Of a DNA stretch of 64,000 nt, positions 1 through 64,000 are shown piece by piece. The stretch is from Thermotomaculum hydrothermale (GTDB lineage: Bacteria; Acidobacteriota; Holophagae; Thermotomaculales; Thermotomaculaceae). Every line of letters begins with the position of its first letter. The first letter of the stretch is position 1. The stretch spans positions 1,870,501-1,934,500 of the forward strand of contig NZ_AP017470.1 of assembly GCF_016592575.1 (NCBI RefSeq). Reading direction: 5' to 3'. A program made the translations under genes and the position numbers. Below the pieces are notes generated by a model. The model was not told where the DNA came from. It was given only the letters and a program-made list of their open reading frames with translations, and did not search any database.

Positions 1-2329
1 ATTTCTTAAACTGTTCAAAGAGTTTGTGCCAGTCAACATAGTTTGACTGGACAAATTGCTGGTGGGCATTTTGATAATAAAACTTGTTGATAGATTCCCT
101 TCTCGTTATCTCTCCCATTGCATAGAGGTATTTTCCCCTGTCAATAAATTCAGAAACAATGTTTGAAGGTATATCAACATTGTCCCTTGCAATGGCATAG
201 TAACCGTCAAGCACAGTGTAATAAGCCTCAAGGTATGAAAGTATCATTGAAGCAACATGTTTAAGTATTGGAATTGCGTGGGAACGGATTGTAATATTTT
301 CCCCATCAACAGAAACAAGCCTGTAATCTTCAAGGTGTTTAAGCTCTTCCTTAACTTTTTCTACTGTTAATTCATCCTGTTGATATATAAACTCTTTTCT
401 AAATAACTCAAAAAGAAAGTTAGCATCGTCAAATATTTCCTGAATTGTGAGTTTCTTCTTTTTTCTTAAAAGAATTGCATTTGAAATAAAAGCAACATAT
501 AAAAATAGGTGAATTACATTATTTTTATAGTATTCGAGATAATTTCTCTTATCCTCATCAACAACATATACCTTTTTACCACCTAATTCCCTTACTTCAA
601 CAACTCCCTTTTCTATAAAGTAATCAACAACCTTTTTTATTAAAAGCTCGTCATCTTCCATATCAAATACATCTGCAAGGGGTGCATTTATACTTTTAAC
701 ATAAGTTAGCGCATAGGCAATCCTTCTCTGTAAACCAGTTTCAAGCAGTCCTTTTTTAATGTTTGAAAGCAAAATTAGAGAAGTAAGGGCAATGGGGGTT
801 ACAATCGTTTCCTTCTCAATATCCCTTAAAACCCTGTAAGCAAGAAGTGAATTAAAGCGCCTGAACTCTTTTTCATCCAGCTGCTCTAAATCTATTCCAA
901 TTTCATCTGCAAACTCTTTAACAGTAAATGGCTTAGCAAAGTTCATATATATTTTGCCGAAATTTTTGCCTAAAAACTTTGTTGTTTTTAAAACAGCTGC
1001 AGCACTTTCCTTCTCCTTTTTTCTTCCCTCCATTTCGCGCAAATATGCCCCAGACTCAAATAACTTTCCGTAAATAATTGATGTTGGAAGGATTACAATG
1101 TCTTTAACTCTGCCCTCTTTCACCTCTTTTGTGTTAAAAGACAACAACCCCATTTTTGGGTGAAGCAATTTTCCTGTTCTACTTCTTGTTCCTTCAAGGA
1201 AAAACTCCTGTGGCAAACCGTCAAGCAAAAGCCTTCTAATGTATGCCTGCAATATTACAGGATAAAGTTTGTCCCCTTTAATTGTCCTTCTTATAAAGTA
1301 TGCTCCGCTGTTTCTGAAAATATAACCCATAGGGAAAAAGGAAAGGTTTATCCCAGCAGCAATGTATGGCATTCGCAAATTGTATTTAAAAAACAGGTAT
1401 GAAACTATCAGGTAATCTGCGTGGCTTTTGTGGCATGGAAGAACAAGGGCTGGTAATTGCCCTGCAAGTTGCCTGTACTCTTCAAGTCTATTTTCGTTTA
1501 CCCAGAAGCCTTCTATAATTTTAGGCCACGCCCAGTCAAGAGTCCTCTCAAACTTAAAAATTACACTTTCTTTGTAGTTAGCTGCCATTTCATCAAGAAT
1601 TTTCAATGCCTTTTTAATAAGTTTTCTCTTTTTAGATAAATCATTCCCCGAAAGCTCCTCAATTTTAGCCTGCACTTCAGGGTCGTTTAAGACAAGGTGA
1701 ATTATTTTGTCTCTTTCCTTTAAAGGAGGGCCTATAACTATCTTTTCAAGTTTGTTTAATTCTTCGTCTATAACCTTGCCCAATTCCTCTATACTAAGAC
1801 TTTCATCTAACAAAAATGGCTCTCCAAAATCAATAACTGCCTTCTTACAACCTGTTATAACCTGCCAGATTTTGACAAGGGCTCTTGGATTATCCGGCTC
1901 ACCAAAAAGGAAATTCCAGTTGCTGTGTTCCCTTCTTGCAACTTTTTTCCAGAGTATAAAGGTTGGAATAAAAACAGGCTTTTTATTGTATTTGTTACAA
2001 AGAGCAACAATTCTCTTGATAAAATCTTCCCTTAAAGCAATCTTATTGTTTTTTTTCAAAAAGAGTGCAACAGGCCTTCCCTTTTGAACACAGTATTCAA
2101 GCTGGCTTTCAAAATCTTTAAAAAAGGAGAATGCATTTTCGCTATAACACAATATTTTATGGGCTTTTTCTTCAAGGACATACTTTAAAAACCAGTTATC
2201 AATCCTGCTTCTATGCTCAACTGTAAATATAGGAAATATATCATCTTCCTCAAAAAAGAAATTAAGTTTTTTCAAGGTTAAATTTGATAAATTTACCTTT
2301 TTAAAAAAATGGTTTAATCCAAATGCCAT
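1..2329 (-). CDS. plsB: Glycerol-3-phosphate 1-O-acyltransferase, PlsB type (3' end outside window)
   Basis: Membrane-associated enzyme that acylates sn-glycerol-3-phosphate at position 1, the first step of phospholipid synthesis. I translated the minus strand from the ATG at 2329-2327 and it stays open to the window edge, about 776 residues, close to the roughly 800 usual for PlsB. The acyltransferase signature H(x4)D is seen as HKSHAD (H300, D305) and the glycerophosphate-binding motif as EGTRSRTGK (E379), at nearly the same positions as in E. coli PlsB. The C-terminal helical region continues to the edge. No ribosome-binding site precedes the start. A TGC-TATAAT extended -10 sits only 6 nt upstream, so the mRNA is probably leaderless. 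It diverges from the small ORF at 2381. Confidence 0.93.
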   Translation of the reverse strand, partial: MAFGLNHFFKKVNLSNLTLKKLNFFFEEDDIFPIFTVEHRSRIDNWFLKYVLEEKAHKILCYSENAFSFFKDFESQLEYCVQKGRPVALFLKKNNKIALREDFIKRIVALCNKYNKKPVFIPTFILWKKVARREHSNWNFLFGEPDNPRALVKIWQVITGCKKAVIDFGEPFLLDESLSIEELGKVIDEELNKLEKIVIGPPLKERDKIIHLVLNDPEVQAKIEELSGNDLSKKRKLIKKALKILDEMAANYKESVIFKFERTLDWAWPKIIEGFWVNENRLEEYRQLAGQLPALVLPCHKSHADYLIVSYLFFKYNLRMPYIAAGINLSFFPMGYIFRNSGAYFIRRTIKGDKLYPVILQAYIRRLLLDGLPQEFFLEGTRSRTGKLLHPKMGLLSFNTKEVKEGRVKDIVILPTSIIYGKLFESGAYLREMEGRKKEKESAAAVLKTTKFLGKNFGKIYMNFAKPFTVKEFADEIGIDLEQLDEKEFRRFNSLLAYRVLRDIEKETIVTPIALTSLILLSNIKKGLLETGLQRRIAYALTYVKSINAPLADVFDMEDDELLIKKVVDYFIEKGVVEVRELGGKKVYVVDEDKRNYLEYYKNNVIHLFLYVAFISNAILLRKKKKLTIQEIFDDANFLFELFRKEFIYQQDELTVEKVKEELKHLEDYRLVSVDGENITIRSHAIPILKHVASMILSYLEAYYTVLDGYYAIARDNVDIPSNIVSEFIDRGKYLYAMGEITRRESINKFYYQNAHQQFVQSNYVDWHKLFEQFKK

Positions 2330-2335
2330 GTGTAA

Positions 2336-2341
2336 ATTATA
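2336..2341 (-). promoter_or_regulatory. Extended -10 box of plsB
   Basis: On the minus strand TATAAT is preceded by TGC (extended -10) and followed by only six bases before the plsB ATG. Transcription would start on or next to the start codon. No good -35 hexamer is visible. Confidence 0.5.
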
Positions 2342-2380
2342 GCATATTCTGTTAAAATTAAACGAGAGTTTGGAGGAGAT

Positions 2381-2698
2381 ATGATAAAAATTATTCTTAC
2401 CAATTTAATACCTGATAGAAATGAACAGGAAAAACACGACTTAAAAATACTTGAATGGATATGCAAGGAAAATGATAATTGTGTTACAGTGCTTGAATTA
2501 TCAAAGATTCTTGTGGCAGAAAACAAAGTTAAGCCTGAAAGAATTATGGAATCTTTGCTTAACTACCTGAAAAAAAATAGAGAAAACATTGTTTTAATTG
2601 ATACAAGCAGAGACCATTACTGGCGAGATACATTTGAAGATTCAATTGAGGGATTAAAGATTATTCACAATCCATATCCTGATACACTTTTTCAATAA
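2381..2698 (+). CDS. Small hypothetical protein, 105 aa
   Basis: I do not recognise this family. The ATG follows a good Shine-Dalgarno sequence (GGAGGAG at 2372-2378). The protein is charged and mostly helical in appearance, with a central stretch (about residues 35-75) that could be a small winged-helix fold, ending in a motif containing DHYWRD. There is no signal peptide or membrane segment. Its last 38 bp overlap the 3' end of the convergent Mut7-C gene. It diverges from plsB. The strong ribosome-binding site is the main reason to consider it real. Confidence 0.6.
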   Translation: MIKIILTNLIPDRNEQEKHDLKILEWICKENDNCVTVLELSKILVAENKVKPERIMESLLNYLKKNRENIVLIDTSRDHYWRDTFEDSIEGLKIIHNPYPDTLFQ

Positions 2699-3116
2699 AT
2701 CTTTCTATTTTTTCAACGTGGGTTCCCTTCCAGTAAATTTTCCCGCAATTTTTACACCTGAAAAATGTCTCTTGAGTTTGAAAAACATAGTATGGAACAA
2801 GGTTTCTTATTTCATCTTTATTTAACTTTTCAAGCTCACCATTGCAAACTGAACACCTTGATTTTTCCCTTTTTTTAAGAGAAAAACTTTTTATAACCTC
2901 GCAGAGTTGTCTTTCAAGTTTCTCTGATTTCACAAAGTAAGACTTCTCAAAACTTTCTGCAAGCTCTCTGTCTTTTGTCAATAAAATCCTTTCCCCCTTT
3001 TCTGCAAGTTTTATTAAAAAATCATCCCTTGCATATGGGAAAAAAAGAGTGTCATACCCTAAAATTCTTAACCATTTAGCAAGAGTGCCAAGCATACAAT
3101 CGCAAATAAATTTCAT
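2661..3116 (-). CDS. Mut7-C RNase domain protein, 151 aa
   Basis: Resembles the Mut7-C family (PF01927), small proteins with a PIN-like nuclease half and a C-terminal zinc ribbon. Visible features are the N-terminal MLGTLAKWLRILGYD motif, LLTKDREL with acidic residues in the middle, and two CxxC pairs (CSVC and CKNC) forming the zinc knuckle near the C-terminus. Length is normal for stand-alone members. A nucleic-acid role is expected from the family, but most bacterial members have no assigned substrate. The gene ends inside the convergent small ORF, and its upstream region was entered by the IS256 element. Confidence 0.85.
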   Translation of the reverse strand: MKFICDCMLGTLAKWLRILGYDTLFFPYARDDFLIKLAEKGERILLTKDRELAESFEKSYFVKSEKLERQLCEVIKSFSLKKREKSRCSVCNGELEKLNKDEIRNLVPYYVFQTQETFFRCKNCGKIYWKGTHVEKIERFIEKVYQDMDCE

Positions 3117-3170
3117 AGTTTAAGTATAAAGTTAAAAAAAGAAAAATTTCAAGAACTACCAAATAGCGAT

Positions 3171-3178
3171 TTAAATTT
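3171..3178. repeat. Target-site duplication of the IS256 element, left copy
   Basis: TTAAATTT, identical to the right copy at 4436-4443, directly outside the GG of the left inverted repeat. Confidence 0.9.
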
Positions 3179-3203
3179 GGTAATGTCAAGTTAATTGTGT
3201 CAG
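3179..3203. repeat. IS256 terminal inverted repeat, left
   Basis: 25 bp starting GGTAATGTC. It is the imperfect inverse of 4411-4435, with 13 identical inner bases. The transposase stop codon (TGA, 3200-3202) lies inside it. Confidence 0.88.
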
Positions 3204-4333
3204 GCATGGGAAGCCTCCCGGGAAAGAGAAGAAAAAAAGCGATTAAAAGAAGAAGAATACCTTAAACTCCTTGATTGATACTTCTCATTCTTGTCTGTGA
3301 AGAAAATGTAAAGAAACTTCTCTGCACTTTGTTCATTTTGAAAAAATCCTCGTATTCGTATGTAATCTTTTAACTCTTTAAAACACCTTTCCATCCAGTT
3401 TGTTGTTCTGAAGTAACTTCTTATCTCATCAGGGGCAAGGAGAAAGAATGTATAGTTATCAACTTTTGCCTTAATGTTTTTTAAAAACCTGTATATCTTT
3501 TTCCATTTTTCAATAAATGCAAGAAGTTTGGTTTTCCCTTCTTCCCTGCTTTCGCATTTCATTATCTCGTCTAATTCTTCTTTTATTTTCTCAAAATGAT
3601 GTTTTCTTACTCTGTTTTTTATGTTTCTTTTCAGGTGAAACCAACAAAGTTAGTGCATAGTCTCAGGAAATTCTTCTTTTATCGCTTCAGATAAACCTGT
3701 TAAATCATCACTTATAATCAGTTTTACTCCTTTTAAGCCTCTTTCTTTTAAATCCCTGAATATTTCCTGCCAGAGGGATGCTTTTTCGTTTCCTCCAGGA
3801 AGAAAGTATCCTAAAATTTCTCTTTTACCGTCTTCAGATAAGCCCAATACTGCATATACTGCCTCTTTTGCCACACTGTCTCTTTTTAATGAAATGTATG
3901 TTGCGTCTATATATAGCACGGGGTATGTTTTTGTTAATCTTCTGTTTTTCCATTTTTCAATTACTTCTTCAGATATTTCACTTATTCTGCTTACATATTG
4001 AGCTGATATGTTAGTTCCTATGAGATTTTTAATTACCCCTGCTGTCTTTCTTGTGGATACTCCTGCTATAAACATTGCCTCCACAATATCTTCAAGAAAA
4101 AACATTACCCTTTTTCTCTGGGGAAGCCATTTAACCTTAAACTGACTGTCTCTTGTTCTTGGAATTTGCAATTCAATCTCTCCTAAAAAGCTTTTAGGCG
4201 TTCGCTTATAATAACCGTTTGCCCTTGTTTGGCCTCTTGCTTCTTTTAAGTATCTTTCCCTCTCTTCCAACAACATTTCCTGCAACATTTTCTTGAAAAA
4301 TTCTTTAAATTGAGTGAAAATTAAATCACTCAT
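3200..4333 (-). pseudogene. IS256-family transposase interrupted by in-frame TAA
   Basis: DDE transposase of the IS256/MULE type, read from the ATG at 4333-4331 behind AAAGGAGG. The first part has 227 codons and carries the first catalytic Asp in YIDATYI (D143) and the second in IISDD (D209/D210). It stops at TAA (3652-3650) directly after TMH. The same frame continues with LCWFHLKRN, a stretch expected to follow a Gln in this family, and includes the NWMER segment with the likely catalytic Glu (about codon 315). It ends at TGA inside the left inverted repeat. Without the stop it would be about 377 residues, near family size. A single CAA to TAA change explains the break. The product is probably inactive unless read through. 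Confidence 0.9.
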
Positions 4334-4341
4334 TGGTGGTA

Positions 4342-4398
4342 CCTCCTTTCGGGAATTTTTCTTCTGAGGTTATTTTAACCTCTCCTTCCCGAAAGGAG
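4342..4398 (-). promoter_or_regulatory. Nested hairpins covering the transposase Shine-Dalgarno site
   Basis: In the minus-strand RNA, CTCCTTTCGGGAA (4398-4386) is perfectly complementary over 13 nt to TTCCCGAAAGGAG (4355-4343), which contains the transposase ribosome-binding site. Between the arms lies a second perfect hairpin, GAGGTTA/TAACCTC (7 bp, 3-nt loop, 4366-4382). RNA that enters from outside the element would fold so that the start site is buried, the arrangement known to limit read-through transposase expression in IS10 and IS50. Confidence 0.65.
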
Positions 4399-4410
4399 TT
4401 TTTTTTCTCC

Positions 4411-4435
4411 CTGACACAATTAATGTTACACTGCC
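4411..4435. repeat. IS256 terminal inverted repeat, right
   Basis: 25 bp ending in the complement of GG. It is the partner of 3179-3203 and sits just upstream of the hairpin that precedes the transposase. Confidence 0.88.
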
Positions 4436-4443
4436 TTAAATTT
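4436..4443. repeat. Target-site duplication of the IS256 element, right copy
   Basis: TTAAATTT, identical to 3171-3178, directly outside the right inverted repeat. Confidence 0.9.
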
Positions 4444-4478
4444 CTACAATTACAAATTTTTTTACTTTGCTCGTAAAA

Positions 4479-4484
4479 TATACT
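4479..4484 (+). promoter_or_regulatory. Likely -10 box of the solute-binding protein gene
   Basis: TATACT followed by 11 nt and the ATG at 4496, with no Shine-Dalgarno sequence between. A leader of only a few nucleotides is predicted. The -35 is not clear. Confidence 0.35.
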
Positions 4485-4495
4485 ATATTTGAAAT

Positions 4496-5233
4496 ATGAA
4501 TAAGTTATTAAAAACATCTTTGTTAGCTATCTTTTTCTTGGTTTTCCTTTCGCTTTTTCAGGCAAAAAGTAAGGATATAAAAGTACTCAAGGTTTACACA
4601 TTTAATAGACCACCTTTATACATTGTAAAGGGGAACAAATTTTTTGGAATCCTTGTAGAAAAAATCAAAAAGATACTGGATAAAGCAAAGATTAACTATA
4701 AATTTATTGAAATGCCTCCTGCAAGGATACTGCATCAACTGAAAATTGAAGTAAATGCATGCTCCATAGGGTGGTTAAAAAATAAAGAAAGGGAAAAATC
4801 CTATATTTATAGCAAACCTTTTTTTATTGAGAACAACTATTTTATTATTGTAATGAGAAAAAACTTAAATCCAGAATATAAGAATCTCTTTAAATCCCCT
4901 TTTTTTACAATAGCACTGGTGAAGGGTTTTTCATACGGTGATGAAATAGATAAATTACTTGCAAACTCAAAAATCAAAAAATTCAGGATACCTAACGCTA
5001 ATGCAAAAATGCTTTTAAAAATGGTAAAAAACAACAGGGTTGATATGACTATAGTGTCAAGGGAAGAGGCTGAAGCTTTTTTAAAAGACAGTGAATTTGA
5101 AAATTCAATAAAACTTATTCCATTTAATGAAAGAAACTGCATAAAAAGGTATATCATTTTCAGCAAAAAAACAGATAGAGACATAATTAAAAGAATAAAC
5201 AATGCAATAGATGATTTAGAGAATAAGGAATAA
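4496..5233 (+). CDS. Periplasmic solute-binding protein, family 3 (245 aa)
   Basis: N-terminal signal peptide (two Lys, then a hydrophobic run through about residue 22), followed by a domain resembling the amino-acid-type extracellular binding proteins (SBP_bac_3). Features include a GILVEKIKKIL helix after the first strand, acidic and aromatic pocket residues, and a C-terminal YIIFSKKTDRDIIKRIN helix typical of the second lobe. No permease or ATPase gene is adjacent, so it may be a stand-alone sensor-type or orphan binding protein; the ligand cannot be told. It starts 53 bp downstream of the IS256 target duplication, so the insertion removed or rearranged whatever lay further upstream. It ends next to the convergent TonB-like gene. 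Confidence 0.8.
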   Translation: MNKLLKTSLLAIFFLVFLSLFQAKSKDIKVLKVYTFNRPPLYIVKGNKFFGILVEKIKKILDKAKINYKFIEMPPARILHQLKIEVNACSIGWLKNKEREKSYIYSKPFFIENNYFIIVMRKNLNPEYKNLFKSPFFTIALVKGFSYGDEIDKLLANSKIKKFRIPNANAKMLLKMVKNNRVDMTIVSREEAEAFLKDSEFENSIKLIPFNERNCIKRYIIFSKKTDRDIIKRINNAIDDLENKE

Positions 5234-6139
5234 TTATTTCATTTTCACATAGTAGTAAAATGTCCATTTAACATGTATTCTGTCTTTTTTTATAAAGGAC
5301 GGAAGAGGTGGAAAGGGGTTGGAGTACTTAATTGCAAGAAATGCTGCCATATCAAGAGGGTCTATCCCTGTTTTTTTTACAAATTGAAGGTTTTCAATCT
5401 CCCCGTTTTTCTTTATGTCAAACTCAACCTTAACCACTCCCTTTAAAAATAAATCCCTTACAACAGGGGGAATAATCCAGTTTGATTTTACCTTTTGCTG
5501 AATTAGTTTTGCATAAGGCCCTAAATCAAAGCCCTGGGTGTCTATTGAGAAGTTACCTGGAATTGTTAAACCACCATTTTCATTGCTGTAAACTTCTGGC
5601 TTTGTTGCAGAAAAAAGATTCTCCGTATTTAAATAAGGTTTTTTCTTCATAACCTTTGCCATTTTTTGCTTTTCATTCTGGCCTTGAAGGGCTTCAGCAG
5701 TGCTCTGCCCTTCAGTGTTTTTTTTCTGTTTTAAGTTTTTTCCCTTCTCTTTTATTGTTTTTTTAAGCAATTGTTGAGGCTGTGGAAGTGATTTCATCCT
5801 TCTTGATTTTACAACCATACCTTTTTTAATAATAACTTCAGGGGTATTTCCTTTTGAATACGGGGTGTTTGATTTCTTTCCCCTTCCCCCTGATGCTTTT
5901 CTTGAAATGTCTGAGTATAGTTTTGCATTGGGATTTTCTTTAACAGGGGTTTCCTCAGGCAAATCTACAAAGGTAAACTTTATCTCCTTGCTGTTCTTTG
6001 ATGCAGTTTGAATAATCTTATTAATATTTTTTATAAAATTTGCAAAGAAAATCCTATCTGATGCAAAGTAGAGAATAAGCGTTAACAAAATTGCTATCAT
6101 CAGGCTTTCAAACAGGGTTATCTCTCGCCTCTGCCTCAT
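5234..6139 (-). CDS. TonB-like protein with C-terminal TonB domain
   Basis: A cytoplasmic N-terminus is followed by one membrane segment (about residues 10-32), a long Lys/Gln/Pro-containing linker, and a C-terminal domain of about 90 residues (VKSNWIIPPVV... GVVKVEFDI... GEIENLQFVKKTG) typical of TonB/TolA-like energy transducers. It would span the periplasm and couple inner-membrane energy to outer-membrane receptors. No ExbB/ExbD or receptor lies nearby. The start overlaps the preceding serine hydrolase stop as ATGA, so it is translationally coupled as the last gene of a four-gene operon. It could equally be a TonB-domain protein with another role. Confidence 0.8.
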   Translation of the reverse strand: MRQRREITLFESLMIAILLTLILYFASDRIFFANFIKNINKIIQTASKNSKEIKFTFVDLPEETPVKENPNAKLYSDISRKASGGRGKKSNTPYSKGNTPEVIIKKGMVVKSRRMKSLPQPQQLLKKTIKEKGKNLKQKKNTEGQSTAEALQGQNEKQKMAKVMKKKPYLNTENLFSATKPEVYSNENGGLTIPGNFSIDTQGFDLGPYAKLIQQKVKSNWIIPPVVRDLFLKGVVKVEFDIKKNGEIENLQFVKKTGIDPLDMAAFLAIKYSNPFPPLPSFIKKDRIHVKWTFYYYVKMK

Positions 6140-7035
6140 ACAAATCTCTCAAAACATTTTTTAAAAATCCTGTACCTTATGGAAGAAAAATTAATATCCT
6201 TCCTCTCAGGGCATATATAGTTTGACAGAAAAATAACAAAAACATTTTGTTTTTTGTCAATTGCTATTCCAGTGCCTGTAAAACCAAGGTGATAAAAGTA
6301 ATCATCTCTTTCAAAAAGCGGCAGGTAAAAGTTTTGTATTTCCAAAAGATTTTCAATTAGCAATTTAACTCCAAAAACATTTGCGAAAAGGCCTGAATTA
6401 CCAGCAATTCCATTTGAATAATGGGAATTTAAGTCATGGGTTTCCCCTTTAATTATCCTGTTTAGCCTGAATTTTCTTTTATCTGGATTTTTAACAAAAT
6501 CTTTAGCAAGGTTGTATTCAAATACATTCCCCCTCTCAGTCGGAGCAACATTTACACATTTTAAAGGGGGAAGAAAGCAATTCTTAAAATCCTTGAAAAA
6601 ATCTTCTGCAATTTCCTTAAATGGTTTTTTCAAGTTTAATTCAACTAATTCTTTCAACAAAATATAATTCAAACAGGAGTAAACCTTTTCTCCTTTCTTC
6701 CCCTTAAACCCTTTTTCAATAATTGTTTCTCTGTAAGAGTTTTTAAAAAGGTAAAGGGGTAACCATGGGATTAAACCAGAGGTGTGGTTTACTAATTCCT
6801 TTATCTTTATTGAATATGGAAGTTCAGAGAAATAATCCCTTGCATCCTCTTCTAAATCAAAACACTTCTCAACAATAGGGAATGTAACAAGCGGTTTTGT
6901 TATAGAGGCACAATCGTAAACAAAAAAATCAGGATAACCTTCAAAAAAAACAATCTGACTATTTTTTACGACAGCAAGGGAATAAGAGGGGGTAAGCCCC
7001 CTCAAATCAATATCCCCTAAAATTCCCTGAAACAT
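6136..7035 (-). CDS. Beta-lactamase family serine hydrolase (PF00144-like), 299 aa
   Basis: Serine hydrolase of the class C beta-lactamase / DD-peptidase / esterase superfamily. The SxxK motif is SITK (S44, K47), inside YDCASITKPLV as expected. The second motif reads YSC (Y119) rather than the usual YSN or YSD, within YSCLNYILLKEL. NHTSGLIPW and the C-terminal HLGFTGTG strand also match the family. No signal peptide is visible, so a cytoplasmic or unusual location is likely. The start overlaps the end of the oxidoreductase by 19 bp. The substrate is unknown; peptide or ester hydrolysis is the family default. Confidence 0.82.
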   Translation of the reverse strand: MFQGILGDIDLRGLTPSYSLAVVKNSQIVFFEGYPDFFVYDCASITKPLVTFPIVEKCFDLEEDARDYFSELPYSIKIKELVNHTSGLIPWLPLYLFKNSYRETIIEKGFKGKKGEKVYSCLNYILLKELVELNLKKPFKEIAEDFFKDFKNCFLPPLKCVNVAPTERGNVFEYNLAKDFVKNPDKRKFRLNRIIKGETHDLNSHYSNGIAGNSGLFANVFGVKLLIENLLEIQNFYLPLFERDDYFYHLGFTGTGIAIDKKQNVFVIFLSNYICPERKDINFSSIRYRIFKKCFERFV

Positions 7036-7952
7036 TCCCCGTTTTCAATCATCTCAGAAATTGTTTTTGTAAGTTTAAGTGCTTTTACCCCATCCTCTCC
7101 CGAAACAGGTACATTACTATTTTCCAACACAGAGTCAAGAAAAGCCCCGTCTTCAGCTTCCAATTGGTCTTTATTTACAACCTCAAGCTGTTTTGAAACT
7201 AATTCCTTTCCCTTATAAAAAACCTTTTTAAGTGTTCTATTGTTTAAATTTGCAGAATAATAGCAATCTTTATCAAAAACCCTTATGCTTCTGTCTCTGT
7301 CTTCTGACACCCTTGAAACACTTAATTCAGCAAGGCAACCATTTTCAAATTCAATTAAAGCAAAGGCTATGTCTGTTTTTTTAGTTACAACCTTGCTCCC
7401 CTTTACCGTAATTCTCTTTACCTTTGAATCTGCAAGCTTTAATACAAGGTCTATATCGTGAATCATTAAGTCAAGCACAACATCAATGTCAACACTTCTC
7501 CCAGTAAATGGGGACAGCCTTGAAGTTTTTATAAAAGAGGGGCTTTTGCACTCCTTTGCCAGAGAAACAAATGCAGGGTTAAACCTTTCAATATGCCCAA
7601 CCTGCAACTTCAAACCCTTTTCTTTAGCAAGAGAAATCAACTTCTCTCCGTCTTCAACTTTGTCTGTAATAGGCTTTTCAACAAGTACATGAATTCCATT
7701 TTCAAGGAAAAACTTTGCAATTTCAAAGTGCAAAACAGTTGGGGTTGCAATAACAACAGCCTCAACTTTTTCCTTTATCTCCCTGAAATCTTTAACAAAT
7801 TCCACACCGTATTTTGAAGCAATCTCTCTCCCTGTTTTTTCATCAATATCAACAACATATTTAAAATCTGATTGAGGAAGTTCGCTTAAAACCCTTGCGT
7901 GAAACTTCCCTAAATGGCCTGTGCCTATTACCGCTGTTTTTACCTTTCTCAT
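7017..7952 (-). CDS. Gfo/Idh/MocA family oxidoreductase, 311 aa
   Basis: NAD(P)-dependent dehydrogenase. The N-terminal Rossmann fold has GTGHLGKFHARVL (residues 10-22), the family's EKPITD motif lies near residue 93, and the C-terminal substrate domain contains MIHDIDLVLKL. Members act on sugars, inositols or related compounds (including UDP-sugar oxidation). The substrate cannot be read from sequence. It follows the S9 peptidase with an ATGA overlap and precedes the serine hydrolase. Confidence 0.87.
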   Translation of the reverse strand: MRKVKTAVIGTGHLGKFHARVLSELPQSDFKYVVDIDEKTGREIASKYGVEFVKDFREIKEKVEAVVIATPTVLHFEIAKFFLENGIHVLVEKPITDKVEDGEKLISLAKEKGLKLQVGHIERFNPAFVSLAKECKSPSFIKTSRLSPFTGRSVDIDVVLDLMIHDIDLVLKLADSKVKRITVKGSKVVTKKTDIAFALIEFENGCLAELSVSRVSEDRDRSIRVFDKDCYYSANLNNRTLKKVFYKGKELVSKQLEVVNKDQLEAEDGAFLDSVLENSNVPVSGEDGVKALKLTKTISEMIENGECFREF

Positions 7953-10384
7953 TTTTTCTCCTCAGTGTAATTAAAAAATTTTTTAAACGGGGTATGCTTT
8001 ATTTTATCCCTGTTTTTTTCAACCAAATAATCCCAGTATCCGCTCTCTCCTTTAAGGTACTTATCAAACCAGGCAACAAGGAAGTTTTCCTGGCCAATCC
8101 AGTTTGCAAACTTGCCCTTCATTCCGTGGTCTTCATTGAAGAATCTTATGTAAACCGTATCTTTCCCTAAAACCTTAAGGGCTGTAAAGAATTGGTCTGA
8201 TTCAATTGTTGGCACATTTACATCAGCGGTGCCGTGCATAAGCAATAGCGGCGTTTTTACTTTATCTGCATTGTAAAGCGGGGATTTGTCAACATAAACA
8301 TCCTTTGCATTCCATGGGTAGGTGCCGTGAAGGGCTGTCATTCCGTAAAGGTATCCCCAGTATCCGCCACCCCAGTATGAAGCAATGTTTGAAATGCCAT
8401 ACTCTGAAACAAGCGCCTTGAAAACAGTTGTCTTGTATGCAAGGGTGTTTGCTAAAAACCCGCCGTAACTTCCGCTGTAAGCACCAAGCTTGTTTTTATC
8501 TATGCTTTTAATCTGATTGCAAATCCACTTTGTAGCCTCAATTAAATCAGCTGCACTCTTTTCTCCCCACTCATTGCAATGCTCCGCAGCAAACTTCTCT
8601 CCCTTTCCAACTGCACCCCTCGGTGTTGTAAGGAAAACAAAGTAACCGTTATTTGAAAGGTATTGAAATACAGGATGAAATGGGTTTCCGCATGGCACAA
8701 CCCCGCCATAGTAAAAAACAATTAAAGGATACTTTTTATTTGCGTCGTAATTTGCAGGAAAAATAAGGTAATTGTTTATATCATAGCCTGTTTTTGACTT
8801 AAATTTAAAGTATTTGTAAGGGGAAAGTACAATCCTTTTTTGAAGAGATTCAGGCTCAAAAACAAACAGTCTTTTCTCCCCTCTGTACAATGCAGGATAG
8901 TGATTAAAGTCGCTTGCAAGGTAATAAATTCCGTTTGAGGTAATTTTAAAACCTGTGGTTAAAAGGTTTTCAGGCCTTTCAATCTTTTTTAAATTTCCAT
9001 TTTTTAAATTGTAAAGGTAAATTTCCCCTCTTCCCTCTTCAGTTGTAATCATTGCAATTGAATCTCCTGTCTTCTGCAATGTATTAGAGGTTTGATAAGC
9101 GTATATAATGTCAATCCCTGTTGTAAATTTTTCATTTTTTGTTAATGGTTTAATCTCACCTGTTTTAAGGTTTAGAGAATAAAGACAGTTATCATAGTAA
9201 TTCGCAGGGATTTTTTCGTTGTACTCTTCCTTCTGTGCTGTAAAGTAAACATAGTCTCCATCAATAATTGTTGAACCAACAGGGTTTTCAGAGCCTATGT
9301 TATACTCCCCTATCTTTCTCTCTTTCAAATAGGTTAAATCCTTTTCAAAAACAACAGTTTTAGCCCATGGATACTTATCAATATGTTTTGAAACAAAGTA
9401 AACAATCTTTTTACCATCAACTGCAAAAGAATCAATGTAATTAGGGTCAACAACCTTTCTCAATGTTTTCCCATCAATACTTACAGAAAAAATTGCATTT
9501 TCAGTTTTGTAAAATGGGGTTTTTTCGTATAGATGCTCTAATATTTCAAAGTTTCTCTTTTTGCTTTTAAAAGTATCAGAGATTAGAAAATAGATAATTT
9601 TATCATCAGGGGAAAGGGAGAGTTTTGATATTGATTTTTCTGATTTGAAAATCTCTTTGGTTTCAAGGGTGTTTAAATCAACCTTTAAAATAGTCTTCTT
9701 TTTTAAAAGTAAAAGAAAATCTCCAGAATGAGAAAACACGGGACTTTTGCAGTTTTCAAAAGACAGGTAATGTGAAAAATCATTGTTTAAAAAGAGTGCC
9801 GTTTCAACCTTTCTCTTGCCTTTTTTATCCCTCTTTGAAATTACAACAGCAACAAATTTCCCGCTTTTATCTGTCGTAAAGTAATATGGATACCAGAAAT
9901 CTGTGTAATCGTTGTGGTCAACATATTTTTTGTAATCAAGGGAAACTATTCCGTCAATATCTTTTAATTCAATTGATATTGACTTTTTCTCATCTCCTTT
10001 TGCAAAAAATGATATAACAAACCTGTGCTTCCCGGTTGTAAGGGCTAATTCACTTTTATTTTTTTTCTCTTTACCATCCACATAAATTTTCAAGTTATCA
10101 CTTCCCTTAACCTCTATCTTACCCTTTTTAAAGGAATTAACCGTCAAATAAAAACTTACAATCTTTGTATAGGGGTTTGTTGCTTCCGGTAAAACAATTT
10201 GAGAAACCTCAACAGGCTTAACAACCCCATTTTCTGTTGTAAAAGTTGAATCCTTTGAAATATAAATATCAGGATTTACCGTGTATCCTGCTGGCAGCAT
10301 AAATTCAAGCGCTTTATCAACCGTTGCAGAAAAAACTGATAAGGAAAGCAACACAACAATAAAAAATATAGTTAATTTCTTCAT
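7949..10384 (-). CDS. Secreted S9 family peptidase (prolyl oligopeptidase fold), 811 aa
   Basis: Serine peptidase with a signal peptide (residues 1-19, ending at FSA), a long N-terminal beta-propeller region and a C-terminal alpha/beta hydrolase domain. The triad is visible: Ser639 in GSYGG, Asp721 in HGTADVNVP and His753 in NEDHGM. This is the arrangement of DPP-IV/acylaminoacyl-peptidase-like S9 enzymes. It is likely periplasmic and cleaves short peptides. It is the first gene of the coupled S9 / oxidoreductase / serine hydrolase / TonB-like unit, and a GGGGAGAT Shine-Dalgarno-like sequence precedes the start. The first ~110 residues form an extra beta-rich N-terminal region. Confidence 0.92.
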   Translation of the reverse strand: MKKLTIFFIVVLLSLSVFSATVDKALEFMLPAGYTVNPDIYISKDSTFTTENGVVKPVEVSQIVLPEATNPYTKIVSFYLTVNSFKKGKIEVKGSDNLKIYVDGKEKKNKSELALTTGKHRFVISFFAKGDEKKSISIELKDIDGIVSLDYKKYVDHNDYTDFWYPYYFTTDKSGKFVAVVISKRDKKGKRKVETALFLNNDFSHYLSFENCKSPVFSHSGDFLLLLKKKTILKVDLNTLETKEIFKSEKSISKLSLSPDDKIIYFLISDTFKSKKRNFEILEHLYEKTPFYKTENAIFSVSIDGKTLRKVVDPNYIDSFAVDGKKIVYFVSKHIDKYPWAKTVVFEKDLTYLKERKIGEYNIGSENPVGSTIIDGDYVYFTAQKEEYNEKIPANYYDNCLYSLNLKTGEIKPLTKNEKFTTGIDIIYAYQTSNTLQKTGDSIAMITTEEGRGEIYLYNLKNGNLKKIERPENLLTTGFKITSNGIYYLASDFNHYPALYRGEKRLFVFEPESLQKRIVLSPYKYFKFKSKTGYDINNYLIFPANYDANKKYPLIVFYYGGVVPCGNPFHPVFQYLSNNGYFVFLTTPRGAVGKGEKFAAEHCNEWGEKSAADLIEATKWICNQIKSIDKNKLGAYSGSYGGFLANTLAYKTTVFKALVSEYGISNIASYWGGGYWGYLYGMTALHGTYPWNAKDVYVDKSPLYNADKVKTPLLLMHGTADVNVPTIESDQFFTALKVLGKDTVYIRFFNEDHGMKGKFANWIGQENFLVAWFDKYLKGESGYWDYLVEKNRDKIKHTPFKKFFNYTEEKK

Positions 10385-10591
10385 ATCTCCCCCTAAAATT
10401 TATTTCCCTTTGATTATAGCAAGTTATCCGGTAAAATACCCACCCTAAAACCAGATGAAAATTCCTGACTTCCTGTTTTAATTAATAATAAGGATATTGA
10501 ACAAAAAAAGGAAAATGCTAAAATATGAAAATCACAAGTAAATTGCAATAAGCATCTAAGTATCAAATAAGATAGGTATAAAGGAGGATTG

Positions 10592-11158
10592 ATGTTTGAG
10601 GAAAAGATCGAATTACCCGAACAAAAAACAGAATTTCCATATTCTTCCCCAATGTATCTCTATATCCCAGTAGGAAGATTAATTTTTCTTTCTATATTCT
10701 CTTTTCACCTCTATGAGGCATACTGGATTTATAAAAACTGGCAATACTTAAAAAAAAGGAAAGGCTTAAATATCCGCCCTTTCTGGAGAGGTGTTTTCGG
10801 AGTACTGTTTTGCCACAGTTTATTCAGGATGATTTACAATGACGAAGAAGCAATTGCTATAAAACAGCCTACTTTTTCACCTAAAAAACAAGGAAATTAC
10901 TTTGTAACTTTGTCTATTGGATCAGGTCTTATAAACAGAGCAAAAAATTTCTGGGCAGGAGTTTTGATGCCTTTTGTCCCTTCATATCTGGCTTTTGTCC
11001 CGGTTCAAAAATATATAAACGAGATAACAGAAAAAAGAAACCCAACACAGCAGTATTATAAATGGTCATGGGGGCACATTTTGTGTATTATTTATGGAAC
11101 ATTGTTTTGGGGACTAATTTTGCCTGCTATATTTCTAAAACTAAAAATGATGTTCTGA
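10592..11158 (+). CDS. Multi-pass membrane protein of unknown function, 188 aa
   Basis: Not assigned to a named family. I chose the ATG at 10592 because AAGGAGG (10581-10587) is correctly spaced; an overlapping TTG at 10589 is too close. Hydrophobic segments lie around residues 25-45, 65-80 and 125-145, with a last one near 165-182. The motif YWIYKNWQYLKKRKGLNI followed by PFWRGVFG recurs, as I recall, in other small bacterial membrane proteins of unknown role. Short paired segments occur on both sides of a charged middle. It lies upstream of, but is separately promoted from, the cytochrome bd-like pair. Confidence 0.7.
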   Translation: MFEEKIELPEQKTEFPYSSPMYLYIPVGRLIFLSIFSFHLYEAYWIYKNWQYLKKRKGLNIRPFWRGVFGVLFCHSLFRMIYNDEEAIAIKQPTFSPKKQGNYFVTLSIGSGLINRAKNFWAGVLMPFVPSYLAFVPVQKYINEITEKRNPTQQYYKWSWGHILCIIYGTLFWGLILPAIFLKLKMMF

Positions 11159-11224
11159 AAACTCAAATTCTTTAATTTTTTTTTGTTATTCTTAAAATTT
11201 TGTTTTAACCTCCCTTAAAAAAGG

Positions 11225-11230
11225 TATAAT
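11225..11230 (+). promoter_or_regulatory. -10 box of the CydA-like operon
   Basis: TATAAT 37 bp before the ATG at 11268, preceded by a T-rich stretch with TTGTTT about 19 bp upstream as a weak -35. AAGGAGG at 11255-11261 is the ribosome-binding site. Confidence 0.5.
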
Positions 11231-11267
11231 TTAATCAAAAAAGGGACAAAGTTTAAGGAGGGTGTGT

Positions 11268-12791
11268 ATGAATTATCCTGTATGGTTTTTGCCTTCAATA
11301 GGCGGGGGCACCTTAATAGCATTTATCGCTATTGTGCATGTTTTTGTGTCCCACTTTGCGGTTGGGGGAGGTGCTTACCTTATTGCTTTAGAAAAAAAAG
11401 CATACAATGAGGAAAGCAATGAATTACTTGAAATTACAAAGAGGTTTGCAAAGTTTTTTATCCTTTTAACAATGGTTTTCGGTTCAATTACAGGTGTTGG
11501 TATATGGTTTATTACAGCACTTGTTAACCCCGGGGGAATTTCCCTGCTTATCCACAACTTTGTATTTGGATGGGCTGCTGAATGGGTTTTCTTTGTACTT
11601 GAGATTATCGCAGCCTTTGTTTACTATTACACTTTTGGAAAGATGGATAGAAAAACTCACCTGAAAATTGGCTGGATTTACTTTATATCTGCATGGATGA
11701 GTTTATTCTTAATTACAGGAATTATTGACTTTATGTTAACACCAGGCACATGGCTTAAAACACACAATTTCTGGAATGGCTTTTTCAACCCTTCCTTTAT
11801 TCCATCAGTAGGCTTCAGGACTTTTATGTCTTTCCTTATGGCAGGGGTGTTTGGTTTGTTTGTTCTATCATTTTATAAAAATAATGAGGCAAAGGAAAAA
11901 TTTGTAAAATACTCAGCATTGTGGGTAACAATTTCCATTATTTTGATGATACCATTTGCTTTGTGGTATGTGTCTGTCCTTCCTTCTGAAGCAAAAGCGC
12001 TTGTATTAGGGAAATCACCTGAGATTGTTAGAACAACAAAGGTTATCATTACAAGCGGGATTATAGGGTTTGTTTTAGGCTTGATTGTTTTCTTTAAACC
12101 TTCATTTAATAAAGCATATATAGCATTCATTATTTTCCTTACAGGATTCTTTGTAATTGGCTCTTTTGAATGGACAAGGGAAGCGGCAAGAAGGCCTTAT
12201 GTTATAAATAAGGTTATGTATTCAAATATGATTTTAGAGAGTCAACTTGAAACCTTGAAAAAAGATGGTTTTCTAAAACACGCAAAATGGGTTAGTGCAA
12301 GAGAGATAACAAATGAAAACAAAAGACAGGTGGGAAAAGAACTTTTTATCCACCAGTGTTATGCGTGCCATACAATAGGTGGATTCAATAATGACATAAA
12401 AGAAAAAGCAGCTTCTATGAGTTACACCGCCCTTACAAAATACATTGAAAAGATACACAAGGTAAGATACTTTATGCCACCTTTTGCAGGAAATGAAGAG
12501 GAAGCAAAGGCTCTTGCAGCTTTTATAGCAGGTGATTTATTAGGCAAAGAGGTTAAAGAACCTGTAAAAAAAGCACTTGATGGAAAAACAATATTTGAAG
12601 ACAATTGCTCATCATGCCATGAACCATCAGATTTTGAAGATTTAATTGCTGGCTGGGACAAAGCAAAGATAAGAAAAGCCCTTGATATGCTTGATAAACT
12701 AAATGAAGAAATGCCACCTTTTGAGGGCACACCTCAGGAAAAAGACACATTAACCGAATACCTTTTCAAAATTGCAGGGGGTGAAAAATGA
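11268..12791 (+). CDS. CydA-like membrane protein fused to a dihaem cytochrome c domain, 507 aa
   Basis: The first ~340 residues resemble subunit I of the cytochrome bd superfamily: an early helix with His24 and His29 (IVHVFVSHF), then FGSITGVGIWF and a VLEI helix where CydA has its conserved Glu. The CydA quinol-loop motif is absent; instead SFEWTREAARRP occurs near residue 300. The C-terminal third carries two CxxCH haem c motifs (C364/C367/H368 and C447/C450/H451), each followed by a plausible Met ligand region (MPPF). The electron donor may therefore be a c-type chain rather than quinol alone. It overlaps the next gene by 4 bp (ATGA). An in-frame GTG at 11262 is less likely as the start than the well-spaced ATG. 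Confidence 0.85.
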   Translation: MNYPVWFLPSIGGGTLIAFIAIVHVFVSHFAVGGGAYLIALEKKAYNEESNELLEITKRFAKFFILLTMVFGSITGVGIWFITALVNPGGISLLIHNFVFGWAAEWVFFVLEIIAAFVYYYTFGKMDRKTHLKIGWIYFISAWMSLFLITGIIDFMLTPGTWLKTHNFWNGFFNPSFIPSVGFRTFMSFLMAGVFGLFVLSFYKNNEAKEKFVKYSALWVTISIILMIPFALWYVSVLPSEAKALVLGKSPEIVRTTKVIITSGIIGFVLGLIVFFKPSFNKAYIAFIIFLTGFFVIGSFEWTREAARRPYVINKVMYSNMILESQLETLKKDGFLKHAKWVSAREITNENKRQVGKELFIHQCYACHTIGGFNNDIKEKAASMSYTALTKYIEKIHKVRYFMPPFAGNEEEAKALAAFIAGDLLGKEVKEPVKKALDGKTIFEDNCSSCHEPSDFEDLIAGWDKAKIRKALDMLDKLNEEMPPFEGTPQEKDTLTEYLFKIAGGEK

Positions 12792-13846
12792 TTAATAACC
12801 TTATTCCAAACCCGGATACAATTCAGGTTTCATGGATATACTTTCAAATGCTTCTGCTTTTAACAACCCCTATCCATTTTCTCTTTATGAATGCTGTATT
12901 AGGCTCAGCTGGAATTGCCACTTACCTTCATTTTAAAGGCGGGGGAAAAGAAAAAAAGCTTGCCCACAGAATTGCTGTATTCCTTCCCCTTGTAATTGCT
13001 TTTGCGGTTAACTTTGGAGTTGCCCCTTTGTTATTTGCGCAGGTTTTATACGGCCAATTCCTTTACACATCTTCAGTTTTAATGGCTGTATTCTGGATTT
13101 CAATTATTGTAATTCTTATAATTGCCTATTACCTTGCATATTACTATGACTTTAGTTTTGACAAACTGGGGAATACCGGCAAATGGATAATTTTGTTTTC
13201 CTTTCTCCTTTTTATTGTTATTGCTTACTTTTTTACCAACAATATGCTTTTAATGCTCCTTCCTGAAAAGTTTTCAGAGTGGTTTAAGAATATGGGAGGA
13301 ACAATTCTTGCCTCGTCAGATAAGGTGTTCCTTGCTAAATACTTCCACGATATATTCGGGGCAATTGCAATTGGTGGTTTGTATGTGGCTTTAATTTCCC
13401 AGTTTAAAAAGGATAAAGAAGGTGAAGTTGCCGAATACGGCAAGGATTTAGGATTAAAGGTTTTCTTTTACTTTACTCTCATTAACATAATCTTTGGGTT
13501 ATGGCAGTTTCTTACAATCCCTTCAAATATAAGAAGGGGGTTTATGGGAGGAAGCGGAATTGCAAGCGCAGTATTTGTTATCGCCCTTATACTTATTATC
13601 CTTGCGCTTGTTTTTGCATGGAAAAAGAATCTTAAATACTCTGCAATTTTTGGTATTCTCACTGTATTGTTTATGTCTTTTGTAAGGGATATAGTAAGAC
13701 AGGGTTATTTAAAATCTTACTTTACTCCCTCTGACTTAAAGGTTGTAAGCCAATACTCACCTTTTATCTTTTTCCTCATTGTTTTTGTGATAGGAATTTT
13801 TATTGCGTACTGGATGATAAAAAAGGCAATAGAGGCATTTAATTAA
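12788..13846 (+). CDS. Membrane partner subunit of the CydA-like protein, 352 aa
   Basis: Polytopic membrane protein with about nine hydrophobic helices. A His-bearing first helix (TPIHFLFMN) and NFGVAPLLFAQVLYGQ resemble the helices of haem-binding oxidoreductase subunits, but I cannot call it CydB with confidence. It is translationally coupled (ATGA) to the CydA-like dihaem protein and followed by a strong terminator, so the two genes form a dedicated two-subunit complex. No soluble domain and no haem c motif is present. Its role as subunit II is inferred from the pairing. Confidence 0.75.
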   Translation: MINNLIPNPDTIQVSWIYFQMLLLLTTPIHFLFMNAVLGSAGIATYLHFKGGGKEKKLAHRIAVFLPLVIAFAVNFGVAPLLFAQVLYGQFLYTSSVLMAVFWISIIVILIIAYYLAYYYDFSFDKLGNTGKWIILFSFLLFIVIAYFFTNNMLLMLLPEKFSEWFKNMGGTILASSDKVFLAKYFHDIFGAIAIGGLYVALISQFKKDKEGEVAEYGKDLGLKVFFYFTLINIIFGLWQFLTIPSNIRRGFMGGSGIASAVFVIALILIILALVFAWKKNLKYSAIFGILTVLFMSFVRDIVRQGYLKSYFTPSDLKVVSQYSPFIFFLIVFVIGIFIAYWMIKKAIEAFN

Positions 13847-13847
13847 A

Positions 13848-13877
13848 AAGGGGGCATTAAGCCCCCTTGATTTTTTT
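13848..13877 (+). terminator. Rho-independent terminator after the CydA-like pair
   Basis: AAGGGGGC / GCCCCCTT stem (8 bp) with loop ATTAA, then a run of T. It lies between two convergent genes, and the AAAAA on the other side lets it act on the isocitrate dehydrogenase transcript too. Confidence 0.9.
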
Positions 13878-13888
13878 CTAATTCTAAA

Positions 13889-16138
13889 TTAGTTAAATAC
13901 CTTTTCCCCTAAGTACTCTTCAAGGATTGAAACAAAGGTTTTGCTTGGAAGCATAGCCTTTGTTACCTTTTCTTCATCAGGGAAGTAATATCCGTCAATA
14001 TCTGCAGGCTTTCCTTCAGACTCGGAAATTTCTTTAATTATTGTGTCAATATTTTCTCTTAATTTTTCAGCAATAGGTTTGAAAGCCTCTTTTAATTCAT
14101 TATCTTCGTTCTGCTCTGCCAGTGCTTCAGCCCAGTATAAAGTAAAGTAAGCCTGTGAACCTCTGTTGTCTAACTGGCCAACTTTTCTCCCTGGCCACTG
14201 CTCGTTCTCAAGCAATGTTGAGACAGCCTTCTCAACAGCCCTGCCCATTACGCCAGCCTTTTTATGTCCTTCTTTCTGCTCCATAAACTCTAAAGTTGCA
14301 CCAACTGCGTTAAACTCCGCAGTCGAATCCCATCTTAAGTGTCCCTGCTCAATAAACTGCTGAATGTGCTTTGGAGCAGAGCCGCCTGCACCTGTTTCAA
14401 ATAATCCGCCACCTGCAAGGAGTGGAACAATTGAAAGAACCTTTGCACTTGTTCCAATTTCAATTATCGGGAAAAGATCTGTCAGGTAATCCCTTAAAAC
14501 ATTCCCTGTTACTGAAATTGTGTCTTTGCCTGCCCTGAATCTCTTCAATGTTTCCTTCATTGCCTCTTCAGGTTTTAAAATTTTAATGTCAAGGCCTTCT
14601 GTGTCATAGTCTTTGAGGTACTTTTCAACCTTTTTGATAACTTCTCTGTCGTGAGCCCTTTCATTATCAAGCCAGAAAATTGTGGTAAAACCTGTTACCT
14701 TTGCCCTGTGTACAGCAAGGCCAACCCAGTCTTTTATTGCAATGTCCTTTGCACTGTAAGCTCTCCAGATATCGTGTTTTTCAACCTTATGCTCTGTATA
14801 AACTTTTCCGTTTTCGTCAACAATTCTAACAATACCATCATCTTCAAGGACAAAGGTTTTGTCGTGTGAACCGTACTCTTCAGCCTTTTTCGCCATTAAA
14901 CCAATATTCTGAACAGTACCTATTGTTGTTCTGTCAAATTTTCCGTTTTTCTTGCAGTCTTCAACAATCTCTTTGTACATTGTTGCATAGCATCTATCAG
15001 GGATTAAAGCCTTTGTCTGCTTTAATTCACCATTTTTATCCCACATCTTGCCGCCTTCCCTGATAACAACAGGCATTGACGCGTCAACAATTACAAGGTT
15101 TGGTGCGTGAAGGTTTGTAATTCCCTTGTCTGAATCAACCATTGCAAGGTCTGGATTGTTTTTGTATGACTCTTCAATTGCCTTCTTTATCTCTTCCTGT
15201 TTTTCAGCAGGCAGTTTTTCAATCTTTTTGTAAAGGTCAACAAGACCGTTGTTTGGATTAACACCTATCTCTTTAAACTCTTTTTCATACTTTTCAAAAA
15301 CATCTTTAAAGAATGTTGTCACTGCGTGGCCAAAAATTGGTGGGTCAGAAACCTTCATCATGGTTGCTTTAAGGTGCAAGGATAAAAGTAAATCTTTATC
15401 TTTTGCGTCTTTTATCTCTTTTTCAAAGTACTTTTTCAACTCTTTAACACTTATATAAGTACTGCTTAAAATTTCACCTTCATCAACTTTCAGATTATCC
15501 TTCAAAACCTTGACATTACCATTTTTGTCAACAAATTCAATCCTAACTGTCATATCCCTTTCAGCTGTAAATGATTGCTCATGCTCAAAGAAATCCCCTT
15601 TTTCCATATGTGCAACATGGGCTTTAGAATCCTTTTCCCAATCCCTTAATGGAAGCCCTGCAGCCTTTGGATTCTTTTTAACATACTCTTTTAAAGCCTT
15701 TGGAGCCCTTCTATCTGAGTTACCCTGCCTCAATACAGGGTTAACAGCACTGCCAAGGCAAACCTGATACCTTTCGTGAATTTTCTTTTCCTCTTCAGTT
15801 TGTGGCTCTTCAGGGTAATCTGGGACCTTGTAACCCTTTTTCTGCAACTCTTCAATTGCTGCTTTTAACTGAACAACTGAAGCACTAATGTTTGGCAATT
15901 TAATTATCTTAGTTCCTTTTTTTTCTACCAATTCTCCTAATTCTTTCAAATCATCAGGAACCCTCTGCCCCTCTTCAAGGTAATCTGGAAATGTTGCAAG
16001 GATTCTTCCTGCCAATGAAATGTCTTTTAAATCAACCTCAATTCCGCCCTTTTTCAAAAAGCCCCTTACAACCGGCAACAATGCAAATGTTGCAAGATAG
16101 GGTGCTTCGTCTGTTTTAGTCCAGATAATCTTATTCAC
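13889..16138 (-). CDS. icd: Isocitrate dehydrogenase (NADP), monomeric type
   Basis: Single-subunit NADP-dependent isocitrate dehydrogenase converting isocitrate to 2-oxoglutarate and CO2. The 749-residue length and the start [18 protein letters not shown] are those of the large monomeric family, unrelated in size to the ~420-residue dimeric enzyme. Characteristic stretches include [14 protein letters not shown] (substrate binding), DGIVRIVDE and [11 protein letters not shown]. It works with the malate and succinate dehydrogenases encoded near 31-34.6 kb in the TCA cycle. It is a single-gene unit with its own upstream region (16139-16290). Confidence 0.96.
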
Positions 16139-16233
16139 TTATCCCTCCCTGTTTATTTTGTAATAAAGTAAAATCACTTAATCTAAAAGCGCACAAGTCT
16201 TTTACACAATCAACATAATCTTACTATAAAAAT

Positions 16234-16258
16234 AATGAATAATGAACAACTATTCATT
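16234..16258. promoter_or_regulatory. Possible operator upstream of icd
   Basis: Inverted repeat AATGAAT / ATTCATT with an 11-bp spacer in the 150-bp gap between icd and dgt. It is AT-rich, so chance is a real alternative. Confidence 0.2.
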
Positions 16259-16290
16259 AAATTAAAACGTTTATAAAAGACAATAATTGG

Positions 16291-17325
16291 TTAAAAAATC
16301 CACCTCTGGGGGATAAAAAGTTTTTCAAAGGTGTTTATTGCAAAGGTATCTGTCATTCCAGAGATAAAATCTGCAACTATTCTGTCATTGGGATCATTCC
16401 TCTTAAAATAAAACTTTGGAATTTGTTCTGGATGCTTCATATAGAACTCAAAGAGAAATTCAAGCACCCTTTCCGACTTAATAAACTCTTTTTTCACCTT
16501 TTGATTGGAATAAATATTGTCGTACATATAATCCTTGAAAATTAAAAAAGCCTCTTTAATTTCAGGAGACATTCCTACTTCTTTGTATTTTTTTTCAAGA
16601 GTAAAGAAAACAATGTCGTTTACAAGGGTATTTATCCTCTCTCTCGTTGTTTTGCCTATTCTCTTTCTAACAATTTCAGGCAAATCATTTTCTTTTACAA
16701 CCTCTGCCCTCACTGCATCGTCAAAGTCGTGGTTTAAATAGGCCACCATGTCTGAAATTCTCACTATTTTTGCCTCATAGGTTGCAATATCAAGGCTTTT
16801 CCCCTCTAAATCTCCACTCCTCCCCTTTGAATGCTTGCCTATTCCGTCAACAACCTCAAAGGTAAGGTTTAAACCTTCCCCTTTTTTCTCAAGGTATTTA
16901 ACAACCCTTACGCTTTGATGATAATGTTTGAACCCCCCTTCAACAAGCCTGTCAAGAACACTCTCTCCCGCATGGCCAAAGGGGGTATGCCCTAAATCGT
17001 GCCCTAAAGCAATTGCCTCTGTTAAATCCTCGTTTAACCTTAAAGCCCTCGCTATTGTCCTTGCTATCTGGGAAACCTCCAATGTGTGCGTTAACCTCGT
17101 CCTGTAATGGTCTCCCACAGGGGCTAAAAACACCTGAGTTTTGTGTTTAAGCCTTCTAAAAGATTTAGAGTGAATAATCCTGTCTCTATCCCTCTGAAAG
17201 CATGTTCTTATTGAACATGGTTCTTCTTCTTTATCTCTACCTTTACTGTTTTTTGAAAGCATTGCAAAGGGAGAAAGTACCTTTTCTTCAATTTTTTCAT
17301 ACTGTTCTCTTAAACTTTCAGTCAT
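16291..17325 (-). CDS. dgt: Deoxyguanosinetriphosphate triphosphohydrolase-like protein
   Basis: HD-domain dNTP triphosphohydrolase that would cleave dNTPs to the nucleoside and tripolyphosphate. The N-terminal FQRDRDRIIHSKSFRRLKHKTQVF and the HD motif (H80 in RLTHTLEVSQIAR, H109-D110 in LGHDLGHTPFGHAG) are clear, and length (344) suits the short bacterial dGTPase-like proteins. The preceding symporter gene ends immediately before its start (TAA then ATG), so the two are cotranscribed although no functional link is obvious. Substrate preference among dNTPs cannot be told. Confidence 0.92.
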   Translation of the reverse strand: MTESLREQYEKIEEKVLSPFAMLSKNSKGRDKEEEPCSIRTCFQRDRDRIIHSKSFRRLKHKTQVFLAPVGDHYRTRLTHTLEVSQIARTIARALRLNEDLTEAIALGHDLGHTPFGHAGESVLDRLVEGGFKHYHQSVRVVKYLEKKGEGLNLTFEVVDGIGKHSKGRSGDLEGKSLDIATYEAKIVRISDMVAYLNHDFDDAVRAEVVKENDLPEIVRKRIGKTTRERINTLVNDIVFFTLEKKYKEVGMSPEIKEAFLIFKDYMYDNIYSNQKVKKEFIKSERVLEFLFEFYMKHPEQIPKFYFKRNDPNDRIVADFISGMTDTFAINTFEKLFIPQRWIF

Positions 17326-18828
17326 TTAGACAGCTAACTCCCTTTCTTCTTTCCCTGTTAACCTTGAAACAATTATACCTGCAATTAGGGAAAGTAAGAA
17401 ACCTGGTATCAATTCATACAAAGTGTTGCTTAAAGCTGGAATGTTTTTCCAGACAATTATAACAATTGGCCCTACAATAAGATTTGCAAGAGCACCCCAT
17501 TTGTTAAACCTTTTATCGTAAAGAAGAAGAATTACAAGAGGAGAAAAAGCCGCTCCAAGTGCACCCCATGCATATAACACAAATGAATAAATTACCTTTA
17601 CATCGTTTAATGCAATAACAAGGGCAATTAAAGTCATAATAACTATTACACTCCTTGTAATTAAGACAAGTTTTTTTCTATCAACTTCTTTTTTTGTAAG
17701 TTTAAGCCACAAATCATTTACCAGAGAGGTTGCTGCATACATTAATTGGGAATCTGCTGTTGACATTATTGCCGCAGTTATTGCTGAAAGAACAATTCCT
17801 GCAAGCACCGGGTGAAGATAGTATGCGGTAAATTTAGGCAAAGCCTGCTCTGGGTCCGTTAATTGAGGGAAAATTGCCCTTGATGCAATTCCAAGGGTAA
17901 CAGAACCAAAGAGGACAAAGAAACTCCACAGTGTGCCTATCAAACCTGCCCTCTTACCCTCGTCTTCGTCTTTAACCGTTATATACCTGACAACAACATG
18001 GGGCATACCTTGATAGCCTAACCCAATTCCAAGCTGGCCTAAAATAAAACCTATACTTCCCCACAATGTTGCACCCTTTAATGTCCAGAATGTATCAATA
18101 TTGGCTGATTTCAATGCCTCTATTATATGGGTAACTCCGCCAGCCTGAAAAACTGCGTATATAGGAAGAATTACAAGAATAAAAACCATTAAAAACCCTT
18201 GAAGTGCATCTGTCCAGCAAACGGCCGCATAGCCGCCCATTAAAATATAAGCACCTATTATCAAAGCACCTATTAAAACCCCTAAAGTGTACTCCGAAAC
18301 GGTAAAAAGATTTCCAACAGAATGCTGGAGAGAATTCACAATATTTGGGGGAATAATCTCCATTCCCTGAAATGTTTTCCCTGCACCAACAAATTGAGAA
18401 ACAACATAGGCTCCCATAAAAAAAACAATTATCAAACTTCCTATTATCCTTAATAATTTCTTTCTATCCTCCAGTGCATCTTCAATCATATCTGCAAGGG
18501 TTAATGAGTTAAGCTTTCCAGACAGTCTTCTAACCGGTGCAATTATGAAAAGCCAGTTGGCTGCAAAACCTAAAACACAACCTATTGCCGCCCAGTACGC
18601 AGCAAACCCCATTTTATAGCCTAACCCAGATAAACCAAGCATTACCCAGGCACTTTCTGATGATGCAGCTGCTGACAATGCGGTAACAATTGCACCAAGG
18701 GATTTTCCGGCAGTAACAAAATCCTCGTAAGACTTTGAAAATTTTTTATCCCCAATGTAACCGATTACAAGCAATGCAATAAGGTAAATTACAAAGGTAA
18801 TAAAAACTGCCCCAGAGTGAACACCCAT
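17326..18828 (-). CDS. putP: Sodium:solute symporter, PutP-like, 500 aa
   Basis: Inner-membrane sodium-coupled transporter of the SSF family with about 13 helices. VTALSAAASSESAWVMLGLSG near residue 45-65 matches the sodium-binding unwound helix of PutP, and RLSGKLNSLTLADMIED matches the following loop. Proline is the likely substrate by similarity, but other organic solutes are possible. It starts at 18828 behind GGGGAGG and runs straight into dgt. Confidence 0.87.
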   Translation of the reverse strand: MGVHSGAVFITFVIYLIALLVIGYIGDKKFSKSYEDFVTAGKSLGAIVTALSAAASSESAWVMLGLSGLGYKMGFAAYWAAIGCVLGFAANWLFIIAPVRRLSGKLNSLTLADMIEDALEDRKKLLRIIGSLIIVFFMGAYVVSQFVGAGKTFQGMEIIPPNIVNSLQHSVGNLFTVSEYTLGVLIGALIIGAYILMGGYAAVCWTDALQGFLMVFILVILPIYAVFQAGGVTHIIEALKSANIDTFWTLKGATLWGSIGFILGQLGIGLGYQGMPHVVVRYITVKDEDEGKRAGLIGTLWSFFVLFGSVTLGIASRAIFPQLTDPEQALPKFTAYYLHPVLAGIVLSAITAAIMSTADSQLMYAATSLVNDLWLKLTKKEVDRKKLVLITRSVIVIMTLIALVIALNDVKVIYSFVLYAWGALGAAFSPLVILLLYDKRFNKWGALANLIVGPIVIIVWKNIPALSNTLYELIPGFLLSLIAGIIVSRLTGKEERELAV

Positions 18829-18969
18829 ATCTCCTCCCCACGAATTTATCTTTATATTTTAATTTTATTTTAAAAAAAGGATAACAGTCAAATTTTTAGT
18901 TGTCTTTTCATTTAATTATTCTTATATTTTTAGGTGAATGAAATTTTTAAAAAAATGTAAAATTTTCCC

Positions 18970-18997
18970 TTGCATAAACTTTATTTTTTAGTAAAAT
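18970..18997 (+). promoter_or_regulatory. Likely promoter of the Prx/SOR operon
   Basis: TTGCAT (18970-18975) and TAAAAT (18992-18997) are 16 bp apart in the very AT-rich 225-bp gap between the divergent symporter and wHTH genes. An overlapping TATAAT at 18997 has too long a spacer. No clear PerR or Fur box is seen. Confidence 0.4.
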
Positions 18998-19053
18998 ATA
19001 ATTCGTAATAAAAAAAATTTTTAAGTAAAATAAATTATTAACAGGAGGACAAA

Positions 19054-19236
19054 ATGGCAGAATTAAAAGACGCTGTTTTAAAGGCAATGAAAGATGCTGG
19101 CAAACCGGTTAGGCCGGGAGATGTTGCAAAGATGCTTAATGTTGACAGTAAAGAGGTTTCAAAGGCTATTAAAGAGTTGAAAAACGAGGGAAAGGTAATT
19201 TCCCCTAAAAGGTGTTACTACGCACCAAACGAATAA
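19054..19236 (+). CDS. Mini winged-helix DNA-binding protein, 60 aa
   Basis: A small, complete winged-helix unit: helix 1 (LKDAVLKAMKDAG), helix 2 (RPGDVAKMLN), recognition helix (DSKEVSKAIKELKNEG), then the wing (KVISPKRCYYAP). AGGAGG lies at the right distance. There is no ligand domain. One Cys (residue 54) sits in the wing. It heads the operon with peroxiredoxin (24 bp gap) and superoxide reductase, so it may regulate the oxidative-stress genes, possibly as a thiol sensor; that role is inference. Confidence 0.82.
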   Translation: MAELKDAVLKAMKDAGKPVRPGDVAKMLNVDSKEVSKAIKELKNEGKVISPKRCYYAPNE

Positions 19237-19260
19237 ATAATATTTAACGGAGGTTTTATA

Positions 19261-19854
19261 ATGGGTTTAGTAGGAAAACAGGCACCTGATTTTAAGGCTA
19301 CGGCAGTTATGCCAGATAATTCATTCAAAGAGATTTCATTAAAGGATTACGAAGGAAAATACATTGTGTTATTCTTCTATCCTCTTGATTTTACATTTGT
19401 ATGTCCAACAGAAATTATTGCTTTTGACCACAAATTAGATGAATTTAAAAAGAGAAATGCAGAAGTAATAGGAGTATCTATTGATTCACAGTTTACCCAC
19501 CTTGCTTGGAAAAACACCCCTGTAGAAAAAGGTGGAATTGGAAATATTCAGTATCCATTGATTGCAGATGTGTCAAAACAGATATCAAGGGATTACGATG
19601 TCCTCTTTAATGATAGCGTTGCTTTAAGAGGTCTTTTTATAATAGGTAAAGATGGTATTGTAAAACATTCAACTGTTAACTTCCTTGATTTTGGAAGAAA
19701 TATTGATGAAGTGTTAAGAACCCTTGACGCAATTCAGTTTGTTGATGAGCATGGAGAAGCATGCCCTGCTAACTGGAAACCGGGGAAACCGGGAATGAAA
19801 CCAACCCCGGAAGGCGTGGCAGAGTATCTTGCTGAACACGCTGAAGAACTTTAA
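19261..19854 (+). CDS. Typical 2-Cys peroxiredoxin (AhpC/Prx1 type), 197 aa
   Basis: Thiol peroxidase that reduces H2O2 and organic hydroperoxides. The peroxidatic Cys48 lies in DFTFVCPTE and the resolving Cys168 in GEACPANW, so it is a typical 2-Cys enzyme. Length and the C-terminal YLAEHAEEL helix are normal. No AhpF is adjacent; the reductant is probably thioredoxin or rubredoxin-type from elsewhere. It is followed 12 bp later by superoxide reductase, which produces H2O2, so the two genes form a detoxification pair. Confidence 0.95.
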
Positions 19855-19866
19855 TAGGAGGTTCAA

Positions 19867-20247
19867 ATGAATAGAGGAAATGTTTACAAATGTGAAGTAT
19901 GTGGAAATATTGTTGAAGTATTAAAAGTTGGCGGAGGAACACTTGTTTGCTGCGGCCAGGATATGAAACTTTTAGAAGAAAAAACCGCAGATAGTGCAAC
20001 TGAAAAGCATGTACCTGTAATTGAAAAGATTGACGGGGGATATAAAGTTTATGTTGGTTCAACCCTCCACCCAATGGAAGAAAAGCACTATATTGAATGG
20101 ATTGAATTAATTGCAGACGGAGTAACCCACAGGGCATATCTAAAACCAGGGGATAAACCAGAAGCATTCTTTATGATTGGAGAGGCAAAAGAGGTTTCAG
20201 CAAGGGAACACTGCAATCTCCACGGTTTGTGGAAAGGCAACCTTTAA
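19867..20247 (+). CDS. dfx: Desulfoferrodoxin (2Fe superoxide reductase), 126 aa
   Basis: Reduces superoxide to H2O2 without producing O2. Both iron centres are visible: the desulforedoxin-like centre I (C9, C12, C28, C29) and the catalytic centre II (H48, H68, H74, C116, H119). The conserved Glu/Lys before the first ligand (EKHVPVIE) is also present. SOR is typical of anaerobes and microaerophiles. It is the last gene of the operon and is followed by a terminator. Confidence 0.97.
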
Positions 20248-20269
20248 TTTTAAGGGTTTTCTATAAGTT

Positions 20270-20300
20270 AAGGGGCGTTTAATCGCCCCTTTTTATTTTT
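20270..20300 (+). terminator. Rho-independent terminator after dfx
   Basis: AGGGGCG / CGCCCCT stem with a 6-nt loop, then TTTTTATTTTTT. The convergent sensor kinase gene ends within it (20293). Confidence 0.88.
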
Positions 20301-23300
20301 TCATGCACTTAATAATTGCCTTTTTGAACTCTTCAACAGTATAAGGTTTGCTAAGAACTTCGTCAAAACCGTATTTTTCATACTCTGCAAAAACCACTCC
20401 CTTTGAAAACCCGCTTGATACAATTGCCTTGATTTCTGGATAAATAGATTTTATCTCATTTATAATCTCCTTACCTCCTTTACCACCTTTAACAGTTAAA
20501 TCAAGTATAGCAACATTGTATGGTTTTCCTTTCTTCAACTCTTTTTTTAATCCTTCAACTAAATCCTCTCCTTTAGCAAATATTTGGCCATTAAGACCTA
20601 AGAAATCCATTAAGTCATAAATCGTTTCCTGCATAGGCTCTTCGTCTTCAAGCACTGCGATTTTAATTTTCCCAAGGTCTAAATCTTCACCTTCCCTTAC
20701 TTCTTCTTGAGCTGGTTTTGTTTCTTCCTGTCCATTCACGACAAAATCTCTGTTTGCCGGGAAATAAACATAAAATGCGGTGCCTTTCCCAACTTCAGAT
20801 TTAACCTCTATACATCCACCATGAGCCTTGACTATATTTCTAACTATCGCAAGCCCAAGGCCAAACCCCTGGTCTTTATAGCCTACAAAAAATTGAAAAA
20901 TTTTGTCCAGCTTTTCCTTTGGAATTCCAGGGCCATTGTCCTCAACCTTTATTAAAACATATTCCCCTTTATTACAATTGTCAGGTTTTCCCTCTGCAAT
21001 TACATTTTTGACTTCAACATTGACAACACCCTTTTCATTTAGAACATCCCTTGCGTTACTGAACAAATTCAAAATAACCTGAGCAATTTGGGTAGGATCA
21101 CCCTTAATTGCCCACAAATTATCTTCAATATTTTTATTAACCTTAATAGAAGAACCTGAAAAAACAAAATTGGCAAGATCGTCAATGGTTTGCTTCAAAA
21201 AACCCTTGCTCAAATTAGAAAAAAGAGGTTTACCAGTCTTTGAAAAGGTTAAAAATTGAGTAGCCAGTGCCTTTGCTATTTTCATATTCCTCATTATCTT
21301 TTTCAACTCTTTTTCAATATCCTGTCCCTCAAACTGTTTCTCAAGTATAGATATTTTCCCTAAAATACTTCCTAATAGATTGTTAAAATCATGAGCTAAA
21401 GATGCAGCAATTTTATTTAATAATCTCATATTCTGGTTTTTAACAACCTCGTCCATATACTTTTCACTATGGGTAATGTCGTTAACAACAAACAAATAAC
21501 CGCTTAATTTTTCCTCGTCAAACAACTTTTCTGCCTCTATGGTTAGAATAATTTCAGAATTGTAAGGTTTATAATAAAATTTTCTCTCACCGTTAAAAAT
21601 ATCAGTTATTTTTTCAGTAGATATATTTTCAGGCAAATCTTTTATAGAAGACTTTTTTAAGAAATCTAAAATATTTTTTTTATCCAGATCTTCTTCCGCA
21701 AATATGTTTATTAAAGATTTATTTGCAAAAACAACATTAAAATTTTCATCTGTAATCGCCACCCCTTCAGAAAGCCTATCAAGAGTTTCTATAAGCCTTT
21801 CCCTTTCAATCTCAACCTTTTTTTCAAGCTCTTTAAGCCTTGTAATATCCTGAATAAAGCCAACCCTTTTTATATTGCCAAGTTCATCCCTGGATAGATA
21901 GCTTTCTACAAAAATATATCTTAATAATTTTAATTGAGGGTGAACAAACCTGAAAGTATAAATCAATTTTTCATCTTTCAAAAATTCCTTTTCAATCACA
22001 CTTTTAACAAATTCCCTATCTTCAATATAAACATCCCGTAAAAAGTCATTTAAATCAACTTTATCTCTACTTAAAACTTTTGTAAAAAAACTTGAAACAA
22101 GATTAAATTCCTTTTTAGCAAAATCATATTCCCAATAGCCAATTTGAGCAAATTTTTGAGTTTTTTCTAAAATATCAATTTGCTTATTCAGTTCAATCTC
22201 AACCTTCTTTAAATCTGTAATATCCTTTATTACTCCTTCCACTCTTTCAACTTTCCCATTCTCTCCAACAACAGGATTCCCTTTGGAAACAACATATCTT
22301 AAAGTATCAACATCTCCCGTAACCACTCTAAAATATGCCTCATAGGCTTCTCTATTTTTGATAGGTATTAAAACTGTTTTCCTTGCTTCATAAACATCCT
22401 GCTTATATATTTTTTTCTCTATTTCCTCAATATTTACAAATCGATTTTGTCTTTTCTCAATCCCATATATTCTATGAGCCATTTCTGTTGCCCAAAATTG
22501 TCTTTTATCCGGGTAATACACCCAGTTACCAACAAGTGCCATCTCTTCAGCTTTTCTATATCTTTCATTTAATACACTTAACTCTTTAAGCAACTTATAT
22601 CTTTCGGTGATGTCAATCAGGGTTAAGAGATATCCATTTTTATTCTTAAATTTTAACGGGCTGATATAAACCTCAATTCTCTTTAAATTATTTTTTACAG
22701 TAATTTCCTTTTTAAAATTACCCGCCTTAGAAGTTATCAAATTGAGAAACATTTTTTTATCTTCTTTTGATAAAACTTCCAGAAAATTAATAGATAAATT
22801 TTCTTTTTCTATACCAAGAATTTTTTCAGCAGCAGGATTTATAAATTCAAAATTAAAATATTCATCACTAACTATTATTCCATTGTTAACATTTTTTGTT
22901 ATCTTCTCTAACATCTCAGTTGTCGCTTTTAATTCCTCATTTGTAGATAGCAACTTTTCTTCAGATTTTTTTAATGCAAGAAGGTTGTTTTTGACTTTTC
23001 CAGCAAATTCACAGGTTTCCTTAAATGATAAAGAATTACACTGGAAATTCTCAATTTCACTAATTCCAGAATTATAAAACTTTTCGAAAATAGAATTGAT
23101 TATCCTCAAATCATTATTAAACTTTTCTCCAAGCAAAAGAAACACCAACCATATCTGGAAAAGCACTGAAAGCAACCAGATAAAGAAAACTTCCCAGAAT
23201 TCTTTATAGAGTTTTCTTTTGTACCTGAAATAAAGAGGTATAAAATCTTTATTTATATCGTCAAAATAGACCCCAGCGCCAACAATCCATTTTAATTTTT

Positions 23301-24096
23301 TATCATAAACTATATATGAAACTTTTCTTGATTCAGTTTTTAAATCTGGTTTAAACCAATTATACTCTACAAAACCTTTACCCTCTTTTTTAGCAATATC
23401 AAAAAACTTTTTTCTAACAATAGCCCCATTTTTTGGGGATACTTCTTCAAGGTATTTATCCATAATTTTATTGGCAGAAAGCAAAACCTTACCATCATTA
23501 TCAACTATAAAGAGATAACCAGAATCTTCAAATTTAATCTTTCTTAAAGAAGTAAGTAGGGTATCTTTTAAATATTTTTTCATATCATTTTTATATACAA
23601 AAGCATAGAATTGATAAGTTTTATTTAATATAGGAATACTCTTTAACATACCAAATTTATTAAAATTTTTTTCTTTCAAATCATTTAAAGAGCACTTTTT
23701 ATCGCTTGAATAAACAACTCTTCCTCTCTTTTTATCAACGATACACACATTAATAAGAGAAGGTTGGTTATTGTTTGCATCAAGAAAGTCAATCAAATTA
23801 TTTAACCTCTTTTGCCTCGAAGCGTTGAATAAAACTTTCTTAATGTGTTCTTCTAAATTATTAATTTGATTATCATAAGTTGACCGAATGTTATTATAGA
23901 ACTGCTCAACAATAGATTTTAGGGAAGTTTTTTTTGCATTTATATAGATTTTTTTAAATTCTACAATTTGATTATTTATCTCTATTTTTTCATTTTTGTA
24001 CCATATAACCAAAAACAAAGTGGTAAAAATTAATACGGTTATCAAAAAGGTAATTAATAAAAATTGGAATAGTGTTAACTTTTTCTTTTTATACAC
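20293..24096 (-). CDS. Hybrid sensor histidine kinase with Cache and multiple PAS domains, 1267 aa
   Basis: Membrane-bound two-component protein. In order: first membrane helix (about 11-33), a periplasmic Cache-type sensor region with GYLFIVDNDGKVLLSA, second membrane helix (about 299-322), a coiled linker, four PAS-like domains between about 405 and 880, a dimerisation/phosphoacceptor domain with His902 in SLAHDFNN, an ATPase domain (NLFSNARDVL, EDNGPGIP, GFGLGLAIV), and a C-terminal receiver with phosphoacceptor Asp1199 in AILDLTVKGG. The start is GTG behind AGAGGA. No partner regulator gene lies next to it. The HDFNN-type H-box and terminal receiver are those of hybrid kinases that signal through phosphorelay. 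Ligand unknown. Confidence 0.93.
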   Translation of the reverse strand: MYKKKKLTLFQFLLITFLITVLIFTTLFLVIWYKNEKIEINNQIVEFKKIYINAKKTSLKSIVEQFYNNIRSTYDNQINNLEEHIKKVLFNASRQKRLNNLIDFLDANNNQPSLINVCIVDKKRGRVVYSSDKKCSLNDLKEKNFNKFGMLKSIPILNKTYQFYAFVYKNDMKKYLKDTLLTSLRKIKFEDSGYLFIVDNDGKVLLSANKIMDKYLEEVSPKNGAIVRKKFFDIAKKEGKGFVEYNWFKPDLKTESRKVSYIVYDKKLKWIVGAGVYFDDINKDFIPLYFRYKRKLYKEFWEVFFIWLLSVLFQIWLVFLLLGEKFNNDLRIINSIFEKFYNSGISEIENFQCNSLSFKETCEFAGKVKNNLLALKKSEEKLLSTNEELKATTEMLEKITKNVNNGIIVSDEYFNFEFINPAAEKILGIEKENLSINFLEVLSKEDKKMFLNLITSKAGNFKKEITVKNNLKRIEVYISPLKFKNKNGYLLTLIDITERYKLLKELSVLNERYRKAEEMALVGNWVYYPDKRQFWATEMAHRIYGIEKRQNRFVNIEEIEKKIYKQDVYEARKTVLIPIKNREAYEAYFRVVTGDVDTLRYVVSKGNPVVGENGKVERVEGVIKDITDLKKVEIELNKQIDILEKTQKFAQIGYWEYDFAKKEFNLVSSFFTKVLSRDKVDLNDFLRDVYIEDREFVKSVIEKEFLKDEKLIYTFRFVHPQLKLLRYIFVESYLSRDELGNIKRVGFIQDITRLKELEKKVEIERERLIETLDRLSEGVAITDENFNVVFANKSLINIFAEEDLDKKNILDFLKKSSIKDLPENISTEKITDIFNGERKFYYKPYNSEIILTIEAEKLFDEEKLSGYLFVVNDITHSEKYMDEVVKNQNMRLLNKIAASLAHDFNNLLGSILGKISILEKQFEGQDIEKELKKIMRNMKIAKALATQFLTFSKTGKPLFSNLSKGFLKQTIDDLANFVFSGSSIKVNKNIEDNLWAIKGDPTQIAQVILNLFSNARDVLNEKGVVNVEVKNVIAEGKPDNCNKGEYVLIKVEDNGPGIPKEKLDKIFQFFVGYKDQGFGLGLAIVRNIVKAHGGCIEVKSEVGKGTAFYVYFPANRDFVVNGQEETKPAQEEVREGEDLDLGKIKIAVLEDEEPMQETIYDLMDFLGLNGQIFAKGEDLVEGLKKELKKGKPYNVAILDLTVKGGKGGKEIINEIKSIYPEIKAIVSSGFSKGVVFAEYEKYGFDEVLSKPYTVEEFKKAIIKCMKK

Positions 24097-24155
24097 TTTT
24101 TCCTCTAAAAACTTTTTTTATATTCTAACAACTTTAAATTAAAAAAGGAATAGAT

Positions 24156-24530
24156 TTATTCAGTTGCTATTGCTTCAATTTCCACAAGAACATTTTTAGG
24201 AAGCGTTTTAACTGCAACTGCTGCCCTTGCCGGCTTATGACCATTAAACATTTTTTCATAAACCTCGTTCATCTCACCAAATGTTGACATATCGGCAAGA
24301 AAAACAGTTGTTTTAACAACATTTTTGTAACTTGTCCCAGCTGCCTCTAAAACATTAAAGAGGTTTTTCAATACCTGCTCTGTTTGTTCTTTTACATTTT
24401 CTCCTACTATTTCCCCACTTTCAGGGTTAATTGAAATCTGGCCTGAACAAAAAACAAAACCATTTGCTTTGACAGCCTGAGAATAGGGCCCAATAGCCTT
24501 TGGAGCTCTGTCAGTCTGAATAAATTCCAT
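24156..24530 (-). CDS. ridA: RidA family reactive imine/enamine deaminase
   Basis: 124-residue YjgF/YER057c/UK114 protein that hydrolyses reactive enamines and imines such as 2-aminoacrylate. AIGPYSQAV near the N-terminus and the C-terminal PARAAVAVKTLPKNVLVEIEA signature with the catalytic Arg (RAAV) and Glu are present. It starts one base after the methyltransferase stop, so the two are cotranscribed. Confidence 0.95.
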   Translation of the reverse strand: MEFIQTDRAPKAIGPYSQAVKANGFVFCSGQISINPESGEIVGENVKEQTEQVLKNLFNVLEAAGTSYKNVVKTTVFLADMSTFGEMNEVYEKMFNGHKPARAAVAVKTLPKNVLVEIEAIATE

Positions 24531-24531
24531 A

Positions 24532-25173
24532 TTAATCCTCCTTCTGACATATTGTTAATCTTACTTTTTTACCAAAATAAAATTTGTAATTAAAATTTTT
24601 AAAACCAATTTTACTTAACTCTTTTTCCCAGTTGTGAGTAATAAACTCTGAGGCCAAATCACATTCAAGGTAAAAACCTATTTTTGTAATAATAGAAGCC
24701 TTTTTTAAGTTAATTTCATCGTTATAATCGATAAGACAAAAATACCCACCAGGCTTTAAAATACGGTAAAACTCTTTGAGAACAAAAAGCCTTTCTTCAT
24801 GCTCAAAACCATGAAGAACAAAACACATAAAAGTCATATCAAATGAGTTAGCTCTAAAAGGAAGGAAAGATTTTAAACTTGCCTTAACAGGCAAAAGGCT
24901 TTTATTTTTTTCAGACTTTTTAGCAAGTTGTTTTAGAAACTCCTTCCCTATATCCATGCAAACAATTTTTATATCTTCAGCCTGTTTAGAAATTAGGGAT
25001 GCATTTCTCCCTGTACCAGCACCTGCATCAAGAATTAAAAAATTATCTTTTACAGGCAAAGATTTAATTGCTGAGTTTATAAAATAAGGATAGTAACCTA
25101 AGGTTATTAAATTCATTAAATAGTCGTAAAACCTTGCCTCAAAGCCTTTTACCTCAATCTTTGTTCTTGCCAT
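24532..25173 (-). CDS. Class I SAM-dependent methyltransferase, 213 aa
   Basis: UbiE-like small-molecule methyltransferase fold. Motif I is ILDAGAGTGRNASLI (about residues 48-62), the acidic end of strand 2 is CMDIG, and FCLIDYND follows a FYRILKPGGYF motif. A short N-terminal helical region (FYDYLMNLITLGYY) precedes the fold. Substrate not identifiable. It is upstream of and coupled to ridA, and separated from the TPR genes by a terminator. Confidence 0.85.
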   Translation of the reverse strand: MARTKIEVKGFEARFYDYLMNLITLGYYPYFINSAIKSLPVKDNFLILDAGAGTGRNASLISKQAEDIKIVCMDIGKEFLKQLAKKSEKNKSLLPVKASLKSFLPFRANSFDMTFMCFVLHGFEHEERLFVLKEFYRILKPGGYFCLIDYNDEINLKKASIITKIGFYLECDLASEFITHNWEKELSKIGFKNFNYKFYFGKKVRLTICQKED

Positions 25174-25187
25174 TTTTCTCTCCCATC

Positions 25188-25216
25188 AAAAAAAAGGGGG
25201 CCATACCCCCTTTTTA
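25188..25216 (-). terminator. Rho-independent terminator after the TPR genes
   Basis: On the minus strand AAAAAGGGGG, a short TATGG loop and CCCCCTTTTTTTT, placed between the second TPR gene and the methyltransferase gene. Confidence 0.88.
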
Positions 25217-25242
25217 ACATTTTTAAGTTCTAAATACAAGTA

Positions 25243-25998
25243 TTAGTTAACCCTGCATCTCTTTTTTAGGTCTCTCTCAAAGTTTTTGTTGATTTTAGCC
25301 TTCTTCTCTTTTGCAATCTTGTAATACTTTACCGCATTTGCACAATCACCTGTTACAAAATATGCAACAGAAAGGTTTGTATAAGCATCTTTTAAGTTTG
25401 GGTCCTGATTAATTGCAGCAGAATACTGCTCAATAGCACCTTTAAAATCTTTTAAAGCCATTAATGTATTTCCATACTTAAACCTGAAAAAGGCATCGTA
25501 CTGCATGTTTTTATCTTTTTCATACTCTTTTTTCATATTTTTATACTTATTTTCGTACTCAACCTTTTTTGTTTCATATGCAGTTGCATTTATACCTTGG
25601 TACTGCATATCGTGTTTATCAAGTTCAATCTGCAACTCTTTTGCCTTTCTCTGAAATTCTTTCATGTAGTCAAGCTTCATTTTCAAAAAGTTTTCTTTAA
25701 ATGCAGCAAATTCTTTTATACTTTTCTCAAAATATTCTTTGGATTTATTGAAATCTCTCTTTTGATAGTAGATTATACCAAGGTAAGCATAAGCTGCATA
25801 GGCGTGCTTCCATGACTTAATAGCATCTTTGAATTCCTTTTCCGCTTTAGAAATCTTATTTTTTTTAAGATACTTTTTCCCTTTTTCAATATGCTTTGTT
25901 GATGGGCCCATTACCTTATTGTAAAGGCTTGTTGCTGTTTGCCCGTAAGCAAATCCAAAAGTTAATACCAGACATAACATTACAAAAAATCTTTTCAT
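25243..25998 (-). CDS. Secreted TPR protein (paralog 2), 251 aa
   Basis: A signal peptide ending near FGFAYGQ is followed by tetratricopeptide-like helices: a first pair around residues 38-100 (KKGKYLKKNKISKAEKEFKDAI... AYLGIIYYQKRDFNKSKEYFEKSI) and a second around 165-235 (YGNTLMALKDFKGAIEQYSAAI...). It is a close tandem paralog of the next upstream gene; the block DKNMQYDAFFRFKYGNTLM is identical. Probably a periplasmic or outer-membrane-associated scaffold. Partner unknown. Confidence 0.85.
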   Translation of the reverse strand: MKRFFVMLCLVLTFGFAYGQTATSLYNKVMGPSTKHIEKGKKYLKKNKISKAEKEFKDAIKSWKHAYAAYAYLGIIYYQKRDFNKSKEYFEKSIKEFAAFKENFLKMKLDYMKEFQRKAKELQIELDKHDMQYQGINATAYETKKVEYENKYKNMKKEYEKDKNMQYDAFFRFKYGNTLMALKDFKGAIEQYSAAINQDPNLKDAYTNLSVAYFVTGDCANAVKYYKIAKEKKAKINKNFERDLKKRCRVN

Positions 25999-26032
25999 AT
26001 CTCCTCCTAAAAATTATGGATACCTTTCCTTC

Positions 26033-26860
26033 TTATTTAATACCACACCTTTTTTTGAGAGCATTAACATAATTACCTCTTACAAATGCTTTCTTTTTCT
26101 TTGCCAATTCATAATACTTTTTAGCATTATTACAATCTCCAAGCATAAAATAGGCAACTGACAGATTTGTATAAGCATCTTTTAAATTAGGATCCTGATT
26201 TATTGCAGCAGAGTACTGCTCAATAGCACCTCTAAAATCCTTTAAAGCCATTAATGTATTTCCGTACTTAAACCTGAAAAATGCATCGTACTGCATATTT
26301 TTATCTTTCTCATACTCTTTTTGCAAATTTTTGTACTTGTTCACATAATCGTTTTTATATGCTTCAAAAACTGTTGGATTAACTGAATAGGATATGGAAC
26401 GCCCCCTTAACGCCCTCATCTGCTCTGAGTATTGATAGTATTCAAGCGCATCTCCTGCACCGTAGTTAAGATTATGCTTATCTAAAACAATCCCCAATTC
26501 TTTTGCCCTCAATTCAAAATTTTTAATATAATCTCTTTTCATCTTTAGATAATTCTCTTTAAACTTTTGAAACTCAAAAATGCTTTTTTCAAAATACTCT
26601 TTTGATTTATTAAAATCCCTCTTTTGATAATAAACTATACCGAGGTAAGCATAGGCTGCATAAGCGTGCTTCCAGGCTTTAATTGCATCTTTAAATTCCT
26701 TTTCTGCCTTTTTGAGATTGTTGTTTTTAAGATATTTTTTACCTTTCTCAATGTGTTTTGTGGAATCAGCCTGTACCTTGTTATATAACCCTGATGCAGT
26801 TTGCCCAAAAACCAAACAAAATGAAAGCAAAAAAATTAAAGCAATAAAAGGCTTACGCAT
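26033..26860 (-). CDS. Secreted TPR protein (paralog 1), 275 aa
   Basis: Same architecture as the gene at 25243: signal peptide (to about residue 20, LVFGQ), a first TPR pair, a linker and a nearly identical C-terminal TPR pair. It carries an extra stretch of about 25 residues in the linker (after residue 128, GAGDALEYYQYSEQMRALRG...) that the paralog lacks. The genes are 34 bp apart and arose by tandem duplication. Confidence 0.85.
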   Translation of the reverse strand: MRKPFIALIFLLSFCLVFGQTASGLYNKVQADSTKHIEKGKKYLKNNNLKKAEKEFKDAIKAWKHAYAAYAYLGIVYYQKRDFNKSKEYFEKSIFEFQKFKENYLKMKRDYIKNFELRAKELGIVLDKHNLNYGAGDALEYYQYSEQMRALRGRSISYSVNPTVFEAYKNDYVNKYKNLQKEYEKDKNMQYDAFFRFKYGNTLMALKDFRGAIEQYSAAINQDPNLKDAYTNLSVAYFMLGDCNNAKKYYELAKKKKAFVRGNYVNALKKRCGIK

Positions 26861-26870
26861 AAAAGCCTCC

Positions 26871-27212
26871 CTATTCTTTCTTACCCCCCTGATACTTTAA
26901 AATTGTTACATTCTCCAGGGTTATCATACCCCCCTGGAGCACTTCCTCCAGAAAGGGAAGCAATTGATTGATTTTTTCTTCAGTATCCACAATTTCAATT
27001 ACCACAGGCAAATCTTCCGACAACACAAGAAATTTTGAAGTGTGAATTCTGCTTGTTTTTCCGAATCCCATTGCCCCCTTTAAAACTGTTGTTCCTGCAA
27101 GGTTTAATTCCCTTGCCTTCATCACAATCTCTTCGTAAAGTGGGCGTCCGTTTTTGCACCTGTCATCTTCCCCTACAAAAATCCTTAACAATAATCCCTT
27201 TTCCGGTAACAT
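26871..27212 (-). CDS. DUF190 family protein, 113 aa
   Basis: Small protein of the DUF190 family, predicted to have a ferredoxin-like/PII-like fold: LLLRIFVGEDDRCKNGRPLYEEIV at the start, then GTTVLKGAMGFGKTSRIHTSK and DLPVVIEIVDTEEKI. DUF190 genes often lie beside crcB, as here (2 bp gap), so a regulatory or accessory role in fluoride export is inferred, not shown. Confidence 0.88.
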   Translation of the reverse strand: MLPEKGLLLRIFVGEDDRCKNGRPLYEEIVMKARELNLAGTTVLKGAMGFGKTSRIHTSKFLVLSEDLPVVIEIVDTEEKINQLLPFLEEVLQGGMITLENVTILKYQGGKKE

Positions 27213-27214
27213 AG

Positions 27215-27592
27215 CTAACCTCTCACAATTTGTTTAGCAAGAAATATGCCTAAAAAAATACACACAAGACCCAAAAATACACTTGCAACAATATTTAAAA
27301 CAGCAAACTTTATCTCACCCTCTCTAATTAAGTTGACAGTCTCAAAAGAGAATGTGGAAAATGTTGTAAAAGCACCTAAAAATCCTGTAAAAACCAAAGC
27401 CTTTATCTCCCTTGAAACTATCATTCTCTCAGTTAATTGCCACAAAAAACCAAACAATAAGCTTCCTAAAAGGTTAACTGCCATTGTTCCATAAGGAAAT
27501 GTTGGAAAAAATAATGAATAAACAAACCTTGAAACAATATCTCTCATCATCGCACCAAATCCACCGCCTATAAATATCACCAGATACTTCAT
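27215..27592 (-). CDS. crcB: Fluoride channel CrcB/Fluc
   Basis: Four-helix fluoride-specific channel that works as a dual-topology dimer in the inner membrane. FIGGGFGAMMRDIVSR, GTMAVNLLGSLLFGF and GFLGAFTTFSTFSFE are the family motifs, the last with the phenylalanine-rich pore and sodium site region. It is 125 residues, normal for the single-gene form. It sits between the CYTH gene (13 bp) and DUF190 gene (2 bp). No fluoride riboswitch is seen upstream. Confidence 0.93.
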   Translation of the reverse strand: MKYLVIFIGGGFGAMMRDIVSRFVYSLFFPTFPYGTMAVNLLGSLLFGFLWQLTERMIVSREIKALVFTGFLGAFTTFSTFSFETVNLIREGEIKFAVLNIVASVFLGLVCIFLGIFLAKQIVRG

Positions 27593-27605
27593 TACTTAAA
27601 CTCCC

Positions 27606-28085
27606 TTAACCTTTTTTATCCCACACCGAATACGGAAATTTAACAAGAGAATAATTGTAATACCTTTCATCATTACTTACATCCTCTCCAGCCCAATCAG
27701 GCTTTTCAAATTCCTCATCTTCACTTTCAAGTTCAATCTCTGCAATTATCAATCCCTTATTCTCCCCTTCAAAAACATCTATCTCCCAGACATGATTACC
27801 TACTGGCAATTTATACCTTACCTTTTCAATCAAAGGCTTTAAGCAAACATTTTCAAGCAACTCAATTCCGTCTTTTAAAGGGATTTCATACTCAAATTCA
27901 AGCCTTGAAATGTCTCCCGTTCTTCCTTTTACGGTTAAATAAGCCTTTTTGTTTTCAATTATCCTTACCCTTGAAACTGATTTATCTCCAATGTAAAGAT
28001 AGCCCTGCTTTATAGAAATTCCCTTTAATCCTTTTAAAAATGAAGTGTCTTTCACCTTAAACTTTCTTTCAATTTCAATTCCCAT
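27606..28085 (-). CDS. CYTH domain protein (triphosphate tunnel metalloenzyme), 159 aa
   Basis: The N-terminal EIERKF motif (residues 4-9) and alternating charged strands (SRVRIIENKKAYLTVKGR, EIDVFEGENKGLIIAEIEL) are those of the CYTH/TTM superfamily, close in size to the bacterial inorganic tripolyphosphatase-like members. It may hydrolyse tripolyphosphate, or be a class IV adenylate cyclase relative; tripolyphosphatase is more likely for this short form. It is first in the CYTH-crcB-DUF190 unit. Confidence 0.88.
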   Translation of the reverse strand: MGIEIERKFKVKDTSFLKGLKGISIKQGYLYIGDKSVSRVRIIENKKAYLTVKGRTGDISRLEFEYEIPLKDGIELLENVCLKPLIEKVRYKLPVGNHVWEIDVFEGENKGLIIAEIELESEDEEFEKPDWAGEDVSNDERYYNYSLVKFPYSVWDKKG

Positions 28086-28141
28086 TTTTACTCCCTTTCC
28101 AATCTATTTTATCACCACTGTTTTTAAAATCCATTTTAGAG

Positions 28142-28147
28142 TATAAT
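28142..28147 (+). promoter_or_regulatory. -10 box of the helicase gene; leaderless mRNA predicted
   Basis: TATAAT ends only 8 nt before the ATG at 28156 and there is no Shine-Dalgarno sequence in between. Transcription should start at or one to three bases before the start codon. Confidence 0.5.
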
Positions 28148-28155
28148 TCATTTGT

Positions 28156-30411
28156 ATGAAAAACACTGAAAGTTTAATAGAGTTACTAAAAAGCCACAAA
28201 TACCTTACCCACTATCATATATTTGAAAAAAAAGAGGGGGATTACAGGGAAATTCCTGAAACTCTGTCAGAAAAACTAAAAGAGGGGCTAAAGAAATCAG
28301 GGATTGAAAAACTTTATTCTCACCAAAAAAAGGCTTTCTCCCTAATTGAAAAGGGGAAAAACATTGTAATAACAACTCCAACAGCATCAGGGAAATCTCT
28401 CTGCTATAACCTGCCTATCCTTAATGAAATAGAGAAAAATCCATCAACAAAATGCTTTTACTTTTTTCCAACAAAAGCACTTTCAAGAGACCAGTCAAAG
28501 TCTGTAATAGAACTTGCAGAAAAGTCAAATATACCATTACGCTGCGAGGTTTACGACGGAGACACCCCCTCAGATGTGAGGGAAGGGATTAGAAAAAACG
28601 CTCAAATAATTATTACAAACCCTGATATGCTTCATCAGGCAATACTTCCCCATCATCCAATGTGGAGAAGGGTGATAGAAAACCTGAAATTTATAGTGAT
28701 AGACGAAGTACACATTTACACAGGGGTTTTTGGCTCTCACTTTGCAAATGTTTTAAGAAGGCTGAAAAGAATATGCGAATTTTACCAGGCAAAGCCACAA
28801 TTTATTTGCTGCTCAGCAACAATAGCAAACCCACTTGAATTAGCAGAAAACCTTGTTGAAGAAAAGTTTGAGTTAATTGACGAAAACGGTGCTCCCTCAT
28901 CAAGAAAACACTTCTTTTTTATAAATCCACCAATTGTAAACAGAGAGTTGGGGATTAGAAAGAGTTATGTTGACATAACAGTTTTAATGGGGAAGGAGTT
29001 TCTTGAAAGAGACATCCCAACAATAACCTTTGCAAGAACAAGGCTTGCAGTTGAGGTTATAACAAAGTATTTAAAAGACAGAACAAAGCCAACAAAAAAA
29101 CACAAGATATCCGCTTACAGGGGGGGCTATCTTCCTAATTTAAGGAGAGAGATAGAAAGGAAAATGAAGAACAAAGACATAAGCCTTATTGTTTCAACAA
29201 ACGCACTTGAATTGGGGATAGACATAGGGGAGTTGCAGGGATGCATTATTGCTGGATACCCCGGAACAATATCTTCCACCTTGCAACAGGCAGGAAGGGC
29301 AGGAAGAAAAAAAGACGATTCACTTGCAGTTTTAATTGGTTCAAACTTTGCAGTTGACCAGTTTATAATGTCAAACCCTGATTACCTTTTCAAATCATCA
29401 CCGGAACACGCAAGGATAAACCCGGACAACCCTGATATTCTTTTCAACCATCTGTGTTGTGCAATTTACGAACTCCCCTTTAAAGAAGGGGAAAGATTCG
29501 GGGAAACAGAGATAGAGGATTTGCTAACAAAGATGGAAGAGGTTGAGTTGGTAAACAAATTCGGAAAAAAATGGCACTGGATTTCAGACAGTTACCCTGC
29601 TGCAACATTTTCTTTAAGAAGTGTTACAAACGACAACTTTGTTGTAATAGACATAACAGAAAAGAGGAATAAGGTAATTGCAGAAGTGGATTACATTGCA
29701 GCACACACAACAATTTACCCGCAGGCAATATACCTTGTTCAGGGAAGGCTATACCAGGTTGAAAAGCTTGATTATGAAAATAGAAAAGCCTATGTAAGAG
29801 AGGTTATGGCAGAATACTACACAGATGCAATTGACCATACGGTTGTAAACATTCTTCAGGTTGACAATCAGGAAAAAGCCACCTTCTTCCACAACAATTT
29901 AGGGGAGATTCATGTCTTAACAACAATTACGGGATTTAAAAAGATAAAATTTTACACAAATGAAAATATTGGATACGGAAAGATAAATATCCCTGATGTT
30001 GAAATGCATACAACCTCATTCTGGCTTACAATTGACGATTCAATAAGGGAGCAGATGGGGATTTCAAAATCTGACTTTACAGAAACATTAAACGGGTTTT
30101 TGTATTCAATGAAGAATATTTCTTCAATATTCCTTATGTGCGACACAAGGGATTTAGGAACTTCCACTCAAACTGACGACACAAAGGAAAACTTCCAGTA
30201 CTCGCTTTTTCTCTATGACGCATACCCTGGGGGTATTGGACTTTCTCCCCAGATTTATAAATTAAGGGAGAGTATCTTTGACGGGGTTAAGTCTCTTGTA
30301 AAATCCTGCAAGTGCTCTCACGGATGCCCTTCATGTATAGGCATAAGAAACGGCGAAAACTCAAATATAAAAAGCAATGTAATAGCCCTTGCGTCAATTT
30401 TATCAAAATAA
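28156..30411 (+). CDS. MrfA/YprA-type DEAD/DEAH helicase with C-terminal DUF1998, 751 aa
   Basis: ATP-dependent superfamily 2 helicase. Walker A is PTASGKS (about residue 76), Walker B is IDEVH, motif III is CSATIANP, and the second RecA lobe has STNALELGIDIGELQG and QQAGRAGR. The C-terminus carries the four-cysteine cluster CKCSHGCPSC, the metal-binding signature of the MrfA (YprA) group. B. subtilis MrfA acts in repair of mitomycin C damage, so a DNA-repair role is likely. Starts at ATG without a ribosome-binding site, directly after a -10 box. Confidence 0.92.
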   Translation: MKNTESLIELLKSHKYLTHYHIFEKKEGDYREIPETLSEKLKEGLKKSGIEKLYSHQKKAFSLIEKGKNIVITTPTASGKSLCYNLPILNEIEKNPSTKCFYFFPTKALSRDQSKSVIELAEKSNIPLRCEVYDGDTPSDVREGIRKNAQIIITNPDMLHQAILPHHPMWRRVIENLKFIVIDEVHIYTGVFGSHFANVLRRLKRICEFYQAKPQFICCSATIANPLELAENLVEEKFELIDENGAPSSRKHFFFINPPIVNRELGIRKSYVDITVLMGKEFLERDIPTITFARTRLAVEVITKYLKDRTKPTKKHKISAYRGGYLPNLRREIERKMKNKDISLIVSTNALELGIDIGELQGCIIAGYPGTISSTLQQAGRAGRKKDDSLAVLIGSNFAVDQFIMSNPDYLFKSSPEHARINPDNPDILFNHLCCAIYELPFKEGERFGETEIEDLLTKMEEVELVNKFGKKWHWISDSYPAATFSLRSVTNDNFVVIDITEKRNKVIAEVDYIAAHTTIYPQAIYLVQGRLYQVEKLDYENRKAYVREVMAEYYTDAIDHTVVNILQVDNQEKATFFHNNLGEIHVLTTITGFKKIKFYTNENIGYGKINIPDVEMHTTSFWLTIDDSIREQMGISKSDFTETLNGFLYSMKNISSIFLMCDTRDLGTSTQTDDTKENFQYSLFLYDAYPGGIGLSPQIYKLRESIFDGVKSLVKSCKCSHGCPSCIGIRNGENSNIKSNVIALASILSK

Positions 30412-30432
30412 AAAAGGGGGCTTTAAGCCCCC
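30405..30432 (-). terminator. Rho-independent terminator after sdhB
   Basis: GGGGGCT / AGCCCCC stem with a 3-nt loop, followed on the minus strand by TTTTTTATTTTG. It lies between the convergent helicase and sdhB genes and overlaps the end of the helicase gene. Confidence 0.85.
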
Positions 30433-30453
30433 AGAGTTTTGCATTCTCCTGAT

Positions 30454-31200
30454 TTATTTCATAAACCAATCTTTTAATGCCTGCAATGTAACCTGTCTTC
30501 CAACCTCGCCAATTGAGTGGGTTAAAGGAATCTCTTTCGGGCAAACCTCAACGCAGTTTTGTGCATTACCGCATTCGTGAATTCCACCTTTACCCATTAA
30601 AACATGGAGTCTGTCTTCCTTCAAAGAAGCACCAGATGGGTGGAAGTTAAACAGCCTTACCTGAGAGATAATCTGTGCACCCATAAAATCTGACTTTTCA
30701 TTAAACTGTGGGCAAACTTCAAGACAGCATCCACATGTCATGCACTTTGAAAGTTCATAGTGAATTGCCCTTTCAGGCTCTGGAATCTTTGGACCAGGCC
30801 CCATATTGTGAGTACCGTCAATTGGAACCCATGCCTTAACCTTCATAAGGTTGTCAAACATCTTCTGCCTGTCAACAACAAGGTCTCTTACAACAGGGAA
30901 CTTTGTCATTGGTTCAAGAACAATTGGCTGCTCTAAATCTTTAACAAGTGCAGAGCAAGCCTGCCTTACCCTTCCGTTGATAATCATGGTGCATGCGCCG
31001 CAAACCTCTTCAAGGCAGGAGCATTCCCATGCAACAGGAGTGGTCTTTTTACCATCTTTTGTAACAGGGTTCTTTTGAATTTCAACAAGGCATGCAATAA
31101 CATTCATGCCATGAGTCATAGGAACTTCAAACTCTTCCCAGAAAGGGCTTGAATCCGGGGAGAGCTGTCTCTTTATTCTAAGTCTTACTGTGTCAGCCAT
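30454..31200 (-). CDS. sdhB: Succinate dehydrogenase iron-sulfur subunit
   Basis: Carries the electron path from FAD to quinone in complex II. [2Fe-2S] ligands are C62, C67, C70 and C82 (CLEEVCGAC...AC); the [4Fe-4S] and [3Fe-4S] ligands are in CMTCGCCLEVCP and CGNAQNCVEVCP. 248 residues, normal size. Its ATG shares a base with the sdhA stop (TAATG). It is the last gene of mdh-sdhC-sdhA-sdhB and is followed by a terminator. Confidence 0.96.
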   Translation of the reverse strand: MADTVRLRIKRQLSPDSSPFWEEFEVPMTHGMNVIACLVEIQKNPVTKDGKKTTPVAWECSCLEEVCGACTMIINGRVRQACSALVKDLEQPIVLEPMTKFPVVRDLVVDRQKMFDNLMKVKAWVPIDGTHNMGPGPKIPEPERAIHYELSKCMTCGCCLEVCPQFNEKSDFMGAQIISQVRLFNFHPSGASLKEDRLHVLMGKGGIHECGNAQNCVEVCPKEIPLTHSIGEVGRQVTLQALKDWFMK

Positions 31201-32990
31201 TAGTTACCCCCCTTGTCCTTTTTTTGAGCCATCTTTTTAGTTTCCTCTTTGTCAACCGCGTAGTTTCTCGGTCTTGGAGGAATGTCCGCAATCTTAACAG
31301 GCTCGTATGAAATTTCCGGTCCATCCGGGGTATAGGTTGCTATTGTGTGTTTCAGGAAGTTTTCATCATCTCTATTTGGGAATTCAGGTTTGTAATGAGC
31401 ACCACGGCTTTCATTTCTAAGCAATGCACCCTTTGTCATAACCTTTGCAAGTGTAATCATCTTCTGCAAGTCTTTAACAAAGATTGCTTCCTGATTGAGC
31501 ACTCTTGATTTGTCAGCAATGCCTATGTGGTTCCATCTATCTTTCAACTCATCAAGCATCCCAAGGAGTTCTTCCAATTTGTCGTTATACCTTACAACAG
31601 TCATTCTCTCTGTCATCATTACGCCTAATTCATCGTGAAGCTTCTTGGCGTTTTCACTTCCATCCATTGCATAAATCTTTTCGTAGAGCTTTTCAACTTC
31701 ATGCAACTCTTTATCAGCAAGTTTTTCAAAGTCTCCAGGTTTCTCATACCCTTTAAGGTACTTTGGCATTGCTGCTCCCACAACAAAACCATCGTAAACG
31801 CATGAGAGAAGGGAGTTTGCACCAAGCCTGTTTGCACCGTGGTACTGATAGTTAACCTCTCCTGCTGCGAATAAGCCTGGAAGGCTTGTCATATCTGTAT
31901 CGTCATCAACCCACAGGCCACCCATTGAGTAGTGAACTGACGGGAATACCTTCATTGGAACCTTTCTCGGGTCATCACCAACGAATTTTTCATAGATTTC
32001 AAGAATACCGCCTAATTTCCTGTCAAGGTAATCTGAATCCATGAAAGAAAGGTCAAGGTAAACCATGTTTTTGCCGTCAATACCCAACTTCTGGTTTACG
32101 CAAACATCAAAGATTGCCCTTGTTGCAATGTCTCTTGGAACAAGGTTTCCATAAGCTGGGTACATCTCTTCAAGGAAGTACCATCTCTTTCCGTCCTTAA
32201 TTGTAAAAACTCTTCCACCTTCACCCCTTGCAGATTCACTCATAAGCCTGTTTTTGTCAGAACCTGGAATTGCAGTAGGGTGAATCTGGATGAATTCACC
32301 GTTTGCATACTTTGCACCCTGCTCATAGCATGTGCAGGCAACGGAACCAGTGTTAATAAATGAGTTTGTAGATTTACCAAAAATGTATCCCGGACCACCA
32401 GTAGCGACAACAACTGCTGCGGCAGGGAAAACCTCAGGCTTCATTGTATTCATATTCATAGCAATGCAGCCGTGTACAACACCGTTGTCGTCAACAATCA
32501 ACCTCTGGAAGTCATAGCCAATCCACTGTTTAACCATTCCTTCCGCAGTAAACCTTCTAACCTGTTCATCAAGCGCATAAAGTAACTGCTGTCCTGTGGT
32601 TGCACCGGCAAAAACAGTTCTCTTAAATTTTGCGCCACCAAATGCCCTAACATCAAGGTTGCCTTCCATTGTTCTGTTGAACATAACACCCATTCTGTCA
32701 AACATGTATATAATTTCAGGCGCTTTTTCACACATTCTCTTAACAGGGAGCTGGTTAACTAAAAAGTCTGCTCCGTAAACAGTGTCATCGTAATGTTCAT
32801 AAGGAGAATCACCCTTTCCGTGTAAATCAAGTGCTGCGTTAATTCCGCCCTGTGCACAAACAGAGTGTGACCTTTTTACAGGGACAATTGAGATAAGGTC
32901 AACGGGGATTCCCTCTTCGCAAAGTCTTATAGTTGTCATTAATCCGGCAAGCCCGCCGCCGACAACGACTACTCTTTTATCACTCACCAC
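31200..32990 (-). CDS. sdhA: Succinate dehydrogenase flavoprotein subunit
   Basis: Oxidises succinate to fumarate with covalent FAD. Rossmann motif VVVVGGGLAGLMTTIRL at residues 7-23, FAD-attachment His42 in SHSVCAQGG, and the active-site region HPTAIPG and RGEGGRVF are visible. 596 residues. With SdhC and SdhB it forms a three-subunit membrane complex of the Bacillus type. The C-terminus is Lys-rich. Confidence 0.96.
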   Translation of the reverse strand: MVSDKRVVVVGGGLAGLMTTIRLCEEGIPVDLISIVPVKRSHSVCAQGGINAALDLHGKGDSPYEHYDDTVYGADFLVNQLPVKRMCEKAPEIIYMFDRMGVMFNRTMEGNLDVRAFGGAKFKRTVFAGATTGQQLLYALDEQVRRFTAEGMVKQWIGYDFQRLIVDDNGVVHGCIAMNMNTMKPEVFPAAAVVVATGGPGYIFGKSTNSFINTGSVACTCYEQGAKYANGEFIQIHPTAIPGSDKNRLMSESARGEGGRVFTIKDGKRWYFLEEMYPAYGNLVPRDIATRAIFDVCVNQKLGIDGKNMVYLDLSFMDSDYLDRKLGGILEIYEKFVGDDPRKVPMKVFPSVHYSMGGLWVDDDTDMTSLPGLFAAGEVNYQYHGANRLGANSLLSCVYDGFVVGAAMPKYLKGYEKPGDFEKLADKELHEVEKLYEKIYAMDGSENAKKLHDELGVMMTERMTVVRYNDKLEELLGMLDELKDRWNHIGIADKSRVLNQEAIFVKDLQKMITLAKVMTKGALLRNESRGAHYKPEFPNRDDENFLKHTIATYTPDGPEISYEPVKIADIPPRPRNYAVDKEETKKMAQKKDKGGN

Positions 32991-33002
32991 TAACCTCCTT
33001 CA

Positions 33003-33626
33003 CTAAATATGAAAAGCGAGCAATGCTCTAATGCCCACAAAAGCAAGAACAACAAATAGCCCTAAAGTAATCCAGCCCATTCTCTTCTGTGCTTTTGGGC
33101 CTGTTGTAATTCCCCAAACAATGCAGAATGACCATATTCCGTTTGCAAAGTGGAATGCAGCTGAAATCACTCCTATTACCATCCACCAGAAAACAACAGG
33201 GCTTTGAAACATTTTCGCCATGTATTGATAGGAAACCTCTGTACCATAAAGCAATGCAGAAATTCTTGTAACATATACATGCCAGCCAATAAAGAAAAGC
33301 AGAATAACACCTGTTACCCTCTGGATAAGGTACATCCAGTTTCTTGCATAACCGTACTGGAGGTTGTTAGGCTCTCCTGTATAAACAATGTAAAGACCGT
33401 AAATACCGTGAAAAAGCAAGGGTAGAAAGATAAAAATTGTTTCAATTGCCAGAAGGTACGGCAACTCTTTAAAAAACTCTATCTTTCCGTTGTAAACAGC
33501 CGCTCCGTGCACTGCAAAGGAGTTTGTAAAAAAGTGTTCAAGAATGAACAAACCTATAGGGAAAATCCCCAGAAAAGAGTGAAGCCTTCTGTTGAAAAAG
33601 CTTCTATCTACAGCAACTTCTGTCAT
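33003..33626 (-). CDS. sdhC: Succinate dehydrogenase cytochrome b558 subunit (B-type)
   Basis: Single membrane anchor with five helices, 207 residues, binding two haems b as in Bacillus-type SQR. His residues in the helices (SFLGIFPIGLFILEHFF, LLFHGIYGLYI, FFIGWHVYVTRI, FHFANGIWSFCIVWG) fit bis-His haem ligation. There is no SdhD, consistent with this type. It lies 15 bp after mdh and 12 bp before sdhA. Confidence 0.92.
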   Translation of the reverse strand: MTEVAVDRSFFNRRLHSFLGIFPIGLFILEHFFTNSFAVHGAAVYNGKIEFFKELPYLLAIETIFIFLPLLFHGIYGLYIVYTGEPNNLQYGYARNWMYLIQRVTGVILLFFIGWHVYVTRISALLYGTEVSYQYMAKMFQSPVVFWWMVIGVISAAFHFANGIWSFCIVWGITTGPKAQKRMGWITLGLFVVLAFVGIRALLAFHI

Positions 33627-33641
33627 ATCACTCCCCCGACT

Positions 33642-34604
<963 letters not shown>

Positions 34605-34698
34605 TCAAAAGCAATTTCTACCAGATTCAAGCATTACCAATCGCACCAGAAATATCTATGTTAATTTTAAAACTCTAAAACCGCACACACAAGCATGG

Positions 34699-34745
34699 AG
34701 TCGGGAATTGAAAGTAATTACAAACTCATATAATCCTTCCCGACT
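34699..34745 (-). promoter_or_regulatory. Stem-loop in the leader of the mdh-sdh operon
   Basis: Perfect 9-bp inverted repeat AGTCGGGAA / TTCCCGACT with a 29-nt loop (a further G-T pair is possible), about 120 nt upstream of the mdh start in an otherwise AT-rich 278-bp gap. It could be a 5'-UTR structure or a protein-binding palindrome. I recognise no known riboswitch class. The rest of the gap holds the metK promoter. Confidence 0.35.
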
Positions 34746-34810
34746 TATTCAATTTATTTTAGCACAATCTAAAATTGAAATTTAAATATTTTCAGTAAAA
34801 ATGGAAAGTA

Positions 34811-34819
34811 TGCTATAAT
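34811..34819 (+). promoter_or_regulatory. Extended -10 promoter of metK
   Basis: TGCTATAAT, an extended -10, 36 bp before the metK ATG, with CTGGAGGAG as ribosome-binding site. The leader of about 28 nt is too short for a SAM riboswitch. Confidence 0.55.
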
Positions 34820-34855
34820 TTTCTTGACTTTTTTACTTTTTTTCTGGAGGAGCAA

Positions 34856-35983
34856 ATGACCAAATATCTTTTTACATCTGAATCAGTAACAGAGGGCCAT
34901 CCTGATAAAATAGCCGATCAGATATCAGATGCCATTTTAGATGAAATTATGAAAAATGACCCAAATGGAAGGGTTGCCTGTGAAACACTTGTAACAACAG
35001 GCTTGATTATGATTGCTGGAGAAATCACCACAAATACTTATGTTGATTTCCCTAAAATAGCAAGAGAAACTGTTAGAGAAATAGGTTATACAAGAGCAAA
35101 ATATGGTTTTGATTGTGATACATGCGGAGTAATTTCAACAATTGATTCCCAGTCTCCCGATATAGCAATGGGCGTTGACACCGGTGGCGCAGGAGACCAG
35201 GGAATGATGTTTGGGTTTGCAATAAATGAAACTGAAACCTTAATGCCTTTACCTATAACCCTTGCCCACAAATTAACCATGAGGTTGGCGGAAGTAAGGA
35301 AGAAGAAGATTTTAAAGTATTTAAGGCCTGATGGAAAATCCCAGGTTACTGTTGAATATGAAAACGGCAAGCCTAAAAGGATAGACACCGTAGTCATATC
35401 TACTCAGCATGCTGACACTGTAAAAAACAATGAATTAAGGCAGGATATACTTGAAAATGTAATCTTTCCTGTACTTCCTGAAAACATGATTGACTCAGAT
35501 ACTAAATACCTTATTAATCCTACTGGAAGGTTTGTTATAGGTGGTCCACAGGGTGACTGCGGGTTAACAGGAAGAAAGATAATTGTTGACACTTATGGTG
35601 GGTTTGGGGCTCACGGCGGTGGTGCATTCTCAGGCAAAGACCCATCTAAAGTTGATAGGTCTGGCTCTTACATGGCAAGATACCTTGCAAAAAATATAGT
35701 TGCATCAGGTGTTGCAGAAAAGTGTGAAGTTCAGATTGCTTATGCAATAGGAGTTGATCAACCTGTTTCCCTTATGGTTAATACATATGGAACAGGTAAA
35801 AGGCCTGACAGCGAACTTGCAGAAATAATACTTAAAAACATTGATTTGTCACCAAAGGGGATTATTGAAAGGTTTGACTTGAGAAGGCCTATTTATAAGA
35901 AAACCGCAGCATATGGACACTTTGGAAGAGAAGATAAAGATTTTAAATGGGAATACACAGACATTAAAGACTTATTCGCATAA
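34856..35983 (+). CDS. metK: S-adenosylmethionine synthetase
   Basis: Makes SAM from methionine and ATP. Signature sequences [21 protein letters not shown] at the start, [12 protein letters not shown] (ATP/P-loop-like) and [16 protein letters not shown] are all present. 375 residues, full length. Monocistronic, with its own promoter and a strong terminator downstream. Confidence 0.98.
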
Positions 35984-36000
35984 GAATCAATGAAACAATA

Positions 36001-36030
36001 AAAAAGCGGGGATTTTTCCCCGCTTTTTTT
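36001..36030. terminator. Bidirectional terminator between metK and the DUF1573 gene
   Basis: AAAAAGCGGGGA, short T loop, TCCCCGCTTTTTTT. A-tract and T-tract on either side let it serve both convergent genes. Confidence 0.9.
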
Positions 36031-36050
36031 GTGCTTTTATTTTTCTTTTA

Positions 36051-37055
36051 TTAGTACAATCTACCTCTCACAGGAATTGAATACTCTTTTACTCCGTTAA
36101 CATCCACAAGTATTCTTATTATCCCTGAAAAAATTTTCCCCTTTTTGCCTCTTTTATAATTAGGCTTTACAAGTATTTGTTTGTCCTTCTTTGAAATGTC
36201 AATTACCTTAAAATCAAGAGGGCAATCCTTGCACTTTACAGATTTTATTTTCAATCCATTTTCAAGCTCGGTGGTAATCTCAATGGTTGCAGGAGCAGTC
36301 TTTCCGTTTACATTTGTATACATAAAAAGTGCAGTAGGAGTAATATTAATAACCTTTTTTATTTTTACCCTCATATAAAATGAAAGTGTAGGCACCTGCT
36401 TTGAATTTGTTTTAACTTTAACAGTGAGAGAAGAATTCTTAAACTGATAAACCGCTTTTTTAGGGGTTAAAGAGAATTTTAAAAAATCCTTGTTACCACT
36501 CCCTTTTACCGCTTTTACCTTTAAATCAAAAAAAAGATTCCCGTTAAAGGGATAGGTTATCTCCCACCCTTTTACTTTAAGGGGTTTATTCATATTGTTA
36601 ATTACTTGCACTGAAAAAGTTTTTGTTTTCCCTGGAACTAAGTCATAGAAGAACAGGGTATTATTTCTTAATTCAAGCTCTGCGTATGTATTGCCCCTTA
36701 GCACAAGATTAATATCATTATCTTTAATAGAATTTGATTTTACTCTAATCCTTTTTGCCCACATTCCTGTGTGGGTTCCAGTATTATAAAAAGCTTTAAT
36801 AACTCCTGATTCTCCAGGTTCATATTCCACTTTATCCAAAGTGGATGTTGTGCAGCCTCACCCTGGTTTTACCATGTAAATTATAAGCTTTTCATCTCCT
36901 ACATTCTTGAATTTAAACTCGCCTGTAACCTTTGTATGAATAGGCACTTTTCCCACATCAATTAGTTTTTTCTCAAATTGAATCTGAGGGCCTTTTGCAA
37001 AGAGGAAAAGCACTGCAAAAAGGTTAATAACAATAATTCCTAAAACCTTCTTCAT
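36051..37055 (-). CDS. Secreted DUF1573-domain protein with in-frame TGA, candidate selenoprotein
   Basis: Read as one gene of 334 residues from the ATG at 37055 (Shine-Dalgarno AGGAGG). Signal peptide to about residue 20 (FLFAKG), then a DUF1573 domain: VGKVPIHTKVTGEFKFKNVG...IIYMVKPG, TGA at 36860-36858, then GCTTSTLDKVEYEPGESG. DUF1573 members normally have CGCT here, so TGA stands exactly where the first Cys belongs, giving U-G-C if decoded as selenocysteine. The frame is unchanged on both sides and the downstream half lacks its own start and ribosome site. A stem-loop fitting the bacterial SECIS rules follows. TGA is an ordinary stop elsewhere in this window. The C-terminal half is beta-rich with a second Cys pair (KCKDC). 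The alternative is a nonsense mutation. Function unknown; redox or metal binding is plausible. Confidence 0.65.
36826..36845 (-). promoter_or_regulatory. Candidate bacterial SECIS stem-loop
   Basis: In the minus-strand RNA an 8-bp perfect stem UCCACUUU / AAAGUGGA closes a GGAU loop. The loop begins after 20 nt downstream of the UGA. The bacterial SECIS consensus asks for a UGA-to-loop distance of about 16-37 nt, a stem of 4-16 bp and a G among the first two loop bases; all are met. CAU and AUG can extend the stem below a small bulge. Confidence 0.55.
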
Positions 37056-37081
37056 ATATCCTCCTAAAATAAAGTCTCTAT

Positions 37082-39109
37082 TTATAAGACGGGTTTTAAT
37101 ACATTTAGTTTTAATTTTCTCAAAATTGGGTCAATTTCAACAATCTTAACCTTTAATTTCATTCCTATTGTAATCTTTTTCCCGTTTTCATTTATGAGAA
37201 AGTGCCCGGTCGGGTCAAGGGTATAGTATCCCTTTAAATCTGACAGGGGAATCATTCCATCAACATAGAATCCATCAAGTTCTGCAAACAAGGTATGTTC
37301 AGAAAAACCTGAGACTATTGCATCACACTCCCTCACTCCCTTCTTCTCAATATCTTTCAAAATAAAGTACTCTGCTGTGTCAAGTTCCGCAAAGAATGCA
37401 TCTCTCTCCAGAGTGGAAACAAGTTTTGCTATCCATTCTAATTCACTCTTTTTATAGGGAAGCCCTGTTTTTTCAATAGCAGCTTTAACAATTCTGTGGA
37501 CAACAAGGTCTGGATACCTTCTAATAGGGGAAGTGAAATGCAGATATTCAAGCTTATTCAACCCGAAATGAAGCCCAGGTCTTGCAGAGTATTCAGCCCT
37601 TGTAAGATAACGCAATGTAATATAGTGAAGATTCCTGTCATTAATAGAATTTATAAGTTCAGGCAAAGTTTTGTCGTAAGTTTTGTAGCCTGCACTTTCA
37701 AACAAAACAAATAAGTCTGCAAGCTTTTCGTCATCAGGGGCAGGGTGTATTCTGAAAATTCCTGGAAGGTTTCTTTTTATTAAAAAATTTGCCACACATT
37801 CATTTGCAAGAAGCATAAACTCTTCAATAAGCTTTTCTGCATCCTGCTGCACCTGAGGCTTTAAGTCAACCAGCTCACCCTTTTTTGAAACCTTAACATA
37901 AGGCTTTTCAACATTAAGGAAAAGAGCCCCCTTTCTCAACCTTTTCTGCCTGAGTTTTTTTGACAAAATATGCATTTTGTCTATAGTTTCTTTTAACCCC
38001 TTAACCTCAGGGTAAGGAAACTCTGATTTGCCGTGAAAATACTCGTTTAATTTTTCATAGGTCAGCCTTGCTTTACTTTTTATAACAGATTTTGTGAGAT
38101 AGTATGAAATTACATTTCCCTTTTTATCAAGTGTAATTATGCAGGAAAGAGTAAATCTATCCTCATAAGGCTTTAAACTACACAAGTCATTTGAAAGCTT
38201 CTCAGGAAGCATTGGGACAACTTTTCCAGGCATATAGGTGGTAACACCCCTTATCATTGCTTCAGAATCAAGGCAACTCCCCTTTTCAACAAAATGAGAA
38301 ACATCTGCAATATGCACCCCTAAAACATAGCCTTTTTTTGTCTCTTTTAAAGAAACAGCGTCGTCAAAATCCTTCGCATCCTCTCCGTCAATTGTAAAAA
38401 CAAGGTCATTTCTCAAATCAAGCCTCTTTGAAAAAAAGCTGTCTTCAAGAGTGAGATGCCTTGCCTCTTCCATTACTTCTGGTGGGAAAAATTGTTTTAT
38501 TGAGTGAAGATACATATTTAAATCGTATGCCCCTTTTGCATTGTCTGAAAACTCTCTTATTACTTCTGCTTTTTTGCCAGTTATATATTCAATGACAGGT
38601 GATTTAACCCTTCCTTTAACATAAATCCTTTTAAACCTGATTTTTACCCTGCCGTTTTTAACTCTTCCCAACCTTCTATAAAATGCCCTATCAGTCACTG
38701 TTGCGACAATACCTGCGTCTCTATTTTTCAGTTTTAAAAGCATCACCTTATCACTATCCATTAATATTGTGGAAAGGTTTTTAGGAGGTATAACCCTTAA
38801 TACTTTTTTACTTCCCCTTATTTTGAATATAAGGTTTCCTTTTCTACCTGCGTAAATCTTACCTTCGTACAATTTTTCGTACTCATGACAAACCTGCTTT
38901 TGAGAAGTTGTTTGATACTCATTGCTTAAACGATAACAGTTGTTCTCAGTTTTAACAATTACCCCTTCCCTGATAAGTGATTTCAAAACATCTCTCAGGT
39001 AAGACATCTCCCCCCGTGGAAGGTTCAGGTGTTTTCTAATTCTTTTTATTCCTATGGGATTTTTCTGTTTTTTTAGAAAATTAAGGATTTCCCTTTTAAT
39101 TAACTGCAT
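37082..39109 (-). CDS. rnr: Ribonuclease R
   Basis: 3'-5' exoribonuclease for structured RNA. N-terminal winged-helix region (KREILNFLKKQKNPIGIKRIRKHLN), OB/cold-shock region, RNB catalytic domain with DGEDAKDFDDAV (metal-binding Asp residues), PMLPEKLSNDLCSL and FTSPIRRYPDLVVHR, then a C-terminal S1 domain. I prefer the ATG at 39109, which has CGGAG about ten bases upstream. The frame is open to an ATG at 39139, but that start has no ribosome-binding site and would overlap the tRNA promoter. About 675 residues, slightly short of E. coli RNase R because the basic C-terminal tail is missing. Confidence 0.93.
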   Translation of the reverse strand: MQLIKREILNFLKKQKNPIGIKRIRKHLNLPRGEMSYLRDVLKSLIREGVIVKTENNCYRLSNEYQTTSQKQVCHEYEKLYEGKIYAGRKGNLIFKIRGSKKVLRVIPPKNLSTILMDSDKVMLLKLKNRDAGIVATVTDRAFYRRLGRVKNGRVKIRFKRIYVKGRVKSPVIEYITGKKAEVIREFSDNAKGAYDLNMYLHSIKQFFPPEVMEEARHLTLEDSFFSKRLDLRNDLVFTIDGEDAKDFDDAVSLKETKKGYVLGVHIADVSHFVEKGSCLDSEAMIRGVTTYMPGKVVPMLPEKLSNDLCSLKPYEDRFTLSCIITLDKKGNVISYYLTKSVIKSKARLTYEKLNEYFHGKSEFPYPEVKGLKETIDKMHILSKKLRQKRLRKGALFLNVEKPYVKVSKKGELVDLKPQVQQDAEKLIEEFMLLANECVANFLIKRNLPGIFRIHPAPDDEKLADLFVLFESAGYKTYDKTLPELINSINDRNLHYITLRYLTRAEYSARPGLHFGLNKLEYLHFTSPIRRYPDLVVHRIVKAAIEKTGLPYKKSELEWIAKLVSTLERDAFFAELDTAEYFILKDIEKKGVRECDAIVSGFSEHTLFAELDGFYVDGMIPLSDLKGYYTLDPTGHFLINENGKKITIGMKLKVKIVEIDPILRKLKLNVLKPVL

Positions 39110-39110
39110 C

Positions 39111-39139
39111 TTGACTTTACTCCGAACTAACTTTATCAT
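39111..39139 (+). promoter_or_regulatory. Sigma-70 promoter of tRNA-Leu
   Basis: TTGACT (39111-39116), 17-bp spacer, TATCAT (39134-39139); the tRNA starts 20 bp later. It overlaps the 5' end of the divergent rnr unit. Confidence 0.6.
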
Positions 39140-39159
39140 ATAAAGCGTTACTTATCAAC

Positions 39160-39246
39160 GCTCAAGTGGCGGAATTGGCAGACGCGCACGGTTCAGGTCC
39201 GTGTGGGGTCAAACCCGTGGGGGTTCGAATCCCCCCTTGAGCACCA
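39160..39246 (+). tRNA. tRNA-Leu (anticodon CAG)
   Basis: Acceptor stem GCTCAAG / CTTGAGC, discriminator A and encoded CCA. The anticodon loop TTCAGGT gives CAG and reads CUG leucine codons. A long variable arm (GTGGGGTCAAACCCGT region) is present as in class II tRNAs, and the T arm is GGGGGTTCGAATCCCCC. The RicT-like gene begins 24 bp after the CCA. Confidence 0.97.
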
Positions 39247-39269
39247 TATTCGTTTTAATAGGAGAAATC

Positions 39270-40019
39270 ATGCCTGAAATAGTTGGTATAAAAGTAAAAA
39301 AAACAGGGAAATTTTTTATATATAGCCCAAATGGAATAAAGTTCAACAAAGGGGATAAAGTGGTAATAGAAACCGACAGGGGGCTTGAATTAGGGGAGAT
39401 AATAATTCCCAACAGAGAGGCTGACCAATCTCAGATTGAAGAAGAATTAAAACCTGTCGTAAGAAAAGCCACCGAAGAGGATATAAAAACAAAGGAAGAA
39501 TTAAAAGCACTTGAAGATGAGGCTTATGAATTCTGTAAAGAGAGAATTAAGGCTCGTGAAATGGACATGAAATTGATAAAGGTTGATTTTACTTTAGATA
39601 AATCAAAGGCAATTTTCTATTTCACAGCAGACGGCAGGGTGGATTTCAGAAAATTAGTAAGAGACCTTGCCCACAGGTTCAGGCTGAGAATTGAGATGAG
39701 GCAAATAGGAGTAAGAGACGAAGCAAAAATGGTGGGGGGATTGGGTATTTGCGGGAGAGAATTGTGCTGCACAACATTTTTGCATAATTTCTATCCTGTA
39801 TCCATTAAACAGGCCAAAAATCAGCATTTAATTTTAAATCCCGGGAAAATTTCCGGAGTGTGCGGAAGATTAATGTGCTGTATTAACTTTGAAGACGACG
39901 ATTACCTTTATGAACTTGAAGAAAAACAAAGCACTTTGTACACAAAAGAACAATTAAAAGAGTTTGAACAGGAGTCAAAAAAACTGCTTGAACAGGAATC
40001 TAACAACGACGAACAATAA
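39270..40019 (+). CDS. PSP1 domain protein, RicT (YaaT)-like, 249 aa
   Basis: Cytosolic protein with a PSP1 C-terminal domain. Cys clusters are at VGGLGICGRELCCTTF and SGVCGRLMCCINFED, as in RicT, a component of the Y-complex that binds iron-sulfur clusters and aids RNA maturation with RNase Y in B. subtilis. The ATG at 39270 has GGAGA upstream; the frame is open further 5' but that part lies inside tRNA-Leu. It is followed by an Hfq-like protein and PdxA. Confidence 0.9.
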   Translation: MPEIVGIKVKKTGKFFIYSPNGIKFNKGDKVVIETDRGLELGEIIIPNREADQSQIEEELKPVVRKATEEDIKTKEELKALEDEAYEFCKERIKAREMDMKLIKVDFTLDKSKAIFYFTADGRVDFRKLVRDLAHRFRLRIEMRQIGVRDEAKMVGGLGICGRELCCTTFLHNFYPVSIKQAKNQHLILNPGKISGVCGRLMCCINFEDDDYLYELEEKQSTLYTKEQLKEFEQESKKLLEQESNNDEQ

Positions 40020-40102
40020 GTTTTTTTAAAAAATGTTGATTTAATATGATTTTTACTTTATAGTAATAGATAACAATCTAAAATGATTTTTCAGGAGAGA
40101 TT

Positions 40103-40558
40103 ATGGCTAACAGAAAGTTAATAAGACCGAGTTTACAAGAAATAAAATCCAAGATGAGCGAAAAGAAAACAGAAACTCCGTCAAGGATAGCAACTCAAAT
40201 ACAGGCTGAACAACCATTACTTAATCATCCTCTTGTGACGACTGCGAGAAGAAAGCAGTCTCCACCGGAACAAACACACGCTGAAAACTTTTACTATTTA
40301 AAACAGATGCAGGCAAAAGAGCCAATGGTAATAATTTTAGAAGACGGGGAAGAGATAAGGGGAATAATTGAGTGGTACGATAAAAACTGCCTCAAGGTAA
40401 ACAGGCTGAATGAACCGAATCTTCTTATAATGAAATCAAAGATTAAATACATGTATAAGCAGGAAGAAGAAAGAGCTGCAATGAGAAAGGCAAAAAGAAG
40501 AGCGAGAAAGGCAAGCGAAAAAAAAGAAGAAAAGGCTGAAGAATCAACAGAAGAATAA
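40103..40558 (+). CDS. Hfq-like Sm-domain protein with long extensions, 151 aa
   Basis: A central region (about residues 62-118) resembles Hfq: ENFYYLKQMQAKEPMVIIL replaces the N-terminal helix and first strand, EDGEEIRGIIEWYDKNCLKV the Sm1 motif, and LIMKSKIKYMYK the Sm2 motif, where E. coli Hfq has VYKHAIS. Flanking it are an unusual ~60-residue N-terminal extension rich in Thr, Gln and Pro and a highly basic then acidic C-terminal tail (MRKAKRRARKASEKKEE). Probably an RNA chaperone that binds small RNAs. The Sm2 Lys-His is only partly conserved, so specificity may differ. Ribosome site AGGAGA. Confidence 0.72.
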   Translation: MANRKLIRPSLQEIKSKMSEKKTETPSRIATQIQAEQPLLNHPLVTTARRKQSPPEQTHAENFYYLKQMQAKEPMVIILEDGEEIRGIIEWYDKNCLKVNRLNEPNLLIMKSKIKYMYKQEEERAAMRKAKRRARKASEKKEEKAEESTEE

Positions 40559-40573
40559 TAGGAACAACCTTAT

Positions 40574-41503
40574 ATGAATAAAATCATTGTGACCTGTGGA
40601 GACCCTAACGGGATTGGTGTGGAGATTTTTCACAAATGCCTGAACAATGGGATGTCCCCTGACAACCTTGTTTTTGTGGGAAATGAAAAAATTTTAAAAC
40701 ACTATGCAAATATTCTGAATTTAAAAATCCCTGAAATTGAAGTTGTAAACATACAATCAGAGTTTAGTTTAAACCCTGGAAAAATAGAGACAATAAATGG
40801 CCAATTCTCTGCAAAGTGTATTGAAAAAGCAGTTGAGTTAATAAAAGATGGGTATGGAAAAGCCCTTGTTACCCTTCCTATATGCAAGGAAAATTTCAGA
40901 GAATCAGGTTACAACTTTGAGGGCCACACAGATTTTCTAAAACACCTTACACATTCAAAAAGAACAATGATGATGTTTTACTCTCCTTCTTTTTCAGTTG
41001 TTTTACACACAATACACATTCCATTAAAAGATGTTTTTGAACATATTAATCAAGAAGAGATTGAAGAAAAGATAGAGTTTGCATATTTGGAAGCAAAAAG
41101 AACATTGAAATTCAAAAAGCCTGAAATATATGTTTGCGGGCTTAATCCCCACGCAGGGGAAAACGGCCACATAGGGGATGAAGATTTTGAAATAAAAAAA
41201 GGTGTCGAAAAACTTAAAGAAAAAGGAATTCCAGTAAAAGGGGTATTCCCCTCTGACACCCTGTTTTCTCACTTAAAAGAAAACCCTGAACAGATAGTTT
41301 ACGCAATGTATCACGACCAGGGATTAATTGGGATAAAAACAAAGCACCCTGAAAAATCTGTTAACATAACTTTGGGGCTTCCCTTTTTAAGGTTATCGGT
41401 GAGCCATGGCACAGCCTTTGACATTGCAGGAAAAGGAATAGCGGATTATAATAATCTGTGGTATGTATTAATTACAGCAAATAAACTCCTTGGGAGGGGA
41501 TAA
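40574..41503 (+). CDS. pdxA: 4-hydroxythreonine-4-phosphate dehydrogenase
   Basis: NAD-dependent enzyme of DXP-dependent pyridoxal phosphate synthesis. TCGDPNGIGVEI at the start, EGHTDFLKHLTHSKRTMMMF with a metal-binding His, NPHAGENGHIGDED, and YHDQGLIGIKT are the family motifs. 309 residues, marginally shorter than E. coli. It lies 15 bp after the Hfq-like gene and shares one base with the next gene (TAATG). Confidence 0.95.
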   Translation: MNKIIVTCGDPNGIGVEIFHKCLNNGMSPDNLVFVGNEKILKHYANILNLKIPEIEVVNIQSEFSLNPGKIETINGQFSAKCIEKAVELIKDGYGKALVTLPICKENFRESGYNFEGHTDFLKHLTHSKRTMMMFYSPSFSVVLHTIHIPLKDVFEHINQEEIEEKIEFAYLEAKRTLKFKKPEIYVCGLNPHAGENGHIGDEDFEIKKGVEKLKEKGIPVKGVFPSDTLFSHLKENPEQIVYAMYHDQGLIGIKTKHPEKSVNITLGLPFLRLSVSHGTAFDIAGKGIADYNNLWYVLITANKLLGRG

Positions 41504-41910
41504 TGAAAAAGATAATTACAGCAATTTTAATTTTAGCGGCGGTAGGTTGCATTGGCTCAAGGCTATATTTCACCGATAGCGAAAGGTATGACATAAAAAT
41601 CTCAATGATAAAAATTGACAAAAGCTACGAAACAATTAAAGCATACTCAAAGGGAGCAGATATATCAAAAAGCGATGTGTTAAATGCTGTCAACAACATT
41701 GATAAGCAATTGAATATTCTTCTAACAAAAAAACCTTCAAAAAATCCAACCGTCTATGTTGAACATTTAAAAGAGGTGAAAAGCATTTTAGCTTTTGTCA
41801 AAGAGAGCGCAAAAGACGGAAGCGTTGAAAGAACAAGGTATCACTTTAAGAGATTAAGAAGTTCCTGCATGTCATGCCATGTAAGGTATAGAGTGGGAAT
41901 AAACCTTTAA
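41503..41910 (+). CDS. Cytochrome c'-like lipoprotein, single haem, 135 aa
   Basis: Signal sequence with a possible lipobox (AAVGC, Cys16), a four-helix-type middle, and a C-terminal CMSCHVRYR motif. CxxCHxxYR at the end of the chain is the pattern of cytochrome c' and related four-helix c cytochromes. It probably carries one haem c on the periplasmic side. Coupled to pdxA by a one-base overlap. The redox partner is unknown. It ends on a TTAA shared with the convergent gene. Confidence 0.82.
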   Translation: MKKIITAILILAAVGCIGSRLYFTDSERYDIKISMIKIDKSYETIKAYSKGADISKSDVLNAVNNIDKQLNILLTKKPSKNPTVYVEHLKEVKSILAFVKESAKDGSVERTRYHFKRLRSSCMSCHVRYRVGINL

Positions 41911-42941
41911 TTTACAATCTTTACTCTTGAAAAACCAGGTACTGTGTCGGAGAGTTTAACTATTCTCAATTTTAAGGTTTTTAAATCAACAACTGCAAAG
42001 GATTCTTCGGAAATACAAGCAATATAGATTTTATTCTCATAAAACACCATTGATTCAGGCCCAAAGCATATTTTAAAATTTTTTGTTTTACCATTTTTCA
42101 CATTAAAAAGCGTAAGTTTGTTAAAGTTATTTTTTAAAGAATGATTGGTAAATCCTATAACAAGCCAATTATTAGCATGACCTAAAATATACGGAAAAGG
42201 GGTTTTAAACTTTTTTAAAACCTCTATCTCAACATTGTTTTTTAAAGCAAGGGGAACAACATTTAATTTTAAAAGTGAGTTTTTGTAATCTGGATAACCG
42301 TAATCATTAACAGCACAATAGAGCACATCATTAACAGCATCTATATTGGATGAAATAAAAGGATTGTTTAATATTAAATCTCTGTTTTCGAATATATCTT
42401 TAAGTTTAACACCGTTTATTACCCCTCTTACATCCTCTATGACTGCATAGTCAATTCCTCTATATCTAATAACATTTGAAGGTATGCCATCTAAATTTAG
42501 CACTTTAACAACTTTAAGACTGTTACCATCAATGATTTCTGCAGAAAAACTTGAAGAATTAAAAGAAAAAAAAGTATGATTAATCAAAAATTTACCATCC
42601 TTTAAAGGAAAAGCTATATAGGGGGATTTATCCACTTTAATTGTTTTTAAGAGGTTTTTAAATGATTTGTCGTAAACATACAGCTTTCTTGCATCCTGAT
42701 TAAAGTCAATTCTATGCAGCACTTCAATATAGCCTGATTCCAAAGGTATAATATCGGTACAGGATGCCTCTTTTTTGCAAACTGAAATCTTTGCTTTTAC
42801 AGAGTAATCCTTCAAAGAAACAATGTAAATGTAATCCCTTCCACTGTTTAATAAAAGCAAATCCTTTGCAATTAAAAAAAACTGTGAAGACAAAAAAAAG
42901 ACAGCGGCAAAAACCGCTGCCATAAAAATCCTTTTAAACAT
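41907..42941 (-). CDS. Secreted protein with beta-propeller-like repeats, 344 aa
   Basis: Signal peptide to about residue 25, then repeated strands such as LLLNSGRDYIYIVSLKDYSVKAKISV and NKIYIACISEESFAVVDLKTLKLRIVKL that resemble YVTN-type propeller blades. No catalytic motif is visible and I assign no function. Five bp upstream ends the YiiX-like gene, so the two are probably cotranscribed. Confidence 0.7.
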   Translation of the reverse strand: MFKRIFMAAVFAAVFFLSSQFFLIAKDLLLLNSGRDYIYIVSLKDYSVKAKISVCKKEASCTDIIPLESGYIEVLHRIDFNQDARKLYVYDKSFKNLLKTIKVDKSPYIAFPLKDGKFLINHTFFSFNSSSFSAEIIDGNSLKVVKVLNLDGIPSNVIRYRGIDYAVIEDVRGVINGVKLKDIFENRDLILNNPFISSNIDAVNDVLYCAVNDYGYPDYKNSLLKLNVVPLALKNNVEIEVLKKFKTPFPYILGHANNWLVIGFTNHSLKNNFNKLTLFNVKNGKTKNFKICFGPESMVFYENKIYIACISEESFAVVDLKTLKLRIVKLSDTVPGFSRVKIVN

Positions 42942-42945
42942 AAAA

Positions 42946-43848
42946 TTACCAGCTTGAGGTTACAGTCCAGGTTCTCCAGGATGCGTATAACTCATCCGGA
43001 GCAACCCATGTGTCAGCAGGATTAGCATCAATATTTATCCTTGCATACCACTTAGAGGTTCTGTAATACCCTGCCCATACCAGTTGAGAGCAGTAAAATT
43101 TGTCAGTTGCCCACTTCCAGAGCCAGTTAAAATTGTAAGGCTTTCCTAATTGTGCTCTTGCATATTCAGCAGCCTTTGCCCTGTAAGAAGTGCTTAACGG
43201 CCAGGTATTTACCCTCATTATCCTGCAGTAATCATAATCGTTGTTCCAGTGTGAGATAGGTTCAAAATGGACACCAGGTCTCGGGTCACCAAAATAATTT
43301 TGATTAGCATTAGATTCAATTGTTGCATAAACACCTGTACCCCCGTAAAAGATGCCTGCATGAGCGTGCCAGCCCCATGCGACAAAACCATTGTGAACAA
43401 GGAGTACATCACCCTTTCTTGCAACAGAAAAATCACAGGAATTAACTCCATCGCCGTTTCCAAATTTCACATCACTCTTTTTATCAGGAATGTAATAATT
43501 TATAACAAAAGGCATATCTTTAGGAGAAGGAATCCACCTTTCCATTTTATTAAACTGTTCAAAAGGAAACTCCATTTCCTTTTCCTCTGCTGCTTCAATA
43601 ACCTGTTCTCTTACATCAGCAGGCATTTTCTCAAGCATATCTTTAGGAATCATATCTAAATAATTATTAACATAAGGTATCTTAAACTTAACCCAACCCC
43701 TCTCTGTTGCAATTTCTTCTTTCTCACTGGCAGGCAAATTAAAAAACTGCTCAACAAACTTAACTGAGCCATCCCTATCAACTCTATCTTTTGCACTGAG
43801 AGACAAACTTACAATTAATACAAGAGAGAGAACCAAAAACTTCTTCAT
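42946..43848 (-). CDS. YiiX-like permuted papain-fold (NlpC/P60 superfamily) secreted protein, 300 aa
   Basis: Signal peptide (residues 1-19), a ~110-residue N-terminal region, then a domain with the order typical of permuted NlpC/P60 enzymes: ARKGDVLLVHNG, HAHAGIFYGG (catalytic His), and FYCSQLVWAGYY (catalytic Cys near residue 245). Family members are thiol hydrolases acting on peptidoglycan amides or lipids (YiiX/YebB group, PF05708). Substrate unknown. First gene of a unit with the propeller protein. Confidence 0.82.
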   Translation of the reverse strand: MKKFLVLSLVLIVSLSLSAKDRVDRDGSVKFVEQFFNLPASEKEEIATERGWVKFKIPYVNNYLDMIPKDMLEKMPADVREQVIEAAEEKEMEFPFEQFNKMERWIPSPKDMPFVINYYIPDKKSDVKFGNGDGVNSCDFSVARKGDVLLVHNGFVAWGWHAHAGIFYGGTGVYATIESNANQNYFGDPRPGVHFEPISHWNNDYDYCRIMRVNTWPLSTSYRAKAAEYARAQLGKPYNFNWLWKWATDKFYCSQLVWAGYYRTSKWYARINIDANPADTWVAPDELYASWRTWTVTSSW

Positions 43849-43962
43849 ACGCGCCCTCCTAAATTCAAAATAAACTTTGTTGTGAAAGATTAATTTTATG
43901 TTAAAACTCTATTTAAAAATTGTCAAGCTTATTTTAAAAAAAATTATTAAAATTAATAGGAA

Positions 43963-44880
43963 TTAATCTTGAAGAAAGTCTTTAACAGAAAGGTATCTCT
44001 CTCCTGTATCCGGGATAATGCACAGTATTTTTTTACCTCTAACCTGTTTTGAGAGTTCAAGCGCTGCTGAAAAATTTGCTCCACCTGAAATTCCGCAGAA
44101 TACACCTTCTCTCTTTAACAAAAGGGAAGCATTTTTAAAAGCCTCTTCTTCTGTTACTGTAATGACTTTATCTATTAAACTTGTGTCAAGGTTTTTGGGA
44201 ATAAAACCAGCACCAATTCCCTGGATTTTATGAGGTGAAGGATTTTTCCCGCTTATAACAGCGGATTTTTCAGGCTCAACAGCAACTAAAGTTAAATTAT
44301 TGTAATGCTTTTTCAAAACTCTTCCTGCACCTGTAAATGTACCACCTGTACCAATCCCTGCAACAAAATAATCTAAATTGTTCAAAGTTTCTATTATCTC
44401 TCTTGCGGTGGTTTTAGAATGTATATCAGGGTTTGCAGGGTTCTCAAACTGATTTAACATAATGTAATCGCTATTCTCATTAACCAATTTTTGAGCTTCT
44501 TCAATAGCCCCTTTCATCCCTTTTACTTTATCTGTTAAAACCACTTTAGCACCAAGCCCTTTCATTATCTTTCTCCTCTCAACTGAGGCGCTTTCAGGCA
44601 TAAAAATAACAATTGGTATATTTTTTAATGCACAGATAAATGCAAGGCCAATCCCTGTATTTCCGCTTGTGGCTTCAACAATTACAGTATTTTCTTTTAT
44701 TACTCCCCTCTCAATTGCATCCTCAATCATACCTAAAGCTGCCCTATCCTTTACACTTGAAAGGGGATTAAAGTATTCCAGCTTTAAAAATATTTCATTT
44801 TCATTAGTATCAATGTTTGAAACCCTTACAATAGGGGTATTCCCTACTAACTCAAGCATTGAATTATAAATCTTTGCCAT
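43963..44880 (-). CDS. cysK: Cysteine synthase A (O-acetylserine sulfhydrylase)
   Basis: PLP enzyme making cysteine from O-acetylserine and sulfide. The PLP lysine is K44 in SSVKDRAA, the substrate loop is EATSGNTGIGLA, and the phosphate-binding loop is GIGTGGTFTGAG. 305 residues, normal. Single gene with a GGGGAGA ribosome site. CysM-like activity cannot be excluded. Confidence 0.95.
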   Translation of the reverse strand: MAKIYNSMLELVGNTPIVRVSNIDTNENEIFLKLEYFNPLSSVKDRAALGMIEDAIERGVIKENTVIVEATSGNTGIGLAFICALKNIPIVIFMPESASVERRKIMKGLGAKVVLTDKVKGMKGAIEEAQKLVNENSDYIMLNQFENPANPDIHSKTTAREIIETLNNLDYFVAGIGTGGTFTGAGRVLKKHYNNLTLVAVEPEKSAVISGKNPSPHKIQGIGAGFIPKNLDTSLIDKVITVTEEEAFKNASLLLKREGVFCGISGGANFSAALELSKQVRGKKILCIIPDTGERYLSVKDFLQD

Positions 44881-44915
44881 TTTCTCCCCTTCTGTTTCAT
44901 TGATTTAATTAGATT

Positions 44916-45605
44916 TTAGCAAATATTAAGTTGCCCGTTGTAAACAACTTTGTTGTTTTTAATCTTAACTTTAAAACCGAAAAACTTTACACCGTGCTTT
45001 ATTGCTTTATCAAAGGCTAAAGAAAAATCAGGATCAAGTTCTTTATTTGTTTCAAAGCAATTGCAATCCCTCAAAGCCATTATTAAAATTCCTGCTTCAT
45101 TCCCCGATTTTTTCAATTCAATCAACTCATTAAGGTGTTTCAATCCCCTTACTGTCGGGGCATCAGGAAAAATACACTTATCACCTATCAAAAGATTGCT
45201 CCCCTTCAATTCTATGTAAATGTTGTCAACCAAAAAATCAAGCCTTGATTTACCTGTTTTTACCTCGCTTTTCACCTTTTCAGGAATAAACCCAAGCACT
45301 CCTTTTTCAATTGCATTCCTTGCAATTTTTGAGTGAATTGAGGTATTTATTAAAGCCCATTGCTCCATTTTACAGGCAATAAGTTTAAAATCTGTCTTCA
45401 ATGTTGGGGGGTTTTTTACAAGAATAATATCCCTTCCCTCTGTTAAAATCTCTTTTAGCCTTCCTGTATCCGCAATGTGACAGATATATTCCTTTCCCTC
45501 AACCTCAACAATTCCTATAAACCTGTTTTTCCTTTCAATAAATTTTCCGTGAAAGATTTCCCCCATTTGAGAGAGGTCAAAAAGAGTATCCCCTATTTTC
45601 AGCAT
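44916..45605 (-). CDS. sfsA: SfsA family DNA/RNA nuclease
   Basis: Matches SfsA: FIERKNRFIGIVEVEGKEYICHIADTGRLKEIL (OB-like N-terminus), then SRLDFLVDNIYIELKGSNLL with the PD-(D/E)xK-like acidic and Lys residues, and FPDAPTVRGLKHLNEL. 229 residues. It overlaps hemC by 7 bp at its start, so it is the last gene of the haem operon. A nuclease role is family knowledge; the haem link is positional only. Confidence 0.95.
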   Translation of the reverse strand: MLKIGDTLFDLSQMGEIFHGKFIERKNRFIGIVEVEGKEYICHIADTGRLKEILTEGRDIILVKNPPTLKTDFKLIACKMEQWALINTSIHSKIARNAIEKGVLGFIPEKVKSEVKTGKSRLDFLVDNIYIELKGSNLLIGDKCIFPDAPTVRGLKHLNELIELKKSGNEAGILIMALRDCNCFETNKELDPDFSLAFDKAIKHGVKFFGFKVKIKNNKVVYNGQLNIC

Positions 45606-46522
45606 CTTTTTTCAACTTCTTTTAAAATTTCCCTTCCACCATTTTCAAGTATGTAATTTGCAAGGTTTTTGCCAGAATCTTCAATGTCATCTTTCGGAAG
45701 GATAATTTTATGCTTTACAATTCTCTCACCATTTAAACTGCCAACAAATCCATCGATTACAAAGCTGTCCCCATCAAACCTTGCATAAGCGCCAACAGGG
45801 ACACGGCAGCCACCTTCAACAATTCTTAAAAAATCCCTCTCCTGCTCAACGCAAATTTCTGTCTCTCTATGGTTTATTGAGGAAACAATCTCCTTTACCT
45901 TCTCATCCCCCCTTCTAATCTCAACTGCAACTGCCCCCTGTGCCACCGCAGGTATTAAAATATCTGTGGGAATAATGTCTGTTATCCTGTCTTCAAAGCC
46001 AAGCCTCTTTACCCCGGCATAGGCAAGGATTATCCCGTCGTACTGCCCCTCTTCAAGCTTTCTAAGCCTTGTGTCAACATTCCCCCTTAAATTCTTTGTC
46101 TCAATTTGAGGGAAGTTTGCCTTTAACTGACTTACTCTCCTTAAACTCCCGGTGCCAATTACAAGAGTTTTATCCTTTAAATCATTAAGAGTGTATTTCT
46201 TTGAAATAAAAACATCGTTTACCTTCTCTCTCTTTAGCACCGCCGCTATCTCAAACCTTTCATCAATTACCGAAGGCATATCCTTGAAGCTGTGAACTGC
46301 GATATCTATTTCTTTATCTTCAAGCGCTTTCTCAAGTTGTTTTGTAAAAAGCCCTATCCCCCCCATCTGTGACAGTGGAGTTTTCTGGTCAATATCCCCG
46401 GTCGTTTTTATTATCCTTAATTCAAACTCAACATCTGGATACTTTTCTTCAAGCAAAGACTTTACTGTATTTGCCTGCCATAGTGCTAATTTTGAGCCCC
46501 TTGTGCCAATAATTACCTTCAT
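45599..46522 (-). CDS. hemC: Porphobilinogen deaminase (hydroxymethylbilane synthase)
   Basis: Polymerises four porphobilinogens to hydroxymethylbilane. IGTRGSKLALWQA at the start, HSFKDMP, GTGSLRR and the dipyrromethane-cofactor cysteine C239 in EGGCRVPVGAYA are present. 307 residues. Part of the hemY-hemX-hemA-...-hemC-sfsA operon. Confidence 0.98.
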   Translation of the reverse strand: MKVIIGTRGSKLALWQANTVKSLLEEKYPDVEFELRIIKTTGDIDQKTPLSQMGGIGLFTKQLEKALEDKEIDIAVHSFKDMPSVIDERFEIAAVLKREKVNDVFISKKYTLNDLKDKTLVIGTGSLRRVSQLKANFPQIETKNLRGNVDTRLRKLEEGQYDGIILAYAGVKRLGFEDRITDIIPTDILIPAVAQGAVAVEIRRGDEKVKEIVSSINHRETEICVEQERDFLRIVEGGCRVPVGAYARFDGDSFVIDGFVGSLNGERIVKHKIILPKDDIEDSGKNLANYILENGGREILKEVEKRC

Positions 46523-46531
46523 CTATCACCT

Positions 46532-47707
46532 CTATTTTATGTTTTTCAAAAATTTATAAGCCTCTTTTGCCATTTTTTCCTGAAAATCCTTTAACTCATT
46601 GCAGTCTGGATTTTTTTCTAAAAAAAGCCTTGTTTTAGTTAAAATCTCAGCCTGCTTATCCCTCAACCTTCTAATCCAGCCTGTGTTTTGCCTGTTATCC
46701 AACTTTGTTAAATCAAGGTATTCTCTCATTTTTCCCTTTTTAAAAGGCCTTAATTTATCTTTTAATCTCATTGACTCAATAGCAATAGGTGCTTTATCCC
46801 CGCCCCTTAATTCATAAGGCGTTGATTTTGTGCAAACCCATAGAGGCACAGCAATTGTGGTTACTGGCTCTCCCAGAGCAACCCACATTGTTGAGTATTT
46901 TGCTTTATCAGGGGAATTAACACCGTGAACAACAAAGGCGTTTGCAGTATAACTTCTGTTAACACAATCGTAGGTGTAAACAAAGTAAGGCTTTTTGTTT
47001 GATAAGTATCTCCACTTTTCCATTGGGATAATGGGGATTAAGGGATTGTCAATGTTTCTTATAACCGAAACAATTATGTATGAGTGGGAAAGCTTTTTTC
47101 TTGCCTTAAACATTTTTTCAACCTGCATAAACCTTACATAGCCAAAACCTTTACCCTTTTCCCCGCTTCTTGAAAAATTTGTATTTACAATGTAACCTTG
47201 TTTGAAATCAGATGCGTTGAACCTCTTGTATCCGTGGTTGTAAACCTCAAACAGTGCTGCATTCCCATTAGCGTCAATTACTCCAAAGTTTGCCTGTGCA
47301 CCTAAACTTTCACCTAAATTTGCTTTAATGAAATTCTCAAAGTCGTTTACAGTTTTGCATTTTCTCAATGCTTCAGCCATAATTATCCCTTCAAGGTCTT
47401 TTGATTCACCGCTTCTTAAGGGAAGGTTGTATGCCGCTGAATTCATTATTGCAAAGCCCTTTTCGTTTAAACCAGACCAGACAATCCTTCCTGAAACTTC
47501 GTTGTTGTTTACAATTGCAATGTACGAGTATGGCTTTTCTTCAACGAAAATTACCTTATTGTAAAGGTGGTCTGTGTCCCTGTTTTTCCATAATATTGGT
47601 GCACCATCAACTGTTGCCTTTCCGCTAATTACTGCAGTTGTACACTCCTCTCTTGCAAAGCCTGAAATTGTTATAAAAATTAAAAGCAATAAAGCAATCT
47701 TTCTCAT
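46532..47707 (-). CDS. C45/AAT-type Ntn hydrolase, secreted, 391 aa
   Basis: Signal peptide to about residue 17, then CTTAVISGKATVDG with Cys21 as the likely N-terminal nucleophile revealed by cleavage, followed by ILWKNRDTD, the acyl-CoA:6-aminopenicillanate acyltransferase (PF03417-like) pattern. NNNEVSGRIVWSGLNEKGFAIMNSA also fits. Such enzymes hydrolyse amide bonds in peptides or acylated compounds. It sits between hemA and hemC with gaps of 8-9 bp, which is odd for a haem pathway operon. Confidence 0.82.
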   Translation of the reverse strand: MRKIALLLLIFITISGFAREECTTAVISGKATVDGAPILWKNRDTDHLYNKVIFVEEKPYSYIAIVNNNEVSGRIVWSGLNEKGFAIMNSAAYNLPLRSGESKDLEGIIMAEALRKCKTVNDFENFIKANLGESLGAQANFGVIDANGNAALFEVYNHGYKRFNASDFKQGYIVNTNFSRSGEKGKGFGYVRFMQVEKMFKARKKLSHSYIIVSVIRNIDNPLIPIIPMEKWRYLSNKKPYFVYTYDCVNRSYTANAFVVHGVNSPDKAKYSTMWVALGEPVTTIAVPLWVCTKSTPYELRGGDKAPIAIESMRLKDKLRPFKKGKMREYLDLTKLDNRQNTGWIRRLRDKQAEILTKTRLFLEKNPDCNELKDFQEKMAKEAYKFLKNIK

Positions 47708-47715
47708 AAATTCTC

Positions 47716-48981
47716 CTAATCAATGTTAAAGAGGGATTTAAAAAAGTGTATCATCTTGTTTTCAAGGTTGTCTTCCCTTGCAGCCTTTTTAAACTCTGTA
47801 ATTGGCTGATGAAGCATTTTATTTACAATTGAATAAGTTACCCTGTCCAACTCCTTTTTAACCTCATCAGGATAATCCTTCAACTTTTTCAAAGACTTCT
47901 CTAACTCTGCCCGTCTAATCTCTTCAGCCTGCTTTCTCAAAGAGGCAATAATTGGATTTAAATCCTGCAACTTGCACCACTTTAAGTACTCATAGACCCT
48001 TTCCCTAATAATCTCCCCTGCAACAATTGCCTCTTTCTCCCTCTTCTTCTTGTTTGCCTCAACAACCTTTTCAAGGTCGTCTATGTCAAAGAGATAAATA
48101 TCTGAAATATCACCGACTTCAGGCTCAATATCCCTTGGAACTGCAATGTCTATCATAATAAGGCTTTTATAACCCCTCTTCTTCATAATAGGTTTTAATT
48201 TATCGTAAGTTATGACAGGCTCTTTTGCCCCTGTTGAAGAAAGAACAATGTCAACATTCTCCATAGCATCATACAATTTTTCAAAGGGATAGGGGTTTCC
48301 CTCATACCTTTTCGCAAGTGTTTCTGCCTTTTCATAGGTTCTATTTACAACATCTATTGCATCAACCCCATTTTCTTTTAAGTGCAAAGCGGCAAGTTCG
48401 CACATCTCCCCTGCACCAACAAGCAATGCCCTTTTGTTTTTCAATTTCCCAAAAATCTTTTTAGCAAGTTCAACCGCAGCAAAGGGAACTGATACTGCGT
48501 TTTTTGAAATCTCTGTTTCATTTCTTACAATCTTAACCGTTTGAAGGGTATGCCTGTACAAATTAACAAAAACCCTCTTTGCAGTACCAATTTCAATAGC
48601 CTTTTCAAAGGCATCCTTTACCTGACCTGCAATTTGAGGCTCCCCTAAAACCATTGACTCAAGCCCTGATGCAACCCTGAAGAGGTGCTCAATTGCCTCA
48701 AACTCAACAAAATTGTACAGGTAATTTGCCAACTCTTCCTGTTTAATTTCAGCCCTCTCTGAAAGGTACTGCTCAATTACAACCTTGCCCTTTTCAGGGG
48801 ACTCTGAATAGAAATAGATTTCACTTCTATTGCAGGTTGAAAGAATTACAACCTCGTCTATATACGGTTTTGAAAGAAGGAACGGCGCTTCTTTATCAAT
48901 ATCCTCCATTGAGAAAGAGAGTTTTTCCCTTACCTCAACAGGCGCTGTTTTAAAGTTAAGCCCAACTATGCAAACAGGCAT
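47716..48981 (-). CDS. hemA: Glutamyl-tRNA reductase
   Basis: NADPH-dependent first enzyme of C5-pathway haem synthesis, making glutamate-1-semialdehyde. Catalytic Cys50 in STCNRSEIY, then ESMVLGEPQIAGQVK, and the NADPH domain LLVGAGEMCELAALHL. 421 residues. One-base overlap with the hemX-type gene. Confidence 0.98.
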   Translation of the reverse strand: MPVCIVGLNFKTAPVEVREKLSFSMEDIDKEAPFLLSKPYIDEVVILSTCNRSEIYFYSESPEKGKVVIEQYLSERAEIKQEELANYLYNFVEFEAIEHLFRVASGLESMVLGEPQIAGQVKDAFEKAIEIGTAKRVFVNLYRHTLQTVKIVRNETEISKNAVSVPFAAVELAKKIFGKLKNKRALLVGAGEMCELAALHLKENGVDAIDVVNRTYEKAETLAKRYEGNPYPFEKLYDAMENVDIVLSSTGAKEPVITYDKLKPIMKKRGYKSLIMIDIAVPRDIEPEVGDISDIYLFDIDDLEKVVEANKKKREKEAIVAGEIIRERVYEYLKWCKLQDLNPIIASLRKQAEEIRRAELEKSLKKLKDYPDEVKKELDRVTYSIVNKMLHQPITEFKKAAREDNLENKMIHFFKSLFNID

Positions 48982-49814
48982 TATTTAACTCCAAAATCCT
49001 TTGTTGTGCTGTGAATTGAGGGAAGAACAGCGGTAAGGAAAAATGAAACAATAACTAAAATAAAACCAATTAAAACAAGGTTTATAAACCTCTTCCCCTT
49101 TAGTTTCTCTGTAATCTTGCAGTAAAAGATATAACCGTACAAAATCCAGACTATTAAAGACCAGATAATTTTAGGGTCAAAGTACCAGAGTGAATTCTGC
49201 CACAAATTTGCAGCCCAATAAAAACCAACAAGCAAGCCTGCCGTAAGCATAGGGAAGCCACCTAAAATACCAACACCGGCAATAAATTCTAAATCGTCAA
49301 GTGCAGGCAACCTGCTATACCACCCGCCAAAACTCTTTTTCTTTAAATTTCTATTCTGTATTAAATACATTACTGACGCACCAAAGGATATTAAAAACAT
49401 TGCCTCCCCTAAAAGGAGAAAGCCTGTATGAATTCCCAAAAATACAGGAGAGATATTCTTTAAAACCTCAGGTGTTAACTTGCTTTGAAATGCAGCAACA
49501 ACATTAAAGAAAAATCCAACAGGGATTATGAAAACAGAAAGCAACCTGATTTTAAACTTAAACTCAAAAACAAAGTACAAGAGATAAATTAGCATTGCAA
49601 GGAAATTGTATGTGAAAAATGTATTTGTTGCAGGGTGATAGCCTAATTTAATCCCGTTTAAGGTTAAGAAAAATGCAAGGAGAAAAGTGCCAAGCCCAAT
49701 TAGCACATTGCCAACAAAAAAGGCTTCTCTATTCTTTTTCAAAGCAAACACGAAAAAAACAATAATGCTTAAAAAGTTTAAAAACAGAGAAAAATAATAA
49801 ATTTGCTCAAGCAT
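48981..49814 (-). CDS. HemX/CcsA-like cytochrome c assembly membrane protein, 277 aa
   Basis: Eight hydrophobic helices. The C-terminal WAANLWQNSLWYFDPKIIWSLIVW is a degenerate form of the CcsA/CcmC tryptophan-rich haem-binding WWD segment. Proteins of this type next to hemA (HemX) influence HemA level or move haem. It overlaps hemY by 8 bp and hemA by 1 bp. Confidence 0.85.
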   Translation of the reverse strand: MLEQIYYFSLFLNFLSIIVFFVFALKKNREAFFVGNVLIGLGTFLLAFFLTLNGIKLGYHPATNTFFTYNFLAMLIYLLYFVFEFKFKIRLLSVFIIPVGFFFNVVAAFQSKLTPEVLKNISPVFLGIHTGFLLLGEAMFLISFGASVMYLIQNRNLKKKSFGGWYSRLPALDDLEFIAGVGILGGFPMLTAGLLVGFYWAANLWQNSLWYFDPKIIWSLIVWILYGYIFYCKITEKLKGKRFINLVLIGFILVIVSFFLTAVLPSIHSTTKDFGVK

Positions 49815-51150
49815 ATTTTCCCTTCAAGTAATTTGAGATAATATCTGCAACTTCAAAAGACCTTGCTGTGCAATCGTTAATACCAATTCCGTAAAAGGCG
49901 TTTCCTGTAAAGAAAATGCCTTTATTCTTCTCGCTTACCTTTTCCATCCTCTCAACTATTTTACCATGTCCCCTGTAATATTGGGGAATAGCCCTGTTTG
50001 TTTTGTAAACCTCAATCAGGTTAAACTCTCTTTTGTCAATTGAAAGAATATCCGAAATCTCATTTAATGCTATATCAATTAGTTCACTCCTTGAAAGATT
50101 GGCAACCTCTCTGTTGTTGTCTCCCCCAAGCATAACAGTTAAAAGGGAAAATCCATCAGGTGCCCTGTTTTCAAAAATGTTTGAAGAAAAAAGAGAACCT
50201 AAAATCCTTCTCTTCTCCTTTGAGGGGATAAGAAAACCAAATCCGTTTATCATTTTCTCACTTCTTAAAGCAAAACTCACAATAGCCATTGGGGGATAAT
50301 AAATTGATTTTAAATGGTCAATCACCTCTTGTTTATCGGGAAATTCAATACTTTCATAAGCATAAGAGGGGATAGCAAAAAGCACGGCATTATACTTTTT
50401 ATCAGAGGCATCAAGGAAAAACAAATCCCCCTGTTTTTCAACAGATTTTACTTCAGTATTGCAGTAAAAATGAAAATCGCCATTTTCAATTAATTTGTCA
50501 ATTAAATACCTCATGCCCTTTTTAAAAGATGTTAATCTCCCTGATGGGGATGCCTTTTTGCTTTTAAGTTTAAACATTGCTTTAACAAGGCTTCCATAGT
50601 CCTTTTCAAGTTGATAAATCCTTGGAAAGCATTGCTTTAAACTTAAATTGTTAACATTGCCTGCAAAAACCCCGCTAACCATAGGGTCAAGCATAAAATC
50701 AACAGCCTCCTGCCCAAGCCTTCTCCTTCCAAATTCAGCCACTGTTTCCTCATAATCGTCTTTCAAAGGCTTTACAAAAGGCTCTTTCATAATCTCTAAT
50801 TTTCCTTTAATTGAGAGAATTGGAGACTTGAAAAAGGATACAGGTGAATCAGGAAGGGGAACAAGTCTTCCCTTTTTTAGTATATACCTTATTTCAGCAT
50901 TCTCATTTGCCTCAACCAACTCCCCGTTTGCTAAAGAAAGCCTTGCTATCTCAAGGGTAGAAGGCTTACCGCTTAAAAACCCATTGGGGCCACACTCCAT
51001 TAAAAAACCGTCTTTACAGACTGTTTTTATTGTGCCCCCGGGAACATCCCCTTTTTCAAAGACATCAATCTCAACATCCGGCAAGGCTTTTTTTATTAAA
51101 AAAGCGGAAGATAAACCTGAAATCCCGCCACCAATAACCGCAACTCTCAT
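49807..51150 (-). CDS. hemY: Protoporphyrinogen / coproporphyrinogen oxidase, FAD-dependent
   Basis: Flavin oxidase of late haem synthesis. N-terminal VAVIGGGISGLSSAFLIKKA is the FAD-binding motif; CGPNGFLSGKP and the C-terminal GNAFYGIGINDCTARSF are family signatures. 447 residues, HemY-like, not the short FMN HemG of E. coli. It could use coproporphyrinogen, as in Gram-positive HemY. First gene of the six-gene haem unit (hemY, hemX-like, hemA, Ntn hydrolase, hemC, sfsA). Confidence 0.92.
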   Translation of the reverse strand: MRVAVIGGGISGLSSAFLIKKALPDVEIDVFEKGDVPGGTIKTVCKDGFLMECGPNGFLSGKPSTLEIARLSLANGELVEANENAEIRYILKKGRLVPLPDSPVSFFKSPILSIKGKLEIMKEPFVKPLKDDYEETVAEFGRRRLGQEAVDFMLDPMVSGVFAGNVNNLSLKQCFPRIYQLEKDYGSLVKAMFKLKSKKASPSGRLTSFKKGMRYLIDKLIENGDFHFYCNTEVKSVEKQGDLFFLDASDKKYNAVLFAIPSYAYESIEFPDKQEVIDHLKSIYYPPMAIVSFALRSEKMINGFGFLIPSKEKRRILGSLFSSNIFENRAPDGFSLLTVMLGGDNNREVANLSRSELIDIALNEISDILSIDKREFNLIEVYKTNRAIPQYYRGHGKIVERMEKVSEKNKGIFFTGNAFYGIGINDCTARSFEVADIISNYLKGKYA

Positions 51151-51262
51151 AACTCCCCCTAAATGAAAATTTTAACATAGAAAAGTGAGACTATCTTTTA
51201 CTTCTTTATAAAATTATCTCCTTATCCTAAAATATATAGAGAAAAAGCAAAGGGAGGGAAAA

Positions 51263-51706
51263 ATGGCATTATTTGAAAAAATTATGAATGATATGAAAGA
51301 GGCTATGAAGGCAAAAGACAAAGAGAGGTTAAGCACAGTCAGAATGCTTGTATCAGAGATAAAAAAGAGACAGATTGATTCAGGAAAAGAGTTTACAGAC
51401 GATGAAATCTTAGGGGTAATAAAATCAATGGTAAAAAGCAGAGAAGACTCTGTTAAGGCATACAAAGACGGGGGGAGAGAGGATTTAGCAGAAAAAGAAC
51501 AGAGAGAAATAGAGGTTTTAAAGGGATATTTACCTAAACAGTTAAGTGAAGAGGAAATAGAAAAGATTGTTGAAGAAGCAATCAAAGAAAGCGGCGCAGA
51601 AAGTGTAAGGGATATGGGAAAGGTAATGAAAATTGTAATGGGGAAATACGGCTCTCAGGTTGACGGCAAAATTGTAAACAAAATTACCAAAGACAAACTA
51701 AGTTAA
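51263..51706 (+). CDS. GatB/YqeY domain protein, 147 aa
   Basis: YqeY-type protein: MNDMKEAMKAKDKERLSTVRMLVSEIKKRQID at the start and LPKQLSEEEIEKIVEEAIKESGA with a KIV-type C-terminus, related to the C-terminal tRNA-binding domain of GatB. It is thought to affect tRNA amidation or binding. Divergent from hemY and coupled to rsmI (one-base overlap of TAATG). Confidence 0.93.
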   Translation: MALFEKIMNDMKEAMKAKDKERLSTVRMLVSEIKKRQIDSGKEFTDDEILGVIKSMVKSREDSVKAYKDGGREDLAEKEQREIEVLKGYLPKQLSEEEIEKIVEEAIKESGAESVRDMGKVMKIVMGKYGSQVDGKIVNKITKDKLS

Positions 51707-52515
51707 TGTTTTACTTTGTTTCAACACCTATTGGAAATTTAAAAGACATTACCTTACGGGCAATAGAGGTTTTAAAAAACTCAGATGTGATTTTCTGCGA
51801 AGACACAAGGCATTCAAGGAAGTTGCTTGAACATTATGATATAAAAACAAAGCTTGATTCATTCCATCAGTTTAGCGAAAAAAACAAACTTGAAAGAATA
51901 AAAAAACTCCTGAAAGAAGGAAAAATTGTAAGTTACATATCAGATGCAGGAACGCCGATAATCTCAGATCCCGGTTATGAAATTGTTAAATTTTTAAAGC
52001 AGGAAGGTATTGAATACGATGTAATCCCCGGTGCAACAGCCTTAATCCCCGCTTTAATGCTTTCAGGCTTCCCCCCTGACAGATTCTTTTTCGGGGGATT
52101 TTTAGGGAAAAAAGAAAATGAAATTGAAAAACAACTAAAAAGCATAGAAATAATTGACGCCTCTGTAATCTTTTACCAGTCCCCTTTAAGGATATTGAAA
52201 ACCTTGAAGATTGCAGAAAAGATTAACTTAAACAGAGAGGTTGCTGTAATAAAAGAGTTAACAAAAATACATCAAAAAGCAGTAAGGGGAAAAATCAGCG
52301 AGGTAATAAAAGAATTTTCAGAAAACGAAAAGGGGGAATTTGTAATTGTATTCTCTCCCCCAATTAAAAAAGAGGCAACAGAAATCCCTGAAGAATTAAA
52401 AAAAGAATTTGAACTCCTAATAAAAGAAAAAATTGAACCAAAAAAAGCAATAAAATTCCTATCTAAAAAGTATGGAATAAACTCAAAAAAACTCTATTCC
52501 TCGCTTACAGGATAG
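51706..52515 (+). CDS. rsmI: 16S rRNA (cytidine1402-2'-O)-methyltransferase
   Basis: SAM-dependent enzyme of the SpoU-unrelated tetrapyrrole methylase fold. FVSTPIGNLKDITLRAIEVLKNSDVIFCEDTRHS and ISDAGTPIISDPG are diagnostic, as is FFGGFLGKK. 269 residues, missing nothing obvious. It overlaps the convergent rluD gene by 22 bp. Confidence 0.97.
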   Translation: MFYFVSTPIGNLKDITLRAIEVLKNSDVIFCEDTRHSRKLLEHYDIKTKLDSFHQFSEKNKLERIKKLLKEGKIVSYISDAGTPIISDPGYEIVKFLKQEGIEYDVIPGATALIPALMLSGFPPDRFFFGGFLGKKENEIEKQLKSIEIIDASVIFYQSPLRILKTLKIAEKINLNREVAVIKELTKIHQKAVRGKISEVIKEFSENEKGEFVIVFSPPIKKEATEIPEELKKEFELLIKEKIEPKKAIKFLSKKYGINSKKLYSSLTG

Positions 52516-53465
52516 TATTTCTTTATCTCTGTTATAAGGTCTTGTATATCCTGAGGGAAATCTCTCTTAACCTTTATCTCTTTGCCTGTTATTGGATGGA
52601 AAAACCTTAACAGTGCTGAGTGAAGCGCCTGTCTTGGGAAGTTTTTTACATAAGAACGAAGTTTTGTGTTTTCAATCCCCTTCCACCTGTTCTGGCCGTA
52701 AACCTTGTCGCCAACAATTGGATGGTGAATGTGGCTTAAATGAACCCTGATTTGATGAGTTCTTCCAGTTTCAAGGCTAACATTTACAATAGAAAACATT
52801 CCAATTCTTTCTTTTACTTTATAATGGGTTATTGCCTCTCTCCCATCCTCTCTAACAACAAACTTCTTTCTGTCAGACTGGCTTCTTCCAATTGGCAAGT
52901 TTATTATCCCCTCTTCCTCTTTAAACTTACCAAAGCAAACAGCCTTGTAAACCTTGACTATCTCCCTGTTTTTAAACATTTCAGAGAGTTTTTTATGGGC
53001 TTCGTCTGTTTTTGCAACAACCATTAAGCCGCTTGTCTCTTTATCAAGCCTGTGGACAATACCTGCCCTTTCAACTCCACCAATTTCTGACAGGTCTCCA
53101 AAATGGTATTTTAAAGCGTGAACAAGGGTTGGCTCTCCCCTGTTTGAGGATGCAGGGTGAACGGTTAAACCAGGTTGCTTGTTTATTATTATTAAAAACT
53201 CATCTTCATAGACAATATCAAGGGGAATATTTACAGGCTCAACTCTGTCTATAATGTTTTGTTCTTCCTCTATCTCTATCTCAATAACATCCCCCTGTTG
53301 AAGCATTAAACCTGATTTTGTGGCAACCTCTCCGTTCACCTTAACAAGCCCCTTTTCAACTGATTTCTTTATCTTTGAGCGGGAAAACCTGCCTTTAAAG
53401 TAATTGGCAAGGAACTTGTCAAGTCTCTCTTCAAAAGAGTATTCAAAAATTATTTTCTCAAGCAT
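52494..53465 (-). CDS. rluD: RluD-type 23S rRNA pseudouridine synthase
   Basis: N-terminal S4 RNA-binding domain (FLANYFKGRFSRSKIKKSVEKGLVKVNG), then the catalytic IVHRLDKETSGLMVVAKT with the conserved Asp, and GRTHQIRVHLSHIHHPIVGD. 323 residues as in RluD. Last gene of ileS-lspA-lgt-rluD, overlapping lgt by 8 bp. Confidence 0.94.
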   Translation of the reverse strand: MLEKIIFEYSFEERLDKFLANYFKGRFSRSKIKKSVEKGLVKVNGEVATKSGLMLQQGDVIEIEIEEEQNIIDRVEPVNIPLDIVYEDEFLIIINKQPGLTVHPASSNRGEPTLVHALKYHFGDLSEIGGVERAGIVHRLDKETSGLMVVAKTDEAHKKLSEMFKNREIVKVYKAVCFGKFKEEEGIINLPIGRSQSDRKKFVVREDGREAITHYKVKERIGMFSIVNVSLETGRTHQIRVHLSHIHHPIVGDKVYGQNRWKGIENTKLRSYVKNFPRQALHSALLRFFHPITGKEIKVKRDFPQDIQDLITEIKKYYPVSEE

Positions 53466-54252
53466 TTTTCCCCTTTTCAGCTTTTAATTTGTAAAGCATA
53501 AATACAGCAACAAAAAACATAATAACGCTTATAAACTGAGAGGTTGAGAGAATTCCAAAGACAAAGCCTCTGACTGTATCCCCCCTGAAAAATTCAATAA
53601 TAAACCTTGTTATGCTGTAAAAGAATACATATAGCCATAGTATCTGGCCGTCAAACTTCTTTTTGGGATAAAAGTAAAACCTTAACAAAAGGAAAATTGC
53701 AAGGTTTGAAAATGCGTGCATCAACTGTGTAGGATATAGAGGCACTCCCAGAGGTGTTCCAACAACATTGTGAGCAAACTCTGAGTGAAAGGTTACCCCC
53801 CAACCGCAGGAGCATGCCTTTCCATAGCAACAGCCTGCAGAAAAGCAACCTAACCTTCCGAAAAACTGCCCCAATGCTATGTGTGGTGCTGCAACATCCC
53901 CAACCTTCCATACAGGGAGTTTATACTTTCTGAAAAAGTAAATGCCTGTAACCAATCCGCCTATTAGCCCACCGTAATAAACTCCCCCTGAGCGTACAAC
54001 ATATAGCAAATCCCCGGGATTCTGGATATAGTACTTTAAATCAACAATAATTAAAAGAAGTTTGGAGCCTAAAAGCCCGCCTAAAATAGAGTAAATTGCA
54101 AGGTTTGAAATCTGGTCTATCTGCTTTTTGTCAAAGCCTTCCTTTGCTGCAAGTTTCAAGGTTAACCACACACCAACAATAACCCCCAATGCAACAAAAA
54201 AGCCGTAGGTTGGAATGTAAAAGTTCCCAATTTCAATCAATTTTGGATGCAT
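53458..54252 (-). CDS. lgt: Prolipoprotein diacylglyceryl transferase
   Basis: Inner-membrane enzyme that adds diacylglycerol to the lipobox cysteine. Seven hydrophobic helices; YYGGLIGGLVTGIYFFRK, HIALGQFFGRLGCFSAGCCYG and YPTQLMHAFSNLAIF correspond to the Lgt signature. 264 residues. Next to lspA, the next enzyme in the same pathway (7 bp gap). Confidence 0.95.
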   Translation of the reverse strand: MHPKLIEIGNFYIPTYGFFVALGVIVGVWLTLKLAAKEGFDKKQIDQISNLAIYSILGGLLGSKLLLIIVDLKYYIQNPGDLLYVVRSGGVYYGGLIGGLVTGIYFFRKYKLPVWKVGDVAAPHIALGQFFGRLGCFSAGCCYGKACSCGWGVTFHSEFAHNVVGTPLGVPLYPTQLMHAFSNLAIFLLLRFYFYPKKKFDGQILWLYVFFYSITRFIIEFFRGDTVRGFVFGILSTSQFISVIMFFVAVFMLYKLKAEKGKNA

Positions 54253-54259
54253 AATTCAC

Positions 54260-54754
54260 CTATTCCTTATTTAAAATGTAGTTTGCAAAAAAGTAAATTA
54301 CAAGCCCCACCGTAATTGCACTGTCTGCAATGTTAAATGCAGGCCAGTGGTGTGTACCTATGTAAAAATCTAAAAAATCTGTAACAAAGCCGTGGAATAT
54401 TCTCTCCCCCTGGTTGCCTATTATCCCGCCTAAAATAAGAAAAAGGGAGATCAGGGATAGTTGGTTTGAAGGCTTCTCCTTTAAAATCAAGTAAAACACA
54501 AGGACTATAGCAACAATAGATGCAGCAATAAAAAACACATTGTTAAAAAAAGTCTCCCTTCCCTTATTCATAAAACCAAAGGCTGTGCCGTAATTTCTAA
54601 CATTAACAATTGAAAACAAGCCGTCCTTAACCTTAAAAGAATGGTACAGAGGGAGTATGTCAACAACAAGGTATTTTGTTAGCCAGTCGCCTAAAACAAC
54701 TAATAGAGTTATGTATGCGTATGAAAACTTGCTTCTTTCCCTTTTAAATCTCAT
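54260..54754 (-). CDS. lspA: Lipoprotein signal peptidase
   Basis: Aspartic peptidase (signal peptidase II) with four helices. DWLTKYLV, NVRNYGTAFGF and the active-site FNIADSAITVGLVIYF with its Asp are visible; 164 residues. Overlaps the ileS stop by one base. Works with Lgt on lipoproteins. Confidence 0.95.
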   Translation of the reverse strand: MRFKRERSKFSYAYITLLVVLGDWLTKYLVVDILPLYHSFKVKDGLFSIVNVRNYGTAFGFMNKGRETFFNNVFFIAASIVAIVLVFYLILKEKPSNQLSLISLFLILGGIIGNQGERIFHGFVTDFLDFYIGTHHWPAFNIADSAITVGLVIYFFANYILNKE

Positions 54755-57492
54755 TAAACTCCCTTTAATACAGATTCACACCTTTTGCACAGGCCATCTT
54801 CGTTTAATTCACTATAATTCCAGCATCTTAAGCACTTTTCCCCTGAAGCCTTTTTCACATCAACCTTAAAATCCTCTCCCTTTTCAACATTTACCCTTGA
54901 AACAATAAAGTATCTGTTTAATTCAGAAAGAAGTGGATTTAGAATATCAAACTGTTTTTCCTTCAAAACAAGGGAAACCTCAGCGTCAAGGGGATGTCCG
55001 ATAACCTTCTCTTTTCTTGCATCCTCAAGGGCTTTCAAAACCTCTTCCCTGACTTCAATCAAAGTGTCAAACATTGTTCTTTCTTTTTCAGAGATTTCAA
55101 AATCAAGTTTGTTAAAGTAAGCAAGGTGAACACTTTCAGCCTTGCCTTCAAAATCTGGTATATACTGCCAGATCTCGTCTGCCGTAAAGGTTAAAACAGG
55201 AGAGATAATTATTGCAAGGTTTTTAACAATTTCAAACAGTGCAGTTTGAGCACTTCTCCTTTCAAGTGAATCCTTCTTTGAGCAGTAAAGCCTATCTTTA
55301 AGAATATCAAGATAGAAATTACTCATATCAACTGTGCAAAACTGAAGTACATGGTGATACATTAAGTGAAACTCATACTCACGAAATGCCTTTATTACCC
55401 TTTCGTTTAAGCGGGCAAGTTTGCTTAATGCCCATCTATCAAAGAGAAGCATTTTATCAAAAGGAACATAATCCCTTGCAGGGTCAAAGTCAAAGAGGTT
55501 TCCTAAAAGATACCTTGCCGTATTTCTTATCTTTCTGTAAGTGTCTGCACTCCTTTTTATAATATCCTCTGAAATCCTTACATCTCCCCTGTAATCCAGT
55601 TGAGAAGCCCACAATCTCAAAACCTCTGCCCCATATCTCTTAATAATGTCTTGAGGTGCAACCACATTGCCAGCAGATTTAGACATCTTGTTTCCTTTGC
55701 CGTCTAAAACAAAACCGTGTGTAATTACTGTCTTGTATGGAGCTTTACCCTTTGTTGCAACAGCCGTCAAAAGGGATGAGTGAAACCACCCTCTATACTG
55801 GTCTGAACCTTCAATGTAAATATCCGCAGGCCAGGGTAAATCATCCCTCTTTCCTAAAACAACTGCATGGGAAACACCTGAATCAATCCAGACATCAAGG
55901 ATATCTGTTTCTTTTCTAAACTCAGTTGAACCGCACTTCTCACACTTTGCACCTTCAGGTAAAAATTCTTTTATATCCCTTTCAAACCAGGCAGAAGCGC
56001 CTTCTTTTTCAACAACCTTCGCAGCGTTTTCAAAGAATTCTTTAGAATGGTAAACCTCTCCACACTTTTCACAGTAAGCAACAGTGATAGGCACTCCCCA
56101 CTTCCTCTGCCTTGAAATACACCAATCAGGCCTGTTTTCAATCATATTGTGGATTCTCTCTTCGCCCCACTTTGGAACCCAGTTTACCTTTTTAATCTCT
56201 TCAAGTGCATTCTTCCTTAAATTGTTTGCATCAATTGAGATAAACCATTGCTCTGTACCCCTGAAAATAATTGGCTTTTTACATCTCCAGCAATGTGGGT
56301 ACTGGTGGGCAACTTCAGAGTATCCTAAAAGCATGTTCTTTTCTTTAAGTAAATCAACAATCTTTGGATTAGCCTTAAATACATGCTCACCTTCCATTAA
56401 TGGAAAGTCTTTTGTAAACCTTCCAAACTGGTCAACTGGAACAAATACTTCAAGGCCGTATTTTAAGCCGATAATATAGTCTTCCATACCGTGTCCCGGT
56501 GCAGTGTGAACACAGCCTGTACCTTGTTCAAGAGTTACATGGTCTCCAACCATAATAAGTGATTTTCTATCAATAAATGGATGCTTGCACTCTCTCTTAT
56601 CCAACTCAATTCCCTTAATCTTTTTCAACAGTTTAAGTTCACCTAAATTGCAATCTTTGGCAAAGTTTTCTGCCAATTCAACAGCAACAAGGTAAACCTC
56701 CCCGTTTTCTGCTTTGTAAAATCCATAGTCAAAATCCGGGTGAAGAGAAATACCAAGGTTTGCCGGAAGTGTCCACGGGGTTGTTGTCCATATAACAACA
56801 AATATATCTCCTTCAACCCCTTCAACCTCTCCAATTAATGGGAATTTAACATAAATAGACGGAGAGGTGTGGTCATCGTATTCAACCTCAGCCTCAGCAA
56901 GAGCGGTAACGCAGGATGCACACCAGTGAACAGGCTTTAATCCCTTGTAAACATAGCCCTTTTCAAACATCTCCCCAACATTTCTAATAATTTCTGCCTC
57001 ATACTCAGGCTTCAGAGTTAAATAGGGATTGTCCCATTCACCAAAAACCCCAAGCCTTATAAAATCCTTTTTCTGTTTCTCAACAAACTTTAAAGCATAG
57101 TTTCTGCAAGCCTTGTGGATTTCTCCAACTGTCATATCCTTCTTTTTTGAACCTAACTGTGCGTCAACCTTTAATTCAATAGGAAGGCCGTGGCAATCCC
57201 AGCCAGGGACAAATGGGGTGTTGTAACCATCAAGGGTTTTTGATTTTACAATTATATCCTTCAAAATTTTATTTAAAGCATGGCCTATATGAATATCCCC
57301 GTTTGCATAGGGAGGTCCGTCGTGTAAACAACAGGTGGGTTTATCCTTCCTGCTTTCCCTAATTTTTTCATAAATCCTGTTCTCTTCCCACCTTTTAATA
57401 AACTCTGGCTCCCTCTGTGGAAGGTTAGCCTTCATGGGGAAATCTGTCTTTGGCAAATTTAATGTCGCTTTGTAATCAACCTTTTCAGTCAT
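54754..57492 (-). CDS. ileS: Isoleucyl-tRNA synthetase
   Basis: Class I synthetase, 912 residues. HIGH motif PPYANGDIHIGHALNKI (about residue 57-73), editing domain (TTPWTLPANL), KMSKS motif GNKMSKSAGNVV, and a C-terminal zinc finger CLRCWNY...CKRCESVL. First gene of the ileS-lspA-lgt-rluD operon, an order like the common ileS-lspA arrangement. No T-box is seen upstream. Confidence 0.98.
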   Translation of the reverse strand: MTEKVDYKATLNLPKTDFPMKANLPQREPEFIKRWEENRIYEKIRESRKDKPTCCLHDGPPYANGDIHIGHALNKILKDIIVKSKTLDGYNTPFVPGWDCHGLPIELKVDAQLGSKKKDMTVGEIHKACRNYALKFVEKQKKDFIRLGVFGEWDNPYLTLKPEYEAEIIRNVGEMFEKGYVYKGLKPVHWCASCVTALAEAEVEYDDHTSPSIYVKFPLIGEVEGVEGDIFVVIWTTTPWTLPANLGISLHPDFDYGFYKAENGEVYLVAVELAENFAKDCNLGELKLLKKIKGIELDKRECKHPFIDRKSLIMVGDHVTLEQGTGCVHTAPGHGMEDYIIGLKYGLEVFVPVDQFGRFTKDFPLMEGEHVFKANPKIVDLLKEKNMLLGYSEVAHQYPHCWRCKKPIIFRGTEQWFISIDANNLRKNALEEIKKVNWVPKWGEERIHNMIENRPDWCISRQRKWGVPITVAYCEKCGEVYHSKEFFENAAKVVEKEGASAWFERDIKEFLPEGAKCEKCGSTEFRKETDILDVWIDSGVSHAVVLGKRDDLPWPADIYIEGSDQYRGWFHSSLLTAVATKGKAPYKTVITHGFVLDGKGNKMSKSAGNVVAPQDIIKRYGAEVLRLWASQLDYRGDVRISEDIIKRSADTYRKIRNTARYLLGNLFDFDPARDYVPFDKMLLFDRWALSKLARLNERVIKAFREYEFHLMYHHVLQFCTVDMSNFYLDILKDRLYCSKKDSLERRSAQTALFEIVKNLAIIISPVLTFTADEIWQYIPDFEGKAESVHLAYFNKLDFEISEKERTMFDTLIEVREEVLKALEDARKEKVIGHPLDAEVSLVLKEKQFDILNPLLSELNRYFIVSRVNVEKGEDFKVDVKKASGEKCLRCWNYSELNEDGLCKRCESVLKGV

Positions 57493-57662
57493 TGTCAGAC
57501 ACCTCCGGCATAAACTCTAAATCAAAAATAAATTTTATCACAAAAAGCCTGAAAAACCTTTTAAAATCCAAAAAAGCCCTTTATTTCTTCAAATATCTTG
57601 AAATTGAAAACAAAAACGAATAAATGTAAAATAAAATAATAAACATTACAATGGGGTTAACA

Positions 57663-59015
57663 ATGAATGAAAAAAAAGACAGGCTTGAAGGCTGGAAAGA
57701 AATAGCAGATTTTTTAGGAGTCAGCGAGAAAACAGCAACAAGATGGCATAAACAGGACGGAATGCCTGTTTACCAGCACAAAAAAGGGAAAAGGGTTTAC
57801 GCTTCTAAAACAGAGTTGTTGAATTGGCTTGAAAGAAAAAGCCATAAAGACAGAAAGCAAGAGCACTTTTCCAAAAAATTAGTTTTTTATCTGGCTGTTA
57901 TTACAGGGCTTTTGCTTACTATTTTTATTTTTTCACAATCAAATTATAAACAACAAATTCTTCCTATTTCAAAAAAAGATAACGGTAAACTTTTCTGGAA
58001 ATTAAAAAAAATAGGAAATTCACTTATTTTAGATATATACAACAGTAATGATGAAAAGATAAAGAGATTTTCTTTTATTTATCATGGAACAATTTGTCAT
58101 AATAAATTTCCAAAATGGTTCGACATTGGGGATATAAACGGAGACAAACTGGAAGACCTGGTGTTTTGTGAGCCAGAAAATAGGGCAAATAGCACTCTCT
58201 TTGTCTATTTAAGGAACAAAAACGGAGGGCTTTTTTAAAAATCAAAGTTTAATTTAAACGAAAAAGGTTACTTTGAAGGGAGGAAATTAGAGCAGAATCA
58301 CATTGCACTTGTGAGATTGATAGACCTTGATAATGATGGAAAATGTGAAATAGCCGTATCACTTACTCACTTTGCCCTTTACCCCTGTTCTTTCATAGTT
58401 TTCAAAGACAACCCGGAAAATAAGTTAATAAAGGTGCAACACCCGGGCTGGATTTTAGACGCCTGTGCAAAAGACTTAAACAAAGACGGCAAAAAGGAGC
58501 TATACCTCAGTGGTACAAATAATTTTTTACAGCATGAAAAAAGCGAAGAAATAGGGATTGCAATTGAAGGAGACTGGGATAAATATGGGGAGATTATCCT
58601 GAATAAGCGGGATAAAAGAGAGATGGCTGAAAAAGTCAATCCTTTCTACAAAATTGTTTATGTAAGGTTTGGATTTAACCCTTTTATTATCAAGCATTCC
58701 GTGTGGCAATTCTCAATCTTAAGTTGCAAAATGGAAAACACCAAAGATGCAATAAGTTTTTACTGTGATTTAATATCAACCAACAAATTGCAGTCTGACA
58801 AAAATTATTTTCAAAATATAAACCTAAGAGAGTTTTCATTTTCCTATATGCTTGAAAAATGTTTGTGCTCTTTCTGGAATTCAGCATATTTTGAAAAATT
58901 AAATATAAGTATCCCTTCCGATAAATTAAAAGAACTTCTTAAAACAAGGTATTATAATGGAAAAAACTGGCAGGAAAAATTCTGTTATATAGAGCGAGCG
59001 AAAAAAAAGTTTTAG
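57663..59015 (+). pseudogene. Winged-helix regulator with membrane anchor and FG-GAP-like repeats, interrupted by in-frame TAA
   Basis: N-terminal MerR/excisionase-like DNA-binding domain (LEGWKEIADFLGVSEKTATRW, about residues 7-60), a membrane helix (LVFYLAVITGLLLTIFIF), then calcium-loop FG-GAP-like repeats DINGDKLEDLVF, DLDNDGKCEIAVSL and DLNKDGKKELYLSG. The frame is broken by TAA at 58236-58238, straight after NGGLF, and resumes in the same frame (KSKFNLNEKGY), where no ATG or ribosome site exists. A CAA to TAA change would explain it. The first part (HTH plus membrane helix, to 58238) might still work as a truncated regulator. The start is ATG 57663 or 57651; neither has a good ribosome site, and a TAAAAT -10 lies at 57632-57637. 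This architecture is common in Acidobacteriota, as far as I know. Confidence 0.75.
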
Positions 59016-59064
59016 AATTAAAAAGAAACCTGTGAGTTTAGAACTTACATAAAAGGGAGAAAAA

Positions 59065-59838
59065 ATGAGAACTTTATTCTTAATTTCAGGTATTGGAATG
59101 GTAATTGCGGGAATTTTTGCATACCTTATATGGCAAAAAAAACACAAAATAGACTTTTCCTTTTATCTATTAGGAGCAGCAGCCTGGATTTTTGGAGTTG
59201 GATTAAAATTTGTCTTTGCAATACTTTTTAATGAAAAGATAAAAGTTTTGTTACAAGAAACTTTTACAAAACCTTTCTCAGATATTTTGTTTTACATTTA
59301 CATAGGACTTTTAACCGGCGTTTTTGAATGCGGGATTGTACTATTATTTGTTTGGCTTATAAAATCTTTGCAAAAGGAAAGCTTTGAAGAGGCGGTTGGT
59401 TTTGGTATTGGCTTTGGAGCTATTGAGGCTATAGGGCTTGGAGTTATTTCACTTATTTCCATTGGGTTGATTATCATAAGCCCAGACAGTTTCCCTAAAG
59501 AGGTTTTAGCAAAAGTTGAGCTATTAAATATCTGGATAATACCAGCGCCTATAATTGAAAGAATTTCAACAATATTTATTCATATTTTTGCAACTGTTCT
59601 AATTGTCTTCGCATATTTAACAAAAAAACAAAAGTGGTTCTGGGCTTCATTTGTTTACAAAACCTTTGTTGATACAATCGCAGGCTGGTTTGCTTTAAAC
59701 CACTTAGGAAACAACTTATTTGCATTATACTCTCTGGAATTTGAAATTGCTATTTTAGGGCTTTTTGGCTTTTTAGGGCTAAAATTATTAAAGCAAAACT
59801 GGCCTGAAAAAAACACTAAAGCAATTCAGGAAGATTAA
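59065..59838 (+). CDS. YhfC-like membrane protein, 257 aa
   Basis: Eight hydrophobic segments. The pattern TGVFECGIVLLFVWL and VGFGIGFGAIEAIGLG resembles YhfC family proteins (PF10086), which are predicted intramembrane glutamic proteases; the conserved Glu residues are in the FECG and AIEA motifs, though the usual His in the second motif (GHG) is Phe-Gly here. No neighbour suggests a partner. It ends inside the convergent NagZ-like gene by 23 bp. Confidence 0.65.
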   Translation: MRTLFLISGIGMVIAGIFAYLIWQKKHKIDFSFYLLGAAAWIFGVGLKFVFAILFNEKIKVLLQETFTKPFSDILFYIYIGLLTGVFECGIVLLFVWLIKSLQKESFEEAVGFGIGFGAIEAIGLGVISLISIGLIIISPDSFPKEVLAKVELLNIWIIPAPIIERISTIFIHIFATVLIVFAYLTKKQKWFWASFVYKTFVDTIAGWFALNHLGNNLFALYSLEFEIAILGLFGFLGLKLLKQNWPEKNTKAIQED

Positions 59839-60628
59839 AACCTGAAATCATATCACTTACAATTGCAAAATCAAAACCGGCAAGAGAGACCTTTTCTATT
59901 TTTTTTGTCAATTTTTCAACAGGTAGTGCCTTCATTCCTAAATCATCGGTTACAATTTTCCCTTTGTGAAAAGACTTTACCCTGTTAACAAGTTTTTTGC
60001 TGTATGTTGAAATTCCATAACCTTTAATCTTGATATGAGCAAACATTATAAGCCTATTTTTTTTTGATAAAACCCTGAAAGGCAACTCATCTTCCTCTTT
60101 TATCTCTTCTATTTCAGGCAAACCAAAGTGGGAGTCAATTTTTGCGTAACTTAAACCAATATAGTGCTTTAAACAACCTGTTATCCCCTCGCTTTCCAAC
60201 CCCTCAAGAAAATCGCTTGCCTTTTCAATAACTTCATCTACACTTTTTCCTAAATACCTTCCATCAAGGCCATTGCCTTTTACCCCCCTGTCAATATCAA
60301 CAACCGGGGCAAAGTCTATGTCAAAACCATAGTAATTTAATAAAAAACCTATTCTTTTGCCAAATTCAAGGAATTTTTCTTTATTTTCAGGCAGGGGGAT
60401 ATCCCCCTCAATCTTTCTAAACCTGTTTACAAGCCCACCCTCTAAATCAATGGCTAATTTAATAGATGGGAAATTATTTTTTATTGATGACACAAGGCTT
60501 TTTAACTGTATTTTTGATTTAATATTTTTTGAAAAAAAGATTAACCCATAAGGCTTAATTTTCTCAATGTATTTTTCAAGATTTTCAGAGTATTCAGTTT
60601 CGTTAAAAGAAACTATAATTTCAGTCAA
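59816..60628 (-). CDS. Glycoside hydrolase family 3 N-domain protein, NagZ-like, 270 aa
   Basis: Resembles beta-N-acetylhexosaminidase NagZ: LAIDLEGGLVNRF, DFAPVVDID, GCLKHYIG...DSHFGLP (with the His/Asp loop), and the nucleophile region IVTDDLGMKAL. It is shorter than NagZ (about 340) and the N-terminal strand order is abbreviated. Role in peptidoglycan sugar recycling is the family expectation, but the position after glgC may point elsewhere. Overlaps glgC by 8 bp. Confidence 0.82.
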   Translation of the reverse strand: MTEIIVSFNETEYSENLEKYIEKIKPYGLIFFSKNIKSKIQLKSLVSSIKNNFPSIKLAIDLEGGLVNRFRKIEGDIPLPENKEKFLEFGKRIGFLLNYYGFDIDFAPVVDIDRGVKGNGLDGRYLGKSVDEVIEKASDFLEGLESEGITGCLKHYIGLSYAKIDSHFGLPEIEEIKEEDELPFRVLSKKNRLIMFAHIKIKGYGISTYSKKLVNRVKSFHKGKIVTDDLGMKALPVEKLTKKIEKVSLAGFDFAIVSDMISGFNLPELL

Positions 60629-61853
60629 ATTTATAACCCTTTGGAATTACAACAATTCCCTCTTCAGTAACCTTAAACCTTTTCTTATCTTCTTCCAGGT
60701 TATAGCCTATTACTGTATGCGGAGGGATATTAACATCTTTATCGCAGAGGACATTTTTCAATTTACAATGGCGCCCAACATTTACATTGTTGAATAGAAT
60801 ACAATTGTCCACATTAGAGTATGAATTTATCCTTACATTTGAAAACAAAATTGATTTGTTTACCCTTCCACCACTTATAATACAACCTTCCGCAATTATT
60901 GAATCTGTGGCAACTCCAACCCTCTTTTTCTTCTCATTGGCAAAAACAAACTTTGCAGGGGGAGCATCCTGATTGTATGAATAAATAGGCCATTTTTTAT
61001 TGTAAAGGTTAAATATTGGGGAAACTGAAACCAAATCCATGCTTGCCTTCCAGTATGAATCAATAGTTCCAATATCAACCCAGTACCCTATTTCCTTCTT
61101 GGTTATCCCCGGCACCCTGTTTTTCCTGAAATCGTAAACAAAAACTTTGTAATCATTGTACATTGATGGAATTACATTTTTACCGAAATCGTGTTCTGAA
61201 TTCTCTTTTTCAGCATCCCTCTTTACAACATCAACAAGAACATCAGCCTTAAAAATATAATTTCCCATTGACACAAGGGCAAAATCTGGATTGCCTGGCA
61301 TTGGTTTTGGATTTTCAGGCTTTTCCTCAAAGCCAATAACCCTCATATCCTTATCAACCTCAATTACTCCAAACCTCTTTGCTTCCTCAATGGGAACAGG
61401 CAAAGCTGAAATTGTCAAATCTGCCCTTTTTCTTCTATGATAATTTAAAAATTGGCTAATTTCCATTTTATAGATATGGTCAGCACCAAAGACAAAAACA
61501 TGCTCAGGGGATTCATCATTGATAATATTTAAATTCTGATAAATCGCATCTGCACTCCCCTTATACCAGTCCCTTGAAACCCTCATCTGGGCAGGGATTA
61601 TGTCAATGTATCTCCCAAACTTACTCTCTAACTGCCAGCCTCTTGAGATATGCTTGATTAGAGAATCTGCTTTAAACTGTGTTAACACATTTATTCTTGT
61701 AAATCCTGAATTTACAAAATTACTTAAAACAATATCAATAATCCTGTACCTACCCCCCCATGGCACGGCGGGCTTTGTCCTGTCCATAGTCAAAGGGAAA
61801 AGCCTTCTCCCCTCGCCACCAGCAAGAAGCATAACAATTGTTTTAACAGACAT
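60621..61853 (-). CDS. glgC: Glucose-1-phosphate adenylyltransferase
   Basis: Makes ADP-glucose for glycogen synthesis. N-terminal LLAGGEGRRLFPLTMDRTKPAVPWGG (nucleotide loop and allosteric Lys region), WYKGSADAIYQNL, and FEEKPENP, followed by a left-handed beta-helix C-terminus. 410 residues. Only 3 bp separate it from the preceding GH57 gene stop, so they are cotranscribed. Confidence 0.96.
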   Translation of the reverse strand: MSVKTIVMLLAGGEGRRLFPLTMDRTKPAVPWGGRYRIIDIVLSNFVNSGFTRINVLTQFKADSLIKHISRGWQLESKFGRYIDIIPAQMRVSRDWYKGSADAIYQNLNIINDESPEHVFVFGADHIYKMEISQFLNYHRRKRADLTISALPVPIEEAKRFGVIEVDKDMRVIGFEEKPENPKPMPGNPDFALVSMGNYIFKADVLVDVVKRDAEKENSEHDFGKNVIPSMYNDYKVFVYDFRKNRVPGITKKEIGYWVDIGTIDSYWKASMDLVSVSPIFNLYNKKWPIYSYNQDAPPAKFVFANEKKKRVGVATDSIIAEGCIISGGRVNKSILFSNVRINSYSNVDNCILFNNVNVGRHCKLKNVLCDKDVNIPPHTVIGYNLEEDKKRFKVTEEGIVVIPKGYKFD

Positions 61854-61856
61854 TAA

Positions 61857-63863
61857 TCACCTCTTAAAAAAATCAAAACTTAGTGATAAATTTATTTTAC
61901 CTTTATTGTTTTTGAAAATCAAAAAAATGGTTGAATTCTGGAATACCCTCTCAATACCGCTTTCAGAAAGATTAACCGTGTAAAGTGGCGCAATTCTTAA
62001 ATCAAATTCTAACTTTGAGGAAAAATTAATTTCAAACCCTCTCCATTCATCCTTAAAGGATAAATTTTTTCCCTTTCCTTCAAATAAAACCCCTGCATTC
62101 CCTACAAACCCACCGTCAAGTTGAAAATATTTGTCAGGTGCATCAGGGGATAGGGTAAAAAGATTAAATTCAACAGCAAAGTATTTAGAAGCAATGTGCT
62201 CAAGGTTGTATTCAATCTCAATTTTTCTATCTTTTAACTCAACCTTCTTTTCAACCTGATTTTCAGAGTTTAAAAACTCAACTCCAGCCTTCCTTTTGCA
62301 AATTCTGTAATTGAGGTTTCTTTCAATAAAATTCCTGTCAATTTCAAAATTCAAAAACTCTATATCCTCTGCGGAAGGCAAGGTATTAAATTTATGCTCA
62401 ATAAAAGAAAGCCTCTGATATTTATCGTAAACAAGGTATTTATCAAGGTCTGGCTCCTTCAATGCCGGGGTGTCGTGAACCCCAACCATTTCCTTCTTTC
62501 CACCTTCAAAAACATACCTATGGTAAAACTCCTTTTGTCTTGTAAAGGTTGACTGAATATTTGTTCCGACAGGAACTAAATCCAGAGAAATTAGCCTGCC
62601 ACCTCTGTGGGGTTCAAAAATAAGCTTTAAATCCCTATTCCAGAGAATAACCTCGTTTTTCCCGTCAAAGTTTATGTCTTTTTCTTCCTTTACAATTTCA
62701 ACCCCTAATTGTTCAAAAAGCAGATTTTCACCTTTAATAATGTTTTCAAACACGGCATTCCTTAAATGGGGAAGGTAAATTCCCCCAAAAACACCGTGCC
62801 AGTATGCACAGTTACATTGAGACTTTAAAAGGTACTGTCTTTGCTTATCTGTCTGGCAATTGTTTGAAAAATCTATCATCCTTGAGTACATAATCAGGCT
62901 TTCAGGGTATTTTTTTCTGAAATTTCTATAACTCCCACCCCTTATAAATCTTGCCAAATCAGACCTATTTTCAAACTCTCTGTATAAATCTTCTAATTTC
63001 TGCTGGTCATCAGGATATAAAGCCCATTCCATCATCTCCCTGTATGATGCATCGGGGAGATAACACAAACCTTGAGGGGAGTAATTTTTTAATACCCTTT
63101 CAAAAGTGGTTACTTCAAGCCAATCCTGTTTAAGACATTCATTAATAAACCTTGAAAGCCATTTTTCTTTATAGATTAAATCAAAAGTTCCAGGCCAGCT
63201 TCCAAATTTTTCGCCATCGTCTCCATAGACAATAATTGCTTCATCTTCTTCCCTATCAAGAAATGTTTTTAAATAATCAAGCACCTCATTTACAGGTTTA
63301 AATGGAATTAAATACCTTAACTTCTCATTTAACGGAAATACATAAACAAACTTCCCTCTGTCTTCAGCCACATAGTAACCTGAAGGCACTTTATTAAATC
63401 CAGCATAGAGAAAATGGGTATGGTCAACCATTGTAAACTTAACTCCTGCTTTAGCCATGTCGTAAACAAGCCCCTGCTCCCACACCCTTTCTGCAAGCCA
63501 GAACCCATCAGGGTTACAATTAAAATTCTCAAAAAGGTATTTTTGCATATATTTAATCTGGTCTATTCTATCTTTAGATTTTATAAAGGAAAGAATAGGC
63601 TCATAAAAAGCACCGCCGATTAATTCAACCTGGCCTCTTTTTACCATTAAGTTAAGCAGTTCAAAATACTCTGGAGTGTTCTCTTCAAGCCACTCCAAGA
63701 GGGGACCGCTGTAATGTAAAGAAACAGGGAAATCAGGGTGCTTCTCAAACTCTTTTAAAAAAGGTAGATAACTCTCCCTATAAACACTTTTAAATACATA
63801 ATCAAGGTTGCCTACAGGCTGATGAGAATGCAGACAAAGTATAAATTTTACTTTCCGTGCCAC
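61857..63863 (-). CDS. GH57 4-alpha-glucanotransferase / alpha-amylase, 668 aa
   Basis: Family 57 glucanotransferase-like enzyme. LCLHSHQPVGN at the start, FWLAERVWEQ with the nucleophile Glu125, and YGDDGEKFGSWPG with the acid/base Asp near 215, closely matching the catalytic residues of the Thermococcus litoralis 4-alpha-glucanotransferase (length about 660). C-terminal beta-rich DUF1925/1926-type domains follow. The start is GTG, overlapping the end of the preceding gene by 16 bp, with GGAGA upstream. It disproportionates maltooligosaccharides from glycogen or starch. Confidence 0.92.
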   Translation of the reverse strand: MARKVKFILCLHSHQPVGNLDYVFKSVYRESYLPFLKEFEKHPDFPVSLHYSGPLLEWLEENTPEYFELLNLMVKRGQVELIGGAFYEPILSFIKSKDRIDQIKYMQKYLFENFNCNPDGFWLAERVWEQGLVYDMAKAGVKFTMVDHTHFLYAGFNKVPSGYYVAEDRGKFVYVFPLNEKLRYLIPFKPVNEVLDYLKTFLDREEDEAIIVYGDDGEKFGSWPGTFDLIYKEKWLSRFINECLKQDWLEVTTFERVLKNYSPQGLCYLPDASYREMMEWALYPDDQQKLEDLYREFENRSDLARFIRGGSYRNFRKKYPESLIMYSRMIDFSNNCQTDKQRQYLLKSQCNCAYWHGVFGGIYLPHLRNAVFENIIKGENLLFEQLGVEIVKEEKDINFDGKNEVILWNRDLKLIFEPHRGGRLISLDLVPVGTNIQSTFTRQKEFYHRYVFEGGKKEMVGVHDTPALKEPDLDKYLVYDKYQRLSFIEHKFNTLPSAEDIEFLNFEIDRNFIERNLNYRICKRKAGVEFLNSENQVEKKVELKDRKIEIEYNLEHIASKYFAVEFNLFTLSPDAPDKYFQLDGGFVGNAGVLFEGKGKNLSFKDEWRGFEINFSSKLEFDLRIAPLYTVNLSESGIERVFQNSTIFLIFKNNKGKINLSLSFDFFKR

Positions 63864-64000
63864 ATGCTATCTCCGTCCCTGTCAACAAATATTGGATTTG
63901 TAAAAGCAAGGGGCTGAACCCCTGGATAAATCCTTGCAAAATCACCTTGAGGGTAAATCCCTGATGCAATGTTTTCAAGTGTTGCTCCGCACTCAACTAC
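63848..64000 (-). CDS. C-terminal end of a CehA/McbA-type metallohydrolase (5' part outside window)
   Basis: Only the last 50 codons are present, translated from the minus strand to TAA at 63848-63850. The tail GVQPLAFTNPIFVDRDGDS matches the end of PHP-fold CehA/McbA family metallohydrolases. Its stop overlaps the GH57 start. Substrate cannot be judged from this part. Confidence 0.6.
   Translation of the reverse strand, partial: VVECGATLENIASGIYPQGDFARIYPGVQPLAFTNPIFVDRDGDSMWHGK

Follow-up and report, generated by a model that had tools for sequence, protein, structure and literature searches.

Selenoproteins of the DUF1573 kind are already on record, from deltaproteobacteria. OS_HP2 (pfam07610, UxC motif) was represented by two sequences in GOS in a 2008 paper (PMC2398784), and a "DUF1573 domain-containing protein, UGC" appears in the tables of a 2022 (PMC9312934) and a 2026 (PMC13188914) review. 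The 2022 review credits the DUF1573 selenoprotein to 2007 work on an Olavius symbiont (PMC9312934). A dedicated NCBIfam model, NF041425 OS_HP2_seleno, also exists. The statement of the initial annotation that no DUF1573 selenoprotein had been described was therefore wrong. No mention of such proteins from Acidobacteriota or Zixibacteria was found in the literature searched, which covers the field in part. The TlpA-type UGC selenoproteins (PMC13188914), probably exported redox proteins as well, also contain U-G-C but have a thioredoxin fold, unlike the Ig-like fold of the protein described here, and no relation between the two is claimed.

The gene studied here lies in a 64,000-nucleotide stretch of the Thermotomaculum hydrothermale genome, the whole of which is referred to as the window. 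Its predicted protein has the DUF1573 domain, an in-frame UGA, and a U-G-C motif with selenocysteine (Sec) at the first Cys in common with OS_HP2. It differs from OS_HP2 in having three Ig-like domains, in being acidobacterial, in belonging to a Sec clade of its own, and in scoring below the curated cut-off of NF041425 (48.8 bits, E-value 6.7e-13; cut-off 100 bits). With this model, a Desulfobacterales gene reaches 130 bits, and scores of 105 and 128 were obtained for two further genes from Acidobacteriota. The match of the window protein is clear but below the cut-off, suggesting an outlying member of the known kind. Judged from its sequence, the window protein is of the same kind as the OS_HP2 selenoproteins and represents a separate lineage.

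Gene structure and the in-frame TGA

The gene is a single minus-strand frame composed of 65 codons from the ATG, a TGA at 36860-36858, and 268 further codons closed by a TAA (Table 1). This confirms the initial annotation, in which two ORFs of one frame were parted only by the TGA. Read through, the protein has a signal-peptide-like N-terminus beginning with MKK and reads MVKPG-U-GCTTSTLDKVEYEPGESG around the TGA. The PF07610 (DUF1573) match in the joined protein spans the TGA, with 76.8 bits against a gathering score of 26.1. As had been proposed, the TGA falls on the first Cys of the DUF1573 CGCT motif and gives U-G-C, and the alignment shows Cys at this column in other homologs.

TGA terminates 8 of the 43 long ORFs in the window (for example at 11156-11158 and 12789-12791). 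Since ordinary genes here end in TGA, the code is not reassigned, in agreement with the initial annotation. Code reassignment was thus rejected, and so was a frameshift, because the TGA frame is intact in relatives. In-frame TGAs join two open stretches of at least 60 codons at seven places in the window, and a single interrupted gene is found only at 36860-36858; at the other large place (61859), the ATG of the next gene follows the TGA almost directly. For the TGA motif with its K and PGE spacing, 0.00 chance hits are expected in the window.

An in-frame TTG (36839) is the only early start of the part after the TGA, and no Shine-Dalgarno site was found for this part; the second ORF had indeed been described as lacking a ribosome site and an ATG of its own. 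The TTG, or a later ATG, could start a second protein, with the TGA closing a short secreted peptide ahead of it. Besides the missing Shine-Dalgarno site, such an arrangement would deprive the second half of a signal peptide, split a beta-sandwich between strands 57-64 and 69-73, and leave the downstream hairpin, the conserved Cys68, and the Cys homologs unexplained. We regard it as extremely improbable.

The order rnr, Sec-DUF1573, and convergent metK is kept in both genera that carry the gene, where contigs reach. No redox partner was found in the gene neighborhood, in which rnr and metK are the only conserved neighbors. A GC-rich hairpin with A and T runs on its flanks lies between the convergent DUF1573 and metK genes (window 36006-36023) and is probably a terminator common to both.

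Table 1. Features of the DUF1573 locus, in window coordinates, and of the Sec-SelD gene elsewhere in the genome.
Feature	Position	Strand	Remarks
Predicted DUF1573 selenoprotein, complete CDS	36051..37055	-	334 residues, Sec at position 66; TAA 36051-36053
Shine-Dalgarno AGGAGG	37060..37065	-	4 bases ahead of ATG; from sequence
Putative signal peptide	36996..37055	-	approximately residues 1-20; from sequence and a predicted helix 4-16 of low pLDDT
In-frame TGA, predicted Sec66	36858..36860	-	
Cys68	36852..36854	-	invariant partner of predicted Sec66 (motif U-G-C)
SECIS-type hairpin UCCACUUU-GGAU-AAAGUGGA	36826..36845	-	8 pairs; loop GGAU 36834-36837
DUF1573 Ig-like (ASH/HYDIN-type) domain	36690..36983	-	residues 25-122; holds U-G-C
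Second Ig-like domain	36360..36677	-	residues 127-232; AlphaFold2 model
Third Ig-like domain	36060..36350	-	residues 236-332; AlphaFold2 model
RNase R type gene (rnr)	37082..39139	-	directly upstream, gap of 26 bases; gene name from sequence reading
Sec-SelD	L018 2445-1399; genome 901670-902596	- (L018)	

Conservation of the TGA and the downstream hairpin

Eight orthologs were found in separate assemblies, counting the window gene, and each of them has the TGA at the same codon. Five belong to the window's genus and three to a sister genus at 35-37% identity; the named relatives are Acidobacteriota MAGs. After the TGA, dN/dS is approximately 0.05 in the computable pairs (e.g., 0.11 versus 2.44), indicating strong purifying selection. 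A pseudogene or a sequencing error, with the TGA as a true stop and the remainder decaying, would agree with the 65-residue fragment encoded before the TGA and with ordinary gene calling, which stops there. Both are ruled out by the frame and the TGA conserved across the eight orthologs and by the selection acting behind the TGA in the computable pairs, and we give them practically no credence. In the class's two other families (f2 and f3), the relatives read CGCT at the Sec column. These Cys-type proteins share the domain and have a similar length, but carry a Cys codon where the window gene has TGA. In a further MAG of the sister genus, tRNA-Sec and SelA are present and the DUF1573 match is weak; a full-length Sec-DUF1573 ortholog was not found in it.

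A SECIS-type hairpin begins 13 bases after the UGA and spans 13 to 32 bases downstream. The published rule for bacterial SECIS elements describes a loop of 3-9 nt with G in the first two places, a stem of 4-16 bp, a distance of 16-37 nt from the UGA, and a minimum free energy of -7.5 kcal/mol or lower. The window hairpin lies within these ranges, with the loop GGAU, 8 bp, 20 bases from UGA to loop, and -8.1 kcal/mol when folded alone. Silent-site conservation was calculated from the codons for the same residue in all species of a genus as the fraction that is identical. Among the five species of the window's genus, 7 of 7 hairpin columns are identical, compared with 19% gene-wide. The sister genus also has 7 of 7, compared with 31% gene-wide, and in both genera the hairpin is the maximum of the gene. 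Two stem pairs show compensatory changes on both sides between the genera (U-A to G-C and A-U to G-C), and a third is changed from U-A to U-G, alongside one C-A mismatch. In the stem, 95% of the cells pair; sliding the partner strand lowers this to 58% or less.

By itself, the window hairpin is not unusually stable (z of -0.51 and -1.0 in two tests, the latter codon-controlled). Single-sequence stability is uninformative here, and only the codon-controlled and comparative tests are informative. The codon-controlled z has a median of -1.49 in 30 Sec genes versus 0.44 in 51 Cys genes (p = 3.5e-7, uncorrected for relatedness). Applied to the minimum-energy fold, the strict SECIS rule selects only 14 of the 30 Sec genes, versus 9 of the 51 Cys genes. 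UGC DUF1573 genes from other acidobacterial families (L083 and L090-L099) in many cases have a strong hairpin about as far from the UGA, but its loop departs from the usual G rule, as in CCUCGUUCGACGAGG.

Selenocysteine machinery and Cys/Sec exchange

The genome containing the window is a single contig of 2.32 Mb. It was searched for the four components suggested by the initial annotation, and all were found: tRNA-Sec (76.3 bits, anticodon tca), SelB (355 bits), SelA (569 bits), and SelD (341 bits). The active-site codon of SelD is itself an in-frame TGA (KAAGUAGKLG), indicating a second, classical selenoprotein in this genome. Leaky reading of UGA is known in bacteria, so that readthrough as near-cognate Trp or Cys, without selenium, has to be considered. 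The complete Sec machinery, the Cys at this column in homologs, and the conserved hairpin at the right distance all argue against it, and we consider it very improbable. The UGA at codon 66 is very likely read as selenocysteine, as suggested by the machinery, the TGA in all eight orthologs, the purifying selection, the conserved hairpin, and the Cys homologs. The initial annotation had named missing SelB or tRNA-Sec, homologs without Cys at this column, and frameshifted relatives as grounds for refutation. The genome has the machinery, the homologs have Cys, and the relatives have an intact TGA frame; the candidate selenoprotein stands, and the novelty claimed for it does not.

Among the genomes with a UGC gene, 29 of 30 have tRNA-Sec or SelA. 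In the remaining one, a MAG of 92% completeness with its UGC gene (L029) at C118:10459-11445, neither was found; either contigs are missing or the machinery was lost. SelA was found in none of the eight genomes tested from the Cys-type f2 and f3 families. Four other Cys-type genomes (f3) have tRNA-Sec while keeping Cys, indicating that a genome with Sec machinery need not carry the Sec form.

Scanning 84,980 species genomes for the pattern retrieved 18 UGC genes of this spacing, all in open DUF1573-type frames. They come from Acidobacteriota and Zixibacteria, apart from one in a member of the Desulfobacterales and one in an unassigned bacterium. Eleven more UGC genes, in seven further families, were obtained when 396 acidobacterial genomes were searched at the protein level. 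In this sample, tRNA-Sec was found in 13 of the 17 genomes for which a UGC gene was detected versus 182 of 379 others (p = 0.02), counts that are rough because the protein search probably missed at least one UGC gene. The case concerned is G139, which is apparently the genome of locus L056, as the tRNA-Sec coordinates are identical. No UGC motif was found in G291 and G317. In the Zixibacteria search, loci flagged "1 TGA" gave the impression of dozens of Sec genes, which was rejected: when 30 of these loci were read, UGC was found only in L101-L106, and the other flags most likely reflect the terminal stop of the gene itself within an over-long alignment. Adjoining same-strand DUF1573 paralogs, a UGC copy beside a CGC copy, occur at the Zixibacteria loci L066 and L067 and form natural Sec/Cys pairs in one genome.

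In a tree of 81 domains, based on approximately 110 columns and a sampling that favors Sec, the eight genes of the window's family form one Sec clade (support 100/96). The Sec label changes 10 times overall on this tree, and at least six changes are forced by well supported branches. The new observations are this eight-ortholog Sec clade in an acidobacterial family, the occurrence of UGC genes in Zixibacteria and in no fewer than seven other families of Acidobacteriota, and the tree-forced Cys/Sec changes. The first Cys of the CGC motif in DUF1573 may be a hot spot of Cys/Sec exchange in general, with many gains and losses across Acidobacteriota, Zixibacteria, and Desulfobacterota; we judge the chances of this to be even.

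Protein fold and proposed function

The AlphaFold2 model shows three beta-sandwich domains (mean pLDDT 86.6, pTM 0.66). Sec66-Gly-Cys68 is placed in the first of them, at the turn that joins strands 57-64 and 69-73. A search of the PDB with the single protein sequence gave no match, and a profile search matched 2qsv and HYDIN-type chains. The first domain shares its fold with VesC (6bqm; Z 11.7 over 99 residues, rmsd 2.5), a member of the HYDIN/CFA65/VesB-like Ig/ASH group, and with HYDIN (2e6j; Z 10.8 over 100 residues, rmsd 2.2). The protein 2qsv, of unknown function, is linked to this domain by sequence profile, and its aligned stretch is without C-G-C. No catalytic relative that would explain the U-G-C motif was found among the fold matches, which give the fold and not the function.

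In the proposed mechanism, SelB and tRNA-Sec(UCA) would insert selenocysteine at codon 66, with the hairpin 13 to 32 bases downstream of the UGA as the guide. The product would be a presumably exported signal-peptide protein of three Ig-like domains, the first of which (DUF1573) would present Sec-Gly-Cys on a turn between two strands. A periplasmic redox job is envisaged as the most likely one, in which a Sec-Cys selenenylsulfide would form and break reversibly through exchange with thiols, disulfides, or an oxidant. We regard a redox role of the Sec-Gly-Cys pair as fairly likely, from the general behavior of Cys/Sec exchange.

The protein may instead be a selenoprotein in which Sec-Gly-Cys binds a metal or forms a structural selenenylsulfide and takes no part in redox exchange. 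The Ig/ASH fold is non-enzymatic and a catalytic relative was not found, which fits this possibility, as does a second CxxC in domain 3 (Cys275 and Cys278; window 36222-36233). This CxxC is present in all five species of the window's genus and absent from the sister genus, and it might pair with the Sec motif. Metal sites, however, seldom benefit from Sec. Recurrent Cys/Sec exchange at one position is moreover typical of redox-active cysteines (PMC1088965, PMC9312934). A metal-binding or structural role is thus the less likely, though a quite conceivable, alternative to the redox role.

DUF1573 is a widespread family of secreted proteins with no assigned function, and Sec points to the residue at which the chemistry probably takes place. 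Because Sec marks one defined position, the scattered exchanges and the Sec/Cys pairs at L066/L067 open the CGC motif to direct functional tests. Entire lineages of a known selenoprotein escape the annotation model now in use, as NF041425 at its cut-off fails on the window protein. If the exchange hot spot is real, DUF1573 would be a large, unstudied secreted Ig-like redox family with a fold unlike thioredoxin.
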